A stretch of DNA of 64,000 nucleotides from Galbibacter sp. BG1 (GTDB lineage: Bacteria; Bacteroidota; Bacteroidia; Flavobacteriales; Flavobacteriaceae), in the NCBI RefSeq assembly GCF_013391805.1, contig NZ_CP058364.1, forward strand, positions 806,501-870,500. The letters run 5' to 3'. The translations under genes were made by a program, and so were the position numbers. This document shows positions 1 through 64,000 of the stretch, piece after piece. Position 1 is the stretch's first letter. Every line of letters begins with the position of its first letter. The notes under the pieces are model-generated. The model was not told the DNA's origin. It did not search any database and worked only from the letters and a program-made list of their open reading frames with translations.

Positions 1-2
1 GA

Positions 3-1460
3 AGCTTCAAAAGTACTGCCGCTAAAGATTTGGAACCAAATGATTTGCCTCTTGTACAAATTGCAAAAGTTTCCGCTCCTGTTTACAAGGGAACCACTTT
101 AAGAGCTACTCATATTGACATTAATGGAAAGTACGCTTACGTTTCTTACAACGTAGAAGGACCTACATACATGGGAGCGATTGATGTTATAGATATATCA
201 GATCCACTTAATCCTTCGGTGGCGTTACAGGCAATTTTCCCGAATACAGACATTAGTTCTGTGGATTATTATGAGAACGCTTTGTATTTGGCTGGAGCAA
301 ATGCTGGAATATCCGACTCTAATCCGGCAATTTTAATGAAAATGCCATTGCAAAACGGAATGCCAACCGAGAATATTGAATTAATGACTATTTCTGGGTT
401 TGTTGCTACCGATGTAGCCGTAAGTGCATCTGGAATTTATGGGGTGTCCGGCGATAACGGTGAAGTAATAAAATACAATCTTTCTTCATTGCAAATAGAA
501 GAAACTACAGCTTTGGCCGATTTAAGAGCTGTAGGAATTAACGACAATAAAGTTGTTGCACTTAGTGGTACGGAAGGAATTCATGTGTACAACTCCAATA
601 ATTTAAATGAAAATAAAAGTTTTGCGACAAGCAAGGATGCCCCTGAAGCAAAACGTACGATCGATTTTTACGATAAAAATGTGTTGGTAGCCGAAGGCGC
701 CAAAGGTTTGGGAATTTACAATATAAACAATGGTTCTAAGCTAAAAACAATAGACGTTCCAGTTCTAGAAGACCAAAGTATTGATGTTAACGATGTAGTT
801 ACCAATGCTGTTTCTGTGGAAGACAAACATATTTTTACAGCAGATGGCGCTGCAGGAATTTCAGTTTATACCATCACCGGGTCTGTAAGCGATTTAACAA
901 CCATAGGTTCCTTGGACCTCACAGGTTCTGCAAACTATGTAAAGAGTGCCAATGGATATATTTTTGTTGCTGATGGTAAAGCCGGTCTTAAAATATTAAA
1001 GACAGTTACTCCAGACAATGGTGGTATTAATTGTACTGATTTCCCTACATACACTGGTGGTTACTGGTTGAATGTAAATTCTAATCAAGACCTAGCCTAC
1101 CGAGGCTCTGCCAGCTTAATGGGAATTAATGTAAACTCTAAATCTAGCCTTACCTTCTGTGGAGCATTGGCGGTAAACAAAGGGATTAACGTTAATAGTG
1201 GTGGTTTGTTTACCGTTAAAGGTTCTTTAGCACAGGGAACAACCGAGGCACCATATAATGCCCTAATTGTAAACAACAAAGCAACTTTACAAATTGAAGG
1301 TAGCCTAGTTGTTTATGGAGATATGATATTGAATAATGGTGCGACCCTTGAATTTCTTGGTAACGGCTCATCCATTACTGTTTACGGAAAAGTAAAGCAG
1401 AATGGCAATGTTACCATTAAAGGAAACTATACAGATACTTTCAATAGTTTGAAAAAATAG
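3..1460 (+). CDS. LVIVD-type beta-propeller protein, C-terminal part
   Basis: The reading frame is open to the left window edge, so the start lies outside; the TTG at 30 is not a convincing start. The visible 485 residues contain repeated blades of the LVIVD/beta-propeller kind, with recurring patterns such as IFVADGKAGLKIL and IFTADGAAGISVY at about 40-residue spacing over roughly residues 20-330. A C-terminal region of about 140 residues follows, rich in Asn, Gly and Val, with short beta-strand repeats (GINVNSKS, GINVNSGG) that suggest a small beta-helix. Such proteins in Bacteroidota are normally exported and sit at the cell surface. No catalytic motif is seen and the ligand is unknown. 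A strong hairpin terminator follows 40 bases after the stop. Confidence 0.75.
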   Translation, partial: SFKSTAAKDLEPNDLPLVQIAKVSAPVYKGTTLRATHIDINGKYAYVSYNVEGPTYMGAIDVIDISDPLNPSVALQAIFPNTDISSVDYYENALYLAGANAGISDSNPAILMKMPLQNGMPTENIELMTISGFVATDVAVSASGIYGVSGDNGEVIKYNLSSLQIEETTALADLRAVGINDNKVVALSGTEGIHVYNSNNLNENKSFATSKDAPEAKRTIDFYDKNVLVAEGAKGLGIYNINNGSKLKTIDVPVLEDQSIDVNDVVTNAVSVEDKHIFTADGAAGISVYTITGSVSDLTTIGSLDLTGSANYVKSANGYIFVADGKAGLKILKTVTPDNGGINCTDFPTYTGGYWLNVNSNQDLAYRGSASLMGINVNSKSSLTFCGALAVNKGINVNSGGLFTVKGSLAQGTTEAPYNALIVNNKATLQIEGSLVVYGDMILNNGATLEFLGNGSSITVYGKVKQNGNVTIKGNYTDTFNSLKK

Positions 1461-1493
1461 AGCCTTCTGATGCTATTGGTATTCAGAAGCCCC

Positions 1494-1535
1494 AAAAAAA
1501 GGTCGGTTAGGAATTAATTTCTAACCGACCTTTTT
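1494..1535. terminator. Bidirectional intrinsic terminator
   Basis: A perfect 10-bp stem (1501-1510 with 1521-1530, GGTCGGTTAG and its complement) encloses a 10-base loop. A run of seven A precedes it and five T follow it, so it can stop transcription from both sides. It lies between two convergent genes. Confidence 0.9.
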
Positions 1536-1588
1536 AGCTGTAAAATCTTCCTCAATCCTTATAAAATTACAAAGAGATTATTCGATAA

Positions 1589-2872
1589 TTAAAACCGTTT
1601 AATATACCCTAAACCAAATGTATATTGGTTCCCTCTGTTATCTTCTTGGTATTCTATATTTTCGTAATTAAAGCGAAGGTAAAATACATTGGTTTTCTTA
1701 AAGGATTTGCGATATTCCAAAGAAAAATTATAAGAATTCAATCCAGAGCTATTATTGTAAAGAACATTGTTGGTAGCGTCATCTGGAGAAAAACCAGTTC
1801 CTATTTGCAGTGCTATATAGTCGTCGAAACCACCGGTGTAATACCTAGTTGTAAATAGGTAAGAATTGGCAATTCCTGTACTAGATGAGTTTAAATACAT
1901 TCTAAAATTAAACCAGAAATTCTTATAGTATTTGCCCAACCCCATGGTATAAATCCACGTGGCATCGGTAAAATACAAATACCTAAAACCGGCATCCACC
2001 TCGAAGGCGGCGGGGAGGTTGGCATACAACGAGAATCCGGCCCTATATTGTGGAAAAATACCTTTATCGCTCGATATCCCTCCATTGATATAAGCATAAA
2101 ATGTTTTTGAAAATATTGGATACGCATCTATTTCAAACTGTGTACTTCCTGTGGTAAAACGATTTGAATAATTAAAGCGAGCTTCCACCAAACCTAATTT
2201 TGTTTGCCTTCTATAGCTTAAACTGGCCAAATGCCAGGGATCATCAAAACGCTCATCGAAATAAACAAAATCATAAGAGGCCTGTATCGCATTTTTAGAA
2301 GTTTCTAATTTTGTTTGGCGCATAATGGTAATAGCCTCGCGAGAATTTGGGTTTTCAGCCAAAACCTCATTGAGCACTGCATTGGCCTCTTCGTATTTCT
2401 TTAAATCTATTAATATTTTTGATTTCAGGATTTGTAAGCTTTCAGATGTAGGATTGGCTGCCAGTCCGTTATTAACTATGGAAAGCCCCTCAGACGGATT
2501 CTTGTTCCAATACTCCAAATTCCCGTAAGCCAAAGCGGCATCTTCATAATCTGGATCTTGCTTTAGAGCTTCTTCAAAAGCTGCCCTTGCCAAATCTGGT
2601 TGGTCTGTCCAACTATACAATCTACCTAAAAAAACATACAGGTCAGTGTAATCAGGGGTTTTATCAAGCGCTATTTTTGTAAGTCGGATAGCTTCCGTAT
2701 AGTTTTCGTTATCGAATGCTTCCGTTCTGGCCTTTAAAAATAATTCATCGCTCGTAAGTTCTTCTTGTCCAATAGAAAAATCGGAATTCAGAAGAAAAAA
2801 AAGGAAAGCAACAGCTTTAAAAGCCGTTAAAAATTTTCCTTCAATCCGTATGTTAAAAATCGTTTTATTCAT
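1589..2872 (-). CDS. TPR-YaiO family outer-membrane beta-barrel protein
   Basis: Exported protein of 427 residues. The N-terminus has a hydrophobic segment (about 17-30) ending near SIGQ, consistent with a Sec signal. Residues about 38-190 form TPR helices (for example YTDLYVFLGRLYSWTDQPDLARAAFEEAL). The rest, about 200-427, is a run of alternating amphipathic strands with aromatic girdles and ends in a strand with terminal Phe (GLGYIKRF), as in YaiO-type barrels. In E. coli, yaiO sits beside the glycosyltransferase yaiP, and here the gene follows a family 2 glycosyltransferase by 11 bases. TPR plus barrel is the general layout of polysaccharide exporters (compare AlgK/AlgE, PgaA). Role as an exopolysaccharide export port is inferred; the polymer is unknown. 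Confidence 0.8.
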   Translation of the reverse strand: MNKTIFNIRIEGKFLTAFKAVAFLFFLLNSDFSIGQEELTSDELFLKARTEAFDNENYTEAIRLTKIALDKTPDYTDLYVFLGRLYSWTDQPDLARAAFEEALKQDPDYEDAALAYGNLEYWNKNPSEGLSIVNNGLAANPTSESLQILKSKILIDLKKYEEANAVLNEVLAENPNSREAITIMRQTKLETSKNAIQASYDFVYFDERFDDPWHLASLSYRRQTKLGLVEARFNYSNRFTTGSTQFEIDAYPIFSKTFYAYINGGISSDKGIFPQYRAGFSLYANLPAAFEVDAGFRYLYFTDATWIYTMGLGKYYKNFWFNFRMYLNSSSTGIANSYLFTTRYYTGGFDDYIALQIGTGFSPDDATNNVLYNNSSGLNSYNFSLEYRKSFKKTNVFYLRFNYENIEYQEDNRGNQYTFGLGYIKRF

Positions 2873-2883
2873 AAGTCAAAGTA

Positions 2884-4257
2884 TTATTCAACTGTGTTTT
2901 TTACTTCTTGTTTACTCAACCCGGTTCTTACCATGGCGCCCCAAGCATTTCTCCCCCTTAAGAGATCTATATTTCCTTTAAGTGCTGCCCATATAACAAA
3001 TGGATGGTAGAAAAATGGTTCTAAAAAGGCCGTGACTATTAATTTAAAAGTATGTTGGGTCTTTTTATACTGCTGAAATGAATACTCCTCGAAAAACAAT
3101 GCGGTTATGGAGTAGAGAACAGAAAAACAATAAGCAACCAAAAAGAATGAAAGTGCAAAAACCCAATTTAAATGTCCTAGAAACAATAGAATTATAAAAA
3201 AAGTAAATCCGAAGAATTCCACTATCGGCGCCATCCACTCGAAAAACAACCAATATGGCGTACTTAACAACCCCAAAATTCTGTATTTCGGATTAAAAAT
3301 CATCCCTCTATGCATGTAAAGAGTTTCTGCTGTTCCTCTTGCCCAGCGGTTTCGTTGTCTATGAAGAATTCTCCATTTCTGGGGCACTTCGGTCCAACAT
3401 AACGGATCTGGAATAAAACCTACGGAATAAGGCTCCTTTTTTTTTCTCATACGCCTTCGCATACGTACCAACAGCTCCATATCTTCTCCCACGGTATTGG
3501 TATTGTACCCCCCAGCTTCCATAACCGTATCTTTATCGAACATACCAAAAGCACCCGAGATTAAAAGCAATCCATCGATACGGGACCAAGCCATACGCCC
3601 CATTAAAAAAGCCCTAAAATATTCTATTACCTGTGCCCTAGCAATATAGGTATCTGGCAAACGTACCTCTACAATTCTCCCGTCCTCCACAACGCAAGAA
3701 TTGGCGATTCTTATAATTCCACCAGCGGCAATTACCTTTTTCTTGCCATTTAAAAAAGGCTTTACCATCTTTAAAATAGCATCCCCCTCTAAAATACAAT
3801 CCACATCGATACTGCAAATAAGGTCGTTCCGGCAAATATTAATACCTGCATTGAGTGCATCTGCCTTACCGCCATTTTTCTTATCGATAACCTTTAAGTT
3901 TTTAAAGGATTTATTCTTTGAAACATAAACCGATTTAATTGGTTGAGTATCTATAAAATCATGGTACAACGTATCATCTTCCACTAAATTAAAACTCTTA
4001 ATAAGCCTTGCTAAAGTGTCATCTTTACTCCCATCGTTAATTACTACAATTTCGTAAAATGGATAATTTATGGTTAATAAGGAGCGTACATTATCCACTA
4101 CATTCGCTGCTTCGTTAAATGCAGGAGCTAGAATGGATACCGGCGGTAAGCTTGAAGATTGCAAGAGCGCTATTTCATTTTTCAATAAATTTCTACGTTT
4201 GTACTCCCTAATTTCTAAAAATGAATACACCGCAAAAAATAAATATCCCAAACACAC
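2884..4257 (-). CDS. Processive family 2 glycosyltransferase, membrane bound
   Basis: Inner-membrane GT2 enzyme of the BcsA/PgaC/hyaluronan-synthase kind. Numbering from the GTG at 4257: the donor-binding DVD is D151/D153, the acceptor-base motif GED ends at D259, and the processivity motif QRNRW is 301-305. Three hydrophobic stretches follow (about 320-395, with a further segment near 420). One hydrophobic segment precedes the catalytic domain. The GTG start cuts that first membrane helix: the frame is open upstream to 4338 and encodes ILYILSWLFLAFGVIV, which completes the helix, but contains no ATG, GTG or TTG. A true start at an ATT or ATA codon (for example 4327-4329 or 4318-4320) is likely. 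No PilZ domain is present, so direct c-di-GMP control of the BcsA type is not expected. It lies between the HEAT gene and the YaiO barrel. Confidence 0.88.
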   Translation of the reverse strand: MCLGYLFFAVYSFLEIREYKRRNLLKNEIALLQSSSLPPVSILAPAFNEAANVVDNVRSLLTINYPFYEIVVINDGSKDDTLARLIKSFNLVEDDTLYHDFIDTQPIKSVYVSKNKSFKNLKVIDKKNGGKADALNAGINICRNDLICSIDVDCILEGDAILKMVKPFLNGKKKVIAAGGIIRIANSCVVEDGRIVEVRLPDTYIARAQVIEYFRAFLMGRMAWSRIDGLLLISGAFGMFDKDTVMEAGGYNTNTVGEDMELLVRMRRRMRKKKEPYSVGFIPDPLCWTEVPQKWRILHRQRNRWARGTAETLYMHRGMIFNPKYRILGLLSTPYWLFFEWMAPIVEFFGFTFFIILLFLGHLNWVFALSFFLVAYCFSVLYSITALFFEEYSFQQYKKTQHTFKLIVTAFLEPFFYHPFVIWAALKGNIDLLRGRNAWGAMVRTGLSKQEVKNTVE

Positions 4258-4338
4258 AATAACCCCAAAAGCTAAAAATAACCAGCTTAAAATGTATAGT
4301 ATTTCGTTTGAATGATTTATGACGTAAATGTATTTGAA

Positions 4339-5346
4339 TTAAACTAATTTGCTAAAATGCTGCTCTATCCTATTAAAAGCCAAACGTGTGCTCCAATCGT
4401 CCACGGGAATAAAAGGTTGAAGGGAAATAAGGTCTATGGGGCTCCCTAATTGTTTGATAGTATTTAAAATTTCTTTTTTTACGGCCACATTTTCACGGGG
4501 AAAATTATGAATAAGTTTTTCCAAAATTTCGTTACAACTAAGCTTACAAAGAGTTTTTATAGCTTGTTTTTTAATTATAGGATTTGGATGATCGATAAAT
4601 GGAACTACTTTGGGAATGTTTTCAAATTGATCGAACTGGGCAATCATTTTAATCGAAAAAACCACGATACTTTCCAGCCTATGATCCAGCCACTTGGAAA
4701 AATCGGGCATAGACCCTTCATAATAATATTTTAGAGAGTCTTCTACATAAATAAGTTCCCACGGCGTGAGCTCGGTGGTTAGCCTGCTAAAAAACTGCAA
4801 TGGCTCTCCTGTAGACACTTTTAAATAATAAAAGATGGCCTGTTCCCTCACTTCTTCCCTTTTTGCATTTAAAAATGTAGCTACCAAATTATTTTTATTG
4901 ATGGAAAGCTCTGCCAGCAAGTAAATTGCCCGAGATTGCTGATACCAATTCCCGCGTTTTAAAACTTTTATTAAATATTCATCCAAATTCAACTCGTGAA
5001 ATAATTGCTTAAGGGCTAAGGAAGATTCTCCTTTAAAATTTTCATTAAAACCCAAAAGTTCTTTCAAAAAAACTTTTTTCTGCAATTGGCTCCTAAGGTT
5101 ATTTTTTTTGAAATTTTCAATTATTGTTTTTCTTTCCACGGCATCATCAAACAAATATGTGTTTATGAATTCTTCCGCCCTGCCTTCGTATGTTTTCTTC
5201 CTTTTATTCCTTTGGTTTTTATACAAGCGAATCCAAAAGAGGGCAAGGATAAAGCCTAAAATAAGAACAAAGAAGAGCAATGTAAAGCTGGTATTTACTT
5301 TAAAAATCCATTCAGAATTTTCCCATTCTTTAATCAACTCTTCCAA
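4339..5346 (-). CDS. Membrane-anchored HEAT-repeat protein
   Basis: A protein of 335 residues with a single N-terminal membrane helix (about 18-42, FTLLFFVLILGFILALFWI) followed by a basic stretch and helical repeats of the HEAT type, such as NWYQQSRAIYLLAELSINKN, VREQAIFYYLKVS and PIIKKQAIKTLCKLS. HEAT solenoids bind protein partners; no enzyme motif is seen. The orientation predicted from the positive residues after the helix puts the solenoid in the cytoplasm. It lies 12 bases after a stand-alone receiver gene and just before the glycosyltransferase. An adaptor between the phosphorylated receiver and the synthase is a reasonable guess, not shown by the sequence. Confidence 0.72.
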   Translation of the reverse strand: MEELIKEWENSEWIFKVNTSFTLLFFVLILGFILALFWIRLYKNQRNKRKKTYEGRAEEFINTYLFDDAVERKTIIENFKKNNLRSQLQKKVFLKELLGFNENFKGESSLALKQLFHELNLDEYLIKVLKRGNWYQQSRAIYLLAELSINKNNLVATFLNAKREEVREQAIFYYLKVSTGEPLQFFSRLTTELTPWELIYVEDSLKYYYEGSMPDFSKWLDHRLESIVVFSIKMIAQFDQFENIPKVVPFIDHPNPIIKKQAIKTLCKLSCNEILEKLIHNFPRENVAVKKEILNTIKQLGSPIDLISLQPFIPVDDWSTRLAFNRIEQHFSKLV

Positions 5347-5358
5347 ATTCCATATATT

Positions 5359-5724
5359 TTAGTTCTTCTGAAGTGTTCTTCTTACCCGCAATGAGAGCTC
5401 ATTGGGACTAAAAGGCTTGGTAATAAAATCTTCAACACCCAAATTAAAAGCATCCATAATTACTTCTTCTTGTGTTGAAGTGGATAGTACGATTATTGGT
5501 AAATCTACCAGATTATTTTTCACAAACTCTATAAGCTCGATTCCCGTTACAAATGGCAACATTAAATCGGTTATTAAAAGATCGAAAGTTTGTTCTTTCA
5601 AAATTTTTAAAGCCTCCCTCCCATCAGAAGCTACCATAGTCTCGTAACCATCTTTAGACAATTTAAAATCTAAAGACTTTACTACCATGGGGTTGTCTTC
5701 TACTATTAATATTTTCTTTTTCAT
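5359..5724 (-). CDS. Stand-alone CheY-like response regulator
   Basis: Receiver domain only (121 residues). It has the acidic pair E9/D10, the phospho-acceptor D53 (LLITDLMLP), the switch Ser/Thr in VLSTSTQ and the conserved Lys in DFITKPF. There is no DNA-binding or enzymatic output domain, so output must be by protein contact. It sits 7 bases after the HPt protein and 12 bases before the HEAT protein, which makes it the probable end point of the phosphorelay started by the hybrid kinase. Confidence 0.92.
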   Translation of the reverse strand: MKKKILIVEDNPMVVKSLDFKLSKDGYETMVASDGREALKILKEQTFDLLITDLMLPFVTGIELIEFVKNNLVDLPIIVLSTSTQEEVIMDAFNLGVEDFITKPFSPNELSLRVRRTLQKN

Positions 5725-5731
5725 ACGCGCA

Positions 5732-6481
5732 CTAAGCCAATTGAGGGAAATCTTCGGCCAGTTCTTTTACAATTTTCTGGTATTCTTCTTCCAAAACATT
5801 AAAAAGTCCTTTTATTTCCTTCTCGGTAGCTTTATAACAAATATTGTTGCAAATATTCTTACACCGAGTGTTCTCCAACATTTCAAAAGAAGGTTTAATA
5901 TTATGGGCAATTTCCCTAACGTTTTTAAATTCCTCGTTCTCAATAGACTCCCTACATTCGTTCAATTTATCTAAAACCGATTCTTTAAATACAGTTAAAG
6001 ATTCAAATATGAAATCTTCATCGTTATCAGAAAGTGTTTTAAGATACTCCAGTGAATACGATTTTTCGTCTAATTCTTGATCGTCTTCAATTAAGTTCTC
6101 TTCAATAATCTGTTCAATGATAGCAAGCTTGTCACTAATTAGAGGCTTTTTAACAAATAAAAAGAGGTTTCCTTCCCTTGTATATTTATGTTCGTTGACA
6201 CCTTCTCCAATTATTATAAGCGGAATGCTAAGAGACAGCTCTGAAGCCAAATAATCTGCCAATTGAAAAGGATTTAATGGACCACTAACCTCATCGAAAA
6301 TAATAAAATGAATGTCCTCATTCTTTTTTAAATATTGAATAGCCGAAAAACTATTTTCGTAAATATGGACGTTCCAATGATCTCTTTTCTTAAAATGAAG
6401 AAATTTATTACTTACCTCAGGCTGGTTGCTAATAATTAAGATATTATATATTTCCATTTTTAAGGCACTATCAATAAACAT
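5732..6481 (-). CDS. Pseudo-receiver plus HPt phosphotransfer protein
   Basis: Two regions are seen in 249 residues. Residues about 12-130 have the alternating pattern of a receiver domain, but the acidic pair that binds magnesium is replaced by Ser-Asn (ILIISNQPEV). An Asp (FIIFDEV) and Lys (FVKKPL) remain, so it is probably a degenerate receiver. Residues about 145-245 form a four-helix HPt domain with the phospho-His motif AHNIKPS. A conserved-looking cysteine group (CKNICNNIC) follows the motif. The second Met (residue 9, MEIYNIL) could be the real start. Its place between the hybrid kinase and the single receiver fits His-Asp-His-Asp relay transfer. Confidence 0.8.
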   Translation of the reverse strand: MFIDSALKMEIYNILIISNQPEVSNKFLHFKKRDHWNVHIYENSFSAIQYLKKNEDIHFIIFDEVSGPLNPFQLADYLASELSLSIPLIIIGEGVNEHKYTREGNLFLFVKKPLISDKLAIIEQIIEENLIEDDQELDEKSYSLEYLKTLSDNDEDFIFESLTVFKESVLDKLNECRESIENEEFKNVREIAHNIKPSFEMLENTRCKNICNNICYKATEKEIKGLFNVLEEEYQKIVKELAEDFPQLA

Positions 6482-6537
6482 CTATTACTTTTTAATTAGT
6501 TTTCTATTAATTTCTTTCAGTTGAAAAAACCCGTCTA

Positions 6538-9500
6538 TTAAGTTAAGTATTTAACAATTGTTTTTTCTACAGTTTCATAAATAACTGGCTTGGTAACATA
6601 ATCGTCCATTCCAGCTTTTAGGCATTTTTCTTTTTCCCCTTTTATGGTTCTTGCGGTTAAAGCTATAATGGGGGTATGCCCATTATTTTCCAATCCCCTT
6701 ATTCTTTTGGTTGCTTCAAAACCGCTCATTCTAGGCATTTGTACATCCATAAAAATTATATCGACCTGATGTTGCAAGAATAATTCAATCGCTTCTAATC
6801 CATCTTCTGCTTCCAAAATAGTGGCATTGGGTATTATTTTTTGGATAAGGGTTTTTGCCAGCATTTTATTTACAGGATTGTCTTCTACAATTAACACATT
6901 TTTTTCAATTTTCTCTAAATCGAAAGAAGGGATTTCTATAACATTTTCTTCTTTTTCAATAGTGACAGGCTCTTCTATGCTTTTAATTACATTCATCAAC
7001 TGGTTTAAAACAACCGGTTTGGTAATGTTATGCCTAATTTTTAATTCCTTGCATGCCTTGTTAAGCTTATTATCTTCTACCGAGCTGTGCAATAGAACAA
7101 TAGGCAATTGTTTTTCATCAATCTTAAAATCGTTTCTTACGTGGGCCACAAAATCTACACCATTGAGGTAAGGCATATTATAGTCAACAATCATTAAATC
7201 GAAATCGGAGTTTTTCTCGAGCAACTCTAGTCCTTCTATCCCGTTGGATGCTGTGCTTACCTTAATTTCATTCACTTTTAACATCTCGATAAGAATATGT
7301 CTGTTGTTTTCATTATCGTCTACCACCAATACATTATTTACATTACTGTAAACCACATTTGGCTTGCTGTCATTAACCTCTTCAATTTTAAAAGATATAT
7401 CAAAGGAAAACGTGCTCCCTTTATGCAAAACACTTTTTACCTGAAGCTTACTATCCATTAACTCCAATAATTTATTACTTATGGTAAGCCCAAGACCCGT
7501 ACCGCCATATTTTCTGGTAGTGGAGGCATCTTCTTGATCGAAAGCCCGAAATATTTTGGATAGATTGTGGGAAGCAATACCAATACCTGTATCGCGAATT
7601 GAAAAATGAAAATCACGTAAATTTTTATTCGCAGCGACAGGGACGCTTCTAACCTTTATCTCAATCTCACCTTTTTCGGTAAACTTTACTGCATTGCCCA
7701 ATAAGTTGGTAAGTATTTGCTGAAGCCTAACTGGATCTGCATAAATTATGGGCGAAATGTCTGAAGGAATATCCAACAGCACCTCTAATCCCTTGGCATG
7801 AGCTTGATGTTTAATAATATCTATCGTCTGAACTAGAAGTTCTGAAATATTAACCCGCTCTATATTCAGTTCGAGTTTACCAGCTTCAATTTTCGAAAAA
7901 TCTAAAATATCGTTTATAATATCAAGCAGTAAATTAGCCGAATTGTAAACCGTTGCCATGTACTTTTCTTGACTTTCAGTAAGCGAGGTTTTCATCAATA
8001 GATCGGTAAACCCTATAATTCCATTAAGTGGCGTACGTATTTCGTGACTCATATTAGCCAAGAACTCTGACTTAGACCTATTGGCGGCCTCTGCTTTTTG
8101 CTTTGATTTTACGAGCGAAGCTTCCATTTTTTTCTGATTCGAAATATCTGTACCTACCCCTAAATAGCCGGTAATTTCTCCATCGTGATTTCTAATTGCC
8201 GTTACAATTAATTGTACCGAAAACCTACTGCCGTCCTTTCGAATAAACGTCCACTCCCCAGAGTCATACAGGCCATGGTTGGCTTGGTAAACCAGTGTTT
8301 GAAATCCAGAAATATTTTCTTGGTTCAAATCGCTCAACAAATTGCTTCTCTCCATCACCTCTTTGGGGTCGTGAAGTTCTAAAACATTCAATTTTCCAAT
8401 GGATTCCTCTGAAGTATATCCCAATAAATTTTCTGTTCCCTTATTTATCTTTTTTACATTTCCTCTTAAATCGGTTTCAATAATAGAAACTTGGGTTGTA
8501 GCATCCAGTAAACTTTGTAGCTCATTTAGGCTCTTTTTAAGTTCTTGTTGTGAATGAACACGGGAGCTTATGTCGTTTATTTGCGCTATAAAATACTTTG
8601 GATTTCCTTGGCTATCGTACAGCAGCGAAACACAGAGTAAACAATGAACTATAGTACCATCTTTATGCAAATAACGACGTTGCACGCTATAGGCTGTAGA
8701 TTTATGTTCAAAATATTTCTGCATTAACTCTTCATTGGTCTCCCTATCTTCAGGGTGGGTTAAATCTTGAATGGTTAATTGCAACATTTCTTCTTTGGTA
8801 TACCCCACCATTTTTGCCAAAGTGTTGTTCACCATAAGCCATTTTAATTCCAAAGAGACTAAGGCCATGCCATTGGGAGAGTATTCGAAAGCCCCCTTAA
8901 ATAGGTTGGCATTTCTAAAAGCTTGCTCCTTTAGCTGCTTTTCATCGGTTATGTCCTCAACCTGGGAAATAATGAAATCGTTGATAAGTTCATTGCCAGA
9001 AGCTAGAGAATTGTATACCCTGCACCAGATTAATTCGCCTGATTTTTTATAAAACCTACATTCAATAGAATAAGAATCAATTTCTCCGGATATCAATTGT
9101 CCCCACTTTTGGTGTACCAATTCAAAATCGTCTGGATAAATTAAATCTTGATAGGTAAGTTCCATAATTTCTTCTTCTGGAACCCCATCAAAACCAAAAA
9201 TATGAACACTTGCCGGATTGACTAAAATAAGTTTGTTGCCGCGGTCCAGAAGTATAATCCCAAGGGAAGTATTGGAAAAAATCTTTTCGAATCTTTCCTT
9301 AACAAGCTGATGTTCTACTTCTTTCTTTTTTCTGGCATCTATGTCTTGGAACGCCCCATAAATACGAATGCATTTTCCATCCTTCATCTCGGGTCGACCA
9401 ATAGATCGCACCCATTTTTCGTTACCTTTAGCCGTATTTATTTTTAGCTCTACATCGTAATTTTCTCCTTTTTCTACTGCTTTTCTAAATAATTTTATAA

Positions 9501-10101
9501 TTAAATCCCTACTCCAACCTTCTTTATAAAAGTTGATCGCTGTTTCTATATCTGGGATAAAGGTTCTGGGTACTTCGTGAATATCTTTGGTCATATGGGT
9601 CCACTCCAAAGTGTTGGTTTCCAAATCTACTTCCCAGCCTCCAATACTAGAAATCTGGTTTATTACTTTGAAAAGTTCGTTCTGTTTTTGCAACTTTTTA
9701 AGCTTGGTTCGTTCCCTAAAAAATCGGATGACTAGAAATCCTGTTTCTGAATAATTGGCTACAACATGGAAAGATTTTTGCTTGTTTTTAGTGGAAAAAA
9801 AATGAACAATATCCACAAGCGTTTCCCCGCTTTTCCATTGTTCAACAAAAGTCTGAAGCACTTTTTGTATTTCCGTTCGATGCTCTAAACCCTCTAAATT
9901 TTCATCTTCCTTAAAATTTAGATCTACTTTAAACCCGACGGAATTCCAGAATGACTCACTAATCCATAGCTCTTCTATGTTTTTCAAGTTAACGATCCAC
10001 ATCCCGTCTATTGATTTTTTACCAAACCAATCCAACATGCTTGGGTCTTCCTTTACTAAGCTTTTAAATTTTTCTTGAAAAGAATATGGAGCTTGCATCA
10101 C
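6538..10101 (-). CDS. Hybrid sensor histidine kinase with five PAS and two receiver domains
   Basis: Soluble 1187-residue kinase with no membrane segment. From the N-terminus: a weak PAS-like region (about 20-130), four clearer PAS/PAC units (about 145-270, 272-395, 400-525, 530-655), a short coiled coil, HisKA with MSHEIRTPLNG (H686), HATPase_c (DTGIGI and GGTGLGL boxes), and two receivers. Receiver 1 begins VLVVDDNENN and has the phospho-Asp in LMIVDYNMP; receiver 2 begins VLIVEDNPVNK and has IIFMDVQMP. It has no internal HPt, but the next gene supplies one, completing a relay. PAS domains suggest a cytoplasmic signal such as redox state or a small ligand; which one cannot be told. Confidence 0.93.
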   Translation of the reverse strand: MMQAPYSFQEKFKSLVKEDPSMLDWFGKKSIDGMWIVNLKNIEELWISESFWNSVGFKVDLNFKEDENLEGLEHRTEIQKVLQTFVEQWKSGETLVDIVHFFSTKNKQKSFHVVANYSETGFLVIRFFRERTKLKKLQKQNELFKVINQISSIGGWEVDLETNTLEWTHMTKDIHEVPRTFIPDIETAINFYKEGWSRDLIIKLFRKAVEKGENYDVELKINTAKGNEKWVRSIGRPEMKDGKCIRIYGAFQDIDARKKKEVEHQLVKERFEKIFSNTSLGIILLDRGNKLILVNPASVHIFGFDGVPEEEIMELTYQDLIYPDDFELVHQKWGQLISGEIDSYSIECRFYKKSGELIWCRVYNSLASGNELINDFIISQVEDITDEKQLKEQAFRNANLFKGAFEYSPNGMALVSLELKWLMVNNTLAKMVGYTKEEMLQLTIQDLTHPEDRETNEELMQKYFEHKSTAYSVQRRYLHKDGTIVHCLLCVSLLYDSQGNPKYFIAQINDISSRVHSQQELKKSLNELQSLLDATTQVSIIETDLRGNVKKINKGTENLLGYTSEESIGKLNVLELHDPKEVMERSNLLSDLNQENISGFQTLVYQANHGLYDSGEWTFIRKDGSRFSVQLIVTAIRNHDGEITGYLGVGTDISNQKKMEASLVKSKQKAEAANRSKSEFLANMSHEIRTPLNGIIGFTDLLMKTSLTESQEKYMATVYNSANLLLDIINDILDFSKIEAGKLELNIERVNISELLVQTIDIIKHQAHAKGLEVLLDIPSDISPIIYADPVRLQQILTNLLGNAVKFTEKGEIEIKVRSVPVAANKNLRDFHFSIRDTGIGIASHNLSKIFRAFDQEDASTTRKYGGTGLGLTISNKLLELMDSKLQVKSVLHKGSTFSFDISFKIEEVNDSKPNVVYSNVNNVLVVDDNENNRHILIEMLKVNEIKVSTASNGIEGLELLEKNSDFDLMIVDYNMPYLNGVDFVAHVRNDFKIDEKQLPIVLLHSSVEDNKLNKACKELKIRHNITKPVVLNQLMNVIKSIEEPVTIEKEENVIEIPSFDLEKIEKNVLIVEDNPVNKMLAKTLIQKIIPNATILEAEDGLEAIELFLQHQVDIIFMDVQMPRMSGFEATKRIRGLENNGHTPIIALTARTIKGEKEKCLKAGMDDYVTKPVIYETVEKTIVKYLT

Positions 10102-10154
10102 TTTAAAGAATTTACTTATTAAAGTTATAATTATAATTTATGCCTAAAAAATAA

Positions 10155-10199
10155 AAACTCTTATATTTTAACATATAAATTGTTAAAATATAAGAGTTT
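10155..10199 (-). terminator. Intrinsic terminator after the M61 peptidase gene
   Basis: A perfect 19-bp AT-rich stem (10155-10173 with 10181-10199) encloses a 7-base loop. On the minus strand it is followed by a T-rich tract. It separates the M61 gene from the kinase gene, which begins at 10101. Confidence 0.85.
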
Positions 10200-10220
10200 A
10201 GTCCACTAACTAAAAGTCCT

Positions 10221-12005
10221 TTACTCGAGCCAGGCTTCTCTATGCTTTCTTATTCGGCGTCTAACCTTTTCGTCGAATGAGATGGTATAGGTAGGGTCGG
10301 CAGCTAGTTTTAATTTCGTAGTTCTCTCCTGTCCAAATCTGCTGTATTTAATGCTTATTTCATCGCCTACTTTTTTGTCTTCCACAATTTCTTCTAAAGA
10401 TTTATTTCCTTCCATATTAATTCCATCAACTGCAATAATGGTATCTCCAGCATCCAATCCAGCCTCATAAGCAGGAGTTCCTTTTTTAAGGTTTCTGGTA
10501 ATAACATTTTTACTGTTTGTAGCAATTCCCGTGAATGGTTTTTCAGTGTTTTGACTGTAATTAAAGCCTACACTTTCAAATAGAGTAGTGTAATCCGGCA
10601 TTTTACTTTTATATATGTAATTATTAAAGAAAGTATCGGCAAAAGGTTTCCCTGCATACAAGCTCAAAGTAAAATGAAGATCGTCTATGGTATAAGGCTC
10701 TTCATTTTTACCGTAGGCCTCCCACAATTTTTTCATGTAATCATCGAGATTGAGTCCGTTTTGTCGTAGCGAAAGATCTAATGCCAAACCGAGAACGCTT
10801 CCGTAGGAATAATAGGATACGAATGTGTTTTCGCGATTAACAGGATCCACCGAAGTAGCTGCATCTACAAATGGTGCTTGGTAACTCATTTCAATGGGAT
10901 TAAAATAATCCCTCGCCGGGGAATTCCACACGTAATTAAAAGTACCGTTTAATCCCTCGGCATACTCTTGCGGGGTAATAATTCCTGCCCTACATAAAAT
11001 TAAATTCGTGTAATAGCTCGTAAAGCCCTCGGCAAACCATAAAGCGCCTGTCATATTCGCTTTGGAGAAATCAAAAGGCTCCAACTTTTCTGGCCGCAAG
11101 CGCTCAACATTCCAGGCATGAAAAAATTCGTGCGACACCGTACCGATATTATTTTTCATTCCGCCATCTGCCAAACCTTCAGTATCTGTTAAAATCGTTG
11201 AATTTCGATGTTCCATTCCATCCCCACTGGCATTTGCAACATAGCAAGCTAAAAAAGTATACCTTCCAAAATCGAAATCGGGAAGCTCCCCGAAAACATC
11301 TTTTTCAGCCAAAACAATGCGTTTTACTTTTTCAAAATATTGATCTACCAAGTCCTCGGTAGCGGTATCGTGCAAAACAAACTCTATCATATAGTTTTTC
11401 CCATTGGAATTCACCTCAAAAGAACGCTTTTTATAGTTGCTAATTTCCGTCGGGCTATCCATAAAGTACTGAAAATTGGGAGCCGTATAAGTATTCCCTT
11501 CTTTATTTTTTAGTTGGGTAGCCACTTTCCAGTTTAAATCCTCGCGAACGTTAAAAGTTACTTCCACGGGAGCTTCAAACATTTCCTTGGCATACATAAA
11601 AGTAGCAGGCATGTTTAAATGTGCATGACTTTCGTCTATTTGACTGTAGGTACCATCGGCACGGTTACCGAACAAAGTATATTGCACTTTCGTTGCTCCC
11701 TTGGGGTTTGCCACCACCCATTCGTAAGGATTGTTTCTAATAATTTTTAAGGTATCGCCATTGCCATCTGTTGCTATAACGCCATAGATATTTTTGGCAA
11801 ATTCGTGCAGTGCATAGCGCCCAGGAGAACTCCTACTCATTCGAATGTGGAGTGAATCGGATGCTGTTCCTGGAAAGACAGCGGTTATATTCGCCTCATG
11901 GTGCACCGCATTTGTAAAAGAAATGGAATATCTAACAGGTTCCTGCGCTGTTAAGAATGTTACAAACAATAGAAACCCTGCGATTGTGAATGCTTTTTTC
12001 AACAT
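10221..12005 (-). CDS. M61 family aminopeptidase with PDZ domain
   Basis: Exported metallopeptidase of the glycyl aminopeptidase family (M61). The start at 12005 is preferred over the in-frame ATG at 12041 because it gives a compact signal peptide (MLKKAFTIAGFLLFVTFLTAQ). The zinc motif HEFFH is at residues 292-296 (H292, E293, H296), followed by AWNVERLRP, typical of M61. Residues about 490-580 form a PDZ domain with the carboxylate-binding context KGTPAYEAGLDAGDTI. The family removes N-terminal Gly or Ala residues, and the PDZ domain often restricts access to the active site. It is probably periplasmic. It is transcribed alone, between the kinase locus and the biotin genes. Confidence 0.92.
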   Translation of the reverse strand: MLKKAFTIAGFLLFVTFLTAQEPVRYSISFTNAVHHEANITAVFPGTASDSLHIRMSRSSPGRYALHEFAKNIYGVIATDGNGDTLKIIRNNPYEWVVANPKGATKVQYTLFGNRADGTYSQIDESHAHLNMPATFMYAKEMFEAPVEVTFNVREDLNWKVATQLKNKEGNTYTAPNFQYFMDSPTEISNYKKRSFEVNSNGKNYMIEFVLHDTATEDLVDQYFEKVKRIVLAEKDVFGELPDFDFGRYTFLACYVANASGDGMEHRNSTILTDTEGLADGGMKNNIGTVSHEFFHAWNVERLRPEKLEPFDFSKANMTGALWFAEGFTSYYTNLILCRAGIITPQEYAEGLNGTFNYVWNSPARDYFNPIEMSYQAPFVDAATSVDPVNRENTFVSYYSYGSVLGLALDLSLRQNGLNLDDYMKKLWEAYGKNEEPYTIDDLHFTLSLYAGKPFADTFFNNYIYKSKMPDYTTLFESVGFNYSQNTEKPFTGIATNSKNVITRNLKKGTPAYEAGLDAGDTIIAVDGINMEGNKSLEEIVEDKKVGDEISIKYSRFGQERTTKLKLAADPTYTISFDEKVRRRIRKHREAWLE

Positions 12006-12163
12006 ATTTTGTTTTAAAAAATGATTCTTATTTGGTGTCAATATACCAAAATTTTAAGGTTACTATGTATATCTAGTTTGTTAAGTTTTGTTGCTTTCTT
12101 ATCGTCGAGTTATGGCTACCATCTCACGATTGCTTACTTTTACAGCGCTAATCGAAGTTTTAA

Positions 12164-13348
12164 ATGTCTAATCTTCCGAAGAAATTATCGCAAAAGCTAG
12201 ATGCTCGCATACAAGAGAATGCGCTTAGGAAACTCACCGTAGCAGAAAATCTCATAGATTTTTCCTCTAACGATTATTTGGGTTTTGCCGCTTCGGAATC
12301 TATTTTTTCTGAAGCTGAAAATATCTTGTCCAAACGTAACCTAAAAAAAAATGGGGCTACAGGCTCTAGATTAATTTCTGGAAATTCCACTTTCTATGAA
12401 GAAGTGGAGACTTTTATTGCCGATTTTCATAAAACGGAAGCTGCCCTTATTTTTAACTCGGGATACGATGCCAATTTGGGCTTTTTTTCTATCGTTCCGC
12501 AACGAGGGGATATTGTTTTATACGACGAATACAGCCACGCCAGTATCCGTGATGGGATTATGTTGGGTCATGCTAACGCATTTAAGTTTAAGCACAACGA
12601 TCTCGACGATCTAACCAAAAAACTAGCGCAAAATTATATAAAAGCAACTAAGAACAAGGCGGAAATTTATATCGTTACCGAATCGGTTTTTTCCATGGAT
12701 GGCGACAGTCCCGATTTAAAAAAACTAACAATAATTTCTAAGCAATTCAACGCGCGTTTAATTGTGGACGAGGCACATGCCATTGGTGTTTTTGGAAGGA
12801 ATGGAGCGGGATTGGTGCAGGATCTTAGTTTGGAAAATGAAATTTTTGCCATTATCGTAACCTTTGGAAAAGCAATGGGATGCCACGGGGCAGCAGTTTT
12901 AGGCAGCAACGAATTGAAAAAGTTTTTGGTTAATTTTACCCGCAGTTTTATTTATACCACCGGACTTCCCCCGCATAGTTTGGCAACTATTATGAGCGCT
13001 TATTTGCAATTACAAAGCAGTGAATTGACAGGCATTTTTGGTGAAAATTCAAAAAAATTAAAAGAAAACATACTTCACTTCCAAAGTGAAATACACAAAA
13101 AAATAAAAAACTCAAACCCTAACATTGGGATAGTATATATAGAAAGTAATGCCGCTATTCAATGCCTTATAATCCCAGGTAACGAACTTGTAAAAAGCAA
13201 GTCCACAAATCTGGAGTTAGCCGGTTTTAATGTAAAACCTATTTTATCGCCAACAGTTCCAAAAAATGAGGAAAGATTACGTTTTTGTATGCACAGCTAC
13301 AACAGTTTGGAAGAAATTACAGCGGTTTTAAATCTTGTTTTTAAGTAA
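12164..13348 (+). CDS. bioF: 8-amino-7-oxononanoate synthase (BioF)
   Basis: PLP enzyme of the alpha-oxoamine synthase family, joining pimeloyl-thioester and alanine in the first dedicated biotin step. The 394 residues match family length. Seen motifs: the substrate-side GSRLISGN, the cofactor-contacting VDEAHAIGVFG, and the Schiff-base lysine in TFGKAMG (K236). A related enzyme, 2-amino-3-ketobutyrate CoA ligase (Kbl), is excluded mainly by context: bioD and bioA follow on the same strand. The gap to bioD is 52 bases. bioB, bioC and bioH are not in the window. Confidence 0.93.
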   Translation: MSNLPKKLSQKLDARIQENALRKLTVAENLIDFSSNDYLGFAASESIFSEAENILSKRNLKKNGATGSRLISGNSTFYEEVETFIADFHKTEAALIFNSGYDANLGFFSIVPQRGDIVLYDEYSHASIRDGIMLGHANAFKFKHNDLDDLTKKLAQNYIKATKNKAEIYIVTESVFSMDGDSPDLKKLTIISKQFNARLIVDEAHAIGVFGRNGAGLVQDLSLENEIFAIIVTFGKAMGCHGAAVLGSNELKKFLVNFTRSFIYTTGLPPHSLATIMSAYLQLQSSELTGIFGENSKKLKENILHFQSEIHKKIKNSNPNIGIVYIESNAAIQCLIIPGNELVKSKSTNLELAGFNVKPILSPTVPKNEERLRFCMHSYNSLEEITAVLNLVFK

Positions 13349-13400
13349 AATATAAAGTGATTTTGTAAATTAGATCACTATACTAATTAATTAACTACCT

Positions 13401-14021
13401 ATGAAGTCTCGTTATTTTGTTACAGGAATTTCTACTGAAGTGGGAAAAACAATTGCCTCCGCCATTATCGTAGAAGCCTTGGAAGCAGATTATTGGAAAC
13501 CTATTCAATCAGGCGATCTCGATAATTCCGACACCCATAAAGTACATACATTAATCTCTAATACCAATTCTAAATTTCATCCCAATAGTTACGCTTTAAA
13601 AGTCCCTATAAGTCCTCATGCCTCTGCCGCCATAGATAATGTGGAAATAGAACTTGAAAAGATTAAAGTTCCAGAAACGGTAAATGGTTTGGTAATAGAA
13701 GGTGCTGGAGGTATTCTGGTTCCGCTAAACGACACCAATACCATCATGGATATTATTAAGCCGGAATATAAAATAATAGTGGTTTCCAGGCATTATTTAG
13801 GAAGTATCAACCACACGCTTTTAACGGTAAATCTACTGAAAGAACACGGCTTCAGTGTTTCCATAATATTCAGCGGGAAAAAACATCCAACTACCGAACA
13901 GATCATTCAAAAAATGACGGATGTTCCCGTAATTGGCCGAATCGACGAGGAAAAAGAATTCAACAAGGAAGTGATTCGAAAATATGCCGTAAAATTTAAA
14001 CCAGAACTGTTAAAACTCTAA
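13401..14021 (+). CDS. bioD: Dethiobiotin synthetase (BioD)
   Basis: ATP-dependent carboxylase that closes the ureido ring of dethiobiotin. The P-loop TGISTEVGKT lies at residues 8-17 and the Mg/ATP-side motif VIEGAGGILVPL is near residue 110, both typical of BioD. At 206 residues it is close to the usual length. It lies between bioF and bioA, and all three face the same way. Confidence 0.93.
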   Translation: MKSRYFVTGISTEVGKTIASAIIVEALEADYWKPIQSGDLDNSDTHKVHTLISNTNSKFHPNSYALKVPISPHASAAIDNVEIELEKIKVPETVNGLVIEGAGGILVPLNDTNTIMDIIKPEYKIIVVSRHYLGSINHTLLTVNLLKEHGFSVSIIFSGKKHPTTEQIIQKMTDVPVIGRIDEEKEFNKEVIRKYAVKFKPELLKL

Positions 14022-14102
14022 AATCTGGAAAGCATCAGTTTTTAAATCCGCTTACATTGCGCATCTTTGCGTTGAATTTATAGATCCTTATAAAATCGGC
14101 GT

Positions 14103-15371
14103 ATGAGTCTTTCAGAAAGAGATAAAAAACATCTTTGGCACCCCCTTACCCAGCATAAATTACACCCAGAAAGCATTGGTATTACCCATGCCAAAGGAGC
14201 GGTTTTGTATGCAGAGGATGGCAAGGAATATATTGACGGGATTGCATCTTGGTACACTTCCGCTTATGGCCATTGCCATCCCTATATTGTAAAAAAGGTA
14301 CAGGAGCAAGTAGCCAAACTCGATCAAGTAGTTTTTGCAGGACTTACCCATCCACCAGTGGTAGAACTATCGGAGGCACTTATAAATATTCTTCCCGACA
14401 ACCAAAACAAACTATTTTTTTCTGACAACGGTTCCACTTCCGTAGAAGTAGCCATAAAAATGTCTCTGCAATACCATTTTAATCGTGGAGAAAAAAGAAA
14501 TGTGCTCATCGCCTTTGAGGAGGGTTTCCACGGTGATACTTTTGGTGCCATGTCGGTTTCAGGGCTATCGGTTTATAACGGTCCGTTTGAAGATTTTTTT
14601 ATTTCCGTAGAAAGGATCCCGGTTCCAAATGGGGAAAACAACAATGAGGTATTAGAAAAGTTAACCGCTATCATTACAAATAATGAGGTTGCCAGTTTTA
14701 TTTTTGAGCCGCTTGTTCAAGGCGCGGCAGCCATGAAAATGCACGATGCTTCCGGTTTGGACATGCTTATAGAAACTTGTAAAAAACATGGCGTTCTAAC
14801 AATTGCAGACGAAGTAATGACAGGCTTTGGAAAAACTGGAAAACATTTTGCTTCCCTACATTTACATCATTACCCAGATATTATGTGCATGAGCAAGGCG
14901 CTAACCGCGGGAATGGCGCCCATGGCCATTACCAGTTGTACAGAGGAAATCTATCAAGCATTTTACAGCAATGAAATAGGCAAGGGCCTCTTCCACGGGC
15001 ATACTTACAGTGCCAACCCAATTGCCTGCAGTGCTGCCTTAGCTGGCATATCGCTTTTGCAAAGTGAAGAAATGCAAGCCAATATTAAACGGGTTATAAA
15101 ATCGCACCAAAAGTTTAATGAACGTATTAAAAACCACCCGAAAATAGCCCGTACCAGACAATGTGGAATAATCTACGCTATCGATTTGGATGTGGAAATG
15201 GAGCGCTATGGAAACCTTCGCGATAAATTACTGAATTTCTTCTTGGAAAACGGACTTTTTATGAGGCCGTTGGGAAGCACTATTTACATTTCTGCTCCTT
15301 ATGTTATAAGCGATGAGCAACTGGAAAAAATTTATGAAAAAATAGAATTTTTGCTTCAAAAAATACTATAA
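14103..15371 (+). CDS. bioA: Adenosylmethionine-8-amino-7-oxononanoate aminotransferase (BioA)
   Basis: Class III PLP aminotransferase of 422 residues that converts KAPA to DAPA. The N-terminal HLWHPLTQH signature is characteristic of BioA. The PLP lysine is K265 in MSKALTAGMAPM, and the DEVMTGFG motif carries the Asp that contacts the pyridine nitrogen. The 81-base gap after bioD contains CATCTTTG at 14062-14069, close to the Bacteroidota -7 element, so an internal promoter is possible. Confidence 0.94.
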   Translation: MSLSERDKKHLWHPLTQHKLHPESIGITHAKGAVLYAEDGKEYIDGIASWYTSAYGHCHPYIVKKVQEQVAKLDQVVFAGLTHPPVVELSEALINILPDNQNKLFFSDNGSTSVEVAIKMSLQYHFNRGEKRNVLIAFEEGFHGDTFGAMSVSGLSVYNGPFEDFFISVERIPVPNGENNNEVLEKLTAIITNNEVASFIFEPLVQGAAAMKMHDASGLDMLIETCKKHGVLTIADEVMTGFGKTGKHFASLHLHHYPDIMCMSKALTAGMAPMAITSCTEEIYQAFYSNEIGKGLFHGHTYSANPIACSAALAGISLLQSEEMQANIKRVIKSHQKFNERIKNHPKIARTRQCGIIYAIDLDVEMERYGNLRDKLLNFFLENGLFMRPLGSTIYISAPYVISDEQLEKIYEKIEFLLQKIL

Positions 15372-15410
15372 CTTAGCTGTAGAAATTTAAATCTATTTGC
15401 TTATCATTCA

Positions 15411-15998
15411 ATGATTCATCCGCATACCGAGCTGCGATTTATTTCCGATGAAATAGGTCATGGCGTTGTGGCAACTAAATTGATCCCAAAAGGAACAATT
15501 ACGTGGGTACAAGATAAACTAGACATTGTGCTTACTCCCGCTCAAGTTTCATCTATGAGCGAAGATTACCAAAAAGTATTGGATTTTTTCACCTTCAGAA
15601 ATAACAAAGGTGAATATGTGCTTTGCTGGGATTTGGCAAAATATGTAAACCATAGCTTTAAAAGCAATTGCCTTACCACCCCATACGATTTTGAAATTGC
15701 CATTCGTGATATTTATCCCGGTGAAGAGCTTACAGACGATTATGGGTACTTGAATATTGAAAGGCCATTTAAAGCAAAAGACGAAGGCACCGACCGCAAA
15801 ATAGTATATCCCGACGATTTGCTTCATTTCCACGAGGTTTGGGACGATGCCCTGCAAAAAGCATTTCAGGAAGTAAAATCCGTAAAGCAACCTTTAGCAG
15901 CTTTCTTAAGTGAAAAAATGCAAAAGAAAATTAATAAAATCCATAAAGGGGAAGAAGAATTGGATTCTATTCTAAATTGTTATTACGAAGGAAAGTAA
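15411..15998 (+). CDS. SET-domain lysine methyltransferase-like protein
   Basis: A 195-residue soluble protein with an intact-looking SET core. GHGVVA (residues 17-22) matches the N-terminal GxG SAM loop, VNHSFKSNC matches the NHxxxxN SAM motif, and GEELTDDYGY matches the C-terminal catalytic Tyr motif. There is no pre-SET or post-SET cysteine cluster. SET proteins methylate lysine in proteins; bacterial targets are mostly unknown. It follows bioA by 39 bases on the same strand and may share its transcript. A link to biotin, for instance methylation of a carboxylase or ligase, is speculative. Confidence 0.82.
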   Translation: MIHPHTELRFISDEIGHGVVATKLIPKGTITWVQDKLDIVLTPAQVSSMSEDYQKVLDFFTFRNNKGEYVLCWDLAKYVNHSFKSNCLTTPYDFEIAIRDIYPGEELTDDYGYLNIERPFKAKDEGTDRKIVYPDDLLHFHEVWDDALQKAFQEVKSVKQPLAAFLSEKMQKKINKIHKGEEELDSILNCYYEGK

Positions 15999-16208
15999 AC
16001 AACTGGAATAGCTTCCCGGTTCACTAAACGTTTTAAGAACTAACTTATATGCCTCGTTAACCTTTTTTATGGGATTAAAGAGGCAAAATTTTACACACCA
16101 AACCGAAATGTTTACATCGGAAAGACCATTCGCTCTTTATGCTGGAAAAGAAAAATTTATGTAATTTTAAGTATGAATAAGTGTTATTAACTAATTCTCT
16201 TAAATTAG

Positions 16209-17114
16209 ATGGAATTTATTGATTATTACAAGGTTTTGGAGCTTGATAAAAGCGCCTCTACAGCAGATATCAAAAAAGCATATAGAAAACTTGCCAGAAA
16301 ATACCATCCAGACCTCAATCCGAACAACAAAGAGGCCGAAATAAAATTTAAACAAATCAACGAGGCCAATGAGGTATTGAGCGATCCAGAGAAACGCAAG
16401 AAATACGATGAGTACGGCAAAGATTGGCAACATGCCGAAGAATTTGAAAAGGCAAAAGCACAACAGCGCCAGAGCCGGCAATACAGTTCTGGAGATCCCT
16501 TTACCTATTCTGGTGGCGGTTCTGCCGAAGATTTTTCAGATTTCTTCGAATCTATGTTTGGTGGTGGAGGTGGTTTTCGCAGTCAGAGAAGACAAACAGG
16601 CTTTCGTGGACAGGATTTTAACGCCGAGCTTCAACTGAACCTCACTGATGCATATAAAACGCATAAACAAACCCTTTCCGTCAATCAAAAAAATATCCGT
16701 ATTACCATTCCAGCCGGGATTGAAAACGGACAAACCATAAAAATTAAAGGACACGGTTCCCCGGGAATCAATGGAGGCCCTAATGGCGATTTGTACATTA
16801 CTTTCAGCATCATCAACAATACCGATTTTAAAAGAGAAGGTTCCAACCTTTACAAAACTGAAACAATAGACCTAACCACTGCAGTACTCGGTGGAGAGAT
16901 TACCGCCCCTACTTTTGATGGAAAGGTAAAATTAAAAGTAGCCCCTGGAACGCAAAACGGACAACAGGTTAAACTGAAAGGGAAAGGCTTCCCGGTTTAC
17001 AAAAAAGAGGGCACCCATGGAGATTTGTTCATTACCTACCAAGTAAAACTACCTTCTAAGTTAACCGAAAAACAAAAAGAACTTTTTGAAGCATTGAAAA
17101 AAGAGAATCTTTAA
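16209..17114 (+). CDS. cbpA: DnaJ-family co-chaperone (CbpA type)
   Basis: Class B J-protein of 301 residues. The J domain covers residues 1-70 with HPD at 33-35, followed by a Gly/Ser/Phe-rich linker (about 95-130) and two C-terminal beta domains that bind clients. The zinc-finger cysteines of true DnaJ are absent, which sets it as CbpA-like. It stimulates the ATPase of DnaK. The next gene, 11 bases downstream, encodes a CbpM-like modulator, the usual partner of CbpA. Confidence 0.9.
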
Positions 17115-17125
17115 AACTGAACATT

Positions 17126-17416
17126 ATGACAACGAGATATAGCATAAGCATACAAGAATTCTGTAAGAATTACCATGTAGACGAGCTCTTTGTTACCCAT
17201 TTTAAAGAGGCACAAATAGTTCAAATAATATCAGAAAACCAACAGGATTATATTACGGAAGAAAATCTTCCAAAACTTGAAAAAATGGTTCGGCTGCATC
17301 AAGATTTAGGCATTAATCTGGAAGGGCTGGAAGCCATAGCCCACCTTTTGGAGCGTATAGAGGAAATGAACACGGAAATGCAATCCTTAAAGAATAAATT
17401 AAGACTCTATGAATGA
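17126..17416 (+). CDS. cbpM: CbpM-like chaperone modulator
   Basis: A small 96-residue protein with an N-terminal MerR-like helix-turn-helix fold and a C-terminal helix rich in Glu, Leu and Met (LLERIEEMNTEMQSLKNKL) predicted as a coiled coil. In the CbpM family this protein binds the J domain of CbpA and inhibits its interaction with DnaK. Length, fold pattern and position directly after the CbpA gene all support the call. Confidence 0.85.
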   Translation: MTTRYSISIQEFCKNYHVDELFVTHFKEAQIVQIISENQQDYITEENLPKLEKMVRLHQDLGINLEGLEAIAHLLERIEEMNTEMQSLKNKLRLYE

Positions 17417-17518
17417 TTTATTTTAGTAGTACTAAGAAATAAATATTGTATATTTAGTTTAGAAATGCAATTTTAAATTACCCTCCCCCTCACCGTTACG
17501 ATTATAAAATAATGCAAT

Positions 17519-17625
17519 GATGTGCGTTTTGGAGCTGTTTGTAAAACACAAACTACTTCAAATAAGTAGCACATCTGGGCTGTTTAAAAACTTTAAACCA
17601 ACTCCAAAGCGGCAAAGCTTTGCTT
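17519..17625 (+). other. Structured leader upstream of an outer-membrane protein gene
   Basis: The 220-base gap before the gene at 17637 holds several short inverted repeats: GATGTGC/GCACATC (17519-17525 with 17569-17575), GTTTGT/ACAAAC (17537-17542 with 17548-17553), CTACTT/AAGTAG (17553-17558 with 17564-17569), and TTTGGAG/CTCCAAA (17528-17534 with 17602-17608). Some are mutually exclusive, as in a switching leader or small RNA. No known riboswitch class is recognised. Confidence 0.35.
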
Positions 17626-17636
17626 AAATTTTAGAC

Positions 17637-18434
17637 ATGAAAAAATTACTACTTCCACTTCTCGCCTGTTTCTTTACGGTATTTGCCTCTGCTCAAGAGG
17701 AAGAAAATGCTGCAGCCAACAGCGCTGCCCAAGCAAACAACCCCTTGGCGAACATGACAGCTTTAAACTTTCATGATTATTACACCCCAAAATTATCCAA
17801 TGCTCCAGACGATGCCTATCTTAACACGGCATGGGTGCGCTTTGCAAAACCGTTTTCGAGTGGAAAGTTATTGTTAAGGGTTTCTACACCTCTAAGCACT
17901 ATTGGAACCCCCGATGTAAATGGCAACGTAAACACGGTAAACGGACTCGGGGATATCAACGCATTTATGTCTTATAATTTTGTCTCTAAACCATCGGCTA
18001 CTGTGGGTGCGGGACCTTTATTGACTGCTCCAACCGCATCCAATGAGCTTCTTGGAACTGGAAAATGGCAGGCAGGTTTCGCCTTTGTGGCTTTTATTGC
18101 CAAATCCCCCGTTTTTCAATTTGGTTCGCTGGTAACTTGGCAAACCTCCATCGCTGGGCAAAGCGACAGGGAAAGCACTAACAATGCCGCCTTTCAGCCT
18201 TTCTATTTTTGGCAGTTGGGAAAAGGACTTTATTTAAGGGGTGCCCCTATTTGGTATTTCGATATAAAAAATGACGCTTACAGTGTTCCTATGGGACTAG
18301 GTGTTGGTAAGGTTATAAAGGTTGGGGATACGATGATCAATTGCTTTATAGAACCCCAATATTCCATGCTAACTTATGGAACACAACCATTATTTCAAGT
18401 TTTCACAGGGATTAACTTACAATTCATGAATTAA
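17637..18434 (+). CDS. Exported outer-membrane barrel protein, unknown substrate
   Basis: The 265-residue protein has a clear signal peptide (MKKLLLPLLACFFTVFASAQ) and then an acidic Ala/Asn-rich linker. The remainder is built from amphipathic beta strands ending in a hydrophobic strand (FQVFTGINLQFMN). Motifs such as GLGDINAFMSYNF resemble the MetA/phenol-degradation-type transporter barrels common in Proteobacteria and Bacteroidota. No enzymatic motif is seen. A structured untranslated leader precedes it, and the DUF502-like membrane protein gene follows after 19 bases. Confidence 0.65.
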   Translation: MKKLLLPLLACFFTVFASAQEEENAAANSAAQANNPLANMTALNFHDYYTPKLSNAPDDAYLNTAWVRFAKPFSSGKLLLRVSTPLSTIGTPDVNGNVNTVNGLGDINAFMSYNFVSKPSATVGAGPLLTAPTASNELLGTGKWQAGFAFVAFIAKSPVFQFGSLVTWQTSIAGQSDRESTNNAAFQPFYFWQLGKGLYLRGAPIWYFDIKNDAYSVPMGLGVGKVIKVGDTMINCFIEPQYSMLTYGTQPLFQVFTGINLQFMN

Positions 18435-18453
18435 TTGTAGCTAAATACTTTAA

Positions 18454-19083
18454 ATGAAATTTTTTAATAAATCTACCAACGCAGTCATCTTAGGAGGAAT
18501 CTTTTTTTTGATTCCCCTATTACTTATTATTTTGTTAATTACACATGCCTTACAGCTATTACTGCCCATTGGAAGAAAAATTGTAGAACTGCTGCACATT
18601 CATTCCCTTTTTGGCGCGGCTACTGTTACCATAGTTACCATTTTAATCATTGTTTTAGTTTGTTACCTCAGTGGTTTCTTGGTTCAAAAAGGATTGGTAA
18701 ACGACTGGGGACAAAAAGTAGAAGACAAACTTTTTCTATTTTTTCCGAGTTTACAAATTCTTAAATATCGCCTGCTAGGAGATAAACTCTCACAAAATAA
18801 TGACAGCGATAACTGGAAGGCTATCCTACTTAAAGAAGATGTTTATTATCGAATTGCTTTTATAATTTCTGAAGAAAAAGACGTATTGAATATTTTCATC
18901 CCAGATGCCCCTAGAATGGATGCGGGCGAAATTCGACACTTTAAAATGAAAGATTGTGAGTACGTTACCATTTCCATGAAAGACGCAATGAACTCCCTCA
19001 ATAGCTTCGGCAGAGATGGACAAATGGGTAAATACATTGGTAAGACTGCTGTCGCGGAGCAAAGTACAAAAAATTCAATCTAG
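18454..19083 (+). CDS. DUF502-like inner-membrane protein
   Basis: The 209-residue protein has two strong membrane helices (about 10-37 and 54-77) followed by a soluble domain of about 120 residues containing PSLQILKYRLLGDKL and IFIPDAPRMDAGEIRHF. Two N-terminal helices and a Pro-containing soluble part fit the DUF502 family, whose function is unknown. It lies 19 bases after the preceding barrel gene and 35 bases before the next outer-membrane gene, so it may belong to an envelope operon. Confidence 0.65.
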   Translation: MKFFNKSTNAVILGGIFFLIPLLLIILLITHALQLLLPIGRKIVELLHIHSLFGAATVTIVTILIIVLVCYLSGFLVQKGLVNDWGQKVEDKLFLFFPSLQILKYRLLGDKLSQNNDSDNWKAILLKEDVYYRIAFIISEEKDVLNIFIPDAPRMDAGEIRHFKMKDCEYVTISMKDAMNSLNSFGRDGQMGKYIGKTAVAEQSTKNSI

Positions 19084-19118
19084 CCAACAACCATCTTTCT
19101 GCATTTAAGCCAAGAAAA

Positions 19119-20162
19119 ATGAGAAAACCCACAAGATTTATTTTAAAAAATTTTATTTGGCTCATTATTTTATTGGGGATAAGCCAAAGCATTTTTGGTC
19201 AAGATATTCCCATACGTAAGATAGAACAACAACATATAGACAGTCTTAAAAACTCCGATTATCCTTTTGTCCTGCCTATTTATGGAGATCGGGTTCAAAA
19301 AATGGGTCACGATCTCCCGCTCCCCTTTGGTATTATGGTAAATTACATCAGTCAAGATAACGAACTTACCTTAACCAATTTAGAGCTTAAATTAAACGAT
19401 AGTGATTTTATTCCAATGGAATTTATCCAGTTCGATAAAATTAAAAGTTCCGCACGCGTGGTCAACGTGCGTTTGGATGCTTGGCTTTTTCCTTTTTTGA
19501 ATGTGTATGGACTTTATGCAAGGGCACAAACCGATAATTTGGTTCCGCTAGTCGCTCCATTTCAGTTCGACATACCCACCACCCCCACAGCAGATACTTA
19601 TGGTGTGGGAACGGTACTTGCTTATGGATCTGGCAAATACTTTGCCATTGCAAACACCAACTTTACTTGGTCTAACATTAGCTCTTTAGACGGACTGGTG
19701 TTTGGTACAGTGTCCAATTTTAAAATTGGTCGAAGCTTTGCGTTTCAAAAGAGATTTCACAATATCAATCTAAGCTTAGGGGTTCAACACCAACATTTAC
19801 AAAGAAATTCATCGGGATCACTATCCATTAGTGAAATGTTCTCTCAGGTAGATCAAGCCAAACTGCAAGAGATAAAAGACGATATTAATAGTGCGGCGAC
19901 CAATTGGTACGATAATCTTGGGCCTGCCCAAAAAGTTTTGGTAAATCAAATAGTAGGGGAAATTCAAGATTGGCTTGATGGTAGAACCCCAGGGAACTCC
20001 GAACTGGGATATCGCTTCGATAAAGATCCGTTAGGAGAATTTTCATTTCAAATTGGAGTACAATACAACCACGGCAGAAAATGGTGGTACCGCCTGGAAA
20101 CCGGAATTGGCAGGGGTAGAACACAAATATTGGTTTCAGCTAATTACCGGTTCGGACTTTAA
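19119..20162 (+). CDS. Outer-membrane protein, paralogue of the protein at 62867-63907
   Basis: A 347-residue exported protein (signal peptide about residues 1-28, ending FGQ). Short beta strands with aromatic ends run to a terminal SANYRFGL strand. It shares long stretches with the protein encoded at 62867-63907, including the LPIYG, LPLPFG, DAWLFPFLN, NWYDDL/NWYDNL and GRGRTQ blocks. Both have a helical insertion of about 60 residues (SISEMFSQVDQAKLQEIKDD...) before the last strands, unusual for a simple porin. Function unknown. Confidence 0.68.
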   Translation: MRKPTRFILKNFIWLIILLGISQSIFGQDIPIRKIEQQHIDSLKNSDYPFVLPIYGDRVQKMGHDLPLPFGIMVNYISQDNELTLTNLELKLNDSDFIPMEFIQFDKIKSSARVVNVRLDAWLFPFLNVYGLYARAQTDNLVPLVAPFQFDIPTTPTADTYGVGTVLAYGSGKYFAIANTNFTWSNISSLDGLVFGTVSNFKIGRSFAFQKRFHNINLSLGVQHQHLQRNSSGSLSISEMFSQVDQAKLQEIKDDINSAATNWYDNLGPAQKVLVNQIVGEIQDWLDGRTPGNSELGYRFDKDPLGEFSFQIGVQYNHGRKWWYRLETGIGRGRTQILVSANYRFGL

Positions 20163-20197
20163 AAAAATAAAAACATCAATTCTAAATCATTAATATC

Positions 20198-20845
20198 ATG
20201 AAAAAACTAGTCACTTTAATAATTGCCATTACATTTTTCGGGGTATCCCAGGCCCAGGACTATTATGTCACCGCCTACGGAAGTTATGCTTTCGACGATA
20301 GTTTCGATTCATACTACAGCGGCGGTTCATTTTACGACGGTAAAATAGAAGGTGGACTTCAATGGGGGATTGGGGCAGAATATAAACCTTCCCCATATAT
20401 GGGGTTTGAATTGACCTATTTAAGGCAAGACACCGAAGCGCCAACTTCCTACAGAACCTTTAATTCGGGAAGGACTCAAAGAACCGATTTCGATTTAGGG
20501 ATTAATTACCTTATGGTAGGGGGAAATAGATATTTCACAGGTCCCAATGCTCCATTTCAAGGTTATGGAGGGCTAATGGCCGGAGTTATGTTTGCCGATA
20601 TCTACAATCCCGATTTAGACCGGGACGACGATACCACAAAGTTTAGTTGGGGAGCTAAATTGGGCGGTATTTATTGGATGAACGATTATGTAGGCATAAA
20701 AATGCAAGCACAATTATTATCGGCGGTACAGGCTGCTGGAGGTGGTTTTTATTTTAGTGGCTATGGTCCTCAGGCAGGTTTAACGACATATTCTACTATT
20801 TATCAATTTTCATTGGGAGGCGGATTGGTTTTTAGTCTTAATTAA
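20198..20845 (+). CDS. OmpA-like small outer-membrane beta-barrel
   Basis: A 215-residue protein with a signal peptide (MKKLVTLIIAITFFGVSQAQ) and an eight-stranded-barrel pattern: alternating hydrophobic residues, Tyr/Trp/Phe-rich strand ends, and Gly/Asp-rich loops (NPDLDRDDDTT could bind calcium). The C-terminal strand ends FSLN. It is 35 bases downstream of the preceding outer-membrane protein gene. A rho-independent terminator follows. No enzymatic residues are recognised. Confidence 0.7.
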   Translation: MKKLVTLIIAITFFGVSQAQDYYVTAYGSYAFDDSFDSYYSGGSFYDGKIEGGLQWGIGAEYKPSPYMGFELTYLRQDTEAPTSYRTFNSGRTQRTDFDLGINYLMVGGNRYFTGPNAPFQGYGGLMAGVMFADIYNPDLDRDDDTTKFSWGAKLGGIYWMNDYVGIKMQAQLLSAVQAAGGGFYFSGYGPQAGLTTYSTIYQFSLGGGLVFSLN

Positions 20846-20866
20846 AAGATCACTATAAAAAATTTT

Positions 20867-20894
20867 AAGGAGTCCTCTCAAAGGCTCCTTTTTT
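20867..20894 (+). terminator. Intrinsic terminator
   Basis: The stem AAGGAG-T-CC pairs with GG-CTCCTT (20867-20875 with 20883-20890, one bulge), followed directly by a run of T. It ends the envelope gene run that finishes at 20845. Confidence 0.82.
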
Positions 20895-20941
20895 CAGTTT
20901 TAACGGAGTTCTATTCCAAACCAAAATTTATGTATGTAGAT

Positions 20942-20971
20942 TTAACTTCTAAGTTATAATCCTTATCTTTG
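20942..20971 (+). promoter_or_regulatory. Bacteroidota-type promoter of the mrp gene
   Basis: TATCTTTG at 20964-20971 matches the TANNTTTG -7 element used by the Bacteroidota primary sigma factor. A TT-rich stretch at 20942-20948 lies at about the right distance for the less conserved -33 element. Start of transcription would be near 20978, giving a leader of about 58 bases. Confidence 0.6.
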
Positions 20972-21035
20972 TAATTTAGAATCAGTTTAAAATAGAAGAC
21001 TCGTTTTAAAACTTTAGAATTCAGAAAAATTATAC

Positions 21036-22166
21036 ATGAAAATAGATAAGAAAGACGTTATAAAAGCACTTGAAAGTATTTCTGCTCCCGGTGAGGGAAA
21101 AAATATGATAGAAAGTGGTGCTGTAACGAATGTAATGACGTTTGGAGATGAAGTGGTAGTAGATATCACTATCAACAACCCAAGTTTACAAGCTAAGAAA
21201 AAAACGGAGGTCGAGATTTTAAAGACCATTCACGATAAGGTTTACCAAAAAGCGAAAGTAAAGGTAAACCTAAAAGTAGAAGCTCCCGAAAAGCCACAAA
21301 TAAAAGGAAAAAACATTCCGGGAATAAAAAATATTATTGCCGTGGCTTCCGGTAAAGGAGGTGTAGGTAAATCTACCGTAACTTCCAACTTAGCCGTTAC
21401 GCTATCTAGAATGGGCTTTAATGTAGGTCTATTGGATGCCGATATTTACGGCCCTTCAGCTCCCATCATGTTCGATGTGGAAAATGAAAAACCACTGGCC
21501 ATTAATGTAGATGGAAAGTCTAAGATGAAGCCCATTGAAAGCTATGGAGTAAAAATCTTATCCATTGGTTTCTTTACCCAGCCCAATCAAGCCGTAATTT
21601 GGAGAGGCCCTATGGCTTCCAAAGCATTAAACCAAATGATTTTTGATGCTGCTTGGGGAGAATTAGATTTCTTGCTTATCGACCTTCCCCCTGGAACCGG
21701 AGACATTCATTTAAGCATTATGCAGGCCTTGCCAATTACAGGCGCTGTGGTGGTGAGCACCCCACAAAATGTGGCCTTGGCAGATGCCAAGAAAGGTGTT
21801 GCCATGTTTCAACAGGAGAGCATAAATGTACCTGTGCTGGGCATTGTAGAGAATATGGCTTATTTTACCCCAGAAGAATTACCCGATAATAAATATTACA
21901 TTTTCGGTAAGGAAGGAGCTCAAAACCTGTCTAAAGATTTAGGAGTGCCATTTATTGGAGAAATCCCATTGGTGCAAAGCATTCGGGAGGCTGGAGATGT
22001 AGGTAGACCAGCAGCTCTGCAAGACAACACACCGCTTACAGATGCCTTCGAAGATATCACCAAAAACATCGTTCAAGAAGTAGTAAGCCGTAACAAGAGT
22101 TTACCTCCAACAGAAGCCATTAAAATAACCACTATGGCAGGCTGCTCGGCCGTTAACAAGAAATAA
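21036..22166 (+). CDS. mrp: Mrp/NBP35-type iron-sulfur cluster carrier ATPase
   Basis: The 376-residue protein has an N-terminal MIP18/DUF59-like domain (about 1-85) and a deviant-Walker P-loop ATPase domain (GKGGVGKST at residues 106-114, DADIYGPSAP after it, DLPPGTGD as Walker B). The family carries Fe-S clusters to apo-proteins. The CxxC pair that bridges a cluster in many family members (in the region after GIVENMSYF) is absent: here the segment reads AYFTPEELPDNKYY. A single C-terminal Cys is present (AGCSAVNKK). The Nfu gene is 10 bases downstream. Confidence 0.92.
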   Translation: MKIDKKDVIKALESISAPGEGKNMIESGAVTNVMTFGDEVVVDITINNPSLQAKKKTEVEILKTIHDKVYQKAKVKVNLKVEAPEKPQIKGKNIPGIKNIIAVASGKGGVGKSTVTSNLAVTLSRMGFNVGLLDADIYGPSAPIMFDVENEKPLAINVDGKSKMKPIESYGVKILSIGFFTQPNQAVIWRGPMASKALNQMIFDAAWGELDFLLIDLPPGTGDIHLSIMQALPITGAVVVSTPQNVALADAKKGVAMFQQESINVPVLGIVENMAYFTPEELPDNKYYIFGKEGAQNLSKDLGVPFIGEIPLVQSIREAGDVGRPAALQDNTPLTDAFEDITKNIVQEVVSRNKSLPPTEAIKITTMAGCSAVNKK

Positions 22167-22176
22167 TTTAAATAAG

Positions 22177-22416
22177 ATGACGTCGGAAGAAGTTAAATTA
22201 AACGTAGAAAAAGCACTGGAAGAGATAAGACCTTTTCTAGAAAGCGACGGTGGGAACATAAGTTTAGTTTCCATCGACAACGACAAACTCGTAAAAGTGA
22301 AACTGGAAGGAGCTTGCGTTGGTTGTAGTGTAAACCAAATGACGTTAAAAAGTGGTGTGGAAATGACCATTAAAAAATACGTTCCACAGATAGAACAAGT
22401 TATAAATATAGAATAG
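22177..22416 (+). CDS. NifU C-terminal domain (Nfu) iron-sulfur scaffold
   Basis: A 79-residue stand-alone Nfu domain with the cluster-binding CxxC at C47/C50 (GACVGCSV) and the preceding LESDGGN motif. Nfu proteins bind a 4Fe-4S cluster between two subunits and pass it to targets. It lies 10 bases after mrp, so the pair probably works together in cluster delivery. Confidence 0.94.
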   Translation: MTSEEVKLNVEKALEEIRPFLESDGGNISLVSIDNDKLVKVKLEGACVGCSVNQMTLKSGVEMTIKKYVPQIEQVINIE

Positions 22417-22423
22417 ATTGTTG

Positions 22424-22515
22424 GGGCGCATGAACCGGGCTTTCGCCACTCGCTTTCCAGACCTTTCAGTGTCTGGAAGAGCTCAAACAAAGGCTTAATC
22501 CCTTGCGCAAAACCA
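22424..22515. repeat. Candidate interspersed intergenic repeat
   Basis: This GC-richer stretch contains GGGCTTTCGCCACTCGC, a CCAGAC/GTCTGG hairpin (about 22456-22475) and GGCTTAATCCCTTGCGCA. The composition differs from the surrounding AT-rich spacers and its wording resembles non-coding repeats seen between genes of other Flavobacteriaceae. Only one copy is in the window, so repeat status cannot be shown here. Confidence 0.4.
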
Positions 22516-22572
22516 AACGGCACTACAAAAATATGTGCTACTCTTTTTTATTCTTCAAAAAGTTGTTTTTCA

Positions 22573-23625
22573 ATGATTAAAACAGATATTCTCATCATAG
22601 GAGCCGGTCCTACAGGTCTTTTTACTGTTTTCGAAGCCGGTTTACTAAAATTAAAATGTCACCTTATAGATGCTTTACCGCAACCCGGCGGCCAATGTTC
22701 TGAAATCTATCCGAAAAAGCCCATTTACGATATCCCAGGATTTCCCGAGGTTTTGGCAGGAGATCTGGTAACAAATTTAATGAAGCAAATAGAAGCTTTC
22801 GAACCTGGTTTTACGTTGGGCGAGCGCGCAGAAACTATTGAAAAACAAGAGGACGAATCTTTTGTCGTAACCACCAACAAAGGCACAAAACACCACGCCA
22901 AGGTGGTAGCCATTGCAGGGGGCCTCGGAAGTTTTGAACCAAGAAAGCCACAATTGGAAAACATTACCGAATTTGAAGATAATGGCGTGGAATACATTAT
23001 TCGCGATCCAGAAATTTACCGCGGGAAAAAAGTGGCTATAGCCGGCGGTGGCGATTCTGCGTTAGACTGGAGTATATTCTTGGCAGATGTTGCCGAAGAA
23101 GTAACCCTTATCCATAGAAGAAATGAATTTAGGGGAGCCTTGGATTCCGTAGAAAAAGTAGAAGAACTTAAAAAATTAGGTAAAATAAACCTTATTACCC
23201 CGGCTGAAGTAAAAGCACTGCATGGAAATGGAAAGCTGGAAAGCATCTCCATTAAACAGGAAGAAGAACTCCTCGACTTAGCCGTAGATCATTTTATTCC
23301 TTTATTCGGTTTATCCCCAAAATTGGGACCTATTGCCAATTGGGGTTTGGAAATTGAGAAAAACGCTATAAAAGTTGACAATACTTTAGACTACCAAACA
23401 AATATTCCAGGCGTTTATGCCATTGGTGATGTAAATACCTATCCCGGTAAATTAAAACTTATTCTTTGCGGATTTCACGAAGCAACGCTTATGTGCCAAA
23501 GCGCCTACAAACGTATTTTCCCTGATAAAAAGTACGTTATGAAATACACTACAGTGAGTGGCGTTGACGGTTTCGACGGAAGTAGAAAAGAAGCTGAAAA
23601 AGCAGTTGTAAAATCCATTAAATAA
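22573..23625 (+). CDS. Ferredoxin-NADP reductase, thioredoxin-reductase type
   Basis: A 350-residue flavoprotein with the FAD motif GAGPTG (residues 10-15) and an NADPH motif near residue 155 (IAGGGDSALDW). The CxxC disulfide of thioredoxin reductase is absent, and CSEIYPKKPIYDIPGFP is the hallmark of TrxR-like ferredoxin-NADP reductases (YumC-like). The ferredoxin gene follows after 93 bases, so the two probably form a redox pair, perhaps supplying electrons for Fe-S assembly by the upstream Mrp and Nfu proteins. Confidence 0.9.
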   Translation: MIKTDILIIGAGPTGLFTVFEAGLLKLKCHLIDALPQPGGQCSEIYPKKPIYDIPGFPEVLAGDLVTNLMKQIEAFEPGFTLGERAETIEKQEDESFVVTTNKGTKHHAKVVAIAGGLGSFEPRKPQLENITEFEDNGVEYIIRDPEIYRGKKVAIAGGGDSALDWSIFLADVAEEVTLIHRRNEFRGALDSVEKVEELKKLGKINLITPAEVKALHGNGKLESISIKQEEELLDLAVDHFIPLFGLSPKLGPIANWGLEIEKNAIKVDNTLDYQTNIPGVYAIGDVNTYPGKLKLILCGFHEATLMCQSAYKRIFPDKKYVMKYTTVSGVDGFDGSRKEAEKAVVKSIK

Positions 23626-23718
23626 CAAATGTAGATAGAGCCGTGAAAAATTATCCCTAGCAGATTACTAGGGTACTGAACTTTTTGATTATTTTTACTG
23701 CTCCAAAAAAGCACAGGT

Positions 23719-24048
23719 ATGTCTGATATTACGATTAAAATTAAAGACCGCGAAGGCGAGGTTCACGAAATACAAGCTCCTACCGATATGGCTATGAACT
23801 TGATGGAAGTAGTGCGTTCCTACGAGCTTGCTCCAGAAGGAACCATTGGTGTTTGCGGCGGGATGGCCATGTGCGCTTCTTGCCAATGCTACGTGCTTTC
23901 AGATCATCCTTTACCAGAAATGAGCTATGACGAAGATCTTATGCTTGCCGAAGCCTTTAATGTTCAAGATAATAGCAGACTCGGCTGCCAAATACAAATG
24001 ACCTTCGACCTTGACGGGTTGGAAGTGGAACTGGCTCCGGAAGTATAA
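23719..24048 (+). CDS. Adrenodoxin-type 2Fe-2S ferredoxin
   Basis: A 109-residue ferredoxin. The four cluster ligands are C46, C52, C55 and C90, in the spacing CxxxxxCxxC...C of adrenodoxin/ISC-type ferredoxins. A further Cys, C57, is not an expected ligand. A 6-bp hairpin (23655-23660 with 23668-23673) lies in the gap after the reductase gene and may weaken readthrough. It probably takes electrons from the reductase encoded upstream. Confidence 0.93.
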   Translation: MSDITIKIKDREGEVHEIQAPTDMAMNLMEVVRSYELAPEGTIGVCGGMAMCASCQCYVLSDHPLPEMSYDEDLMLAEAFNVQDNSRLGCQIQMTFDLDGLEVELAPEV

Positions 24049-24155
24049 TTTTTTTGATAACTTTATAGCTGTTTGATTGTCTCTCTGCCGAAAATCAACC
24101 ATGATTTACGACGCAAAATGTAGATAGCTAATTGTACTTTAAAACGACATTAAGG

Positions 24156-25257
24156 CTATTTTTCCTTTTTCTTATCGGCAATTAATATTTTGAAAAAATC
24201 AGCTACTTTCGATGCTCCATTATTTCCTCCATCGTCGATATTAGATAAGATTACGACTGTATAATGATCGTCCATAAAATCCATCAGTTCACAGTGTATT
24301 CCATACCATCCACCGCTATGACCAATTATAGTTTGATTGTATCTGTTATCAATATCGATTGCATAACCCAAATATGTATTATACCCTTTCACCTTCGGTT
24401 CTAACATCAGATCTGTTATCTCCTTGCCTAGCAATTTGTGGTTTCTCAAAGCTTTTGAGAACTTAAATAAATCTTCTATTGTAGAATAATAGAATCCCGC
24501 AGGTGATGCTTTAGTAAGATAATAATCATTCCTTTTTAGGTTTGTATTTTGACCAAAACCTGTTGTATATCCACTCGCCTTATTTTTTACAATTGAATCT
24601 ACTTGAATTTCTGAAGTTTCCAACATGTTTGCTGGTTTCAGAATTTTTTCTTTTATATAATCGTAATAATTTTCCCCAGAAACATTCTCAATTATCAAAC
24701 CTAAAATCACGAATCCAGTCCCGCTATAATAATATTTCGTACCTGGTTTTAGATAAAAGTGTATCGTTCACAAAAAGCGGCACAAAATCAGAAATTTCAT
24801 TATAATCTGAATTCTTTATTTTATCTAAATCAGCAACATAGAAGTTGTTGAGTCCAGATGTATGTGTCAAGAGTTGATGAACTGTTACCGAGTCTCTAAC
24901 AGTTTTGTTTGGGTAATATGGTAAATACTTCCCTATAGGACTCTCCAGATCTATTTTACCCTCCTCATAAAGATTTAAAGCTGCAGTGGCAGTGAACGTT
25001 TTTGTAATTGAAGCTATATTAAATTTAGTGTCAATTTTATTTTTTACATCATATTCTATACTGGAAAATCCGTAAGCTCTTTTTTCTATTATTTTATCTT
25101 TGTGAGCAACCAATATTGTTCCTGAAAAATCATCTTGGCTTAAACTGTCGAGAAACTTAGCAATTTCAGAGTTTTTTTCGCCGTTTGATTGTCCGAAACC
25201 TAAAGTTACAATTAGTAAAATCGTAATCGTTAGATAAAATTTTGCTCCAATATTCAT
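24156..25257 (-). pseudogene. Serine hydrolase (class C beta-lactamase family), single-base frameshift
   Basis: Two adjacent minus-strand frames form one protein. The first (25257 down to 24724, 177 residues) has a signal peptide and the SxxK motif (SITK), then runs off frame into TRYEILL and stops. The second (ending 24156) continues with VILGLIIENVSGENYYDYI and a C-terminal HSGGWYG motif. Removing one base from the four-T run at 24747-24750 restores KPGTKYYYSGTGFVILG, including the YSG catalytic tyrosine motif. This is either a recent inactivating mutation, a phase-variable homopolymer, or a sequencing error. The family includes peptidases and esterases that act in the envelope. Confidence 0.88.
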
Positions 25258-25293
25258 GGGTTTACTTTATTGTTGAAGAACTACTCCCAGTCT

Positions 25294-25995
25294 CTACTTC
25301 ACAATATTCTTGTTTTTTATTTCAAGGATAATCTGGGCTACAAAACTGCTATATGCTTCTTTAGAAGGATGCAAACCATCGGACGCTACTAAATTGGAAT
25401 TACGCAGCCCCTCCCTGGTAATGTTGGTAATATTTACAAAACTTACCCCCATAATGTCCGCCGTTTTCTTTGCAAATGCATTGTATTTATCTATTTCCTC
25501 GGAAATTTGCTTTGGGTTATCCTTTTTTTGTCCGAAAGGAGTGTAAGCATAATCAGGAATAGAAACCACAAAAACATGATCATTTCTTCCTTTAGCAAGC
25601 TGGATAGCTTTTGCCAAAAGAGCAGGAAAGTCTTCTTGATAAAGAGAAAAATCTTTCCCTTGATATTGATTGTTAACACCAATTAAAAGAGTGACCATAT
25701 CTTGATCTGGGGTTGGATTCGCTTTCTTAATTCCTTCTATGAGGTCGGAGGTCGTCCATCCTGTTTTTGCGATTACTTGTAATTCAATTTTCTTATCTTC
25801 CTCTTCCGCAAGTTTGGAAATTAGTTGAATGGGGAACTTGCAACTTTCACATACGCTTTCCCCAATGGTATAACTATCGCCTAAAGCTAGATATTTTAAG
25901 TCTTCTTCTGGCGGGCTTGTACTATTTACAGAAGGCTGTGTTGTTTTACAGGCCCCTAAAATCACCACGGCTATAATTAGTATAATTCTTTTCAT
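25294..25995 (-). CDS. SGNH/GDSL-family hydrolase lipoprotein
   Basis: A 233-residue protein with a lipoprotein signal (VVILGACK, Cys at residue 16). Block I GDSYT carries the nucleophile Ser, block III is GVNNQ, and block V DGLHPS carries the Asp and His, so the catalytic set is complete. SGNH enzymes deacylate lipids or sugars. It lies 4 bases after the PQQ dehydrogenase gene and ends the minus-strand operon. Substrate unknown. Confidence 0.88.
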   Translation of the reverse strand: MKRIILIIAVVILGACKTTQPSVNSTSPPEEDLKYLALGDSYTIGESVCESCKFPIQLISKLAEEEDKKIELQVIAKTGWTTSDLIEGIKKANPTPDQDMVTLLIGVNNQYQGKDFSLYQEDFPALLAKAIQLAKGRNDHVFVVSIPDYAYTPFGQKKDNPKQISEEIDKYNAFAKKTADIMGVSFVNITNITREGLRNSNLVASDGLHPSKEAYSSFVAQIILEIKNKNIVK

Positions 25996-25999
25996 CTGT

Positions 26000-28087
26000 T
26001 TAATTTTTTAATGCAAACGCAATAATCTCATTCCCTTTGGGGGTTCCAAGCTTTTCACCGCCACAAGCCAACACAATATATTGTTTGTTATTTATGCTGT
26101 AAGTAGCTGGCGTAGCAAAAGAGGCTGCTGGCAGCTTTATTTCCCATAGCAATTTACCATTATTTCTATTAAAAGCTCTAAAATATCCGTCTTTCGTTGC
26201 CGCAATAAATAACAATCCATTCTTTGTAACTATGGGTCCTCCATAATTTTCGGTGCCTGTTTCCTTATTTTTTAAGCTGGGTGTTATTCCTAAAGGTATT
26301 TGCCACAAATAATCCCCCGTGTTTAAATCTATTGCACTAAATGTGCCCCAAGGCGGCTTAATGGCAGGCAAACCATTACTATCTAAGAATTTAAAGTATC
26401 CCGCATGCCTGTAGGGCAACTGCCCACTTTCCTCATTACCTTTAGAATCCACTTCCTGCTTATCCCCGCGATACACAAATGCAAGTATAGCTTCTTTTTC
26501 CTCTTTGGAAAGCTGTGGGAATCCGGGCATCATCCCTTTACCCTGCTCTATAAGGTTTAAAACCTCCTTTTCAGTAAACTTATTCGATACTTTTTCCAAG
26601 GAAGGGTACCCACTTTCTGGCAATCCTTTTAAATCGGTTTGATGGCACATAGCACAGTAACGACTATACAAAGAAGGTCCATTGGTTGTTGATGCTTGCG
26701 TTCTTTCTTCTTCCCTTTTCATACTGAGAATCCAAGGCATTTCGTTAGAATTTACATATAAAATCCCATTTTCAGGATCGGCTCCTGCTCCTCCCCATTC
26801 TGCACCGCCGTCGTATCCAGGAAGCAATAGCGATGGCTCTAGCCCAGGTGGGGTATAAATTTCCTTTTTCAAAGTATCTAGACGGTTGATTAACTCTTGT
26901 TTATTTTCAGCAAACGGACTCATCTCTTCCGCAGTAATATCTTTACTTAACCTAGCAAATGGTTTCGGCAAAACTGGTATCGGTTGGGTCTCCCAGGCTT
27001 CTTCACCTTCCAACGAAGATTTCGGTACGCCCTTTTCTTTAATATCGAAAAGCGGAGTTCCAGTCTCCCTATCAAAAACAAAAACATAGCCCTGTTTGGT
27101 TATCTGCGCCACTGCTGGAATAGATTTTCCACCTCTTTTCACGGTTATTAAATTTGGTGGCGCAGGAAGATCCCTATCCCAGATATCGTGATGCATTATT
27201 TGATAATGCCAAATTAACTTTCCATTATCTGCATTTAATGCCAAAAGACAATTAGCGTAGAGGTTGCTTCCTTTCCTATTGCCACCATAGAAATCTGGAG
27301 CTGCAGATCCCGTAGGCACATATAAAATACCCCTTTCTTCGTCTACTGCCATCCCTGCCCAATTATTGGCACCGCCCACATTTTTATTTTTATAGGCCTC
27401 TTTATTTTCCCAAGTTTCATAACCAGGTTCATTGGGATACGGAATGGTATGGAATGTCCATTCCAATTCCCCCGTAATTATATTGAAAGCCCGAATATCC
27501 CCCGGAGCTGCATCAGCACCTTCAGAAACCCTTACCGGCATTACAATTAAATCTTTATAGACAGTTCCCGGAGTATTGGAAATCATAAATTTATTCTGGG
27601 CAGATGACGACAAGCCTTTATGCAAATCTACTTTTCCACCATCACCAAATGTTTTAATAGGCTCTCCCGTAAGCGCGTTTAAGGCATATAAAGAAGATCC
27701 CATGGTATACAACACGCGTTTATCATCATTCTTTTCCCAGTAAGACACCCCCCTGCTTGTGCTGTGCCATGCTTTTAGGGTATCCCCAAACATCCAAACA
27801 CGTTCACCGGTTTCGGCATCTAAGGCAAATGCTTGTAATTTTGGGGTAACTCCATACACCAAACCGTTCACCATAAGAGGGTTCATCTGCATTTGTCCGC
27901 TATCCGGCAGCTTATGTGTCCAAGCAATTTCTAAATCTTGAACGTTCTCTGGAGTTATTTGTGACAGGTCGGTAAAGTGATTTCTATCTTTGCCGCCCAA
28001 ATATTCATCCCAATTTTTAAGGGAAGCCGCTTTTTCTTGGCAACTAAAACAAAATGCGGTTAACAAAACCAATACAATCCATTTCAT
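26000..28087 (-). CDS. PQQ-dependent dehydrogenase with inserted cytochrome c domain, lipoprotein
   Basis: A 695-residue quinoprotein of the glucose-dehydrogenase type. The signal peptide has a lipobox (AFCFSC). Tryptophan-docking repeats such as ALDAETGERVWMFGD and ALNADNGKLIWHYQI build the eight-bladed propeller that binds PQQ. A heme c motif CAMCH (C478, C481, H482) sits in an inserted cytochrome domain (about 465-545), after which propeller blades resume to the C-terminus. This insertion suggests internal electron transfer from PQQH2 to heme. The substrate (sugar or alcohol) is not clear. Gene order is tight: 2 bases from the phosphoesterase gene and 4 bases to the SGNH gene. PQQ synthesis genes are not in the window. 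Confidence 0.88.
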   Translation of the reverse strand: MKWIVLVLLTAFCFSCQEKAASLKNWDEYLGGKDRNHFTDLSQITPENVQDLEIAWTHKLPDSGQMQMNPLMVNGLVYGVTPKLQAFALDAETGERVWMFGDTLKAWHSTSRGVSYWEKNDDKRVLYTMGSSLYALNALTGEPIKTFGDGGKVDLHKGLSSSAQNKFMISNTPGTVYKDLIVMPVRVSEGADAAPGDIRAFNIITGELEWTFHTIPYPNEPGYETWENKEAYKNKNVGGANNWAGMAVDEERGILYVPTGSAAPDFYGGNRKGSNLYANCLLALNADNGKLIWHYQIMHHDIWDRDLPAPPNLITVKRGGKSIPAVAQITKQGYVFVFDRETGTPLFDIKEKGVPKSSLEGEEAWETQPIPVLPKPFARLSKDITAEEMSPFAENKQELINRLDTLKKEIYTPPGLEPSLLLPGYDGGAEWGGAGADPENGILYVNSNEMPWILSMKREEERTQASTTNGPSLYSRYCAMCHQTDLKGLPESGYPSLEKVSNKFTEKEVLNLIEQGKGMMPGFPQLSKEEKEAILAFVYRGDKQEVDSKGNEESGQLPYRHAGYFKFLDSNGLPAIKPPWGTFSAIDLNTGDYLWQIPLGITPSLKNKETGTENYGGPIVTKNGLLFIAATKDGYFRAFNRNNGKLLWEIKLPAASFATPATYSINNKQYIVLACGGEKLGTPKGNEIIAFALKN

Positions 28088-28089
28088 AA

Positions 28090-28983
28090 TTAAGTAATAT
28101 AATTTTTAAGCAGTTGAGGCCCTTCCAAAACACTCCTTACCACCTGTAAAACGCCATTTTCAGTGGTATCTATATACCATTTCACCAAAGAAATAGCTCC
28201 ATTTTCTATTTCAAGACCGGTAATGCTCCTTGGGTGCACACAACTGCCATCATTAAAATAAGGAAGATCCCCAGGTTCTGGAAATCTCGGGCGATGCGTA
28301 TGACCGGTAATGGTAAATAAATTGTTCCTTTCGGCTATCCATTTTTTGGTCCGGCGTTCTACTTTAATAAGTTCAGTATTATTTTTTGCTGGACTGGTGG
28401 GGTCTGAAATTCCAACGACTTGAAATTGCCTCCAAATTAACCGAACCAAAAAACGATTGAGTTTCCAAAAGTTATAGTTCCACCAATCGGCTTGATGCCC
28501 GTGAGCCATAAAAATTTCCTGATTGCTATGCTTATGTTTTAAAATTAAAGCTTCGTGATATTCTAAATTCGGCATGAAAGGAACTCGAAGGCCACTATTG
28601 GCATCTAAAACAGTTTCGTAGTGCTTTTTTACCAATGCTGGATTTTCGTAAACCATATCATGATTGCCGAAGATTAAGTGCAATCGGTCCTGCTCGTAAA
28701 ACTCCTTCAAGAGGAAAAATATATTTTTATGGGAATCGAAAATACTATGGAAGTGCAAATTTTCCCACAACTCGTTACCGTCGCCTAATTCAATATACGA
28801 AAAGCCAGCTTTGTAATATTGTTTCAAAGCGTGAAAGTACGTATTTCGGTTATTGGCAAAATCATCGGCAAAACTGTTATCGCCACGATGACAATCGCTA
28901 AAAAGTATAAACTTAGAATTATCGTCGAATTCTACGACTTTTGCATGTTGATAGGCCTTATTAAACCGTTTACGAGTAGACAT
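28090..28983 (-). CDS. Calcineurin-like metallophosphoesterase
   Basis: A soluble 297-residue protein with all metal-binding blocks of the family: FSDCHRGD (block I), GDGNELWE (II), FGNHD (III), MAHGHQADW (IV), TGHTHRPRFPEPG (V). It resembles LpxH-like phosphoesterases in outline but differs in length and spacing. The substrate is unknown. It is the second gene of the operon DUF3050 - phosphoesterase - PQQ dehydrogenase - SGNH hydrolase. Confidence 0.86.
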   Translation of the reverse strand: MSTRKRFNKAYQHAKVVEFDDNSKFILFSDCHRGDNSFADDFANNRNTYFHALKQYYKAGFSYIELGDGNELWENLHFHSIFDSHKNIFFLLKEFYEQDRLHLIFGNHDMVYENPALVKKHYETVLDANSGLRVPFMPNLEYHEALILKHKHSNQEIFMAHGHQADWWNYNFWKLNRFLVRLIWRQFQVVGISDPTSPAKNNTELIKVERRTKKWIAERNNLFTITGHTHRPRFPEPGDLPYFNDGSCVHPRSITGLEIENGAISLVKWYIDTTENGVLQVVRSVLEGPQLLKNYIT

Positions 28984-29004
28984 GCTTAAAATTAAGCAAA
29001 TAAT

Positions 29005-29781
29005 TTATATGGCAACGGTGCGCTCGATTTCTTTTTCAATCCCGTTCCATAAACCTATTCTTACTTCTAACGCCTGTTTTGCAACCATTTCAACTTCCTT
29101 CCATTTTTCAGCGTCGCTCCCTGCCAACTCTTCAATCATTTTATGGGCAAGTGGGCCGTGGGTATCTCCATCTACCTCAATATGCCGTTCAAAATAATAA
29201 ATCAGCTTATCGAGCTTCATATTTGGAAAGTCTTTCTGCATATTTTTCAAAATGGCAGTAAACATATCTGGAATAAGATCTTCACGCCCAAAAGTAAAAG
29301 CTGCCGCTATTTTGTGGGGCTTTCCTTCAGCAATTAAATTAAAACTGAATTCCAAGAATTCCTTTACGCTTTGTGGTAGCTCGCACTTGGACAAGATTTC
29401 AAAAACCCCTTCCAAGCTTTTTACCTCCCCTACAAAATTTTCAATTGTTTCTGTAGTGGCTCCGCAGGCTGTCATGGCCTCTAGGTACATTTCGTAGTGG
29501 CTAAGATAATTTCCATTTTTATCCACATCGGTTTCTTCCCCCAAAACTATTTCGTTTATTAAATATCTCGTTTTTGGATTGCCTACCGGTTTCCAGGGCA
29601 GTGTGGTACAGGTAAGTTTATTCTGCAATGCTTTTAAAAGGGACATAAAATCCCAAACTGCGTATACATGGTGCTGAAGGAAAATCTGTAAATGTTCGGG
29701 AGCTTGTATTTTAGCGTATAGCTCATGTTGCAATAACAATTCGCGTTCTTCCCTTATAGCGTGTATTACTCTTTCTATCAT
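29005..29781 (-). CDS. DUF3050-family protein
   Basis: The start at 29781 (MIERVIHAIREERELLL) gives 258 residues, the usual size for this family; the longer frame back to 29937 would overlap the divergent gene. The protein is helical with conserved His and Glu residues (LLQHELY, QHHVYAVWDFM, LSHYEMYLEAM, YFERHIEVDGDTHGP), like heme-oxygenase-like or TenA-like helical folds that bind metal. DUF3050 has no established function. It heads the operon leading to the PQQ dehydrogenase. Confidence 0.8.
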   Translation of the reverse strand: MIERVIHAIREERELLLQHELYAKIQAPEHLQIFLQHHVYAVWDFMSLLKALQNKLTCTTLPWKPVGNPKTRYLINEIVLGEETDVDKNGNYLSHYEMYLEAMTACGATTETIENFVGEVKSLEGVFEILSKCELPQSVKEFLEFSFNLIAEGKPHKIAAAFTFGREDLIPDMFTAILKNMQKDFPNMKLDKLIYYFERHIEVDGDTHGPLAHKMIEELAGSDAEKWKEVEMVAKQALEVRIGLWNGIEKEIERTVAI

Positions 29782-29878
29782 AGCCAGTTTTTTGCACAAA
29801 AGTATTATTTGGGATGCGGTACTGCAAGTTTTAGTTTCTTTTAACGACTTAAAATCCAAATTTTGTATATATTGGAAT

Positions 29879-32245
29879 ATGAAGTACGAAGCTACAGAGT
29901 CGCCCTTATCGATACAAGTGAGTTTTAAAAAACTCATTGAGCATTACAGAGCTGAAGAGAAAAAGGATGATAGTTTGCTCTCTAACAGGGCGAAAGAAAT
30001 TCTTGCGGTTGTAAAAGAACATCCAGAGCTCGAATCGGGCATTGAGGATTTATCTAAATTGGATAATTTCCAAAATGAAATAGCGATTCTAACTCAAGAT
30101 GTTTTTCCTCCCATGCTATCTTCCAATGAAATAAAGACGATTGGAATACCTTTTGACGACCGAATTTTTAGAGCTTCAAATAGATTTAAAAACATTATTA
30201 AAAGAGCTGGGGAAGACTACGACTCCAGCATTCGAAATATTCCTGAAGATCAAATGTACATCCTTCAATGTACAGTAATTCTGTCTTTCTACTATAATGT
30301 GGATGTGGAATATAAAAAACCTTTGTATTATGATATTCCAGATGAAAATGGCATTCTTAGACACTACAGAATCATGTACAATGCCGATTTCATGGAATTA
30401 TCCCCTACCGATAAAGCAAAAGACCTTACCCAAGACGATATCGATGAATTACTGGACGGTTTTGACGACATTAAACTCTGGAAACAAAAATTCCCACCAA
30501 ATAGTTGGGTCGCTAAAGGGTTTGTTATTTCCAACCTGTTTGATGTAACTATGGACAATTCCATATCCGACCTTAAAACAACCCTTTTGGAGCAATCGTC
30601 CCACGATAATGTGCTGCTCCATAAGTTTGAGGATATCTTTCGATCTATCTTCGGAATAAAAAATTTACAAACAGGGTTTTCCAGCTATGATGATGACGCC
30701 AACAGCTTGGAAAAGCTTACCAAAAACATGCCCAGCTTTTTACTTCACGAAAAATCTGATGACAACTGCGGTAATTTATTGTGCGAGCATTCTTATGAGG
30801 TTTTATTGAAAGACAAACACCATTTTGCAATTTCGGATATTGACAAATACAACAAAATTAGTAAAGGGCAAGCACCTTACGGTACCTTGGCCACACAGGG
30901 ATTTAAAAGTGCCATTTTAGTTCCCGTAGCCCACGAAGGTAATTTATTGGGTATTTTAGAACTGGTTTCCTTTAACAAACATGAGCTAAACAGTATCAAT
31001 GCCAATAAGCTGCATGAAGTAATGCCCTACATTACGGCTGCAGTAGTTAGAAATAAAACGGAAAACAAAAATACCATAGAGGCGGTAATTCAAAATGAAT
31101 GTACCTCCATTCACGACAGCGTAAAATGGAAGTTTGTAAAAGAAGCCAAAAAATTCTTACGTGAAAAAAACAAAGGTAATATGGTTTCTTTTGGAGACAT
31201 TACTTTTAAGGATGTGTATCCGCTTTATGGACAAATAGATATTAGAAATTCTTCGGATGCTAGAAACGAGGCTACCCAAAGAGATTTATACACCCAGTTG
31301 CAATTGGTCGATAAGATTTTTAAAGTGGCCGTTGAAAATGGAAATATGCCCATTTATGAAGAATACAGCTTTAGAGTGAACAGCTATTTAGAGGAAGTTG
31401 AAAAGGATTTCCAGACCAGTACCGAGCAAAATATTGTCGATTTTTTATTTGAAGAAATCCATCCTGCTCTAGAACAGGTTAAAACCCTAAATGAAAATCT
31501 GGAGCAGTTGGTAATTGCCTACAGAAAACAGTTGAACGACACTACAGGAATGATCTACGATTGTAGAAATGACTACGATCAAACAGTGACCGTTATCAAT
31601 AAAAGAATGGCAAAAATTATTGATGAAAAACAACTGGAAGCCCAAAAGATGTTCCCTCATTTCTTCGAACGTTATAAAACCGATGGTGTGGAACACACCA
31701 TGTATATTGGCAAATCTATCTCCAATGTTAAACCATATAGTGATGTTTACCTTCAAAATTTAAAGCTTTGGCAACTGGAAACCATGTGCTACATGGAAAA
31801 TGCATATTATAATTTAAAACCAGATTTAAAAATACCCCTTGATGTAAGTTCGCTTATTTTGGTGCATAACACTCCCCTTTCCATTAAATTTAGAATGGAC
31901 GAAAAGCATTTCGATGTGGACGGAACTTACAATGCCCGTTATGAAATTATAAAAAAACGAATAGATAAAGCTTTTATTAAGGATACTGAAGACCGTATAA
32001 CCCAGCCTGGGCATATTACTATTATCTATTCCCAAAAAAAGGATGAGGAGGAATATTTAAGATACGTAAAGCTGCTACAAGCCAAAGGAGTGCTTAATGA
32101 GGATTTAAAAATACATGAAGTGGAAGACCTTCAAGGGGTAAGCGGTCTAAAAGCGATAACCGTTGGCATATTATACAAATACGACGATAATAAAAGCTTG
32201 CTTACCTACGACGATCTTATGAAAGAGCTATCTAAAGAGCTGTAA
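29879..32245 (+). CDS. Large GAF-domain protein of unknown function
   Basis: A 788-residue soluble protein. ATG at 29879 (MKYEATESPL) is preferred over the frame start at 29792, which would overlap the divergent gene. A GAF domain occupies about residues 260-400 (FAISDIDKYNKISKGQAPYG...AILVPVAHEGNLLGILELVSF). A helical region with the motif PLYGQIDIRNSSDAR follows, then long helices and a C-terminal domain of about 150 residues (HTMYIGKSISNVKPYSDVYL...). No kinase, cyclase or DNA-binding motif is recognised. Its 3' end overlaps the convergent HD-PycTM gene by 14 bases. Confidence 0.75.
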   Translation: MKYEATESPLSIQVSFKKLIEHYRAEEKKDDSLLSNRAKEILAVVKEHPELESGIEDLSKLDNFQNEIAILTQDVFPPMLSSNEIKTIGIPFDDRIFRASNRFKNIIKRAGEDYDSSIRNIPEDQMYILQCTVILSFYYNVDVEYKKPLYYDIPDENGILRHYRIMYNADFMELSPTDKAKDLTQDDIDELLDGFDDIKLWKQKFPPNSWVAKGFVISNLFDVTMDNSISDLKTTLLEQSSHDNVLLHKFEDIFRSIFGIKNLQTGFSSYDDDANSLEKLTKNMPSFLLHEKSDDNCGNLLCEHSYEVLLKDKHHFAISDIDKYNKISKGQAPYGTLATQGFKSAILVPVAHEGNLLGILELVSFNKHELNSINANKLHEVMPYITAAVVRNKTENKNTIEAVIQNECTSIHDSVKWKFVKEAKKFLREKNKGNMVSFGDITFKDVYPLYGQIDIRNSSDARNEATQRDLYTQLQLVDKIFKVAVENGNMPIYEEYSFRVNSYLEEVEKDFQTSTEQNIVDFLFEEIHPALEQVKTLNENLEQLVIAYRKQLNDTTGMIYDCRNDYDQTVTVINKRMAKIIDEKQLEAQKMFPHFFERYKTDGVEHTMYIGKSISNVKPYSDVYLQNLKLWQLETMCYMENAYYNLKPDLKIPLDVSSLILVHNTPLSIKFRMDEKHFDVDGTYNARYEIIKKRIDKAFIKDTEDRITQPGHITIIYSQKKDEEEYLRYVKLLQAKGVLNEDLKIHEVEDLQGVSGLKAITVGILYKYDDNKSLLTYDDLMKELSKEL

Positions 32246-33404
32246 AAGCGAATATAAAGGTAAGAACAGAACTAATCATCCCAATCATAAAAACAGTATA
32301 GGTTATCCTTAAAAGTCGGTACTTTCTGGCCAAAACCACACCAAGATAATAAAGGTCTTTGGTAAGTTGGCCATAAATTAAATCGGTATCTTCTAAAACT
32401 TCCTCCATGGCATCTTCATAAGTTTCTAGGGGCATTTTATAGAAATTCCCGAAGAACAGCAGGTTCACTTTTCTGGACTCTAGGTCTTTTTGTGTGAATT
32501 CCCCGCCCGAAACATTGGGTTTGGTAGATAAAATAGCAAATATGATAGAAATAACGCTAAAAACAACCAATACCAAACTGGGGATTATTAAATGTTGATT
32601 GGATAGACTGTCCAGTTTGGGAATTAGGTTGGCCAGTGCCAATGAAATGATTATAGCGTTTACGGAAAGTAAAATATTTGCTTTGGCATCAGCAATATCA
32701 CTTAACTTCATATGGTTTCTTAAAGCAGTTCTATACAAGGTTTGAACACCCCTAGAAGGGCTTTCTGACTTCAGTTTTACTTTTAATTTTTCCTTTTTGG
32801 CGCGCCGCTCTACTTTCTCTTCCTTTTTAAGCAGGCTTTGCAAATTACTGTCTTTTCCAAAACTCCATTCATTCTGGGCATAAGAAGTGTAATAACGATG
32901 TTGAGTACTCAATAATTTAATATTGAGCTTTCGCCATTCTGTAATATCGTAATGTGCCACTTTGCGTTCATTGAGCTCTTGGCGCAGCATTTCAGAAGTA
33001 TTTACAAAACTTTCTTTTGCCAAGTGGGAACTATCGGCATCTTTTATAATTTCTTCGAGTAGGTTGGTAGGTTCAACCCCCATTTTGGTGGCCATAATGG
33101 TTTGGCACACTTTTTCTATATCAGCTGCTTCATAACCGTGCTCTTTTAAAAAAGAAGTAGCTATTTTGCAACTTTCCTGCTCGTGGTCTTCCCCGGTTAC
33201 GGTATAGCCTGTATCATGAAACCAAGTCGCCAAAAAAAGGATTTCCCGTTCATTTTGGGAAATATTAAGATTTTCCGCCAAAACCGTAGCACTTTTAACA
33301 ACTCTTTGGGTATGGCGAAGATTATGATATAGATAGTTTTTGTCTAACTTAGTATTTAATAAATCAGAAACATACGTTTTTGCTTTTTCAATGATATCAG
33401 ACAT
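32232..33404 (-). CDS. HD phosphohydrolase fused to PycTM (Pycsar effector-like) membrane domain
   Basis: Protein of 390 residues with two parts. Residues 20-130 are an HD domain with candidate metal ligands H31, H63/D64, H74 and D122 or D124, so it could be active. A basic linker (about 185-215) leads to the C-terminal part, with ALRNHMKLSDIADAKANILLSVNAIIISLAL, then two to three membrane helices and a last helix near 370-390. This C-terminal layout matches the DUF5706/PycTM domain that acts as the membrane effector in Pycsar antiphage systems responding to cCMP or cUMP. No pyrimidine cyclase (PycC) gene is beside it. The HD part could cleave a nucleotide signal or a nucleotide pool. It may be a housekeeping signalling protein instead of a defence protein. 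Confidence 0.78.
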   Translation of the reverse strand: MSDIIEKAKTYVSDLLNTKLDKNYLYHNLRHTQRVVKSATVLAENLNISQNEREILFLATWFHDTGYTVTGEDHEQESCKIATSFLKEHGYEAADIEKVCQTIMATKMGVEPTNLLEEIIKDADSSHLAKESFVNTSEMLRQELNERKVAHYDITEWRKLNIKLLSTQHRYYTSYAQNEWSFGKDSNLQSLLKKEEKVERRAKKEKLKVKLKSESPSRGVQTLYRTALRNHMKLSDIADAKANILLSVNAIIISLALANLIPKLDSLSNQHLIIPSLVLVVFSVISIIFAILSTKPNVSGGEFTQKDLESRKVNLLFFGNFYKMPLETYEDAMEEVLEDTDLIYGQLTKDLYYLGVVLARKYRLLRITYTVFMIGMISSVLTFIFAFTAL

Positions 33405-33467
33405 ATTTTTTTATTCTAAGATTATTTAATATAATAATACAAAAATACTAAGCTTCTTCATTTAAAC

Positions 33468-36400
33468 ATGATAAAAAAAAATATTTACTTTTCGCTCTTA
33501 AGTTCCTTTTTAATCCTCTCTTGTGCTACCTATAAGGCTCAATATGCCGATGCCGAACACAAGAACACATACCCAGAAGACAAAGAGCTCGAAAGAAGAT
33601 TTTATTTAATTGGAGACGCTGGTTATTCCCCTGTTGGTGGTGTTGAACCAGGCTTGACAGCTTTTTCCCAAGCGGTAAAAAATGGCACTTCTAAAGATTT
33701 TGCAATTTTTTTAGGGGATAATATCTACCCCGATGGCATGCCGCCAAAGAACGAAAAAGACCGTAAAGCCAGCGAATATAGGCTGGATACCCAACTACAA
33801 ACCATAAAAGATTTTAGAGGCAGGACGCTTTTTATCCCAGGAAATCACGATTGGTACAACGAAGGAGTAAAAGGAATCGAAAGGGAAGAAGACTATATTG
33901 AAGACTTTTTAGAGGTAAAAAAAGGATTGATGCCCAGTGACGCCTGCGGATTGGATGATGTAGAAATTTCGGACGATGTGTATCTTATCTTAATCGATTC
34001 GCAATGGTATTTGGAAGATTGGGACCGTCATCCCACCATTAACGACGATTGTGAAATTAAAACCCGGGAAAAGTTCTTTATAGAATTTGAAGGCATGCTG
34101 AAAAAAAATGAAGGCAAAACCGTTATTGTTGCCATTCATCATCCATTGATCACCTACGGTACGCATGGCGGTCATTTTGCTGCAGAAAAGCAACTATTCC
34201 CAACCCAAAAAAAGATTCCGCTTCCAGGGGTGGCCTCATTAGTAAATCACGTAAGAAAATCTGGAGGGGTTTCCATTCAAGACGCTCAAAACGAAAGGTA
34301 TAAGGAATTGTCTAAAAGATTGCAATCGCTCGCTTTGGAAGCTCCTGCCAATGTAATTTTTGTATCGGGACACGAGCATTCTTTACAGTACATAGAAAAG
34401 GAAAGTATTAAACAAGTGGTTTCGGGTGCGGGCTCTAAATCTTCCGCGGCCCGATTAACTGGAGATGCCCTTTTTACCTATGGATCTCAAGGATTCGCAA
34501 CCCTCGATGTTTTTAAGGATGGATCTTCTTGGGTACGTTTTTATACGGAAGAAAATGGAGAGCCCCTATTGGCATACGAAAAAGAGGTCTACCCTAAAGA
34601 TGAAAAAATTAAAGTGGAATATTTGCCCACTAAATTCCCAGAGTCCGTAGAAACTTCTGTTTATACCAAAGAAGAAACGGAGGTTTCTAATGCATATTCT
34701 TCCTTTTGGGGAGAACACTACCGTAAAGATTACGGCACTAAGATAAATGCAAAAGTAGCTTTGCTGGATACCTTGTATGGAGGCTTAACCCCCATCCGGA
34801 TGGGAGGCGGTCATCAAACTAAAACCTTGCGATTGGTAGACAAAGACGGTCGGGAATTTAACATGCGGGCCTTGAAAAAAAGTGCTGTACAATTCTTACA
34901 AAGTGTAGTGCTTAAAGACAAGGTTTTGGCTACTGAAGATCTCACACAAACCCTCCCAGAGGATATTTTACTCGATTTTTACACCTCCGCTTACCCTTAT
35001 GCAGCTTACCCGATTCCATTGATGTCGGATGCGATAGGAATTTACCACACCAACCCTCAACTTTTTTATATTCCAAAACAAGAGGGGCTCGGCAAATACA
35101 ACGATGAATACGGAGATGAACTATATATGATCGAAGAGCGGCCAGCCGATGAACACGATAACCAGAAGAGTTTTGGATACAGCAAAAATATTGAAAGTAC
35201 CGATGATTTTTACGAAAAACTCAGGGAAGACGAGAAATACCGTTTAGATGAAAATAGTTATGTAAGAAATAGGTTGTTTGATATGCTCATTGGAGATTGG
35301 GACCGACACACCGACCAGTGGAGATGGGCAGAATTTGAAACAGAGGAAGGCATTACTTTCAAACCAATTCCGCGGGATCGTGATCAAGCTTTTTCCGACT
35401 TCGATGGTGCATTCTTAAGTTCGATTAGAACCCTCGTTGCGCCCGCTAAAATGATGCAACGCTACGAACCCGAACTTAAAAACCTGGAATGGTTCAATAC
35501 AGAACCAATGCCAATGGACCGTATTCTACTTCAAAACAGCACTAAAGAAGATTGGATCTCTGAAGCAAAGTTCATTCAAGAAAATCTAACCGATGAAGTT
35601 ATCGAAGAAGCGTTTAAAAATGTTCCTGCGGAAGTGCAAAATGAAAATCTGGAAAAAATAAAATCAGTTTTAAAGGAAAGAAAAAAGCTGCTTACCGATA
35701 TTGCTTCAAACTATTATAAAGTACTCAATAAATTGGCTGTTTTAACAGGAACCGATAAGGATGATTTTATAGAGGTAACCCGTTCTGGAGAAAACCAAAC
35801 CAATGTTAAGATCTATCGTATTAAAGATGGTGAAAAAGCAGATTTGATGGTAGACAAAACCTTCAGCAAAGATATCACCAACGAAATTTGGATCTATGGT
35901 TTGGACGATAAAGATGTATTTGAAGTCAACGGAAAAAGCAAAAAAAATATTCTGGTAAGGCTCATTGGCGGACAAAACAACGATACTTTTAGAATTAATG
36001 AAGGTAAAAAAGTACGTCTGTACGATTACAAATCTAAGAAAAATACTATTGAAGTAAATAACAGTGCCAAAGAGCGGTTTACTGATATTTACGAGAATAA
36101 TATTTTTGTGTACAACAAAGATAAATATTCCACATACACCTTAGTTCCCGGCGTTGGTTTTAATCCAGATGCAGGTGCTATCTTAGGGATAAATTATACC
36201 AACACCGTATATGGTTTTGAAAAAGATCCTTTTTCTACACAACACAGGTTTGCTGCACGTTACCACTTTGCAACGAATGGTATTGAAGTAAAATATGATG
36301 GTGAAGCCGCTGGTATATTCAATGGATTTAATTTTGCATTTGGGGGGCAATTTAACACTCCTACTTTTGCGCGTAATTTCTTTGGTTTTGGAAATGAAAC

Positions 36401-37169
36401 GGAAAATAGGGAAGACGATTTGGGAAGGGATTATTATCGGGTAAACTTATCGGATGCTATTGGCTATGCCGGAATAGTAAGAAGATCGCCTTACGGAAGC
36501 AATTTTTCTGCAAAACTTATTTTTCAAGGGGCAGAAGTGGATGATGTGGACGATCGTTTTATCACGGATTTAAACAATCCTGAAGAATTCTATGACTGGA
36601 AGTTTTTTACCACCTTAGAACTGGGCTATAATTATGAAAGTTACGACTTGGACATCAATCCCAGTCGTGGGATGATTTTCGATGTAAAAACCGGTTATAC
36701 TTTAGGTGTTTCTGGTTCTGAAGCCAGTTTTGGGTTCTTAAAACCTCAACTCGGTTTTTACAATAGGCTCTCCAAAGACCATAAACTGGTTTTAAAGACC
36801 AATGTGCAGAGCCACTTGAACTTTGGAGATGATTTTGAGTTCTACCAAGCGCCATTCCTAGGTGGAAATAGTGGGCTAAGAGGATACCGCATTAACCGAT
36901 TTACTGGAAAAAATAGTTTGGTTTTCAATGGGGATGTGCGCTACACTTTCAATTCTTTTAAAACCAGATTGCTCCCACTGCAAATTGGAGTTTATGGCGG
37001 TGCCGATGCCGGTCGCGTTTGGGTAAAAGATGACACCTCTGGAAAATGGCATAATTCCTTTGGCGGTGGTGTTTATGTAATCGGCAGCCGACTAATAAGT
37101 CTAGACCTGGCCTACTTTAACTCGGTTGAAGGCAACAGATTTTCATTTAAATTAGGTGTAAGTTTTTAA
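33468..37169 (+). CDS. Fusion: metallophosphatase, kinase-like region and Omp85-type barrel
   Basis: A 1233-residue exported protein. The N-terminus carries a lipobox-like Cys (ILSC, C19). Residues about 45-360 are a calcineurin-like phosphatase (IGDAGY, GDNIYPDG, PGNHDWYNEG, AIHHPL, SGHEHSLQY). Residues about 435-700 hold a block with RMGGGHQTKTLRL (about 443-455), RALKK (467-471), GDWDRHTDQW (G609 to W618) and PRDRDQAF (635-642), an arrangement that recalls the glycine loop, Lys, catalytic Asp and metal-binding Asp of FAM20/CotH/HipA-like atypical kinases. From about residue 880 to the end is a barrel with the Omp85 signature LRGYRINRF. The kinase assignment is inference from motif order only. 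It is transcribed away from the HD-PycTM gene. Confidence 0.75.
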   Translation: MIKKNIYFSLLSSFLILSCATYKAQYADAEHKNTYPEDKELERRFYLIGDAGYSPVGGVEPGLTAFSQAVKNGTSKDFAIFLGDNIYPDGMPPKNEKDRKASEYRLDTQLQTIKDFRGRTLFIPGNHDWYNEGVKGIEREEDYIEDFLEVKKGLMPSDACGLDDVEISDDVYLILIDSQWYLEDWDRHPTINDDCEIKTREKFFIEFEGMLKKNEGKTVIVAIHHPLITYGTHGGHFAAEKQLFPTQKKIPLPGVASLVNHVRKSGGVSIQDAQNERYKELSKRLQSLALEAPANVIFVSGHEHSLQYIEKESIKQVVSGAGSKSSAARLTGDALFTYGSQGFATLDVFKDGSSWVRFYTEENGEPLLAYEKEVYPKDEKIKVEYLPTKFPESVETSVYTKEETEVSNAYSSFWGEHYRKDYGTKINAKVALLDTLYGGLTPIRMGGGHQTKTLRLVDKDGREFNMRALKKSAVQFLQSVVLKDKVLATEDLTQTLPEDILLDFYTSAYPYAAYPIPLMSDAIGIYHTNPQLFYIPKQEGLGKYNDEYGDELYMIEERPADEHDNQKSFGYSKNIESTDDFYEKLREDEKYRLDENSYVRNRLFDMLIGDWDRHTDQWRWAEFETEEGITFKPIPRDRDQAFSDFDGAFLSSIRTLVAPAKMMQRYEPELKNLEWFNTEPMPMDRILLQNSTKEDWISEAKFIQENLTDEVIEEAFKNVPAEVQNENLEKIKSVLKERKKLLTDIASNYYKVLNKLAVLTGTDKDDFIEVTRSGENQTNVKIYRIKDGEKADLMVDKTFSKDITNEIWIYGLDDKDVFEVNGKSKKNILVRLIGGQNNDTFRINEGKKVRLYDYKSKKNTIEVNNSAKERFTDIYENNIFVYNKDKYSTYTLVPGVGFNPDAGAILGINYTNTVYGFEKDPFSTQHRFAARYHFATNGIEVKYDGEAAGIFNGFNFAFGGQFNTPTFARNFFGFGNETENREDDLGRDYYRVNLSDAIGYAGIVRRSPYGSNFSAKLIFQGAEVDDVDDRFITDLNNPEEFYDWKFFTTLELGYNYESYDLDINPSRGMIFDVKTGYTLGVSGSEASFGFLKPQLGFYNRLSKDHKLVLKTNVQSHLNFGDDFEFYQAPFLGGNSGLRGYRINRFTGKNSLVFNGDVRYTFNSFKTRLLPLQIGVYGGADAGRVWVKDDTSGKWHNSFGGGVYVIGSRLISLDLAYFNSVEGNRFSFKLGVSF

Positions 37170-37239
37170 ATTATTTGGCTCATATTTAGTATTACGGGCG
37201 ATGAAAACGTATGTTATCGATTCATAGAGCATCCTTTCA

Positions 37240-37370
37240 TTTCTTTTGTTCGCCCAAAAGAAACGAAACAAAGAAAAAGGCGCCTTATCCCATGAATTTT
37301 TTCGACCATGAAGTCGAAAAACCGCAATCAAAACTCCGCGTCGCTGTCCTCCTGCTCTCGGAGCTTTTGA
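37240..37370. repeat. Palindrome-rich intergenic repeat candidate
   Basis: The 316-base gap between 37169 and 37486 holds two strong hairpins: a 9-bp stem TTTCTTTTG/CAAAAGAAA (37240-37248 with 37255-37263, loop 6) and a 9-bp stem TTTTTCGAC/GTCGAAAAA (37298-37306 with 37313-37321, loop 6). A GC-richer tail follows (about 37335-37370). A 70-residue frame over it (37211-37423) is probably not a gene. The text resembles non-coding repeats between genes of other Bacteroidota, but one copy only is visible. Confidence 0.5.
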
Positions 37371-37485
37371 TCACTATTCTAAGGATAAGGATTTTTTTAA
37401 GTTTAATTCCAATACTATTTTAAACTAGAGCTAATTTTGTTTTCGTGTGAAGAACAACCTTACGGTAACAAATAAAACACTTTCC

Positions 37486-38586
37486 TTAAAGCGTACTCTT
37501 TTGCTGCTCATAAAATGCATCTGCCTGCAGTTGCATAATTTCCCTTGCGCGTTTCCTTTTGTATTGGTAAAGCTCCTCTTCGGTTGTAAGTTCTTCGTAA
37601 ACCTTATCATTTATCAGGGCATCTGCAGCTAGTTGTTGCTTGCGTTGGTATTCTTTTTGATCTGCCCAACTGCGCACGGTATTCTCTGCATCTTCCAGTT
37701 TTATATCGTACTCCCCTTTTGGGGCCAACAACTTAGAAATAATGGGAGCCGTTTCAATAGCCAAAAAAAGTAAAAAGATAAAAAGTGATGGCAGCCATGG
37801 AAGTTTGTCCAAAGCGTTTACCCTTGCCATAAGTCCGTCGAAACCGTCTATAGTGGGTTGTGTATTCTCCACTTTGGCAAGCTGCGTATTTTTAAGCGTA
37901 TTTATTTCATTCTCAACCTCCAATATTTTTGCATTGTTACGTGTTTTTAACTCTTGAAGCTCGCTCAAAGCGGCATCGTGTTTTTCACGTTTTTCTTCGT
38001 AAACTGGACCCTTACCAATTTTTAAGGTTCCCTCCCGGCCTTCGGCTTCTGCAATATAGGTGCTGTATAGACTATTAACCTCGGTTTCTTTTGATGCTAT
38101 TTCATTTTTTAAAGCAGAAATCTGTGTATTTAAATTATCGATTTCTGGAGTGTACTGTAACGCTATCTGTTCCTTATTCTCTAAAGTCATTTGGTTTTTT
38201 TCCTCCAAGAGCACTCGATCTATCTCCTTCTGAAAAATTTTTAGTTCCAAAGGTTTTGCAATAACCACGGCAATAATAACCGCAAGAATTAATCTAGGAA
38301 TGGCCTGAAGCAACTCGCTTTTAAAATCTCCGCGTTTTTTAATTGTGGAAACAATAAAACGATCGAGGTTAAAAATTAAGAGCCCCCAAATGAATCCGAA
38401 GAAAACAGCAGTGTAAATGGAATCGAATACCGTAAAAAGCGCATAGCTAGCGGCTATAAATGCCATTACAGCCGTAAAAAATACCGTTGCCCCTATTCCG
38501 GCTTGTTTTATTTGTTCTGCTTTAGAGCATTGTTTTAAGAGTTCCGTATCAGCACCAGAGCACATCCAGAAGAAATCACGTATCAT
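37486..38586 (-). CDS. DUF4407-family membrane protein
   Basis: Integral membrane protein of 366 residues. Helices lie at about 30-52, 58-80 and 93-112, then a periplasmic coiled coil (about 120-245, Glu/Lys/Leu/Asn rich) and a fourth helix near 257-280 (PSLFIFLLFLAIETAPIISK), followed by a charged cytoplasmic tail. The N-terminal FFWMCSGAD motif is typical of DUF4407. Function is unknown; a structural or sensor role at the membrane is possible. It lies 70 bases after a small exported protein gene on the same strand. Confidence 0.85.
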   Translation of the reverse strand: MIRDFFWMCSGADTELLKQCSKAEQIKQAGIGATVFFTAVMAFIAASYALFTVFDSIYTAVFFGFIWGLLIFNLDRFIVSTIKKRGDFKSELLQAIPRLILAVIIAVVIAKPLELKIFQKEIDRVLLEEKNQMTLENKEQIALQYTPEIDNLNTQISALKNEIASKETEVNSLYSTYIAEAEGREGTLKIGKGPVYEEKREKHDAALSELQELKTRNNAKILEVENEINTLKNTQLAKVENTQPTIDGFDGLMARVNALDKLPWLPSLFIFLLFLAIETAPIISKLLAPKGEYDIKLEDAENTVRSWADQKEYQRKQQLAADALINDKVYEELTTEEELYQYKRKRAREIMQLQADAFYEQQKSTL

Positions 38587-38656
38587 AAATAGTCGATTTT
38601 AGATTGATGTTATATATAACGCTAAAACCCTAAAAATGTTACATATTTATTCAAAC

Positions 38657-39061
38657 TTAATCTTCTATGGCTTTGATTTCTAGCGATTTTATATGGTTCC
38701 AAATATCTGGTTCGTCTAAAATGATCCCCTTGGTATTTAAAAGGTACCGCTCTCTCTTTCCTGTAAAAGCTTTTTGTAATTCCTGTTCTAAATCCATAAT
38801 AGTGCCCAACTCCAGCTTTTCATCGGCATACACCCGATACACTACCTCGTCGTATTCTAAAACGGATTGGTTGCGTACTAAAGATCTGATATACTTCTGC
38901 ACCGATTGTAAATCCATTATTTTATCACTAATTTTAATTTTGCCCTCGTAATTAATTATGGCGTCTACATATAAAATTTTAGGAGTGAAAGTATCGTTTT
39001 GAGCATAAAGGACGATACAAGAAAAAGTAAAAACGAAGAAGCACATTTTTTTAAGAAACAT
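38657..39061 (-). CDS. Small exported protein, unknown
   Basis: A 134-residue protein with a signal peptide (MFLKKMCFFVFTFSCIVLYAQ). The mature part shows a beta-alpha-beta pattern (ILYVDAIINYEGKIKISDKI, then helices, then VVYRVYADEKLELGTIMDLEQEL) that resembles the periplasmic ExbD/TolR fold, but it lacks a membrane anchor. No motif fixes a function. It precedes the DUF4407 gene and may be co-transcribed with it. Confidence 0.6.
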   Translation of the reverse strand: MFLKKMCFFVFTFSCIVLYAQNDTFTPKILYVDAIINYEGKIKISDKIMDLQSVQKYIRSLVRNQSVLEYDEVVYRVYADEKLELGTIMDLEQELQKAFTGKRERYLLNTKGIILDEPDIWNHIKSLEIKAIED

Positions 39062-39110
39062 AGGTTTTGGTTTAATGATTTTTTATTAGGAAACAAATTT
39101 TATACCATAA

Positions 39111-39141
39111 AATAAGGCTGATTTGTTAAATCAGCCTTATT
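39111..39141 (-). terminator. Intrinsic terminator
   Basis: A perfect 14-bp stem (39111-39124 with 39128-39141) with a 3-base loop follows the M20 dipeptidase gene on the minus strand. A short T-rich stretch comes after it. Confidence 0.82.
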
Positions 39142-39160
39142 AAACATATTTCGTATTTTT

Positions 39161-40549
39161 TTACTCACTCAATTCGGTAAAATATTTATAGAAATAGGGA
39201 ATAGTTTCAATCCCTTTTAAATAGTTCCAAATTCCGTAATGTTCATTAGGGGAATGAATAGCATCACTATTCAAACCAAAGCCCATTAAAATGGTTTTAC
39301 TTTTAAGCTCTTTTTCAAACAAAGATACAATTGGAATACTTCCTCCACTGCGTTGTGGCACTGGGGTTTTACCAAAAGTCTGTTCATAAGCTTTACTTGC
39401 TGCGAGATAGCCGGTACTATCGATAGGGGTTACGTAAGGATAGCCTCCATGATGAGGTTTCACCAATACCTTAACTCCCTTCGGAGCCAAACTTTCGAAA
39501 TAAGCTTGAAAAAGTTCTGTTATTTCTCTCCAGTCTTGATCGGGTACCAAACGCATAGAAATTTTGGCATATGCTTTACTAGCAATAACTGTTTTTGCAC
39601 CTTCCCCGATATAACCGCCCCAAATGCCGTTTACATCCAATGTAGGCCGTATACTACCCCTCTCGTTGGTGCTATATCCTTTTTCACCATAAACATCTTC
39701 AATATCTAAAGCCTCTTTATAATCGTCTAAGGAAAATGGAGCTTTTGCCATTTCCTCCCGTTCTTCTACAGAAAGTTCTTCCACCTTATCGTAAAAACCA
39801 GGTACTGTGATACGGTTATTTTCATCATGTAAAGCAGCAATCATTTTGCTGAGCACATTTATTGGGTTTGCTACAGCACCACCATACAAACCACTATGTA
39901 AATCTCTATTGGGCCCTTCAACCTCTACTTCTACATAACTGAGCCCTCGAAGACCGGTTGTTATAGAAGGGACATCCTTGGCTATCATCCCAGTATCTGA
40001 AATTAAAATAACATCGTTGGAAAGTTTTTCACGGCTATTTTGAACAAACCATTCCAGGCTTTCAGATCCAACTTCTTCCTCACCCTCAATCATAAACTTT
40101 ACATTGCACGGGAGATTCCCTGTTTGTGTCATATACTCTAATGCTTTCACATGCATGTACATTTGCCCTTTGTCATCGCAAGCTCCACGGGCAAAAATGG
40201 CCCCTTCCGGATGTATTTTGGTTTCTTTAATTACGGGTTCAAAAGGGGGTGAGTTCCATAAATCCATAGGATCTGGCGGCTGCACATCGTAATGGCCATA
40301 CACCAAAACCGTTGGTAAGGTTTTATCTATTATTTTTTCACCATAGACGATGGGATACCCCGGAGTTTCACAGATCTCTACATGATCGCAGCCCGCTTTG
40401 TCCAATGCTTCCTTAACGGCCTCCGCCGTATTTAAAACATCCTGAGAAAAAGCAGGATCTGCACTAACAGATGGTATCTTTAATAATTCTATGAGTTCTG
40501 CAATAAATCGATCTTTATTGGAATCGATATACGACTTAATATTTTCCAT
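39161..40549 (-). CDS. M20 family dipeptidase
   Basis: Cytoplasmic di-zinc peptidase of 462 residues, of the CNDP/PepV-like M20 group. Metal-site motifs seen are VYGHYDVQPPD (His, Asp), ARGACDDKGQ (bridging Asp), IEGEEEVGSES (catalytic Glu pair), SDTGMI (Asp), and a C-terminal DAIHSPNEHY (His). A dimerisation insert lies at about 205-330 (the LHSGLYGGAVANP region). It probably cleaves dipeptides. It is transcribed alone, with terminator 39111-39141 after it. Confidence 0.88.
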   Translation of the reverse strand: MENIKSYIDSNKDRFIAELIELLKIPSVSADPAFSQDVLNTAEAVKEALDKAGCDHVEICETPGYPIVYGEKIIDKTLPTVLVYGHYDVQPPDPMDLWNSPPFEPVIKETKIHPEGAIFARGACDDKGQMYMHVKALEYMTQTGNLPCNVKFMIEGEEEVGSESLEWFVQNSREKLSNDVILISDTGMIAKDVPSITTGLRGLSYVEVEVEGPNRDLHSGLYGGAVANPINVLSKMIAALHDENNRITVPGFYDKVEELSVEEREEMAKAPFSLDDYKEALDIEDVYGEKGYSTNERGSIRPTLDVNGIWGGYIGEGAKTVIASKAYAKISMRLVPDQDWREITELFQAYFESLAPKGVKVLVKPHHGGYPYVTPIDSTGYLAASKAYEQTFGKTPVPQRSGGSIPIVSLFEKELKSKTILMGFGLNSDAIHSPNEHYGIWNYLKGIETIPYFYKYFTELSE

Positions 40550-40605
40550 GAAGTTTTTTGTTGAAACTCAAAAGTACAAAAAAAGAAGTTTTTTTAATTA
40601 TAAAG

Positions 40606-40635
40606 TTTGAATATTGAAAAATTGATTTATATTTG
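40606..40635 (+). promoter_or_regulatory. Canonical Bacteroidota promoter before the tRNA-Leu locus
   Basis: TTTG at 40606-40609 and TATATTTG at 40628-40635 are spaced 18 bases apart, a full match to the TTTG-N(about 19)-TANNTTTG consensus. Transcription would begin near 40642, just before the broken tRNA-like sequence at 40653. Confidence 0.75.
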
Positions 40636-40652
40636 CACCCACAAAATCACAA

Positions 40653-40724
40653 TGCGGGTATGGTGGTCCCGAAGCATCGGGAGGTAGACCTGTCTGCCGA
40701 CAGGCAGGCACGCTAGGAAGGACA
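40653..40724 (+). pseudogene. tRNA-Leu 5'-half remnant with two inserted palindromes
   Basis: GCGGGTATGGTGG matches the first 13 bases of the tRNA-Leu at 40777 with one change. The sequence then carries a 16-base palindrome (TCCCGA-AGCA-TCGGGA) where the D-loop should begin, resumes with GGTAGAC, carries a second, 20-base near-palindrome (CCTGTC-TGCC-GACAGG-CAGG), and resumes with CACGCTAG. The anticodon arm is lost. It cannot make a working tRNA. The first palindrome is of the same kind as those in the array at 40941-41748. Confidence 0.7.
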
Positions 40725-40776
40725 ACCTTCAGTTGAAATTTTAAATTAAAAGTTCTTTAAATAAAAATAGTATAAT

Positions 40777-40858
40777 GCGGGTGTGGTGGAATTGGTAGAC
40801 ACGCTAGACTTAGGATCTAGTGCCGCAAGGTGTGAAGGTTCGAGTCCTTTCACCCGCA
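40777..40858 (+). tRNA. tRNA-Leu (anticodon UAG)
   Basis: Acceptor GCGGGTG pairs with CACCCGC. The anticodon stem CTAGA/TCTAG holds loop CTTAGGA with anticodon TAG. The long variable arm (GTGCCGCAAGGTGT) fits a class II tRNA. The T-arm is GAAGG-TTCGAGT-CCTTT. The 3' CCA is not fully encoded. It lies about 135 bases after the promoter at 40606. Confidence 0.95.
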
Positions 40859-40862
40859 CAAA

Positions 40863-40890
40863 AGCTCTCAAGAAATTGGGGCTTTTTTTA
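40863..40890 (+). terminator. Terminator of tRNA-Leu, copied in the downstream array
   Basis: AGCTCTCAA pairs with TTGGGGCT around a GAAA loop (one bulge, one G-T pair), then seven T. The same hairpin recurs in six of the seven array units. Confidence 0.75.
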
Positions 40891-40940
40891 TGGAATAAAT
40901 CCAACGGTAGAACGAATTAAATAAATAATCAAAACAAAAT

Positions 40941-41748
40941 GCAAGGTGTAAGGTTCCCCCGAAACGTCGGGGCTTTCACACGCACAAAAGCTCTCAAGAA
41001 ATTGAGGGCTTTTTTTATGGAATAAATCCAACGGTAGAACGAATTAAATAAAAAATCATAACAAAACACAAGGTGTGAGGTTCCCCCGAAGCGTCGGGGC
41101 TTTCACCCGCACAAAAGCTCTCAAGAAATTGGGGGCTTTTTTTATGGAATAAATCCAACGGTAGAACGAATTAAATAAATAATCAAAACAAAATGCAAGG
41201 TGTAAGGTTCCCCCGAAACGTCGGGGCTTTCACACGCACAAAAGCTCTCAAGAAATTGAGGGCTTTTTTTATGGAATAAATCCAACGGTAGAACGAATTA
41301 AATAAAAAATCATAACAAAACACAAGGTGTGAGGTTCCCCCGAAGCGTCGGGGCTTTCACCCGCACAAAAGCTCTCAAAGAATTGAGGGCTTTTTTTATG
41401 GAATAAATTCAAGGATGGAACGAATTAAATAAAAAATCATAACAAAATGCAAGGTGTAAGGTTCCCCCGAAACGTCGGGGCTTTCACACGCACAAAAGTT
41501 CTCAAGAAATTGGGGCTTTTTTTATGGAATAAATCCAACGGTAGAACGAAATAAATAAATAATCAAAACAAAATGCAAGGTGTAAGGTTCCCCCGAAACG
41601 TCGGGGCTTTCACACGCACAAAAGCTCTCAAAAAATTGGGGGCTTTTTTTATGGAACAAATTCAAGGATGGAACGAATTAAAATAAAAACCAAAACAAAA
41701 CACAAGGTGTGAAGGTTCCCCCGAAGCGTCGGGGCTTTCACCCGCACA
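40941..41748 (+). repeat. Tandem array of seven tRNA-Leu 3'-half units with palindromes
   Basis: Seven units start at about 40941, 41068, 41195, 41322, 41449, 41575 and 41702 (period 126-127 bases; the last is partial). Each begins with the variable-arm and T-arm sequence of the tRNA at 40777 (GCAAGGTGT...GG-TTC), in which the T-loop is replaced by CCCCGA-AACG-TCGGGG or CCCCGA-AGCG-TCGGGG. It then resumes the T-stem and acceptor 3' strand (CTTTCACCCGCACA or CTTTCACACGCACA), the terminator hairpin and an AT-rich spacer. Two head types alternate in the order A B A B A A B. Units 1 and 3 are identical. The tRNA's own 3' half acts as unit zero without the palindrome. Confidence 0.93.
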
Positions 41749-41821
41749 AAACGAAAGACCTTTTTAATTGTAAATTAATTAGTTAGGTATTTTTTATTTT
41801 TTAGTTTAGTCAATAAAATAA

Positions 41822-41844
41822 AAAACCTCTAAGAAAGAGGTTTT
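41822..41844. terminator. Hairpin terminator
   Basis: AAAACCTCT pairs with AGAGGTTTT around AAGAA (9-bp stem), with A-rich sequence before and T/A-rich after. It follows the minus-strand gene at 41872 and ends the repeat region on the plus strand. Confidence 0.75.
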
Positions 41845-41871
41845 AAAATTATTCAATGAAAGTTATTTTCA

Positions 41872-42210
41872 TTATTCTGTTTTCTTCATCAGAAAATGAT
41901 AAACATTCTGATTACTTACAGCAAACGTGTAACCATGTTCAGTCATGAAGTTCAAAGCGTCCACCATAGAATTAAAATCAACTCTTTTTTCATTTTCATC
42001 TACAATAGTAGTTTCTTTATAGGATCCTAACAACTTCGTTCTTTGCCCAAAATCAATTTCAATTGTAACTTTACTACTCATAAACTTAGAAGTTCCTACA
42101 ATCTGTACATACTCTTCATTTATTTCATGAATCGGCACACCGTTTACAGTCTGAGCATAAGAACTATATATACTTACCGTGAATAAAAAAACAAATAATA
42201 AAAATCTCAT
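41872..42210 (-). CDS. Small exported protein, unknown
   Basis: A 112-residue protein with a signal peptide (MRFLLFVFLFTVSIYSSYAQ). The mature 90 residues hold a short beta-rich region (EYVQIVGTSKFMSSKVTIEIDFGQ) and a helix (FNSMVDALNFMTEHGY). No domain is recognised. It is the first gene after the tRNA array, on the opposite strand, and is followed by a hairpin terminator. Confidence 0.65.
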   Translation of the reverse strand: MRFLLFVFLFTVSIYSSYAQTVNGVPIHEINEEYVQIVGTSKFMSSKVTIEIDFGQRTKLLGSYKETTIVDENEKRVDFNSMVDALNFMTEHGYTFAVSNQNVYHFLMKKTE

Positions 42211-42344
42211 TTGTTAAGTATTTAATTTCTATAAATATAATCAAACACCTCTTAAACTCATTAAAGAAAACCTCAAGTAATTGATCTTAAAATATATTCC
42301 CTCACGTGCGTAGTTACGCGTAGTTGTCAGAATAAAACAATAAA

Positions 42345-42368
42345 AGCACTTCCAAAGGATGAAGTGCT
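42345..42368 (-). terminator. Intrinsic terminator
   Basis: AGCACTTC pairs with GAAGTGCT (8-bp stem, 8-base loop). On the minus strand it is followed by TTTTATTGTTTTATT. It would end the transcript carrying 42491-43256. Confidence 0.7.
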
Positions 42369-42490
42369 CAGTGCATGCTTTTTATTGGATCGAAGTCAAT
42401 ACTATTTCCACATTTTGATTTTTACAAAATCTGGTATAGAGATAAAATTATTTTAAGGTCTTAAAATCTGTTGATTGGGCGGTATTTTAA

Positions 42491-43009
42491 TTACCAATCA
42501 TCGGACGTTAACTCTTTATTCCCTGAAACATAATCGAAAAGCGATTTTTCAATAGAATTTAGATCAATTATTACATTGTCATAAAATTTAGCATAGGCAT
42601 CCTTTAACTTTCGGCCGCCTTTAACTTTTTGTTTTGAGATCACCCCATTTGAATCGTATGTGAAATTAGCTTGCTCCAGAGTCAATTTATATTTACCATC
42701 CTTGAAGTCGGTTCTAAATGTATAAAACAATTTAAATGGAGCCAAGACACCCATGCCTACATTTTCAACCCCATAATCTACCATACCATTAAAACGTAAA
42801 AACTCATTTTCTACATTACCAGTGGTTACTAGATTAGGATTTTTGTAATTAAACTGCACCCAATTACTTACTCTTTGCTCTATTTCGTTTATGGAATAAG
42901 GAACTTCCCTAATTACTTCTTGGTTTATAACCCCTTCTTCATTGTATTTAAATTGTTGAGAATACCCAATGGAGGCAATAAACAGCATGAATAATAGTAT
43001 TTTTCTCAT
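42491..43009 (-). CDS. Exported DUF4468-like protein
   Basis: A 172-residue protein with a signal peptide (MRKILLFMLFIASIGYSQ). The pattern YNEEGVINQEVIREVPYSINEIEQRVSNWV followed by a strand-rich part with KYKLTLEQANFTYDSNG resembles the DUF4468/TBP-like exported proteins of Bacteroidota. Function is unknown. It lies 10 bases downstream of a small membrane protein gene. Confidence 0.6.
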   Translation of the reverse strand: MRKILLFMLFIASIGYSQQFKYNEEGVINQEVIREVPYSINEIEQRVSNWVQFNYKNPNLVTTGNVENEFLRFNGMVDYGVENVGMGVLAPFKLFYTFRTDFKDGKYKLTLEQANFTYDSNGVISKQKVKGGRKLKDAYAKFYDNVIIDLNSIEKSLFDYVSGNKELTSDDW

Positions 43010-43019
43010 TGCATTTGTT

Positions 43020-43256
43020 TTAAAAAGCAGATAATAAACCTGTTAAAAAAGCAATAGCAAAAATAATAATGGGTATTCCAATAAAAAACCAAACCATCTT
43101 ACTCGTATTAGACCTATTTCTTTCTAGTTTTTCGATTTGAATGGACTGTGACATTAATAATTCTATCATCATGTCCTTATCTGTATAGTCTTTGTATTTG
43201 ACTCTAAATTGTTTCTGCTTTTCAGAGAATTGCGGTTTACTGATTGTGTTATCCAT
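43020..43256 (-). CDS. Small single-span membrane protein
   Basis: A 78-residue protein with a charged N-terminal half (Lys, Asp, Glu, Gln rich, SEKQKQFRVKYKDYTDKDMMIELL) and one membrane helix near the C-terminus (about 50-73, MVWFFIGIPIIIFAIAFLTGLL). No family is recognised. It probably starts a two-gene transcript with the DUF4468-like gene. Confidence 0.55.
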   Translation of the reverse strand: MDNTISKPQFSEKQKQFRVKYKDYTDKDMMIELLMSQSIQIEKLERNRSNTSKMVWFFIGIPIIIFAIAFLTGLLSAF

Positions 43257-43321
43257 AGTGTAAATGTTGAGTTAGAAACCAAATATATAGAACATGAGTT
43301 TTAACTGTTTCATTTTTCTAT

Positions 43322-43340
43322 AAAAAGGGGAAATATCCCC
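43322..43340 (-). terminator. Intrinsic terminator of the aldehyde dehydrogenase operon
   Basis: GGGG-AAATAT-CCCC (43327-43340) with five A on the plus strand beside it (43322-43326). Read on the minus strand this is a short GC stem followed by five T. It lies just after the small frame ending at 43374. Confidence 0.65.
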
Positions 43341-43373
43341 GTAAAAAAGAATTTAGAAAAGGAACTTTCTTAT

Positions 43374-43547
43374 TTAATTTACAAAATTTTGTATTGCATT
43401 TGACTTAATAAACTTCAACGGTTGACAAGTCGTTTCGACCAAAAATTCTTTTTCTTCTAATGTAGAATTTTTTGCTGCTATCTCCGGAAATAAATAAAGT
43501 TTAAATAATTTGACATTTATATTTTCCGTTGCGAAAGTAGAAAGCAT
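43374..43547 (-). CDS. Small 57-residue open frame after the aldehyde dehydrogenase gene
   Basis: The frame starts at ATG 43547, 10 bases after the stop of the aldehyde dehydrogenase gene, and ends TAA at 43374, about 35 bases before a terminator. The product (MLSTFATENINVKLFKLYLF...) shows no recognised domain, signal or membrane segment. Position inside the operon, before the terminator, is the main argument that it is a gene. It could also be a decayed remnant. Confidence 0.35.
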   Translation of the reverse strand: MLSTFATENINVKLFKLYLFPEIAAKNSTLEEKEFLVETTCQPLKFIKSNAIQNFVN

Positions 43548-43557
43548 TTTTATTATG

Positions 43558-45048
43558 TTACAAAACCACCCAAACTGCTTTTTCCTTGGTATAAAGATCT
43601 ATGGCGCTTTTCCCCATTTCTTTACCATTGCCGCTCTGTTTAAATCCTCCAAATGGCACGGCGGCATCAAATAGATCGTAGCCATTAACCCAAATAGAAC
43701 CGGCATCGACTTCGTTGGCAAAGCGGTGTGCTTTAGAAATATCTTTGGTCCAAACAGCAGCTGCAAGTCCATACTTGGTATCGTTTGCTTTTTCAACAAC
43801 CTCATCGAAGGTTTTAAACTTAGAGATTACAACCACTGGGCCAAATATTTCCTCCTTTACAATGGTTGCATCTTCAGTATCTGTTTCAAAAATAGTCGGT
43901 TCCAAAAAATATCCGTCGGCTAATTTACCTTCCAATCGGTTTCCCCCACATATAATATTACCGCCTTCTTTTTTTCCTTTTTCTATGTAGTTGGAAACGG
44001 TTTTTAACTGTTCTTCACTAACCATAGGCCCAAGATCTGGATTTTCAATCCCTTCTCCTATGGTCATTTTAATCGTTTTTCCCTTTAATACCTTCAGGAC
44101 TTCTTCATAAATAGATTCTTGCACGTATATTCTGGATCCCAGCGTACATTCCTGTCCGCTATTATAAAAGCTACTCCATTGAAGACCTCCTAAAACCAAG
44201 TCAAGATCTGCGTCGTTAAAAATGACATTGGGTGACTTTCCGCCCAACTCCAAACTTACCTTCTTAAGATTACTATTAGCGGCCGAAAGCATTATTTTTC
44301 TCCCCACTTCAGTAGAGCCAGTAAAGCTTATTTTATCGATATCCATATGGTTTGAGATAGCTTCCCCAGTTGGCAGTCCAGGACCGGTTACTATATTTAC
44401 TACCCCAGCCGGAAATCCTGCTTCTACAATAAGTTTTCCTAGATATAATGCTGTTAGCGGAGTTTGTTCCGCAGGTTTTAATACACAGCAATTGCCGCAG
44501 GCCAAAGCAGGCGCTAACTTCCAAATGGCTATCATCAAAGGGAAATTCCAGGGAACTATGAGGCCTACCACTCCCAATGGTTCTCGTTTGGTATATACTA
44601 GTTTATTTGTATCGGTTGGTATAGACGTCCCTTCAATTTTGGTACACCAGCCAGCATAATATTTTAAATGTGCCACAGCTCCAAGCACATCGTATTTAGC
44701 TTTGTTTAAAGGCTTCCCGTTGTCTAAGGTTTCAAGTTCTACTAAAACCTCTAAATCTCTTTCTATTAATTCCGCCAAGTTCCAAATCAAATCAGATTTT
44801 TCTGATGGTTTCACATGCTTCCACGTATCGGTAAAGGCTTTTCGAGCCGCTTTGACGGCCATATTTACATCGATATCTTCTGCCAGCGGAATTTCAGCTA
44901 AAACCGATCCATTTGCTGGATTTTTCGTGGCAAATACTTTTTTTGATCCACTTTGTACTTCCTCGTTATTAATTAACATGGAAGGAGAGGTTTTTAAAAA
45001 GTCAACGGTTTTTTTATGTAAATTGATGGTATTGTTGGAGGTATTCAT
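43558..45048 (-). CDS. NAD(P)-dependent aldehyde dehydrogenase
   Basis: A 496-residue enzyme of the ALDH superfamily. The general-base Glu lies in LELGGKSPNVIF and the nucleophile is C301 in GQECTLGSR. The Rossmann part has SFTGSTEVG. The family oxidises aldehydes to acids. Best guess by context is an aminoaldehyde such as 4-aminobutanal, because a class III aminotransferase is encoded on the other side of the shared regulator. It follows the M20 hydrolase gene by 15 bases and is probably controlled by the Lrp-type protein. Confidence 0.92.
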   Translation of the reverse strand: MNTSNNTINLHKKTVDFLKTSPSMLINNEEVQSGSKKVFATKNPANGSVLAEIPLAEDIDVNMAVKAARKAFTDTWKHVKPSEKSDLIWNLAELIERDLEVLVELETLDNGKPLNKAKYDVLGAVAHLKYYAGWCTKIEGTSIPTDTNKLVYTKREPLGVVGLIVPWNFPLMIAIWKLAPALACGNCCVLKPAEQTPLTALYLGKLIVEAGFPAGVVNIVTGPGLPTGEAISNHMDIDKISFTGSTEVGRKIMLSAANSNLKKVSLELGGKSPNVIFNDADLDLVLGGLQWSSFYNSGQECTLGSRIYVQESIYEEVLKVLKGKTIKMTIGEGIENPDLGPMVSEEQLKTVSNYIEKGKKEGGNIICGGNRLEGKLADGYFLEPTIFETDTEDATIVKEEIFGPVVVISKFKTFDEVVEKANDTKYGLAAAVWTKDISKAHRFANEVDAGSIWVNGYDLFDAAVPFGGFKQSGNGKEMGKSAIDLYTKEKAVWVVL

Positions 45049-45063
45049 TTTAATTTTTCTGTT

Positions 45064-46329
45064 TTATTTATTATTAGCCATTTGTAAAACGGCGTTCAGC
45101 AATACATTACACCCTTTGGTAACGTCTTGTTTTTTGGCGCTTTCCAACTCATTGTGACTCAAACCATCCTTACATGGAATAAAAATCATACTGGTAGGCG
45201 CTACTTGAGAAATATACACGGAATCATGGCCAGCACCGCTTACCATTTCTTGGTATTCTATATGGAGCTTTTCTGAAGCTTTTCTTACAGCGGCCACACA
45301 ATTTTCATCAAACTTTACAGGAGGTGAGTACCAGACTTCATTAAGCTCAAGATCAAATCCATCTTTCATGGCCTCTTTTACAATAGATTTTAGACCTTCA
45401 TCCATCTCCATAAGCATGTTGTTGTCTGGATGGCGCAAATCGATAGACATTTCCAAAGACCCAGGGACGGTATTCCGCACCCCCGGACTGGTATTTAAAT
45501 ACCCAATTGTAACCCTGGAATCTGGTGAATATGCTTCAGCCAACTTATAAATTTCAGGCAATAGAGCACTTACCTTTTTTACCGTATCTTTTCGGTGACT
45601 CAATGGGAAAGGACCCGCATGAGTTTCTTTTCCTTTAATTGATAAATCGTACCACCTAATTCCTTGAACTCCTGTAACCACACCAATGGAAGTCTCATTA
45701 GATTCAAGAATGGGGCCTTGTTCTATGTGAAGCTCGAAAGTAGCCTTATATGGGCGGTTCCCTACATGAGCGTCTCCTAAAAACCCGATTCGTTGAAGCT
45801 CTTCTCCAAGGGTACGGCCTTGAGCATCCATTCTGGAATAAGCATATTCTAGGGAGAATGCCCCCGAGAAAACTCCAGAAGCTATCATGGCAGGAGAAAA
45901 TCGAGCCCCTTCTTCATTTGTCCAAGACACAACCTCTATGGGTACATCGGTCTCCAAATTTAAATCGTTTAAGGTTTCAATAACCTCAAGACCTGCCAAA
46001 ACCCCCATAACACCATCAAACTTGCCCCCAGTAGGCTGAGAATCTAAATGGCTTCCAATCATAACAGCTGGTAAGTCGTTGTTTTTTCCCTTGCGTCGAG
46101 CATAAATATTCCCAATTTTATCTACATCAATCTCGCAACCCGCATCTTTTGCCCATTTTATAAAGAGTTCTCTTCCCTGTTTGTCTTCATCCGTTAGAGC
46201 GACCCTACAAACCCCACCTTTTGGCGTTGCTCCAATAGCTGCCATTTCCATAAGCCTATTCCATAACCTACGATCATTAATTTTTAATGCCTCCATAGAT
46301 TTAGAAGTTTTAACACTATCTTTATTCAT
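45064..46329 (-). CDS. M20-family N-carbamoyl amino acid hydrolase / allantoate amidohydrolase
   Basis: The start at 46329 (MNKDSVKTSK) is preferred over 46374, giving 421 residues. Metal ligands are seen in GSHLDSQPTGGKFDG (His, Asp), NEEGARFSP (Glu pair), HIEQGP (His) and GAGHDSVYI (His), with the dimerisation domain between (about 210-325). This subfamily cleaves N-carbamoyl groups (beta-ureidopropionase, L-carbamoylase) or allantoate. Here it could act on a carbamoyl compound formed by the agmatine-deiminase-like enzyme at 48386. It overlaps the regulator gene by 8 bases. Confidence 0.86.
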   Translation of the reverse strand: MNKDSVKTSKSMEALKINDRRLWNRLMEMAAIGATPKGGVCRVALTDEDKQGRELFIKWAKDAGCEIDVDKIGNIYARRKGKNNDLPAVMIGSHLDSQPTGGKFDGVMGVLAGLEVIETLNDLNLETDVPIEVVSWTNEEGARFSPAMIASGVFSGAFSLEYAYSRMDAQGRTLGEELQRIGFLGDAHVGNRPYKATFELHIEQGPILESNETSIGVVTGVQGIRWYDLSIKGKETHAGPFPLSHRKDTVKKVSALLPEIYKLAEAYSPDSRVTIGYLNTSPGVRNTVPGSLEMSIDLRHPDNNMLMEMDEGLKSIVKEAMKDGFDLELNEVWYSPPVKFDENCVAAVRKASEKLHIEYQEMVSGAGHDSVYISQVAPTSMIFIPCKDGLSHNELESAKKQDVTKGCNVLLNAVLQMANNK

Positions 46330-46804
46330 CTTGATCCGGCAAATCCAAATTATGCTCTGCCCATTTATAAACATTGTAATAAATAGTAGAATTAGAATTC
46401 ACAACGCCCTCAAGCGAAAAGATTTTTTCCTGCATAATTTCCAAAAGGTGTCGGTTATCTTTACAGATTAAGTTGATCTCAATATCCGAAGGGCCAGAGG
46501 TAAGCGCTAAAAACGATACTTCGGGGATATCCATTAACTTTTTAGCCACCGACTCTATAAGGTGGGAAGGACTCACTTCAATAGTTACTCTATTGTAGGA
46601 ATTGAATCCGGTTTTGGTGGGATCCACCCATCCAAGAATATGTAGAAGTCCGTCATCTACCAATTTGTTATAACGATTTCTAATAGTATTAACCGAAACA
46701 TCCAGTTGAGAGGCAATATCGGTAAAAGACATCCTTCCATCTTTTTTAAGAAGTTTGATTAAGGAACTGTCCAGCTTACTTAGTTTATAATTATTTTCTT
46801 TCAT
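46322..46804 (-). CDS. Lrp/AsnC family transcriptional regulator
   Basis: Start at 46804 (MKENNYKLSKLDSSLI) gives 160 residues, the family norm; the frame extends upstream to 46858 without support. An N-terminal winged helix-turn-helix (about 8-58; FTDIASQLDVSVNTIRNRYNKL) is followed by a RAM ligand-binding domain (about 70-145). These proteins sense amino acids or related amines. It is the first gene of the minus-strand operon and faces the aminotransferase operon, so it probably controls both through the operator at 46854-46897. Confidence 0.9.
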   Translation of the reverse strand: MKENNYKLSKLDSSLIKLLKKDGRMSFTDIASQLDVSVNTIRNRYNKLVDDGLLHILGWVDPTKTGFNSYNRVTIEVSPSHLIESVAKKLMDIPEVSFLALTSGPSDIEINLICKDNRHLLEIMQEKIFSLEGVVNSNSTIYYNVYKWAEHNLDLPDQDE

Positions 46805-46853
46805 GCTGAGTATTAATGTATCAAGAAAAATACGGTTATAAAATTCAATTATA

Positions 46854-46897
46854 TGCAAAATTTACCAAATCTGCACACTAAATGGTAATTTTTTGCA
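46854..46897. promoter_or_regulatory. Inverted repeat in the divergent Lrp/aminotransferase control region
   Basis: TGCAAAATTTACCA (46854-46867) faces TGGTAATTTTTTGCA (46883-46897), a long imperfect inverted repeat with one extra base. Further TGCA half-sites occur nearby (46872, 46933-46937 and 46944-46948). The gap between the two coding starts is 181 bases. Lrp-type proteins bind AT-rich repeated sites, so this is a strong operator candidate. Confidence 0.6.
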
Positions 46898-46985
46898 ACT
46901 TAGTTTGTATTATTTGAAATATATTTATTTAATTGCATTTAAATTGCACTTTCTTTAAAAATACAACATTGTTAATAATTGAGTA

Positions 46986-48389
46986 ATGAGTAATAAAAAT
47001 TTAACATTTCCAGCTGAAAATGAATTGGCTTGGCAAAACGATAGAAATCACGCTATACACCCCTATACCAACTACCAAAGTTTTAAAAAAGATGGTTCTA
47101 TAGTCTACCATGAGGGTGATCGGCATTTTGTGTACGATACCGACGGTAACAAATATCTAGACGGGATTGCGGGCTTGTGGTGTGTGAATATAGGCCATGG
47201 GAATAAAGAATTGGCAACACACATTGGTGAGCAAGCAAAAAAGTTAGCTTATTACAACACTTTCGATGATGCCACTTCTCCATCTTCAGCCAATCTAGCT
47301 GCAAAGCTGGCCGCCATAAGTCCGGGAGATTTAAACCATGTCTTTTTTGGTACAGGAGGTTCCATGGCTAACGACTCGGCCATAAAAATTGTTCATTACT
47401 ATTTTAATATGCTGGGAAAACCCAATAAGAAAAAGATTCTTTCCAGGAACCTTGGGTATCATGGCAGCACTTACTTAGCACACGCTTTAACTGGAATTTC
47501 CACTACACAGATTGGATTTGACCTTCCGAAGGATTTAATTACCTATTTGTCTACTCCCTACACCTATCGTAAGCCAGAGGAAATGAATGACAGTGAGTTT
47601 TGCGATCATTTAATTGAAGAGATGGAAGCAAAAATTGAAAAAATTGGAGCCGATAATATTGCTTGTTTTATTGCCGAACCCATTATGGGTGCTGGCGGCG
47701 TTATGGTTCCCCCAGACAACTACTTAAAACGTGCTTACGATGTTTGTAAAAAAAACGATATCCTCGTAATATCCGATGAAGTGGTAACCGCTTTTGGCCG
47801 CCTTGGGCACTTGGTATCTTCGAAAGATAAATTTGATGTACAGCCAGATATTCTGGTTTTAGCAAAAGGACTTTCTTCAGGATATGTACCCTTGGGAGCC
47901 ACCGTAATTTCAGAAAAAATATACGATGTAATATCCAAACCCAAACCCGAGAACCCATATTTTTCCCATGGCTTTACCTACAGTGGTCATTCCCTAGCTT
48001 GTGCAACCGGATTAAAGAACATTGAAATTTTAGAGCGGGAGAATTTTTGTACCCATGTACAATCTTTAGGCCCCTACTTTAAAGAACAATTGCAAACCTT
48101 AGCAGACTTACCAATAGTTGGGGATACCCGGGGTAGCCATTTTATGCTTGCCATAGAATATGTAAAGCATAAAAACACAAAGGAACCCTTTGCCGATAGT
48201 ATTAACATTGGAAAAAGAGTATATTACCATGCAAAAAAACGAGGGCTGATTGTTAGGCCTATTGGTGCGATAAATGTTCTTTCCCCACCACTTACCTACG
48301 ACAAAAATGCCATCGACAATACTATTGCAATATTGAGAGAGAGTATTCTTGAAACTATTGAAGACCTTCATAAAGAAAAGCTTTTATGA
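46986..48389 (+). CDS. Class III omega-aminotransferase (putrescine/GABA/beta-alanine type)
   Basis: A 467-residue PLP enzyme. The catalytic lysine is K294 (LAKGLSSGYVPLG), the cofactor Asp lies in SDEVVTAFGRLG, and the phosphate-binding HGFTYSGHS is seen. The closest groups are omega-amino-acid:pyruvate and putrescine-type aminotransferases. The substrate is probably a terminal amine from the pathway that the adjacent deiminase and hydrolase feed. Its last codon overlaps the next gene by ATGA. Confidence 0.9.
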   Translation: MSNKNLTFPAENELAWQNDRNHAIHPYTNYQSFKKDGSIVYHEGDRHFVYDTDGNKYLDGIAGLWCVNIGHGNKELATHIGEQAKKLAYYNTFDDATSPSSANLAAKLAAISPGDLNHVFFGTGGSMANDSAIKIVHYYFNMLGKPNKKKILSRNLGYHGSTYLAHALTGISTTQIGFDLPKDLITYLSTPYTYRKPEEMNDSEFCDHLIEEMEAKIEKIGADNIACFIAEPIMGAGGVMVPPDNYLKRAYDVCKKNDILVISDEVVTAFGRLGHLVSSKDKFDVQPDILVLAKGLSSGYVPLGATVISEKIYDVISKPKPENPYFSHGFTYSGHSLACATGLKNIEILERENFCTHVQSLGPYFKEQLQTLADLPIVGDTRGSHFMLAIEYVKHKNTKEPFADSINIGKRVYYHAKKRGLIVRPIGAINVLSPPLTYDKNAIDNTIAILRESILETIEDLHKEKLL

Positions 48390-49747
48390 CACCTGTTCCC
48401 TTTAAAAATCTATTGAATCCCGTCTGTTCTAAAAATACTTTGAGGTTTTTAGCAGTTTTGTTTTTAGCTGCTCAACTTTATGGATGTCGGGAAAAGCCTA
48501 AAAAGGAACCTTCTAAAAGCGAAGAAATTTCTGTGCTACGCCAACCGGCCGAATATGAAAGCCAAGAAGCTATTTGGCTTATATGGCCGCCAGAAGATCA
48601 CCTTCAAAAATACTCGAATGAAAAGGTAACGTTGGAAATTATTGAAGCCTTGGTAGAACACGAAAAAATCATCGTATCAGCCTCCAACGACCGCATTTTT
48701 CAACGGGCTAAGGACAACATTCCGAAGAAATACCTCGAAAACAATTCGGTGGAACTCTTAAAGATCCCTTCGGAAGAACTATGGGTTCGAGATATGGGGC
48801 CTAATTTTGTGGAGCTCACCAATGGGAAAAAGGCAATTGTAGATTTTGGCTTTAATGCTTGGGGTTATACCGATAGCAACAATATGGACGACTACACCAT
48901 ACGGATGGAAAAGTATGATGCACAAATTGCTAAATTACAGAATCTACCAATTATAAAGTCTAAGCTTATAAGTGAAGGCGGAAATAGAGAAGTAAATGGC
49001 AAAGGCATTCTAATGCTTACAGAAACCGTGGAAAAGGGAAGAAACCCACAAATGTCTATTCCTGAAATGGAAGCTGAATTTAAAAGAACACTTGGAGTAG
49101 AAAAGGTTATTTGGCTCCAAGAAGGACTAAAAGAAGACGACCATACTTTTAAAGGACCTATTCAACTAGAAAATGGAGAACTCGCCTATACTGCTGTTAC
49201 CACCAATGGTCACATAGATGAGTTTGCACGTTTTATAAACGATTCTACCATACTCCTAGCAAGCGTAAAGCCTGAAGATCTAACAGACCCCATCGCTGCA
49301 GAAAACCACAAAAGGATGGAGGCCAATTACAATATTTTGAAGAACGCCACCGACCAAAATGGCAATCCGTTTCGAATAATTCGCATGCCTTTACCAAAAC
49401 TTATTGTAGAGGAAATGAAACCTGGAGATGCCGTTTATGATTTTATTAGTGAGCTTTCTTATGAAGACAGCACGGTTTTCCCAAAGAAAAAACCTGTTAA
49501 TGTTATTGCTGCCGCCAGCTATCTCAATTTCCTTATTGCAGACCATGTGGTTATCGCCCAAAAGTATTATCGGGAAGGAATGGATAAAGAAATCGAAGCA
49601 AGAGATCAAGAAATAAAAGAACTACTGGAAGAGCTTTTTCCAAATCGTAAGATTGTAATGCTTGATGCATTGGCCATTAATTTTGGTGGAGGCGGCATCC
49701 ATTGCATCACAATGAATGAACCCCTTCTAACCCCAAATAAAGAATGA
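48386..49747 (+). CDS. Agmatine-deiminase-family lipoprotein (PAD_porph)
   Basis: A 453-residue protein of the guanidino-group modifying superfamily. Active-site blocks: ESQEAIWLIWPPED near the start, WVRDMGPNFV, EGGNREVNGKG, TNGHIDEFARF (His, Asp) and the nucleophile C440 in GGGGIHCITMNEP. All are intact. The N-terminus carries a lipobox (AQLYGC), so the enzyme is exported, unlike the cytoplasmic AguA. It could remove the imino group of agmatine, or of peptidyl-arginine as in the Porphyromonas deiminase, in the periplasm. It is translationally coupled to its neighbours (4-base overlaps on both sides). Confidence 0.86.
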   Translation: MTPVPFKNLLNPVCSKNTLRFLAVLFLAAQLYGCREKPKKEPSKSEEISVLRQPAEYESQEAIWLIWPPEDHLQKYSNEKVTLEIIEALVEHEKIIVSASNDRIFQRAKDNIPKKYLENNSVELLKIPSEELWVRDMGPNFVELTNGKKAIVDFGFNAWGYTDSNNMDDYTIRMEKYDAQIAKLQNLPIIKSKLISEGGNREVNGKGILMLTETVEKGRNPQMSIPEMEAEFKRTLGVEKVIWLQEGLKEDDHTFKGPIQLENGELAYTAVTTNGHIDEFARFINDSTILLASVKPEDLTDPIAAENHKRMEANYNILKNATDQNGNPFRIIRMPLPKLIVEEMKPGDAVYDFISELSYEDSTVFPKKKPVNVIAAASYLNFLIADHVVIAQKYYREGMDKEIEARDQEIKELLEELFPNRKIVMLDALAINFGGGGIHCITMNEPLLTPNKE

Positions 49748-51048
49748 TGAAAATATTTAAGTCTGCTCAAAAAACAATATTGGCAGTAATGCTGCTTGGT
49801 ACTATTTTTTCCTGCGAACAAAATGAAAAACCAGTCACCAATGAAAACAGTGCGGAGAATAATACCATCGAAAAAGCTTTGGATTCTGTTTTTAAAAAGA
49901 ATGAATTAATGGGAATGTCGGTTGTATTAATAACCAACGGAGAAATAAGCTACCAATATCAGCAGGGGTTGGCAAATGAAGCAAAAAATACTTCTATTAC
50001 AGAAGAAACTATTTATAGGGTTGCTTCCATTTCTAAGTCTATTACGGCAACAGCACTTATGCAATTATGGGACGAGGGAAAAGTAAATTTAGATATCGAT
50101 GTTAGCAATTACCTCAGCTGGAAATTAGTGCACCCCAAACATCCAAATACCCCAATTACCCTAAGACATTTATTGAGCCACCAAAGTGGTATTAGGGATG
50201 GTTCTGGTTACGGTAAGTTTTCGAAGGATATGATTTCTGAAAAACTTCATATACAGGAACTTTTTACAGAAGATGGCGCTTATTTTTCAGAAGATCTATT
50301 TGCAGATCATCAACCAGGTGCTTATTTCTCGTATACCAATTGTACTTGGGGAATTATAGTTTCAGTTATTGAAAATATTAGCAAGCAAAGATTTGATGAT
50401 TACTGCCGGGAACGTATTTTCGGGCCTTTGCAAATGAAATCAGATTTTAATGTAGAAAAAATAGAACCTGTTAGTTCGATAGCTGCTTTGTACAGGTTTG
50501 AAAACAATAAATGGATACCCCAGGTAGATGATTATACGGATACAAAACCGACGTCCCGTGCCTATCCTAGTTATCAATTGGGCCAAAATGGATTGCTTTT
50601 TGGTCCGCAAGGCAGTCTGCGAAGTTCAGCTGAAGATTTGGCAACCTTCGCTTTAATGCTAATGAACAACGGAACCTTTAAAGAAAAGGAAGTGCTCAAA
50701 AAAGAAACCGTGGCAGAAATGTTGGGCAGTCAGTGGCTTTATAATGGTGACAACGGCGATACTTGGGAAAACTTCTTTTTGTCTTATGGTTTAGGGATGC
50801 ACCAAATAACAAATAAAGAAGGTGGAGATATTATTTTCCCAGACCGAAAAATGGTCGGGCACCCAGGGATAGCTTATGGTTTATTAAGCGATATGTATTT
50901 TGATAGCAAAAGTAAAAGTGGCATTGTATTTATAACCAATGGAAGCAAAAAAGAATATCAATATGGCAAAAAAACATCTTTCTATCAAGTAGAAGAAGAT
51001 TTGTTTTATGCCATTTATCCATTTCTCAAAAACCTGGAAACTAACTAA
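49744..51048 (+). CDS. Class C beta-lactamase-like serine hydrolase lipoprotein
   Basis: A 434-residue protein with a lipobox (LLGTIFSC). SxxK is SISK and the Tyr motif is YTNCTWG (YxN). The third motif is HPGIAYG. The family includes D-aminopeptidases, esterases and penicillin-binding-like enzymes. It overlaps the deiminase gene by 4 bases, and the antiporter follows after 18 bases. A role in releasing an amine or arginine from a peptide is possible but not shown. Confidence 0.87.
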   Translation: MMKIFKSAQKTILAVMLLGTIFSCEQNEKPVTNENSAENNTIEKALDSVFKKNELMGMSVVLITNGEISYQYQQGLANEAKNTSITEETIYRVASISKSITATALMQLWDEGKVNLDIDVSNYLSWKLVHPKHPNTPITLRHLLSHQSGIRDGSGYGKFSKDMISEKLHIQELFTEDGAYFSEDLFADHQPGAYFSYTNCTWGIIVSVIENISKQRFDDYCRERIFGPLQMKSDFNVEKIEPVSSIAALYRFENNKWIPQVDDYTDTKPTSRAYPSYQLGQNGLLFGPQGSLRSSAEDLATFALMLMNNGTFKEKEVLKKETVAEMLGSQWLYNGDNGDTWENFFLSYGLGMHQITNKEGGDIIFPDRKMVGHPGIAYGLLSDMYFDSKSKSGIVFITNGSKKEYQYGKKTSFYQVEEDLFYAIYPFLKNLETN

Positions 51049-51066
51049 CTACATTTAAAACAATCT

Positions 51067-52425
51067 ATGGATCATTCTGGTATCCTTTCCTTATTACCAA
51101 CAATAGCAGTAGTCATCTTTGCTTTAATTACCAAAAAAACCTTTGAAGCCTTAGTTTTAGGCTCCATTACCGGTTATTTACTGATTTCTGACATCAACTT
51201 TTTTTCAAGTTTTACAGATTCTTTATTAAAGGTTATGCAGGACCCAACTATAGGGTGGGTAATTTTGGTATGTGGCTTATTCGGTTCCCTCATTAACCTA
51301 TTGGCCAAGTCTGGAGGTACTACTGCTTTTTCTGGCCATTTGCTCAAGTACGTAAAAAACCGAAAAGGCGCCCTTATGGCTACCTGGATATTGGGATTAT
51401 GCATTTTTATTGATGATTATTTAAATGCGCTTACCGTAGGTGCTTCTATGAAAAAAGTGACAGATAAATTTAAAGTACCAAGGGAAATGCTGGCTTATGT
51501 AGTAGACAGCACTGCGGCTCCTATCTGTGTTTTAATTCCGCTTTCTACTTGGGCTATTTATATCTCCGGACTTTTGGAAGGCGAAGGGATTGTAGAACAA
51601 GGATATGGATTAACGGGATACTTAAAAGCTATTCCCTACATTACCTACGGTTGGGTAGCAGCTATTTTAGTTCCATTGGTGGCCCTCAATATCATTCCTG
51701 CCCTTGGGGCGATGAAAAAGGCAGAGAAAAGAGCGGAAAGCGGCGATTTGATCCCACCTCATTCCGGAGCGATTAGTCTTAAAATGCCCGATGATGTTTC
51801 TAAAAAGAAGGCGAAACTTTCTTACTTTATCCTTCCCATTTTAATTTTAATAGCGGCCACTATTGCTTTCGAAATTGATGCTCTTAAAGGTGTTATTGCA
51901 GCAATAGCATTTACTGTGGTTTACTTTTCTTTTGAAAAGGTAATGACAATCAGTGAAGCTATGAAAGGTGTTTTTACAGGATTTAAAACCATGTTATATG
52001 CCTTGGCCATCGTAGTAATGTCTTTTGTTCTTAAAAATGTAAACGACGAATTGGGCCTCACCAGCTTTGTTATCGAATCGGTTTCTCCCTTTATAAGCAA
52101 AGAATTTTTACCAGTAATTACTTTTATATCTCTAGCCGTAATAACTTTTGCAACCGGTTCATTCTGGGGAATGTATGCCATTTCCTTCCCTATAATCCTT
52201 CCGTTGGCGCAAACTTTAGGAGTGGATATTTGGCTATCTATAGGAACTGTTATAAGCGCAGGGGCTTTTGGTTCCCACGCCTGTTTTTATGGAGATGCTA
52301 CCGTGCTTTCAGCATCGGCGACAGGTTGTAACAACATGGCGCACGTTACCACACAGCTTCCGTATACCATGATAGCAGGTTTAATAACTTGCCTTATTTA
52401 TCTAGTTCTGGGCTTCGTAGTTTAA
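51067..52425 (+). CDS. NhaC-family Na+/H+ antiporter
   Basis: An integral membrane protein of 452 residues with about eleven helices. Motifs include IDDYLNALTVGASMKKVTDKF and SFWGMYAISFPIILPLA, typical of the NhaC group, some members of which exchange organic acids or amino acids with Na+/H+. It ends the aminotransferase-deiminase-hydrolase operon, which suggests the substrate or product is moved across the inner membrane. Confidence 0.86.
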   Translation: MDHSGILSLLPTIAVVIFALITKKTFEALVLGSITGYLLISDINFFSSFTDSLLKVMQDPTIGWVILVCGLFGSLINLLAKSGGTTAFSGHLLKYVKNRKGALMATWILGLCIFIDDYLNALTVGASMKKVTDKFKVPREMLAYVVDSTAAPICVLIPLSTWAIYISGLLEGEGIVEQGYGLTGYLKAIPYITYGWVAAILVPLVALNIIPALGAMKKAEKRAESGDLIPPHSGAISLKMPDDVSKKKAKLSYFILPILILIAATIAFEIDALKGVIAAIAFTVVYFSFEKVMTISEAMKGVFTGFKTMLYALAIVVMSFVLKNVNDELGLTSFVIESVSPFISKEFLPVITFISLAVITFATGSFWGMYAISFPIILPLAQTLGVDIWLSIGTVISAGAFGSHACFYGDATVLSASATGCNNMAHVTTQLPYTMIAGLITCLIYLVLGFVV

Positions 52426-52468
52426 TATCCAGCATCGATATCTCAACAAAAAAAACTAACTTAGTTGA

Positions 52469-53050
52469 GTGAATTCAGAAGATAAAAACAATAGCGCTCT
52501 AGCAGATGAAGCGCTAGTGACCCTTATTGTATCTACCAATGACAAAAAATTGATAGAAATTCTCTATTCTAGATATAGCACCAAAATTTACAACAAATGC
52601 TATAGCTTTACCCACGACGAGGAAGAGGCCAAAGATCTTACCCAAGATATTTTTATAAAACTGTTCTCCAAATTGGATACATATCGAGGTAAGGCTAAGT
52701 TTTCTACTTGGCTATACAGTTTTACTTACAATTTTTTGGTGAACTATAAAAAAAGAGACCTTTCTAAAAAACTTGGTGACCGATGGGAAAATCTAAACAA
52801 AAAAGACATTAATTTACCCGCTCCCGAAGATGTGGAGGATAACGATTTGTTTGCACTTAAGACGGCGAGGTTGGAAAAAGCGTTATCTCTTATTGAACCA
52901 GCGGACAAGGCTCTCCTACTTATGAAGTATCAAGATGATATTTCTATTAAAGAAATGCAACTTTTATTGGAAATCGGTGAAAGTGCCATTAAAATGAGGC
53001 TGAAACGCGCCCGTTTTAAACTCATTAAGGTGTACAACGAACGTACTTAA
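52469..53050 (+). CDS. ECF-type RNA polymerase sigma factor
   Basis: A 193-residue sigma factor with region 2 (EEEAKDLTQDIFIKLFSKLDTYRGKAKFSTWL) and region 4 (ISIKEMQLLLEIGESAIKMRLKRARFKL). Regions 1 and 3 are absent. The start is GTG at 52469; no better start is seen upstream. The gene is 43 bases after the antiporter. No full anti-sigma factor gene is next to it; a small protein gene (53090) follows instead. Confidence 0.9.
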   Translation: MNSEDKNNSALADEALVTLIVSTNDKKLIEILYSRYSTKIYNKCYSFTHDEEEAKDLTQDIFIKLFSKLDTYRGKAKFSTWLYSFTYNFLVNYKKRDLSKKLGDRWENLNKKDINLPAPEDVEDNDLFALKTARLEKALSLIEPADKALLLMKYQDDISIKEMQLLLEIGESAIKMRLKRARFKLIKVYNERT

Positions 53051-53089
53051 ATGTGACTTTTTAGTGTTTTAATTGTCCAAACTTCTAAA

Positions 53090-53221
53090 ATGTCATGTGG
53101 TATGCAGCAAAATAATCCATTTAAAAAATTTAACAAACCAACATACGAACTTCCAAAAGAAGTAAAGCTTCAAATTATGCAGAAGATTAACCAACTGATT
53201 TTAAGTAAAAAAGCAAATTGA
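53090..53221 (+). CDS. Small 43-residue protein after the ECF sigma factor
   Basis: The frame begins ATG 53090 (a second ATG at 53102) and ends TGA at 53221. The product contains NNPFKKFNKPTYELPKEVK and a helical tail (LQIMQKINQLILSKKAN). Short proteins with an N-terminal NPFK...ELP pattern often follow sigma-70-type genes in Flavobacteriaceae. No function is known. The gap to the sigma gene is 39 bases, and it is too short for most gene finders. Confidence 0.5.
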   Translation: MSCGMQQNNPFKKFNKPTYELPKEVKLQIMQKINQLILSKKAN

Positions 53222-53336
53222 TAGTTAAATTTGTCCCTGGGATTTATTTTTAACTCACTCTTAAAAAAAGTTGATTTTTTAAGTGACTCAAAACAGTCCT
53301 AAGTGTCTAAATAAAAAAGCACTCATTTCGATAACA

Positions 53337-54308
53337 ATGAACAACAAACTCATAATTTCTATCCTATTGATTGGATATTTAGCTTTGGCCTCCTCCTGCA
53401 CGGCCGAAGCCCAAGGCGATATTGCCCATGCCGAATTGGCAAGCCCTATGCCACTGCCTATTTCTGGTTTCGATCAAGTAATTCCGTTAAGGGAATTGGG
53501 GAATATTAGGCTTCAGAACAGTTTACAAAACGAAATCGATAAACGCCCTAAGTGGAAAAAAATGATTTCCAATAAAAAAATGGCTATCGGTCTCGTAGAC
53601 CTATCCGATCTCAGCAACATTAAATTTGCTAGTGTGAACGGCAATTATATGATGTATGCCGCGAGCCTTCCCAAAATTGCCGTTCTTCTGGCGGCTACAG
53701 ACGCTATAGAAAATGGAGAATTGGAAGAAACAGAAGAGGTTAAAAACGACATGAAAATAATGATAAGTAACTCCAATAATGCAGCTACCACAAGAATGAT
53801 AGACCGTGTGGGTTACGAAAAAATTGAAGAAATTTTAACCAGCGACCGCTATAATTTATATGATCCGGAACTTGGTGGAGGCCTATGGGTTGGAAAAAGA
53901 TACGGAGGTGGTGGAGACACCAATAGAGAGCCGTTGAAAAATCTCAGCCATGCAGCAACCGTTACCCAAGTATGCCGGTTTTATTATTTGTTATCAATGG
54001 GGCAATTAATTAACGAAGATCGTTCCAAGCAAATGCTAGACATTATGGAAGCACCTGCTTTGCATCATAAATTTGTAAATACGCTAGATAAAATTGCTCC
54101 CGATGCCAGATTGTTCAGAAAATCGGGTTCTTGGAAAACCTATCATTCGGATTCTATTTTGGTTTGGGAAGACGGTACTTTTAGAAAATATATTTTAGTA
54201 GCCCTTATAGATGATCCTGACGGGGAACAAATAATTAGGGATATGATAGTTCCTATTGAAAGAGCCCTTAAAAAAACCAACGATTTTAAAAGAAAAAATA
54301 CCTTCTAA
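53337..54308 (+). CDS. Class A beta-lactamase-like serine hydrolase lipoprotein
   Basis: Start at 53337 (MNNKLIISIL) gives 323 residues with a lipobox (LALASSC); the upstream GTG frame adds an unlikely tail. Active-site motifs: SxxK is SLPK, SDN is SNSNN, and KTG is KSGSWKT. The class A fold is likely, but the Glu166-type residue could not be placed by eye. It may be a peptidoglycan-type peptidase and not a drug-resistance enzyme. A 10-bp hairpin covers its stop codon (54303-54312 with 54324-54333). Confidence 0.82.
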   Translation: MNNKLIISILLIGYLALASSCTAEAQGDIAHAELASPMPLPISGFDQVIPLRELGNIRLQNSLQNEIDKRPKWKKMISNKKMAIGLVDLSDLSNIKFASVNGNYMMYAASLPKIAVLLAATDAIENGELEETEEVKNDMKIMISNSNNAATTRMIDRVGYEKIEEILTSDRYNLYDPELGGGLWVGKRYGGGGDTNREPLKNLSHAATVTQVCRFYYLLSMGQLINEDRSKQMLDIMEAPALHHKFVNTLDKIAPDARLFRKSGSWKTYHSDSILVWEDGTFRKYILVALIDDPDGEQIIRDMIVPIERALKKTNDFKRKNTF

Positions 54309-54353
54309 AGTTTATTGCATTGTAACTTTAGAAACCGATAGGAATTTATTTGA

Positions 54354-57158
54354 ATGATAAAAAGCTTACTTAAAAAAATATTCGATTTAAGAGACGGAGA
54401 AATTAATATAGCCCTACTTATGCAGGGCTATATCTTTTTCATTATAGCCACTTTGCTCATTATAAAACCGTCTATAAACTCTTTGTTCTTATCCGATCTT
54501 GGTGCTCAAAACCTGCCCTATGCTTATCTTTTAGTAGCTTTAACTGCTGTATTAAGTTCTTATTTCTACTCAAGGGCTACGGAGAGATATTCTTTGGTGC
54601 ATATTATTAGAATTACGTTGACCGTTTCGGTAATCAGCTTAGTTGTTCTGGGGTTCCTATTGCATCTAAATTTGGTTAAAGGTTGGATCCTCTATCTTTT
54701 TTATACGGGTGTGGCTATTTATGCGCTACTGGCCACTTCTCAGTTTTGGATTTTGGCAAATTTGGTTTTTAATGTTCGCGAAGCAAAACGGTTGTTTGGC
54801 TTTATAGGAGCAGGAGCCATTGTTGGAGGGATTTTTGGAGGTTACCTAACTACTATTTTAGCTCCGGTAATAGGAAACGCCAACCTTATTTTTATTGCAG
54901 CCCTATTTCTTTTATGCTGTTTACCAATACTTGGATACATCTGGAAAACCAAAATAAAAGAACTCAATACCTTTAAAGTAAAAAAAAGAGCCCCTATTTT
55001 AAAGGAAAATCCATTCAAGTTAGTCTTAGGCTCTAAACACTTAACCTTCTTGGCGGCTATTATAGGTGTTGGGGTGCTTACTGCAAAATTGGTGGAATAT
55101 CAGTTTAGCTATGTGGCGGCCAAAGAATTTACAGATAGTGATGAATTGACTGCGTTTTTTGGTTTCTGGCTGTCAACCTTCAATGTGGCATCCCTATTGT
55201 TTCAACTTTTTATTACCCGACGCATTGTTGGTATTTGGGGTGTAGGCTATGCCCTACTTCTTCTTCCTGCCATCCTTTTCTTTGGTGGAATCTTGTTTTT
55301 GGCATTTCCAGAACTTTGGGTTGTAATTTTTTTAAAAGCCACCGATGCCAGCCTTAAACAATCGGTTTATAAATCGTCTGTGGAGCTAATCGCCTTGCCT
55401 CTTCCGTTGGAATTAAAGAAAAAAACCAAATCTTTTATAGACGTCGTGGTAGATAGTGTTGCCACAGGTATCGCGGGATGTTTGCTCATCTTTTTTATAA
55501 GAGGGTTGGAAGTACCTCCAAAAAACATCATGTTTCTAATAATAGTACTTGCTTTGGTTTGGATTTACTTTATTTACAGACTCCGAAAAGAATATTTCAG
55601 CTCCTTCAAGAAGAACCTGGAGTCCATTGCTACCGTGCATAAAAAAAATAAGCGGGAAGTTTCTAAGGAAACATTTTTACAAGGAATGCGAAGAGTTTTT
55701 AACGAAGGTTCAGAAAGCGATATTCTCTATATGCTTAATAAAGCGATGGAGTTAAAAGACAAAAGGCTGGAGGGCGAATTTGTATATTTGCTTTCGCACC
55801 CATCCAATAAAATTAAGGCGGCGGCCCTACATAATTTATTCTATCTGAACAGCGGAGTCATTTACCTAGAAGTTAATCAATTACTTAAAATTAAGGATAG
55901 GGAAGTAGTTATTGCCGCTTTGGACTATTTATTGTTGCATGCTGAAAGAAATGAAAGTATTGTTTTTGAAAGCTATTTAGATCATCCTGATAATTTTATT
56001 TCCAATGCCGCCCTGTTGTGCCTTGCCAAGGAGTCGCGAGACAACCAAAGCTTAAAGGAAAAGTTTTCTTTAGGCAAACGTATTCAACAAAAAATCACAC
56101 ATTTAGAGACCACCATTTCAGAAAAGGAAGATTTTATAGAGTTGTTGCAAATTATTGGTTATGGAGATTTTAAAGATGGCTATCCCATAATTTTACACAC
56201 CCTAACCAGTGAAGATACCGTTCTGGAAGAAGAAGCCATTAAAGCGGCTGGGCTCACAATGAATGAGGTTTTTATAGACCCTCTGTTAGAAAAACTATTG
56301 CATAAAGAACAGCGACACTTCGCCACCGAAGCCCTCGTTTTTTATGGAAATGGTATGATTTCTTTACTGCACAAAAAAATAACTGCTACAGAAACCCCTG
56401 TTGCCATTAAACAGTTTCTTCCTAACGTTATAGGGGCTTTTAAGTCTCAATTGGCTGTAAATACCTTGATAAAATGCTTTAAGGAGGCAGAAGATTTATC
56501 GGTTAGACTTCAAGTAGTAGCAGCGCTTACCAAATTAAAAGAAGAAAATCCTCACCTACAGTTCGATAACGCCACAGTAGCGAAATTAATATTGGAAGAG
56601 TGTAAACTTTATGACAAAACGATTAATGCGATGCACTCCCAGATTATTGTCTATTATGTAAGGCGAAAAAAACTTAAAATAGATACTGAAGAAATGAATG
56701 CACGGGAAGGGTTGATGGAGCTTCTCGAACGCCGATTGGAAAATGGACTCAAGAGAATTTTTAAACTATTGGAGCTTCGATATTCGCCCAACGAAATTAG
56801 AATGGCATACAACGGTATTTTAAGCGGCGAACCTGAAAATATTACCAATGCCATAGAATTTCTAGATTTATTACTGAACCCCAATTTAAAAAGCGTCCTT
56901 ATCCCTATTGTGGAGGCCACCATTTTGGATACCTCTTCCGAAGAGGTAATAGATGCCATAAGTAAAAATAGAATGACCGAATTTGAATGTTTTAAGAATA
57001 TTCTGGAAGGTAAAGATGTTAAGTTAAAAATAGCTGTTGTTTATCTCATCTCAAAAATAAAAGACCCTAAGTACTTTCCATTGTTGGAAACCGCGGAAAC
57101 ATCTAAAGATTTCCGTTTAAAGGAATTTGCCCATAGCGCTATGGAAGAATTTTCTTAA
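54354..57158 (+). CDS. ATP/ADP-translocase-like (TLC) carrier fused to HEAT repeats
   Basis: A 934-residue protein. The N-terminal half (about 12-415) has around ten to twelve membrane helices resembling nucleotide-transporter (NTT/TLC) and MFS carriers, with features such as FGFIGAGAIVGGIFGGY and KATDASLKQSVYKSSVELIALPLP. The C-terminal half (about 430-934) is a soluble HEAT-like helical solenoid (VYLLSHPSNKIKAAALHNLFYL). TLC carriers of parasites import ATP; free-living versions with HEAT tails are of unknown direction and substrate. No partner gene is in tight linkage: the next gene is convergent. Confidence 0.83.
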   Translation: MIKSLLKKIFDLRDGEINIALLMQGYIFFIIATLLIIKPSINSLFLSDLGAQNLPYAYLLVALTAVLSSYFYSRATERYSLVHIIRITLTVSVISLVVLGFLLHLNLVKGWILYLFYTGVAIYALLATSQFWILANLVFNVREAKRLFGFIGAGAIVGGIFGGYLTTILAPVIGNANLIFIAALFLLCCLPILGYIWKTKIKELNTFKVKKRAPILKENPFKLVLGSKHLTFLAAIIGVGVLTAKLVEYQFSYVAAKEFTDSDELTAFFGFWLSTFNVASLLFQLFITRRIVGIWGVGYALLLLPAILFFGGILFLAFPELWVVIFLKATDASLKQSVYKSSVELIALPLPLELKKKTKSFIDVVVDSVATGIAGCLLIFFIRGLEVPPKNIMFLIIVLALVWIYFIYRLRKEYFSSFKKNLESIATVHKKNKREVSKETFLQGMRRVFNEGSESDILYMLNKAMELKDKRLEGEFVYLLSHPSNKIKAAALHNLFYLNSGVIYLEVNQLLKIKDREVVIAALDYLLLHAERNESIVFESYLDHPDNFISNAALLCLAKESRDNQSLKEKFSLGKRIQQKITHLETTISEKEDFIELLQIIGYGDFKDGYPIILHTLTSEDTVLEEEAIKAAGLTMNEVFIDPLLEKLLHKEQRHFATEALVFYGNGMISLLHKKITATETPVAIKQFLPNVIGAFKSQLAVNTLIKCFKEAEDLSVRLQVVAALTKLKEENPHLQFDNATVAKLILEECKLYDKTINAMHSQIIVYYVRRKKLKIDTEEMNAREGLMELLERRLENGLKRIFKLLELRYSPNEIRMAYNGILSGEPENITNAIEFLDLLLNPNLKSVLIPIVEATILDTSSEEVIDAISKNRMTEFECFKNILEGKDVKLKIAVVYLISKIKDPKYFPLLETAETSKDFRLKEFAHSAMEEFS

Positions 57159-57230
57159 CCTTTAAATGGTAAATAATTTTATTAATACCCCCTTTTTTCT
57201 AGCATCCACTAAAAAGTAATCTTCTCAAAT

Positions 57231-57283
57231 AAAAAAAACCTATCAAATGCCTTTAAGAAATCATCTTTTAAACATTCGATAGG
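57231..57283 (-). terminator. Intrinsic terminator of the minus-strand operon 57309-61496
   Basis: CCTATCAAATG (57239-57249) pairs with CATTCGATAGG (57273-57283), with one mismatch. Eight A precede it on the plus strand, so the minus-strand transcript ends in U8. It sits after the serine hydrolase gene. Confidence 0.78.
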
Positions 57284-57308
57284 CTTAAAACTTTTTAATG
57301 TAAATTAT

Positions 57309-58583
57309 CTATTCTTTAGTTTCCCTTACTATTTTATCGATACGGCTGGCAAGTGCCAAATGGTCGTAAGCGGAGTTTTTCCCCAATACGTTCGTCATTA
57401 AACAGACCATATACTTTGTACCATCTGGATGTTCCACGATGGCAACAGAATTCATATAATTATACACATTTCCTTTGTACTTACCGCAACCTTCGTCTTT
57501 GGTTTTATCGCATTTGTATAAACTTCCAGACTTAAAGTAAACTGCTGCTTCTTTTAATTCGGGAGCTTGTGCGTAGCGTATTCTTCGGTCTGTCATATAC
57601 ATCAAACGCTTTATTTCCAAACTGGATTTTTGATCTACAATGGCGCCTTGCTCCAATTGCACCATCCATTTCATCAAACCTAATGGCGTACCTATACTTC
57701 CGCCCTTGCTTCCTACATATGGATTTACACCTCTGGTAAAAAACGAACCCAATCTCCATTCTTCTTCAGTTATACCCAACTCCCGTAAAGGATTATTGAC
57801 CGTATTAATGGCTAAATCTGTTATTTCATTTTTAGGGTTTTCCTTAAAATAAGCATCGGCATCTTCTTGGGTAATGGTTGGGTACTTATCGCCAAAAGCA
57901 GCCATTAACAAGGCTTCCCTCCACACAACACTTGCAGCACCGTTATTACTTACAGAAAGCATATGATCGGCCCATTCAAATAAGGAAAAAACGTCGCTGG
58001 CTACCGCTTGCCTCTTAACCAGTTTATTGGTTTCCATATTAAAGACAGGGATGGTATGCTCATCGCTTAAAACCCAATTGCCCCCTTTTACCGTTTTGGT
58101 CTTTAAAAGCTCAATCCTTTTAGAGAAATCATCTGGATATATTTTGGCCAATTGATCGAAAAGAGCTGTTAAAACCACCAATTTACCAACGCTCCCTGGT
58201 TGATATCCTTTAGTTTCATTCTGCTGTGCGTAACGCATTTTATCTGGTTGTGTAATATCCAGAACAGTAATAGAATAACTCTTGTCCAATCTCGGTAAAA
58301 GTGCATCTATTTTCTTCTGAAAATCGGCATCCTCCACCAGAATATCTTGTACTGGGAATCCGCATTCCGCTTTTAAATTCAATTTTATATCTTCTATACT
58401 TTTTAATGACCCAGGTGGTAATTTTGGGTCTGGTAATTCCCCAGAGGTTGCCATTTGCAAGTATTTCAATCTTTTTATTCCAGAATACTCATACCCGTCA
58501 ATAGGATATGCATTCGATTCTGGAGGTGTTATAAAAGCAGTGAAAATTAATGTCAAAATTCCATATGGTAGTAGCTTCATCAT
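57309..58583 (-). CDS. Class A beta-lactamase-like serine hydrolase, exported
   Basis: A 424-residue protein with a signal peptide (MMKLLPYGILTLIFTAFITPPESNA). Motif order is SVGK (SxxK), SNNGA (SDN-like) and YFKSGSLY (KTG-like). The domain is longer than a typical class A enzyme. It lies 3 bases after the exported dikinase gene and is probably co-transcribed with it. A role in the periplasm linked to the dikinase substrate is possible. Confidence 0.8.
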   Translation of the reverse strand: MMKLLPYGILTLIFTAFITPPESNAYPIDGYEYSGIKRLKYLQMATSGELPDPKLPPGSLKSIEDIKLNLKAECGFPVQDILVEDADFQKKIDALLPRLDKSYSITVLDITQPDKMRYAQQNETKGYQPGSVGKLVVLTALFDQLAKIYPDDFSKRIELLKTKTVKGGNWVLSDEHTIPVFNMETNKLVKRQAVASDVFSLFEWADHMLSVSNNGAASVVWREALLMAAFGDKYPTITQEDADAYFKENPKNEITDLAINTVNNPLRELGITEEEWRLGSFFTRGVNPYVGSKGGSIGTPLGLMKWMVQLEQGAIVDQKSSLEIKRLMYMTDRRIRYAQAPELKEAAVYFKSGSLYKCDKTKDEGCGKYKGNVYNYMNSVAIVEHPDGTKYMVCLMTNVLGKNSAYDHLALASRIDKIVRETKE

Positions 58584-58586
58584 TTT

Positions 58587-61496
58587 TTACAGGGTTGTAG
58601 TTAGCGAAATTTCTTTTTTAGTATTGATGCTTGGGGTAATCGATTTTAGATAATCGGATCCCAAAGCTTTTTTGTTTTCCACAAAAGGCCTTATTTGAAA
58701 TAACCATAACTTATTATCCTTAAATCCAAGCTCTACATCGTAAGCTGTTTTCTCGGCAGTAGGATTTTTTGCCGCCATTTTTTGTCGAATCGTTTGGGCG
58801 AGCGCATAAATCTGCTGTATGTTTTGAGCGTTCAATATAGATGTTTCGAAAGAGGTAACTTTTTTGCCCGTTCCTCCAGAAGCAGGCAATATATTTTGGT
58901 AGGGCTCCCGTGCTGGAGATAATAATTGAGAGGTGCCATCGGCCTTTATGAGGTAGGTTTCTGCCAACTGTCCATCTACCGCTCCCCCAGCACCACGGCT
59001 AAACGCAATGGTAAGATCGTTTTCTTCTCCCGATGTAATCCCTTTGGTAATTAACACCCCAGAATAGTCTACATCTACCGATGGAATCACTAAAATTGAT
59101 GGAAATACATTTTCCGGATTCAGGAGGTATTTTTGGCGCCATTTAAAACTTCGCTCGGTGTAAGGAGAGGCCCAAACTTCTTTTATTCCGTTAAAAATCT
59201 TTTCTTTTTCCAAGGTATTAAAAATGGTGAGATTGAGCCCCGCACCCGTAAAATCCTTCAAATCTTCCATGTTTGTATCACTCCTTAAAAATACAGGAAT
59301 ACTCCCCATGGGTTTACCAAGAACTTTTTCAAAAGAGGTATTCATATCCGAAACAAAACTCGGCTTTAAGGTCATTTTCTTAATGGCATCCCGTAAGGTC
59401 TCCAATTGCCGCAATTGAAAGTTTTCCACTTCTTCTTCAGAAATCCCTTCAGATCTTTTTGCTTTTGCATCTTTAAACATAACATTTAAAAACTGCCAAT
59501 AAGATTTTCCTTGCCCGGGCATCGGTTGATCCATATGATCCCTAAAAATTCCAAATGGTATTACCAATCCCTCTACCACATTATCGGGAAACATCGATTT
59601 AAGCTCCCCTAAATTTGCGGCTTTGGGTCCACATAATTTTCCAGAGTCTTCTGCCCCAACACTTCTCATGTTTAAAACCTTGGTTTGATTGAGTTTTATT
59701 TGATCGATAGGAACTTCAATTTTATCATCTTTTCGTTCTTTTTTAGAAAACAAAGCTTTTTCCGTAGCGTTCATTTTCGAAGCTTCCTTCATGATTACAG
59801 TCCCACGATTGGAAACCGCATAAAAAACCTTTTTCCCGTTAAAAGGCATTAATTTCTTTAAATCTTCATCGGAAAGTGCCGCATTTGGAATCGCCAAATT
59901 CCTGGCCAATAGTTGTACATGGGAAACTAAATTCCCTTCTGCCACTGTTGCAATTCCAGCAACTGGTTTTAAGTCTGATGGGGCACGTTCAAAAATATAT
60001 ATTTTATTGCTCGATACTTCGATACTATTGGCATTACCCGGCACTACCACCAATTCGCCATAGGCATATCCAGGATTTAACCCTCTAAAGCTGCTTTGGT
60101 TAGACAAGTCCATTACCTGATTTGACAAAGAGGATTCTTGAGTTACAAAATTCCCCAAGTCTGCTAGGGTTTTCCCTAGTTGTAAAGCAACGGAAGAACG
60201 AATACGATCGTCTATAAAACTATAAGCCTTTGGCTCGAAAGCCGTATAAGTATTTACAACATCTTGATAGTTTGCCTTTACCGTGGCAGCACTCCATTCT
60301 ACTACACCCCTCGCCATTTCCAGTTTTTTAGATAACTCCCCCAAGGTTATATTATTGGTTTGGTTAGTTTTTAATATGGGAGCTATTTTTTCCCATTCCC
60401 ATAATTCTATAGATCCTGTCCCTGCGGTTGCCATAGCTAAAAAGTAAACTTTATCCAATTGCCCTTTTAAGGTAGAAGGTGTCCACTCCGAAGATTTCTT
60501 GAAAACAATCCCTTCCAATTGATTGGCGATATCGAGCAATTTTAATTTTTGTGTGGGACTCTTATCCTGAAGGATACTTTTACGTATTTCCAGTAACATT
60601 TTTGAAGTCTCAATGGTTAAAGTTTCAGCATCTGTTTGCTTGCCATTTTCAGAAACAAACTTTTTTAATTCCGTTTTAATAGTACTTTCGCCTGAAAGTG
60701 CATTCACTTTTTTTGCAATTCCCGCTAAACTTATCGGCTTATGAAACTCTTTCATCGTAGTGATCAATTCATCGAGCTTTTCATTTTGTGAGGCAGTAAG
60801 TTTCCCCAAATTTTCTTTTTTAAACTGAACTGTTTTTTCAATATCCACAGGTTCTGGATTGTTATGAATTTTAACACGCAAATCCATGAACTTACTGTAA
60901 TCATCTGAAATTACTTTCGATTGTGCGCGCATTAATTGCGAAAGGTTATCGTCGCCCTCGTGTGGAATATCTTTAAAAGATTGCAACACCAAATAATAGT
61001 TCTTTTTAAGAACCGATTCTTTTGCAAAGAGCCATTTGTAAAACTTAATGCCCCATTCCTCTTCATCTTCAATTTGAACCGACCCTCGGTAATATTGACC
61101 CTTTCGGTTTACCCAACCGTCGTCTATTCTTGCTAAATAGCGCCCAAGTTGATATTGTTTTAAGCGGGAATGATTATTGGTTTCGTCCCAAAAATCTTTT
61201 GCATCGGTATAAGCCAAAATCTGACCTAGATAGATGTGATTGGTTTTCCCCAATTTAACAACCTCATCTTTGTAACTGGCATGTTGAATTCCCTGCACAC
61301 CTTCTGGGCAAGGATCCTTTGGGCCTCTTACTGTACCGTCTTCACAGAACCATTGAATGCTTTTATAGGGCCCACGAACATCGTTTTTGTAAAGATCGAT
61401 TTGGGCTTTAATTTTTTCATTTGAAAGTTCTTGAGCCACTAATACATGCAAGCAAAAACTAAAAACAATAAAGTAGATTAATTTGTAATGATTCAT
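58587..61496 (-). CDS. Exported dikinase-like protein (PEP-synthase / glucan water dikinase type)
   Basis: A 969-residue protein with a Sec signal peptide (MNHYKLIYFIVFSFCLHVLVAQ). After an N-terminal helical region (about 25-470) it has a phospho-histidine swivel domain with H526 (VSHVQLLARNLAIPN), then an ATP-grasp domain (about 615-940) with CGPKAANLGELK, R738 in FLRSDTNMEDL, and QIRPF at 934-938. In PEP synthase and PPDK the ATP-grasp domain is N-terminal to the His domain. Here the order is reversed, as in glucan water dikinase. ATP is normally absent outside the cytoplasm, so an exported version is unexpected. The substrate is unknown. Confidence 0.82.
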   Translation of the reverse strand: MNHYKLIYFIVFSFCLHVLVAQELSNEKIKAQIDLYKNDVRGPYKSIQWFCEDGTVRGPKDPCPEGVQGIQHASYKDEVVKLGKTNHIYLGQILAYTDAKDFWDETNNHSRLKQYQLGRYLARIDDGWVNRKGQYYRGSVQIEDEEEWGIKFYKWLFAKESVLKKNYYLVLQSFKDIPHEGDDNLSQLMRAQSKVISDDYSKFMDLRVKIHNNPEPVDIEKTVQFKKENLGKLTASQNEKLDELITTMKEFHKPISLAGIAKKVNALSGESTIKTELKKFVSENGKQTDAETLTIETSKMLLEIRKSILQDKSPTQKLKLLDIANQLEGIVFKKSSEWTPSTLKGQLDKVYFLAMATAGTGSIELWEWEKIAPILKTNQTNNITLGELSKKLEMARGVVEWSAATVKANYQDVVNTYTAFEPKAYSFIDDRIRSSVALQLGKTLADLGNFVTQESSLSNQVMDLSNQSSFRGLNPGYAYGELVVVPGNANSIEVSSNKIYIFERAPSDLKPVAGIATVAEGNLVSHVQLLARNLAIPNAALSDEDLKKLMPFNGKKVFYAVSNRGTVIMKEASKMNATEKALFSKKERKDDKIEVPIDQIKLNQTKVLNMRSVGAEDSGKLCGPKAANLGELKSMFPDNVVEGLVIPFGIFRDHMDQPMPGQGKSYWQFLNVMFKDAKAKRSEGISEEEVENFQLRQLETLRDAIKKMTLKPSFVSDMNTSFEKVLGKPMGSIPVFLRSDTNMEDLKDFTGAGLNLTIFNTLEKEKIFNGIKEVWASPYTERSFKWRQKYLLNPENVFPSILVIPSVDVDYSGVLITKGITSGEENDLTIAFSRGAGGAVDGQLAETYLIKADGTSQLLSPAREPYQNILPASGGTGKKVTSFETSILNAQNIQQIYALAQTIRQKMAAKNPTAEKTAYDVELGFKDNKLWLFQIRPFVENKKALGSDYLKSITPSINTKKEISLTTTL

Positions 61497-61709
61497 TTAA
61501 AAAAATTTAAAGGTTAGGACACGATTTCCCTCTTGAAGTCACTAAGTAAAACAGAATATATTTAACAAGCTGATAAAAAAGATATTATTTACTTTTTCTT
61601 AAAGATATAATAGAAATTTTAAATGAACCAACCGAAGAACTTTAGTAAATTCTTTAAAGCTCCTTCTATTTTTCAAAATTAACCACTTGAAAATCAGAAT
61701 AAAAAACCA

Positions 61710-62864
61710 TCAAAAAGCTTCACTAAATCCAAAATAAAGACCAGAGGACTCCCTGCCTACACCAAAATCGATCCTTAGGTTCATTCTTGGTTGTACCTCG
61801 AGCCTATATCCTACTCCCAAATTTGGAACCCATTGAGAGACTTCATCTATACCAGGCGCTACAGTACCTGTGCCGAGCCAAGTAGCCAAACCATGCTTGC
61901 TTAACACACCATCTGATTTGAGAAACATATGTCGCCATTCCGTCATAAAATAAATAGCTGTTTTATCGCGATATTGCCCCTTGATATAACCACGCAATGC
62001 ATCTCCACCTCCTATTCTACCTAATTCCTCGTAAGGGACATCTCCATGTGCAGACCTTAAATAAAATTTGGCAGCCAATACATTCCCCTCCCGGTAAATC
62101 TGGTGATAGGTACGAAAATCAACTTCATAAGTTTGATAAGTGTTGTTACTTCCCAAATAACTTCCGAAGAAAAGAGAAGCCACCCGAATATACATTCCCT
62201 TCCAGGCATTTACAGTAAGATCCCTACTATCGAAAGCGAGAGACAAACCGCTTGCACTATTAAAATTCTCTGGTCCGTACCGCAGGAAATCAGAATCTTG
62301 AGCCATTAATGGATTTACCTCTGTGACCTTGGTTTTATTAACATTAAAATTTAAACCCAGATAGAGATTAGGAATGATACGAAACAAAAAACCCGGTTGA
62401 ATAGACCATTGGTTACGATGGTACAGGGAAGTACTATCGCTCTTCTCGATATTTTGATTCTCCTGTATTCCCACGCCAAAATAGTCATCGTCTGCATCAG
62501 AATATTTAGCAACCACATTCAGTCGAAAACGATCTTCCCACCAAAATGATTGTAATTTGCCATTCAATCCAATATTTCCACGTGTACTTATAAATGCTGT
62601 TAAGGGCATTGAAGAACGCTGGATTAAGGAATCCTGGGGATCGGTTTTAAAGGTATACAATACCCCACCAGCAATTAAAAATCCGTTTTCGGGAGTATAT
62701 CCTGGTCCGAGCAAGGGTGTTAAAAAAGGCTCTCCAGCTTCAATTTTTTCTTTTTTTAAGGCTTGCCTTTCTTTAAACCACTTTTTAATGCCCCTTTCCT
62801 GTGCCAAGGAAACACTTGTTAGCATTATGGATACTATAATAGATATATAAACTTTTACACACAT
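61710..62864 (-). CDS. Omp85-type (BamA/TamA-like) outer-membrane barrel
   Basis: A 384-residue protein with a signal peptide (ending SLAQ) and a barrel covering most of its length. The motif GGGDALRGYIKG resembles the LRGY loop of Omp85 proteins. No POTRA domain fits before the barrel; only a short basic segment (GIKKWFKERQALKKEK) precedes it. It is 2 bases after the paralogous outer-membrane protein gene, so the two are co-transcribed. Confidence 0.8.
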   Translation of the reverse strand: MCVKVYISIIVSIMLTSVSLAQERGIKKWFKERQALKKEKIEAGEPFLTPLLGPGYTPENGFLIAGGVLYTFKTDPQDSLIQRSSMPLTAFISTRGNIGLNGKLQSFWWEDRFRLNVVAKYSDADDDYFGVGIQENQNIEKSDSTSLYHRNQWSIQPGFLFRIIPNLYLGLNFNVNKTKVTEVNPLMAQDSDFLRYGPENFNSASGLSLAFDSRDLTVNAWKGMYIRVASLFFGSYLGSNNTYQTYEVDFRTYHQIYREGNVLAAKFYLRSAHGDVPYEELGRIGGGDALRGYIKGQYRDKTAIYFMTEWRHMFLKSDGVLSKHGLATWLGTGTVAPGIDEVSQWVPNLGVGYRLEVQPRMNLRIDFGVGRESSGLYFGFSEAF

Positions 62865-62866
62865 CG

Positions 62867-63907
62867 CTACAAACCAAATCGGTAATTAAATGAAAATAGT
62901 AGCTGAGTACGGCCTCTCCCAAAACCACCTTCCAAACGATACCAGTAATGATCGCCATGCATGTATTGCACTCCTACCTGCAAAGACCAATCGCCAAGCG
63001 TTTCTTTTTCAAATTCGTACCTAATTTCAGTATCCCCTATATCTTTCCCATCCAACCAATCTTCCATTCGTGCCACCAACTGATCTACCACCAATTGTTG
63101 CGGTCGGGAAAGATCGTCGTACCAATTTTCTGCAGAATCTCCAATTTGCTGCTTTAAGTCATCTAACTTTTCGGGATCCAGCGAGGCAAATCCATCGCTT
63201 ATTTTTAGGGAACCTGCTGATAACCTTTCTATATATTGATTTTGAGCTCCCACGCTAAAACTTATTCTATTATCTGACCCATGAAGATCGAATACTCTCC
63301 CTACCCGGAGGGAAGTTACCATACCAAATACAGGTTCGTCCAATGCTGAAGTATGAGAAGAAGAAAGGTTGAGATTGGCCGCACCAAAATAATTATTCCG
63401 GCCGTAAGCCAAAACCATTCCCCCTCCATAAGTATCTACTGAAGGCGTGGTGGCAATATTTAGATTTATAGGAAAAGTAATATCAATATTAGCATTCCCT
63501 TCAGAATGTGCATAAATGGCATATAGATTTAAAAAAGGAAACAACCAAGCATCGGCACGAACATTAAAAACATTTGCTGTATTTACGACGGGATCGAATT
63601 GTACAAAGTCGAGTTCCTCTAAGTCGGAACCTCCTATACCTACTTTCAACTTAGTGATATTTAAACGTGTTTCTTGCAATACATAGTTAAACATAAACCC
63701 AAATGGCAACGGTAACCTATGGCCCATATTTTTTACTTTCTCCCCATAAATGGGCAATATGTACGGATGATCTATTTTAGAGGTCGTGTCTTTTACAAAT
63801 CCCTTTTCATGCATAGGGGAAACCTGTGTCAAGGACTGCACCGAAAACAGCCAAACTGATAAAATTAAAACATATTTAAGGGGAGAATTGTACAAAAAAC
63901 AAATCAT
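62867..63907 (-). CDS. Outer-membrane protein, paralogue of the protein at 19119-20162
   Basis: A 346-residue exported protein (signal about 1-27). Blocks shared with the 19119 protein include LPIYG, LPLPFG, DAWLFPFLN, NWYDDL, DWLDGK and GRGRTQLL, and the end FNYRFGL. The helical insert (DGFASLDPEKLDDLKQQI) is also shared. It heads a two-gene unit with the Omp85-type gene. The partner of the other paralogue is a small OmpA-like barrel, so the two loci share only this family. Function unknown. Confidence 0.68.
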   Translation of the reverse strand: MICFLYNSPLKYVLILSVWLFSVQSLTQVSPMHEKGFVKDTTSKIDHPYILPIYGEKVKNMGHRLPLPFGFMFNYVLQETRLNITKLKVGIGGSDLEELDFVQFDPVVNTANVFNVRADAWLFPFLNLYAIYAHSEGNANIDITFPINLNIATTPSVDTYGGGMVLAYGRNNYFGAANLNLSSSHTSALDEPVFGMVTSLRVGRVFDLHGSDNRISFSVGAQNQYIERLSAGSLKISDGFASLDPEKLDDLKQQIGDSAENWYDDLSRPQQLVVDQLVARMEDWLDGKDIGDTEIRYEFEKETLGDWSLQVGVQYMHGDHYWYRLEGGFGRGRTQLLFSFNYRFGL

Positions 63908-64000
63908 ACAGAAAGATTAAAAATCAACGCTTTTTAACCCTAAAGTACGAAAAGTTCTCATTTAGAGCATCATGGCTGTATTTTTATTAAGCTTTAAAAC

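Follow-up and report, generated by a model that had tools for sequence, protein, structure and literature searches.

Downstream of an intact tRNA-Leu(TAG) gene in Galbibacter sp. BG1, the 3' part of the gene recurs seven times in tandem, each time with a palindrome set into the T-loop, and the question raised by this locus is what the repeated units are and how they came to lie beside a complete tRNA. The window referred to below is the whole stretch of 64,000 nucleotides that was analysed.

Anatomy of the tRNA-Leu(TAG) locus

A single tRNA, the tRNA-Leu(TAG) at 40777-40859, was found in the window by both ARAGORN and Rfam, and it is the sole Leu-TAG gene among the tRNAs located in the genome. 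The only tandem array reported in the window by Tandem Repeats Finder lies at 40847-41751 (period 127, 7.1 copies, 91% matches). Together with the alignment of its units, this array confirms the original prediction of seven palindrome-bearing tRNA-Leu 3' units after an intact tRNA-Leu. The features of the locus are as follows.

40654..40717, + strand: tRNA-Leu 5' fragment (acceptor 5' strand and D-arm), an ORF-less unit of D-loop type; GCGGGTATGGTGG..GGTAGAC..CACGCTAG matches the tRNA 5' half
40667..40682, + strand: palindrome TCCCGAAGCATCGGGA within the 5' fragment, read from the sequence
40689..40708, + strand: palindrome CCTGTCTGCCGACAGGCAGG in the D-loop, immediately after GGTAGAC (sequence; genome-wide count)
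40777..40859, + strand: intact tRNA-Leu(TAG), the putative rebuilt target gene (ARAGORN; Rfam RF00005, 60.7 bits)
40860..40940, + strand: terminator hairpin and spacer, the non-tRNA part of the first unit; AAAAGCTCTCAAGAAATTGGGGCTTTTTTT, then a spacer that recurs in later units
40941..41748, + strand: seven hairpin-tagged tRNA-Leu 3' fragments, ORF-less units of T-loop type, 126-128 bp (Tandem Repeats Finder; unit alignment and identity matrix)
40957..40972, + strand: hairpin 1, type A, CCCCGAAACGTCGGGG (unit alignment, as for hairpins 2 to 6)
41084..41099, + strand: hairpin 2, type B, CCCCGAAGCGTCGGGG
41211..41226, + strand: hairpin 3, type A
41338..41353, + strand: hairpin 4, type B
41465..41480, + strand: hairpin 5, type A
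41591..41606, + strand: hairpin 6, type A
41719..41734, + strand: hairpin 7, type B, preceding the most distal, probably original, tRNA 3' end; no unit-type terminator follows

Each unit consists of a 3' part of tRNA-Leu whose T-loop contains CCCCGA-A[A/G]CG-TCGGGG. The palindromes start at 40957, 41084, 41211, 41338, 41465, 41591 and 41719, with spacings of 127, 127, 127, 127, 126 and 128 bp; a unit length of 126-127, as first proposed, is thus mostly right, the spacing in fact being 126-128. The exact pattern CCCCGANNCGTCGGGG occurs seven times in the 3.7-Mb genome, and since all seven copies lie within the tRNA-Leu array, chance is excluded. The layout of the unit is GCAAGGTGT.AAGGTTC - palindrome - CTTTCAC(A/C)CGCAC. 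The T-arm and acceptor 3' strand named in the original prediction are therefore present, but the description was incomplete, as tRNA sequence is kept on the 5' side of the T-loop too, which places the palindrome inside a tRNA fragment. The palindrome takes the place of most of the T-loop and lengthens the T-stem into one long hairpin, which is paired in both unit types at -15 to -21 kcal/mol, compared with -11 for the normal T-arm region.

Over 127 bp, units 1 and 3 have exactly the same sequence, and the hairpin types follow one another along the array in the partially alternating order A B A B A A B. Divergence is greatest in the distal units 6 and 7, with unit 7 the most diverged. Units 1-6 close with a terminator-like hairpin; unit 7 lacks the unit-type terminator that had been ascribed to every unit and continues directly into an unrelated flank (CACAAAACGAAAGACC...), which is probably what would be expected of the original displaced tRNA end. 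Neither a GIY-YIG ORF, of the kind found at the related loci described below, nor a recognizable remnant of one is present in the 127-bp units of the window, so the array can be at most a non-autonomous derivative of such an element. No terminal inverted repeats or target-site duplication were recognized by eye in the unit alignment, and in the Rfam search the units fall below the RF00005 gathering score, with only the intact tRNA-Leu matching.

Upstream of the intact gene lies a feature absent from the original prediction, a 5' half of tRNA-Leu with two palindromes. Its layout (40654..40717) is that of the tRNA-Leu(CAA) 5' fragments located upstream of GIY-YIG ORFs. The D-loop pattern CTGTCTGCCGACAGGCAG has two copies in the 3.7-Mb genome, both in tRNA-Leu 5' fragments; the second occupies the same D-loop position in a tRNA-Leu(CAA) 5' fragment, which is followed by a small GIY-YIG ORF and then by an intact tRNA-Leu(CAA). 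Three sister species share this arrangement of fragment, ORF and tRNA-Leu(CAA), and one of the three has the GIY-YIG unit twice in tandem. The other palindrome of the 5' fragment, the 16-mer TCCCGAAGCATCGGGA, recurs in Galbibacter mesophilus, where it occupies the T-loop of a tRNA-Phe fragment.

Hairpin-tagged fragments at other tRNA genes and in related species

A genome scan listed 40 tRNA genes, and a search of their surroundings revealed neighbouring tRNA fragments at at least 11 of them (Val, Gly(GCC), two Thr(TGT), Ile, Lys, Phe, Met, Arg(TCG), Leu(CAA) and Leu(TAG)), and in most of these fragments a hairpin takes the place of one arm. A GIY-YIG ORF is located between fragment and tRNA at Phe, Met and Leu(CAA), and what looks like a decayed one occupies this position at Arg(TCG), while the tRNA-Gly fragment carries TCCCGATACTTCGGGA in its T-loop and has no ORF. 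The original prediction held the units to be of no known gene type, and the open-access literature searched yielded no account of GIY-YIG units inserted in the tRNA genes of bacteria. The same anatomy recurs at many tRNA genes together with a GIY-YIG gene.

The nearest anatomy to the window array is found at the tRNA-Phe locus ∼1.1 kb upstream of the start of the window, where an intact tRNA is followed by a terminator, a GIY-YIG ORF and a 3' copy with TCCCGATGCGTCGGGA in the T-loop, and where a second unit is truncated. The junctions of the two loci are alike, GGTTC-TCCCGATGCGTCGGGA-CTGG at tRNA-Phe and GGTTC-CCCCGAAGCGTCGGGG-CTTT in the window, and the hairpins are near-identical. A second ORF-less tandem array follows one tRNA-Thr(TGT) at ∼1.863 Mb (positions 1560-2080 of locus L150), with units of ∼130 bp that comprise the tRNA-Thr 3' end, a terminator and the composite hairpin GGGACGAGAAGCCTGTCCCGATCG..CATCGGGGAGTCCC.

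Two further observations concern the hairpins themselves. Several ORF-less 3' fragments at tRNA-Ile, -Lys and -Thr (L135, L137, L141 and L150) have hairpins that open with the motif [G/A]CGAGAAG, and the recurrence of this motif at different tRNAs suggests a second hairpin family. At another locus (L102), the GIY-YIG reading frame continues at its C terminus into the tRNA fragment that follows, and part of the palindrome of that fragment is thereby translated (..RPRGATEYLPAGRQGAKFEL).

Comparison of the syntenic tRNA-Leu(TAG) locus in sister species revealed seven units here, one in Galbibacter mesophilus and none in two other species, with the upstream M20 peptidase gene as the common flank of the compared loci. 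A search for the 127-bp unit that covered 250 genomes of the family gave nothing but terminator-like matches outside Galbibacter sp. BG1; the array itself is thus species-specific. A search for an ORF-bearing parent through the unit spacer, carried out in all fetched loci, returned only Galbibacter mesophilus, and no ORF-bearing unit of the T type was found at any tRNA-Leu(TAG) among the loci examined. The tRNA-Phe unit of Galbibacter mesophilus is itself tandemly repeated, with hairpins TCCCGAAGCATCGGGA and TCCCGAAGCGTCGGGA. At the tRNA-Leu(TAG) of Galbibacter sp. EGI 63066, several tandem tRNA-Leu 5' halves, one with the D-loop palindrome, precede an intact tRNA of other sequence, a pattern that would result if an incoming copy had taken the place of the tRNA.

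Arrays of both kinds of unit occur in Psychroflexus. A tRNA-Ser array there contains one GIY-YIG unit mixed with four ORF-less units, which provides the strongest single support for the window array being an ORF-less form. The same genome, that of Psychroflexus curvus, contains the largest ORF-bearing array, with eight tandem GIY-YIG units of ∼364 bp; this array lies behind a partial tRNA-Met-like sequence, and ARAGORN found no intact tRNA in the stretch.

GIY-YIG proteins and their link to tRNA genes

The nuclease ORF of the tRNA-linked loci encodes 80-95 amino acids and amounts to a bare GIY-YIG catalytic domain, leaving little room for a separate DNA-binding domain. PF01541 was matched by 14 of the 14 aligned members, and Tyr5, Tyr16, Gly18, Arg26, His30 and Glu62, which we take to be the GIY-YIG active-site positions, are invariant in the alignment. 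The nearest solved structures by sequence are UPF0213 (1zg2 and 1ywl), followed by SLX1 and then I-TevI.

Small GIY-YIG ORFs were located by profile in 59 genomes of the order together with the genus, giving 121 loci, a few of which are overlapping fetches of one place. A tRNA lies within 500 nt of the ORF at 43 of the 121, mostly at 0-170 nt, in one of two geometries: either the tRNA is ∼40-60 nt upstream of the ORF and a 3' fragment follows the ORF, or the tRNA is 0-20 nt downstream of the ORF and a 5' fragment precedes it. The D-loop, anticodon arm or T-arm of the fragment is replaced by a hairpin, with the anticodon arm replaced in fragments of Arg(TCT), Val, Pro and Asp (for example, by TCCCGATTTGTAATCGGGA in Arg). 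Across the tRNA-linked loci of all samples, 72 of 100 fragments contain a hairpin with a stem of at least 6, the corresponding figures being 19% for random windows taken from these loci and 9% for the fragments after shuffling; by this simple test, 28 of the 100 have none.

Two samples selected by protein similarity alone show the same proximity, which confirms the link between GIY-YIG proteins and tRNA genes. A tRNA lies within 300 nt at 54 of 80 named loci, on the same strand at 53, in a sample that was drawn with an alignment of His-type GIY-YIG proteins and is biased to their relatives; several of the remaining loci are at contig ends. In the phylum sample, 128 of 198 genomes have a protein profile match, and among the best 30 loci, for which adjacency was checked, 25 have a tRNA within 300 nt, a few of these loci being shared with the order survey. 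Loci adjacent to tRNAs were also found beyond Bacteroidota, in Ignavibacteriota, Neomarinimicrobiota and two candidate-phyla genomes, all of them metagenome bins of unsure assignment.

A maximum-likelihood tree of 126 GIY-YIG domains, based on only 92 columns and with many weak forks, was split at its midpoint. Of the 63 proteins in one half, 52 are beside a tRNA, compared with 0 of the 63 in the other. Within the tRNA-linked half, proteins associated with the same tRNA and the same arm tend to cluster (Leu D-loop; His T-arm; Arg(TCT) and Val anticodon arm; Met anticodon arm; Phe T-arm), with 16 label changes as against 49 for shuffled labels, where the arm labels were assigned by hand and part of the clustering reflects near-identical tandem copies.

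In the tRNA-free half (L108, L114, L119, L264 and others), inverted repeats of REP-like character, namely CTGAGCTTGTCGAAG, TCGAGCGCAGTCGAGA and the CGTC-type GACGAAGCAATCTC, often lie on both sides of the small GIY-YIG ORFs. Inverted arms of at least 14 surround 31 of 86 GIY-YIG ORFs, compared with 7 of 275 control intervals.

Origin of the array and its relation to known systems

The array probably represents a non-autonomous form, devoid of a nuclease gene and amplified in tandem, of a GIY-YIG mobile element that inserts into tRNA genes and restores them. In the mechanism that we infer, a small free-standing GIY-YIG nuclease from autonomous copies would cut one arm of a tRNA gene (D-arm, anticodon arm or T-arm), and repair would put in a segment made up of the rest of the tRNA, a terminator, the nuclease ORF or a spacer, and a hairpin. 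The tRNA would thus be rebuilt, while the displaced half would stay alongside with the cut arm swapped for an unrelated hairpin, which would no longer fit the target and would protect that half. The tRNA-Leu(TAG) of the window may have been struck both in the D-loop, giving the 5' fragment at 40654, and in the T-loop, giving the 3' fragments, whose unit would then have multiplied to seven. The identity of units 1 and 3 and the alternation of A and B units point to unequal recombination as at least part of this last step; in general, ORF-less units might be mobilized in trans or multiplied by recombination. Against the GIY-YIG element stand the missing ORF, the spacer shared only with Galbibacter mesophilus, the negative search for an ORF-bearing T-type unit at tRNA-Leu(TAG) and the 28 fragments without such a hairpin by the simple test; moreover, the rebuilt tRNA should stay a target. 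In addition, all seven copies could derive from one unit by unequal crossing-over, for which recombination suffices, so the array does not imply present-day activity.

The alternative that survives best, although we regard it as unlikely, is that a decayed tRNA copy acquired a palindrome and was duplicated by unequal crossing-over or replication slippage without ever being moved by a GIY-YIG element, its likeness to the ORF-bearing units being convergent or very old. The relations among units that point to recombination fit such a history, as do the missing ORF and the confinement of the unit to Galbibacter sp. BG1 and Galbibacter mesophilus. It is opposed by the hairpin, which sits at the same loop junction and has almost the same sequence as that of the GIY-YIG-bearing tRNA-Phe fragment of the same genome, by the tRNA-Leu 5' fragment, in which the palindrome seen in the D-loop of GIY-YIG elements occupies the identical position, and by the recurrence of such fragments at many tRNAs.

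It is considerably less probable that the units function as small RNAs that imitate a tRNA 3' end, each with a stabilized T-arm and a closing terminator, and perhaps serve as decoys for tRNA-binding enzymes. The stable pairing of the hairpin in both unit types and the terminator-like ends of units 1-6 would suit this role, but because a terminator follows each fragment the units would depend on read-through, none of them was scored by Rfam, and their copy number varies from 0 to 7 among sister species.

The remaining two alternatives, both raised in the original prediction, are very improbable. The interval from the T-loop to the tRNA 3' end is a usual target of tRNA-targeting tyrosine integrases; however, tandem attachment sites were rejected on finding no integrase among the seven neighbouring proteins checked with Pfam, a hairpin that breaks the shared tRNA block, with the block continuing on its 5' side, 5' fragments in addition to 3' ones, and a 127-bp spacing that leaves no room for cargo. 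REP palindromes spread into a tRNA remnant by a RAYT transposase, for which the shortness of the palindromes and two Y1 transposase matches in the genome might speak, were likewise rejected, as the genome-wide searches showed the palindromes to be undispersed (one with its seven exact copies all in the array, the other present twice, in tRNA-Leu fragments) and the sole two Y1 matches to lie at 1.35 Mb, ∼0.5 Mb away. Of the repeated duplication of a tRNA 3' end with a REP-like palindrome that the original prediction had proposed, the anatomy stands and the REP-like character is not supported.

Beyond this locus, it is an evenly balanced question whether these loci represent a class of minimal mobile element in which a single-domain GIY-YIG protein would recognize one arm of a given tRNA gene, by DNA structure or sequence, insert tRNA-rebuilding units of 0.1-0.4 kb and tag the displaced half with an immunity hairpin. 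The window would then hold a high-copy non-autonomous array of a class common in Bacteroidota and present in a few other phyla, and sister clades may mobilize CGTC-type REPs. If this is true, a common and overlooked parasite lives on the essential tRNA genes of a large bacterial phylum and rebuilds its victim; puzzling tRNA fragments and tandem small GIY-YIG genes would be explained, compact nucleases specific for one tRNA arm would be on offer, and there would be a testable lead on the mover of the CGTC REPs (PMC3733652).

Among known systems, the closest experimental precedent is SegB of phages T4 and T6. This free-standing GIY-YIG enzyme makes its cuts within tRNA genes, and the tandem amplification of tRNA-containing units, via recombination, depends on it (PMC13096335). 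The loci described here share with it a GIY-YIG gene adjoining tRNA genes, and tRNA-gene cutting and amplification of tandem tRNA units are the SegB features to which the proposed mechanism corresponds. SegB differs in being a phage gene for which neither a hairpin-replaced arm nor a rebuilt chromosomal tRNA is described, whereas the GIY-YIG proteins of the present loci consist of the bare domain and a nuclease gene is missing from the window array. The published SegB motif, RAWTSGAAC (PMC13096335), is the reverse complement of GTTCSAWTY and by our own reading would fit the T-loop of many tRNAs, a word that the paper itself does not use. In a motif scan it was present in some intact targets of the T type, such as tRNA-Phe, and absent from the array and from tRNA-Leu(TAG), which differs at one position.

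REP/RAYT systems and CGTC-tagged REPs resemble the present units in that short hairpins are multiplied in a genome and non-autonomous copies outnumber the enzyme gene (PMC3733652). They differ in that the window palindromes are confined to tRNA fragments and the linked enzyme is a GIY-YIG protein, not a Y1 transposase. The CGTC REPs "apparently lack a dedicated transposase" (PMC3733652), and the tRNA-free GIY-YIG clades are candidates for their mobilization. Islands and ICEs with tyrosine integrases also insert in a tRNA gene, rebuild the tRNA and leave the displaced end in place, whereas here no integrase is among the neighbouring proteins checked, the units measure 0.1-0.4 kb, the end is hairpin-tagged and both 5' and 3' versions exist. 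As with MITEs, short ORF-less copies have end features in common with elements of their genome that do carry an ORF; the common feature is a loop hairpin inside a tRNA fragment, and inspection by eye identified no terminal inverted repeats or target-site duplications. UPF0213 and SLX1, the latter a structure-specific nuclease, are the closest solved sequences; the tRNA-linked proteins form a separate half of the local tree, and nothing here connects a function of UPF0213 or SLX1 with tRNA genes.

In a comparison with homing endonuclease genes, the ORF-bearing relatives carry a GIY-YIG domain with the conserved positions, and units differ in presence or absence at the same target, tRNA-Leu(TAG), between close relatives; the window array has no nuclease gene inside the element. 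Replacement of an arm in the fragment would be consistent with homing-type removal of the site, yet the rebuilt tRNA keeps the arm. An intact tRNA beside a partial copy with the D-, anticodon or T-arm replaced by a hairpin is common to the window and the other loci, and we place these hairpin-tagged tRNA elements with the homing-type selfish nuclease elements, the chances being even, in our judgement, that they deserve a class of their own.
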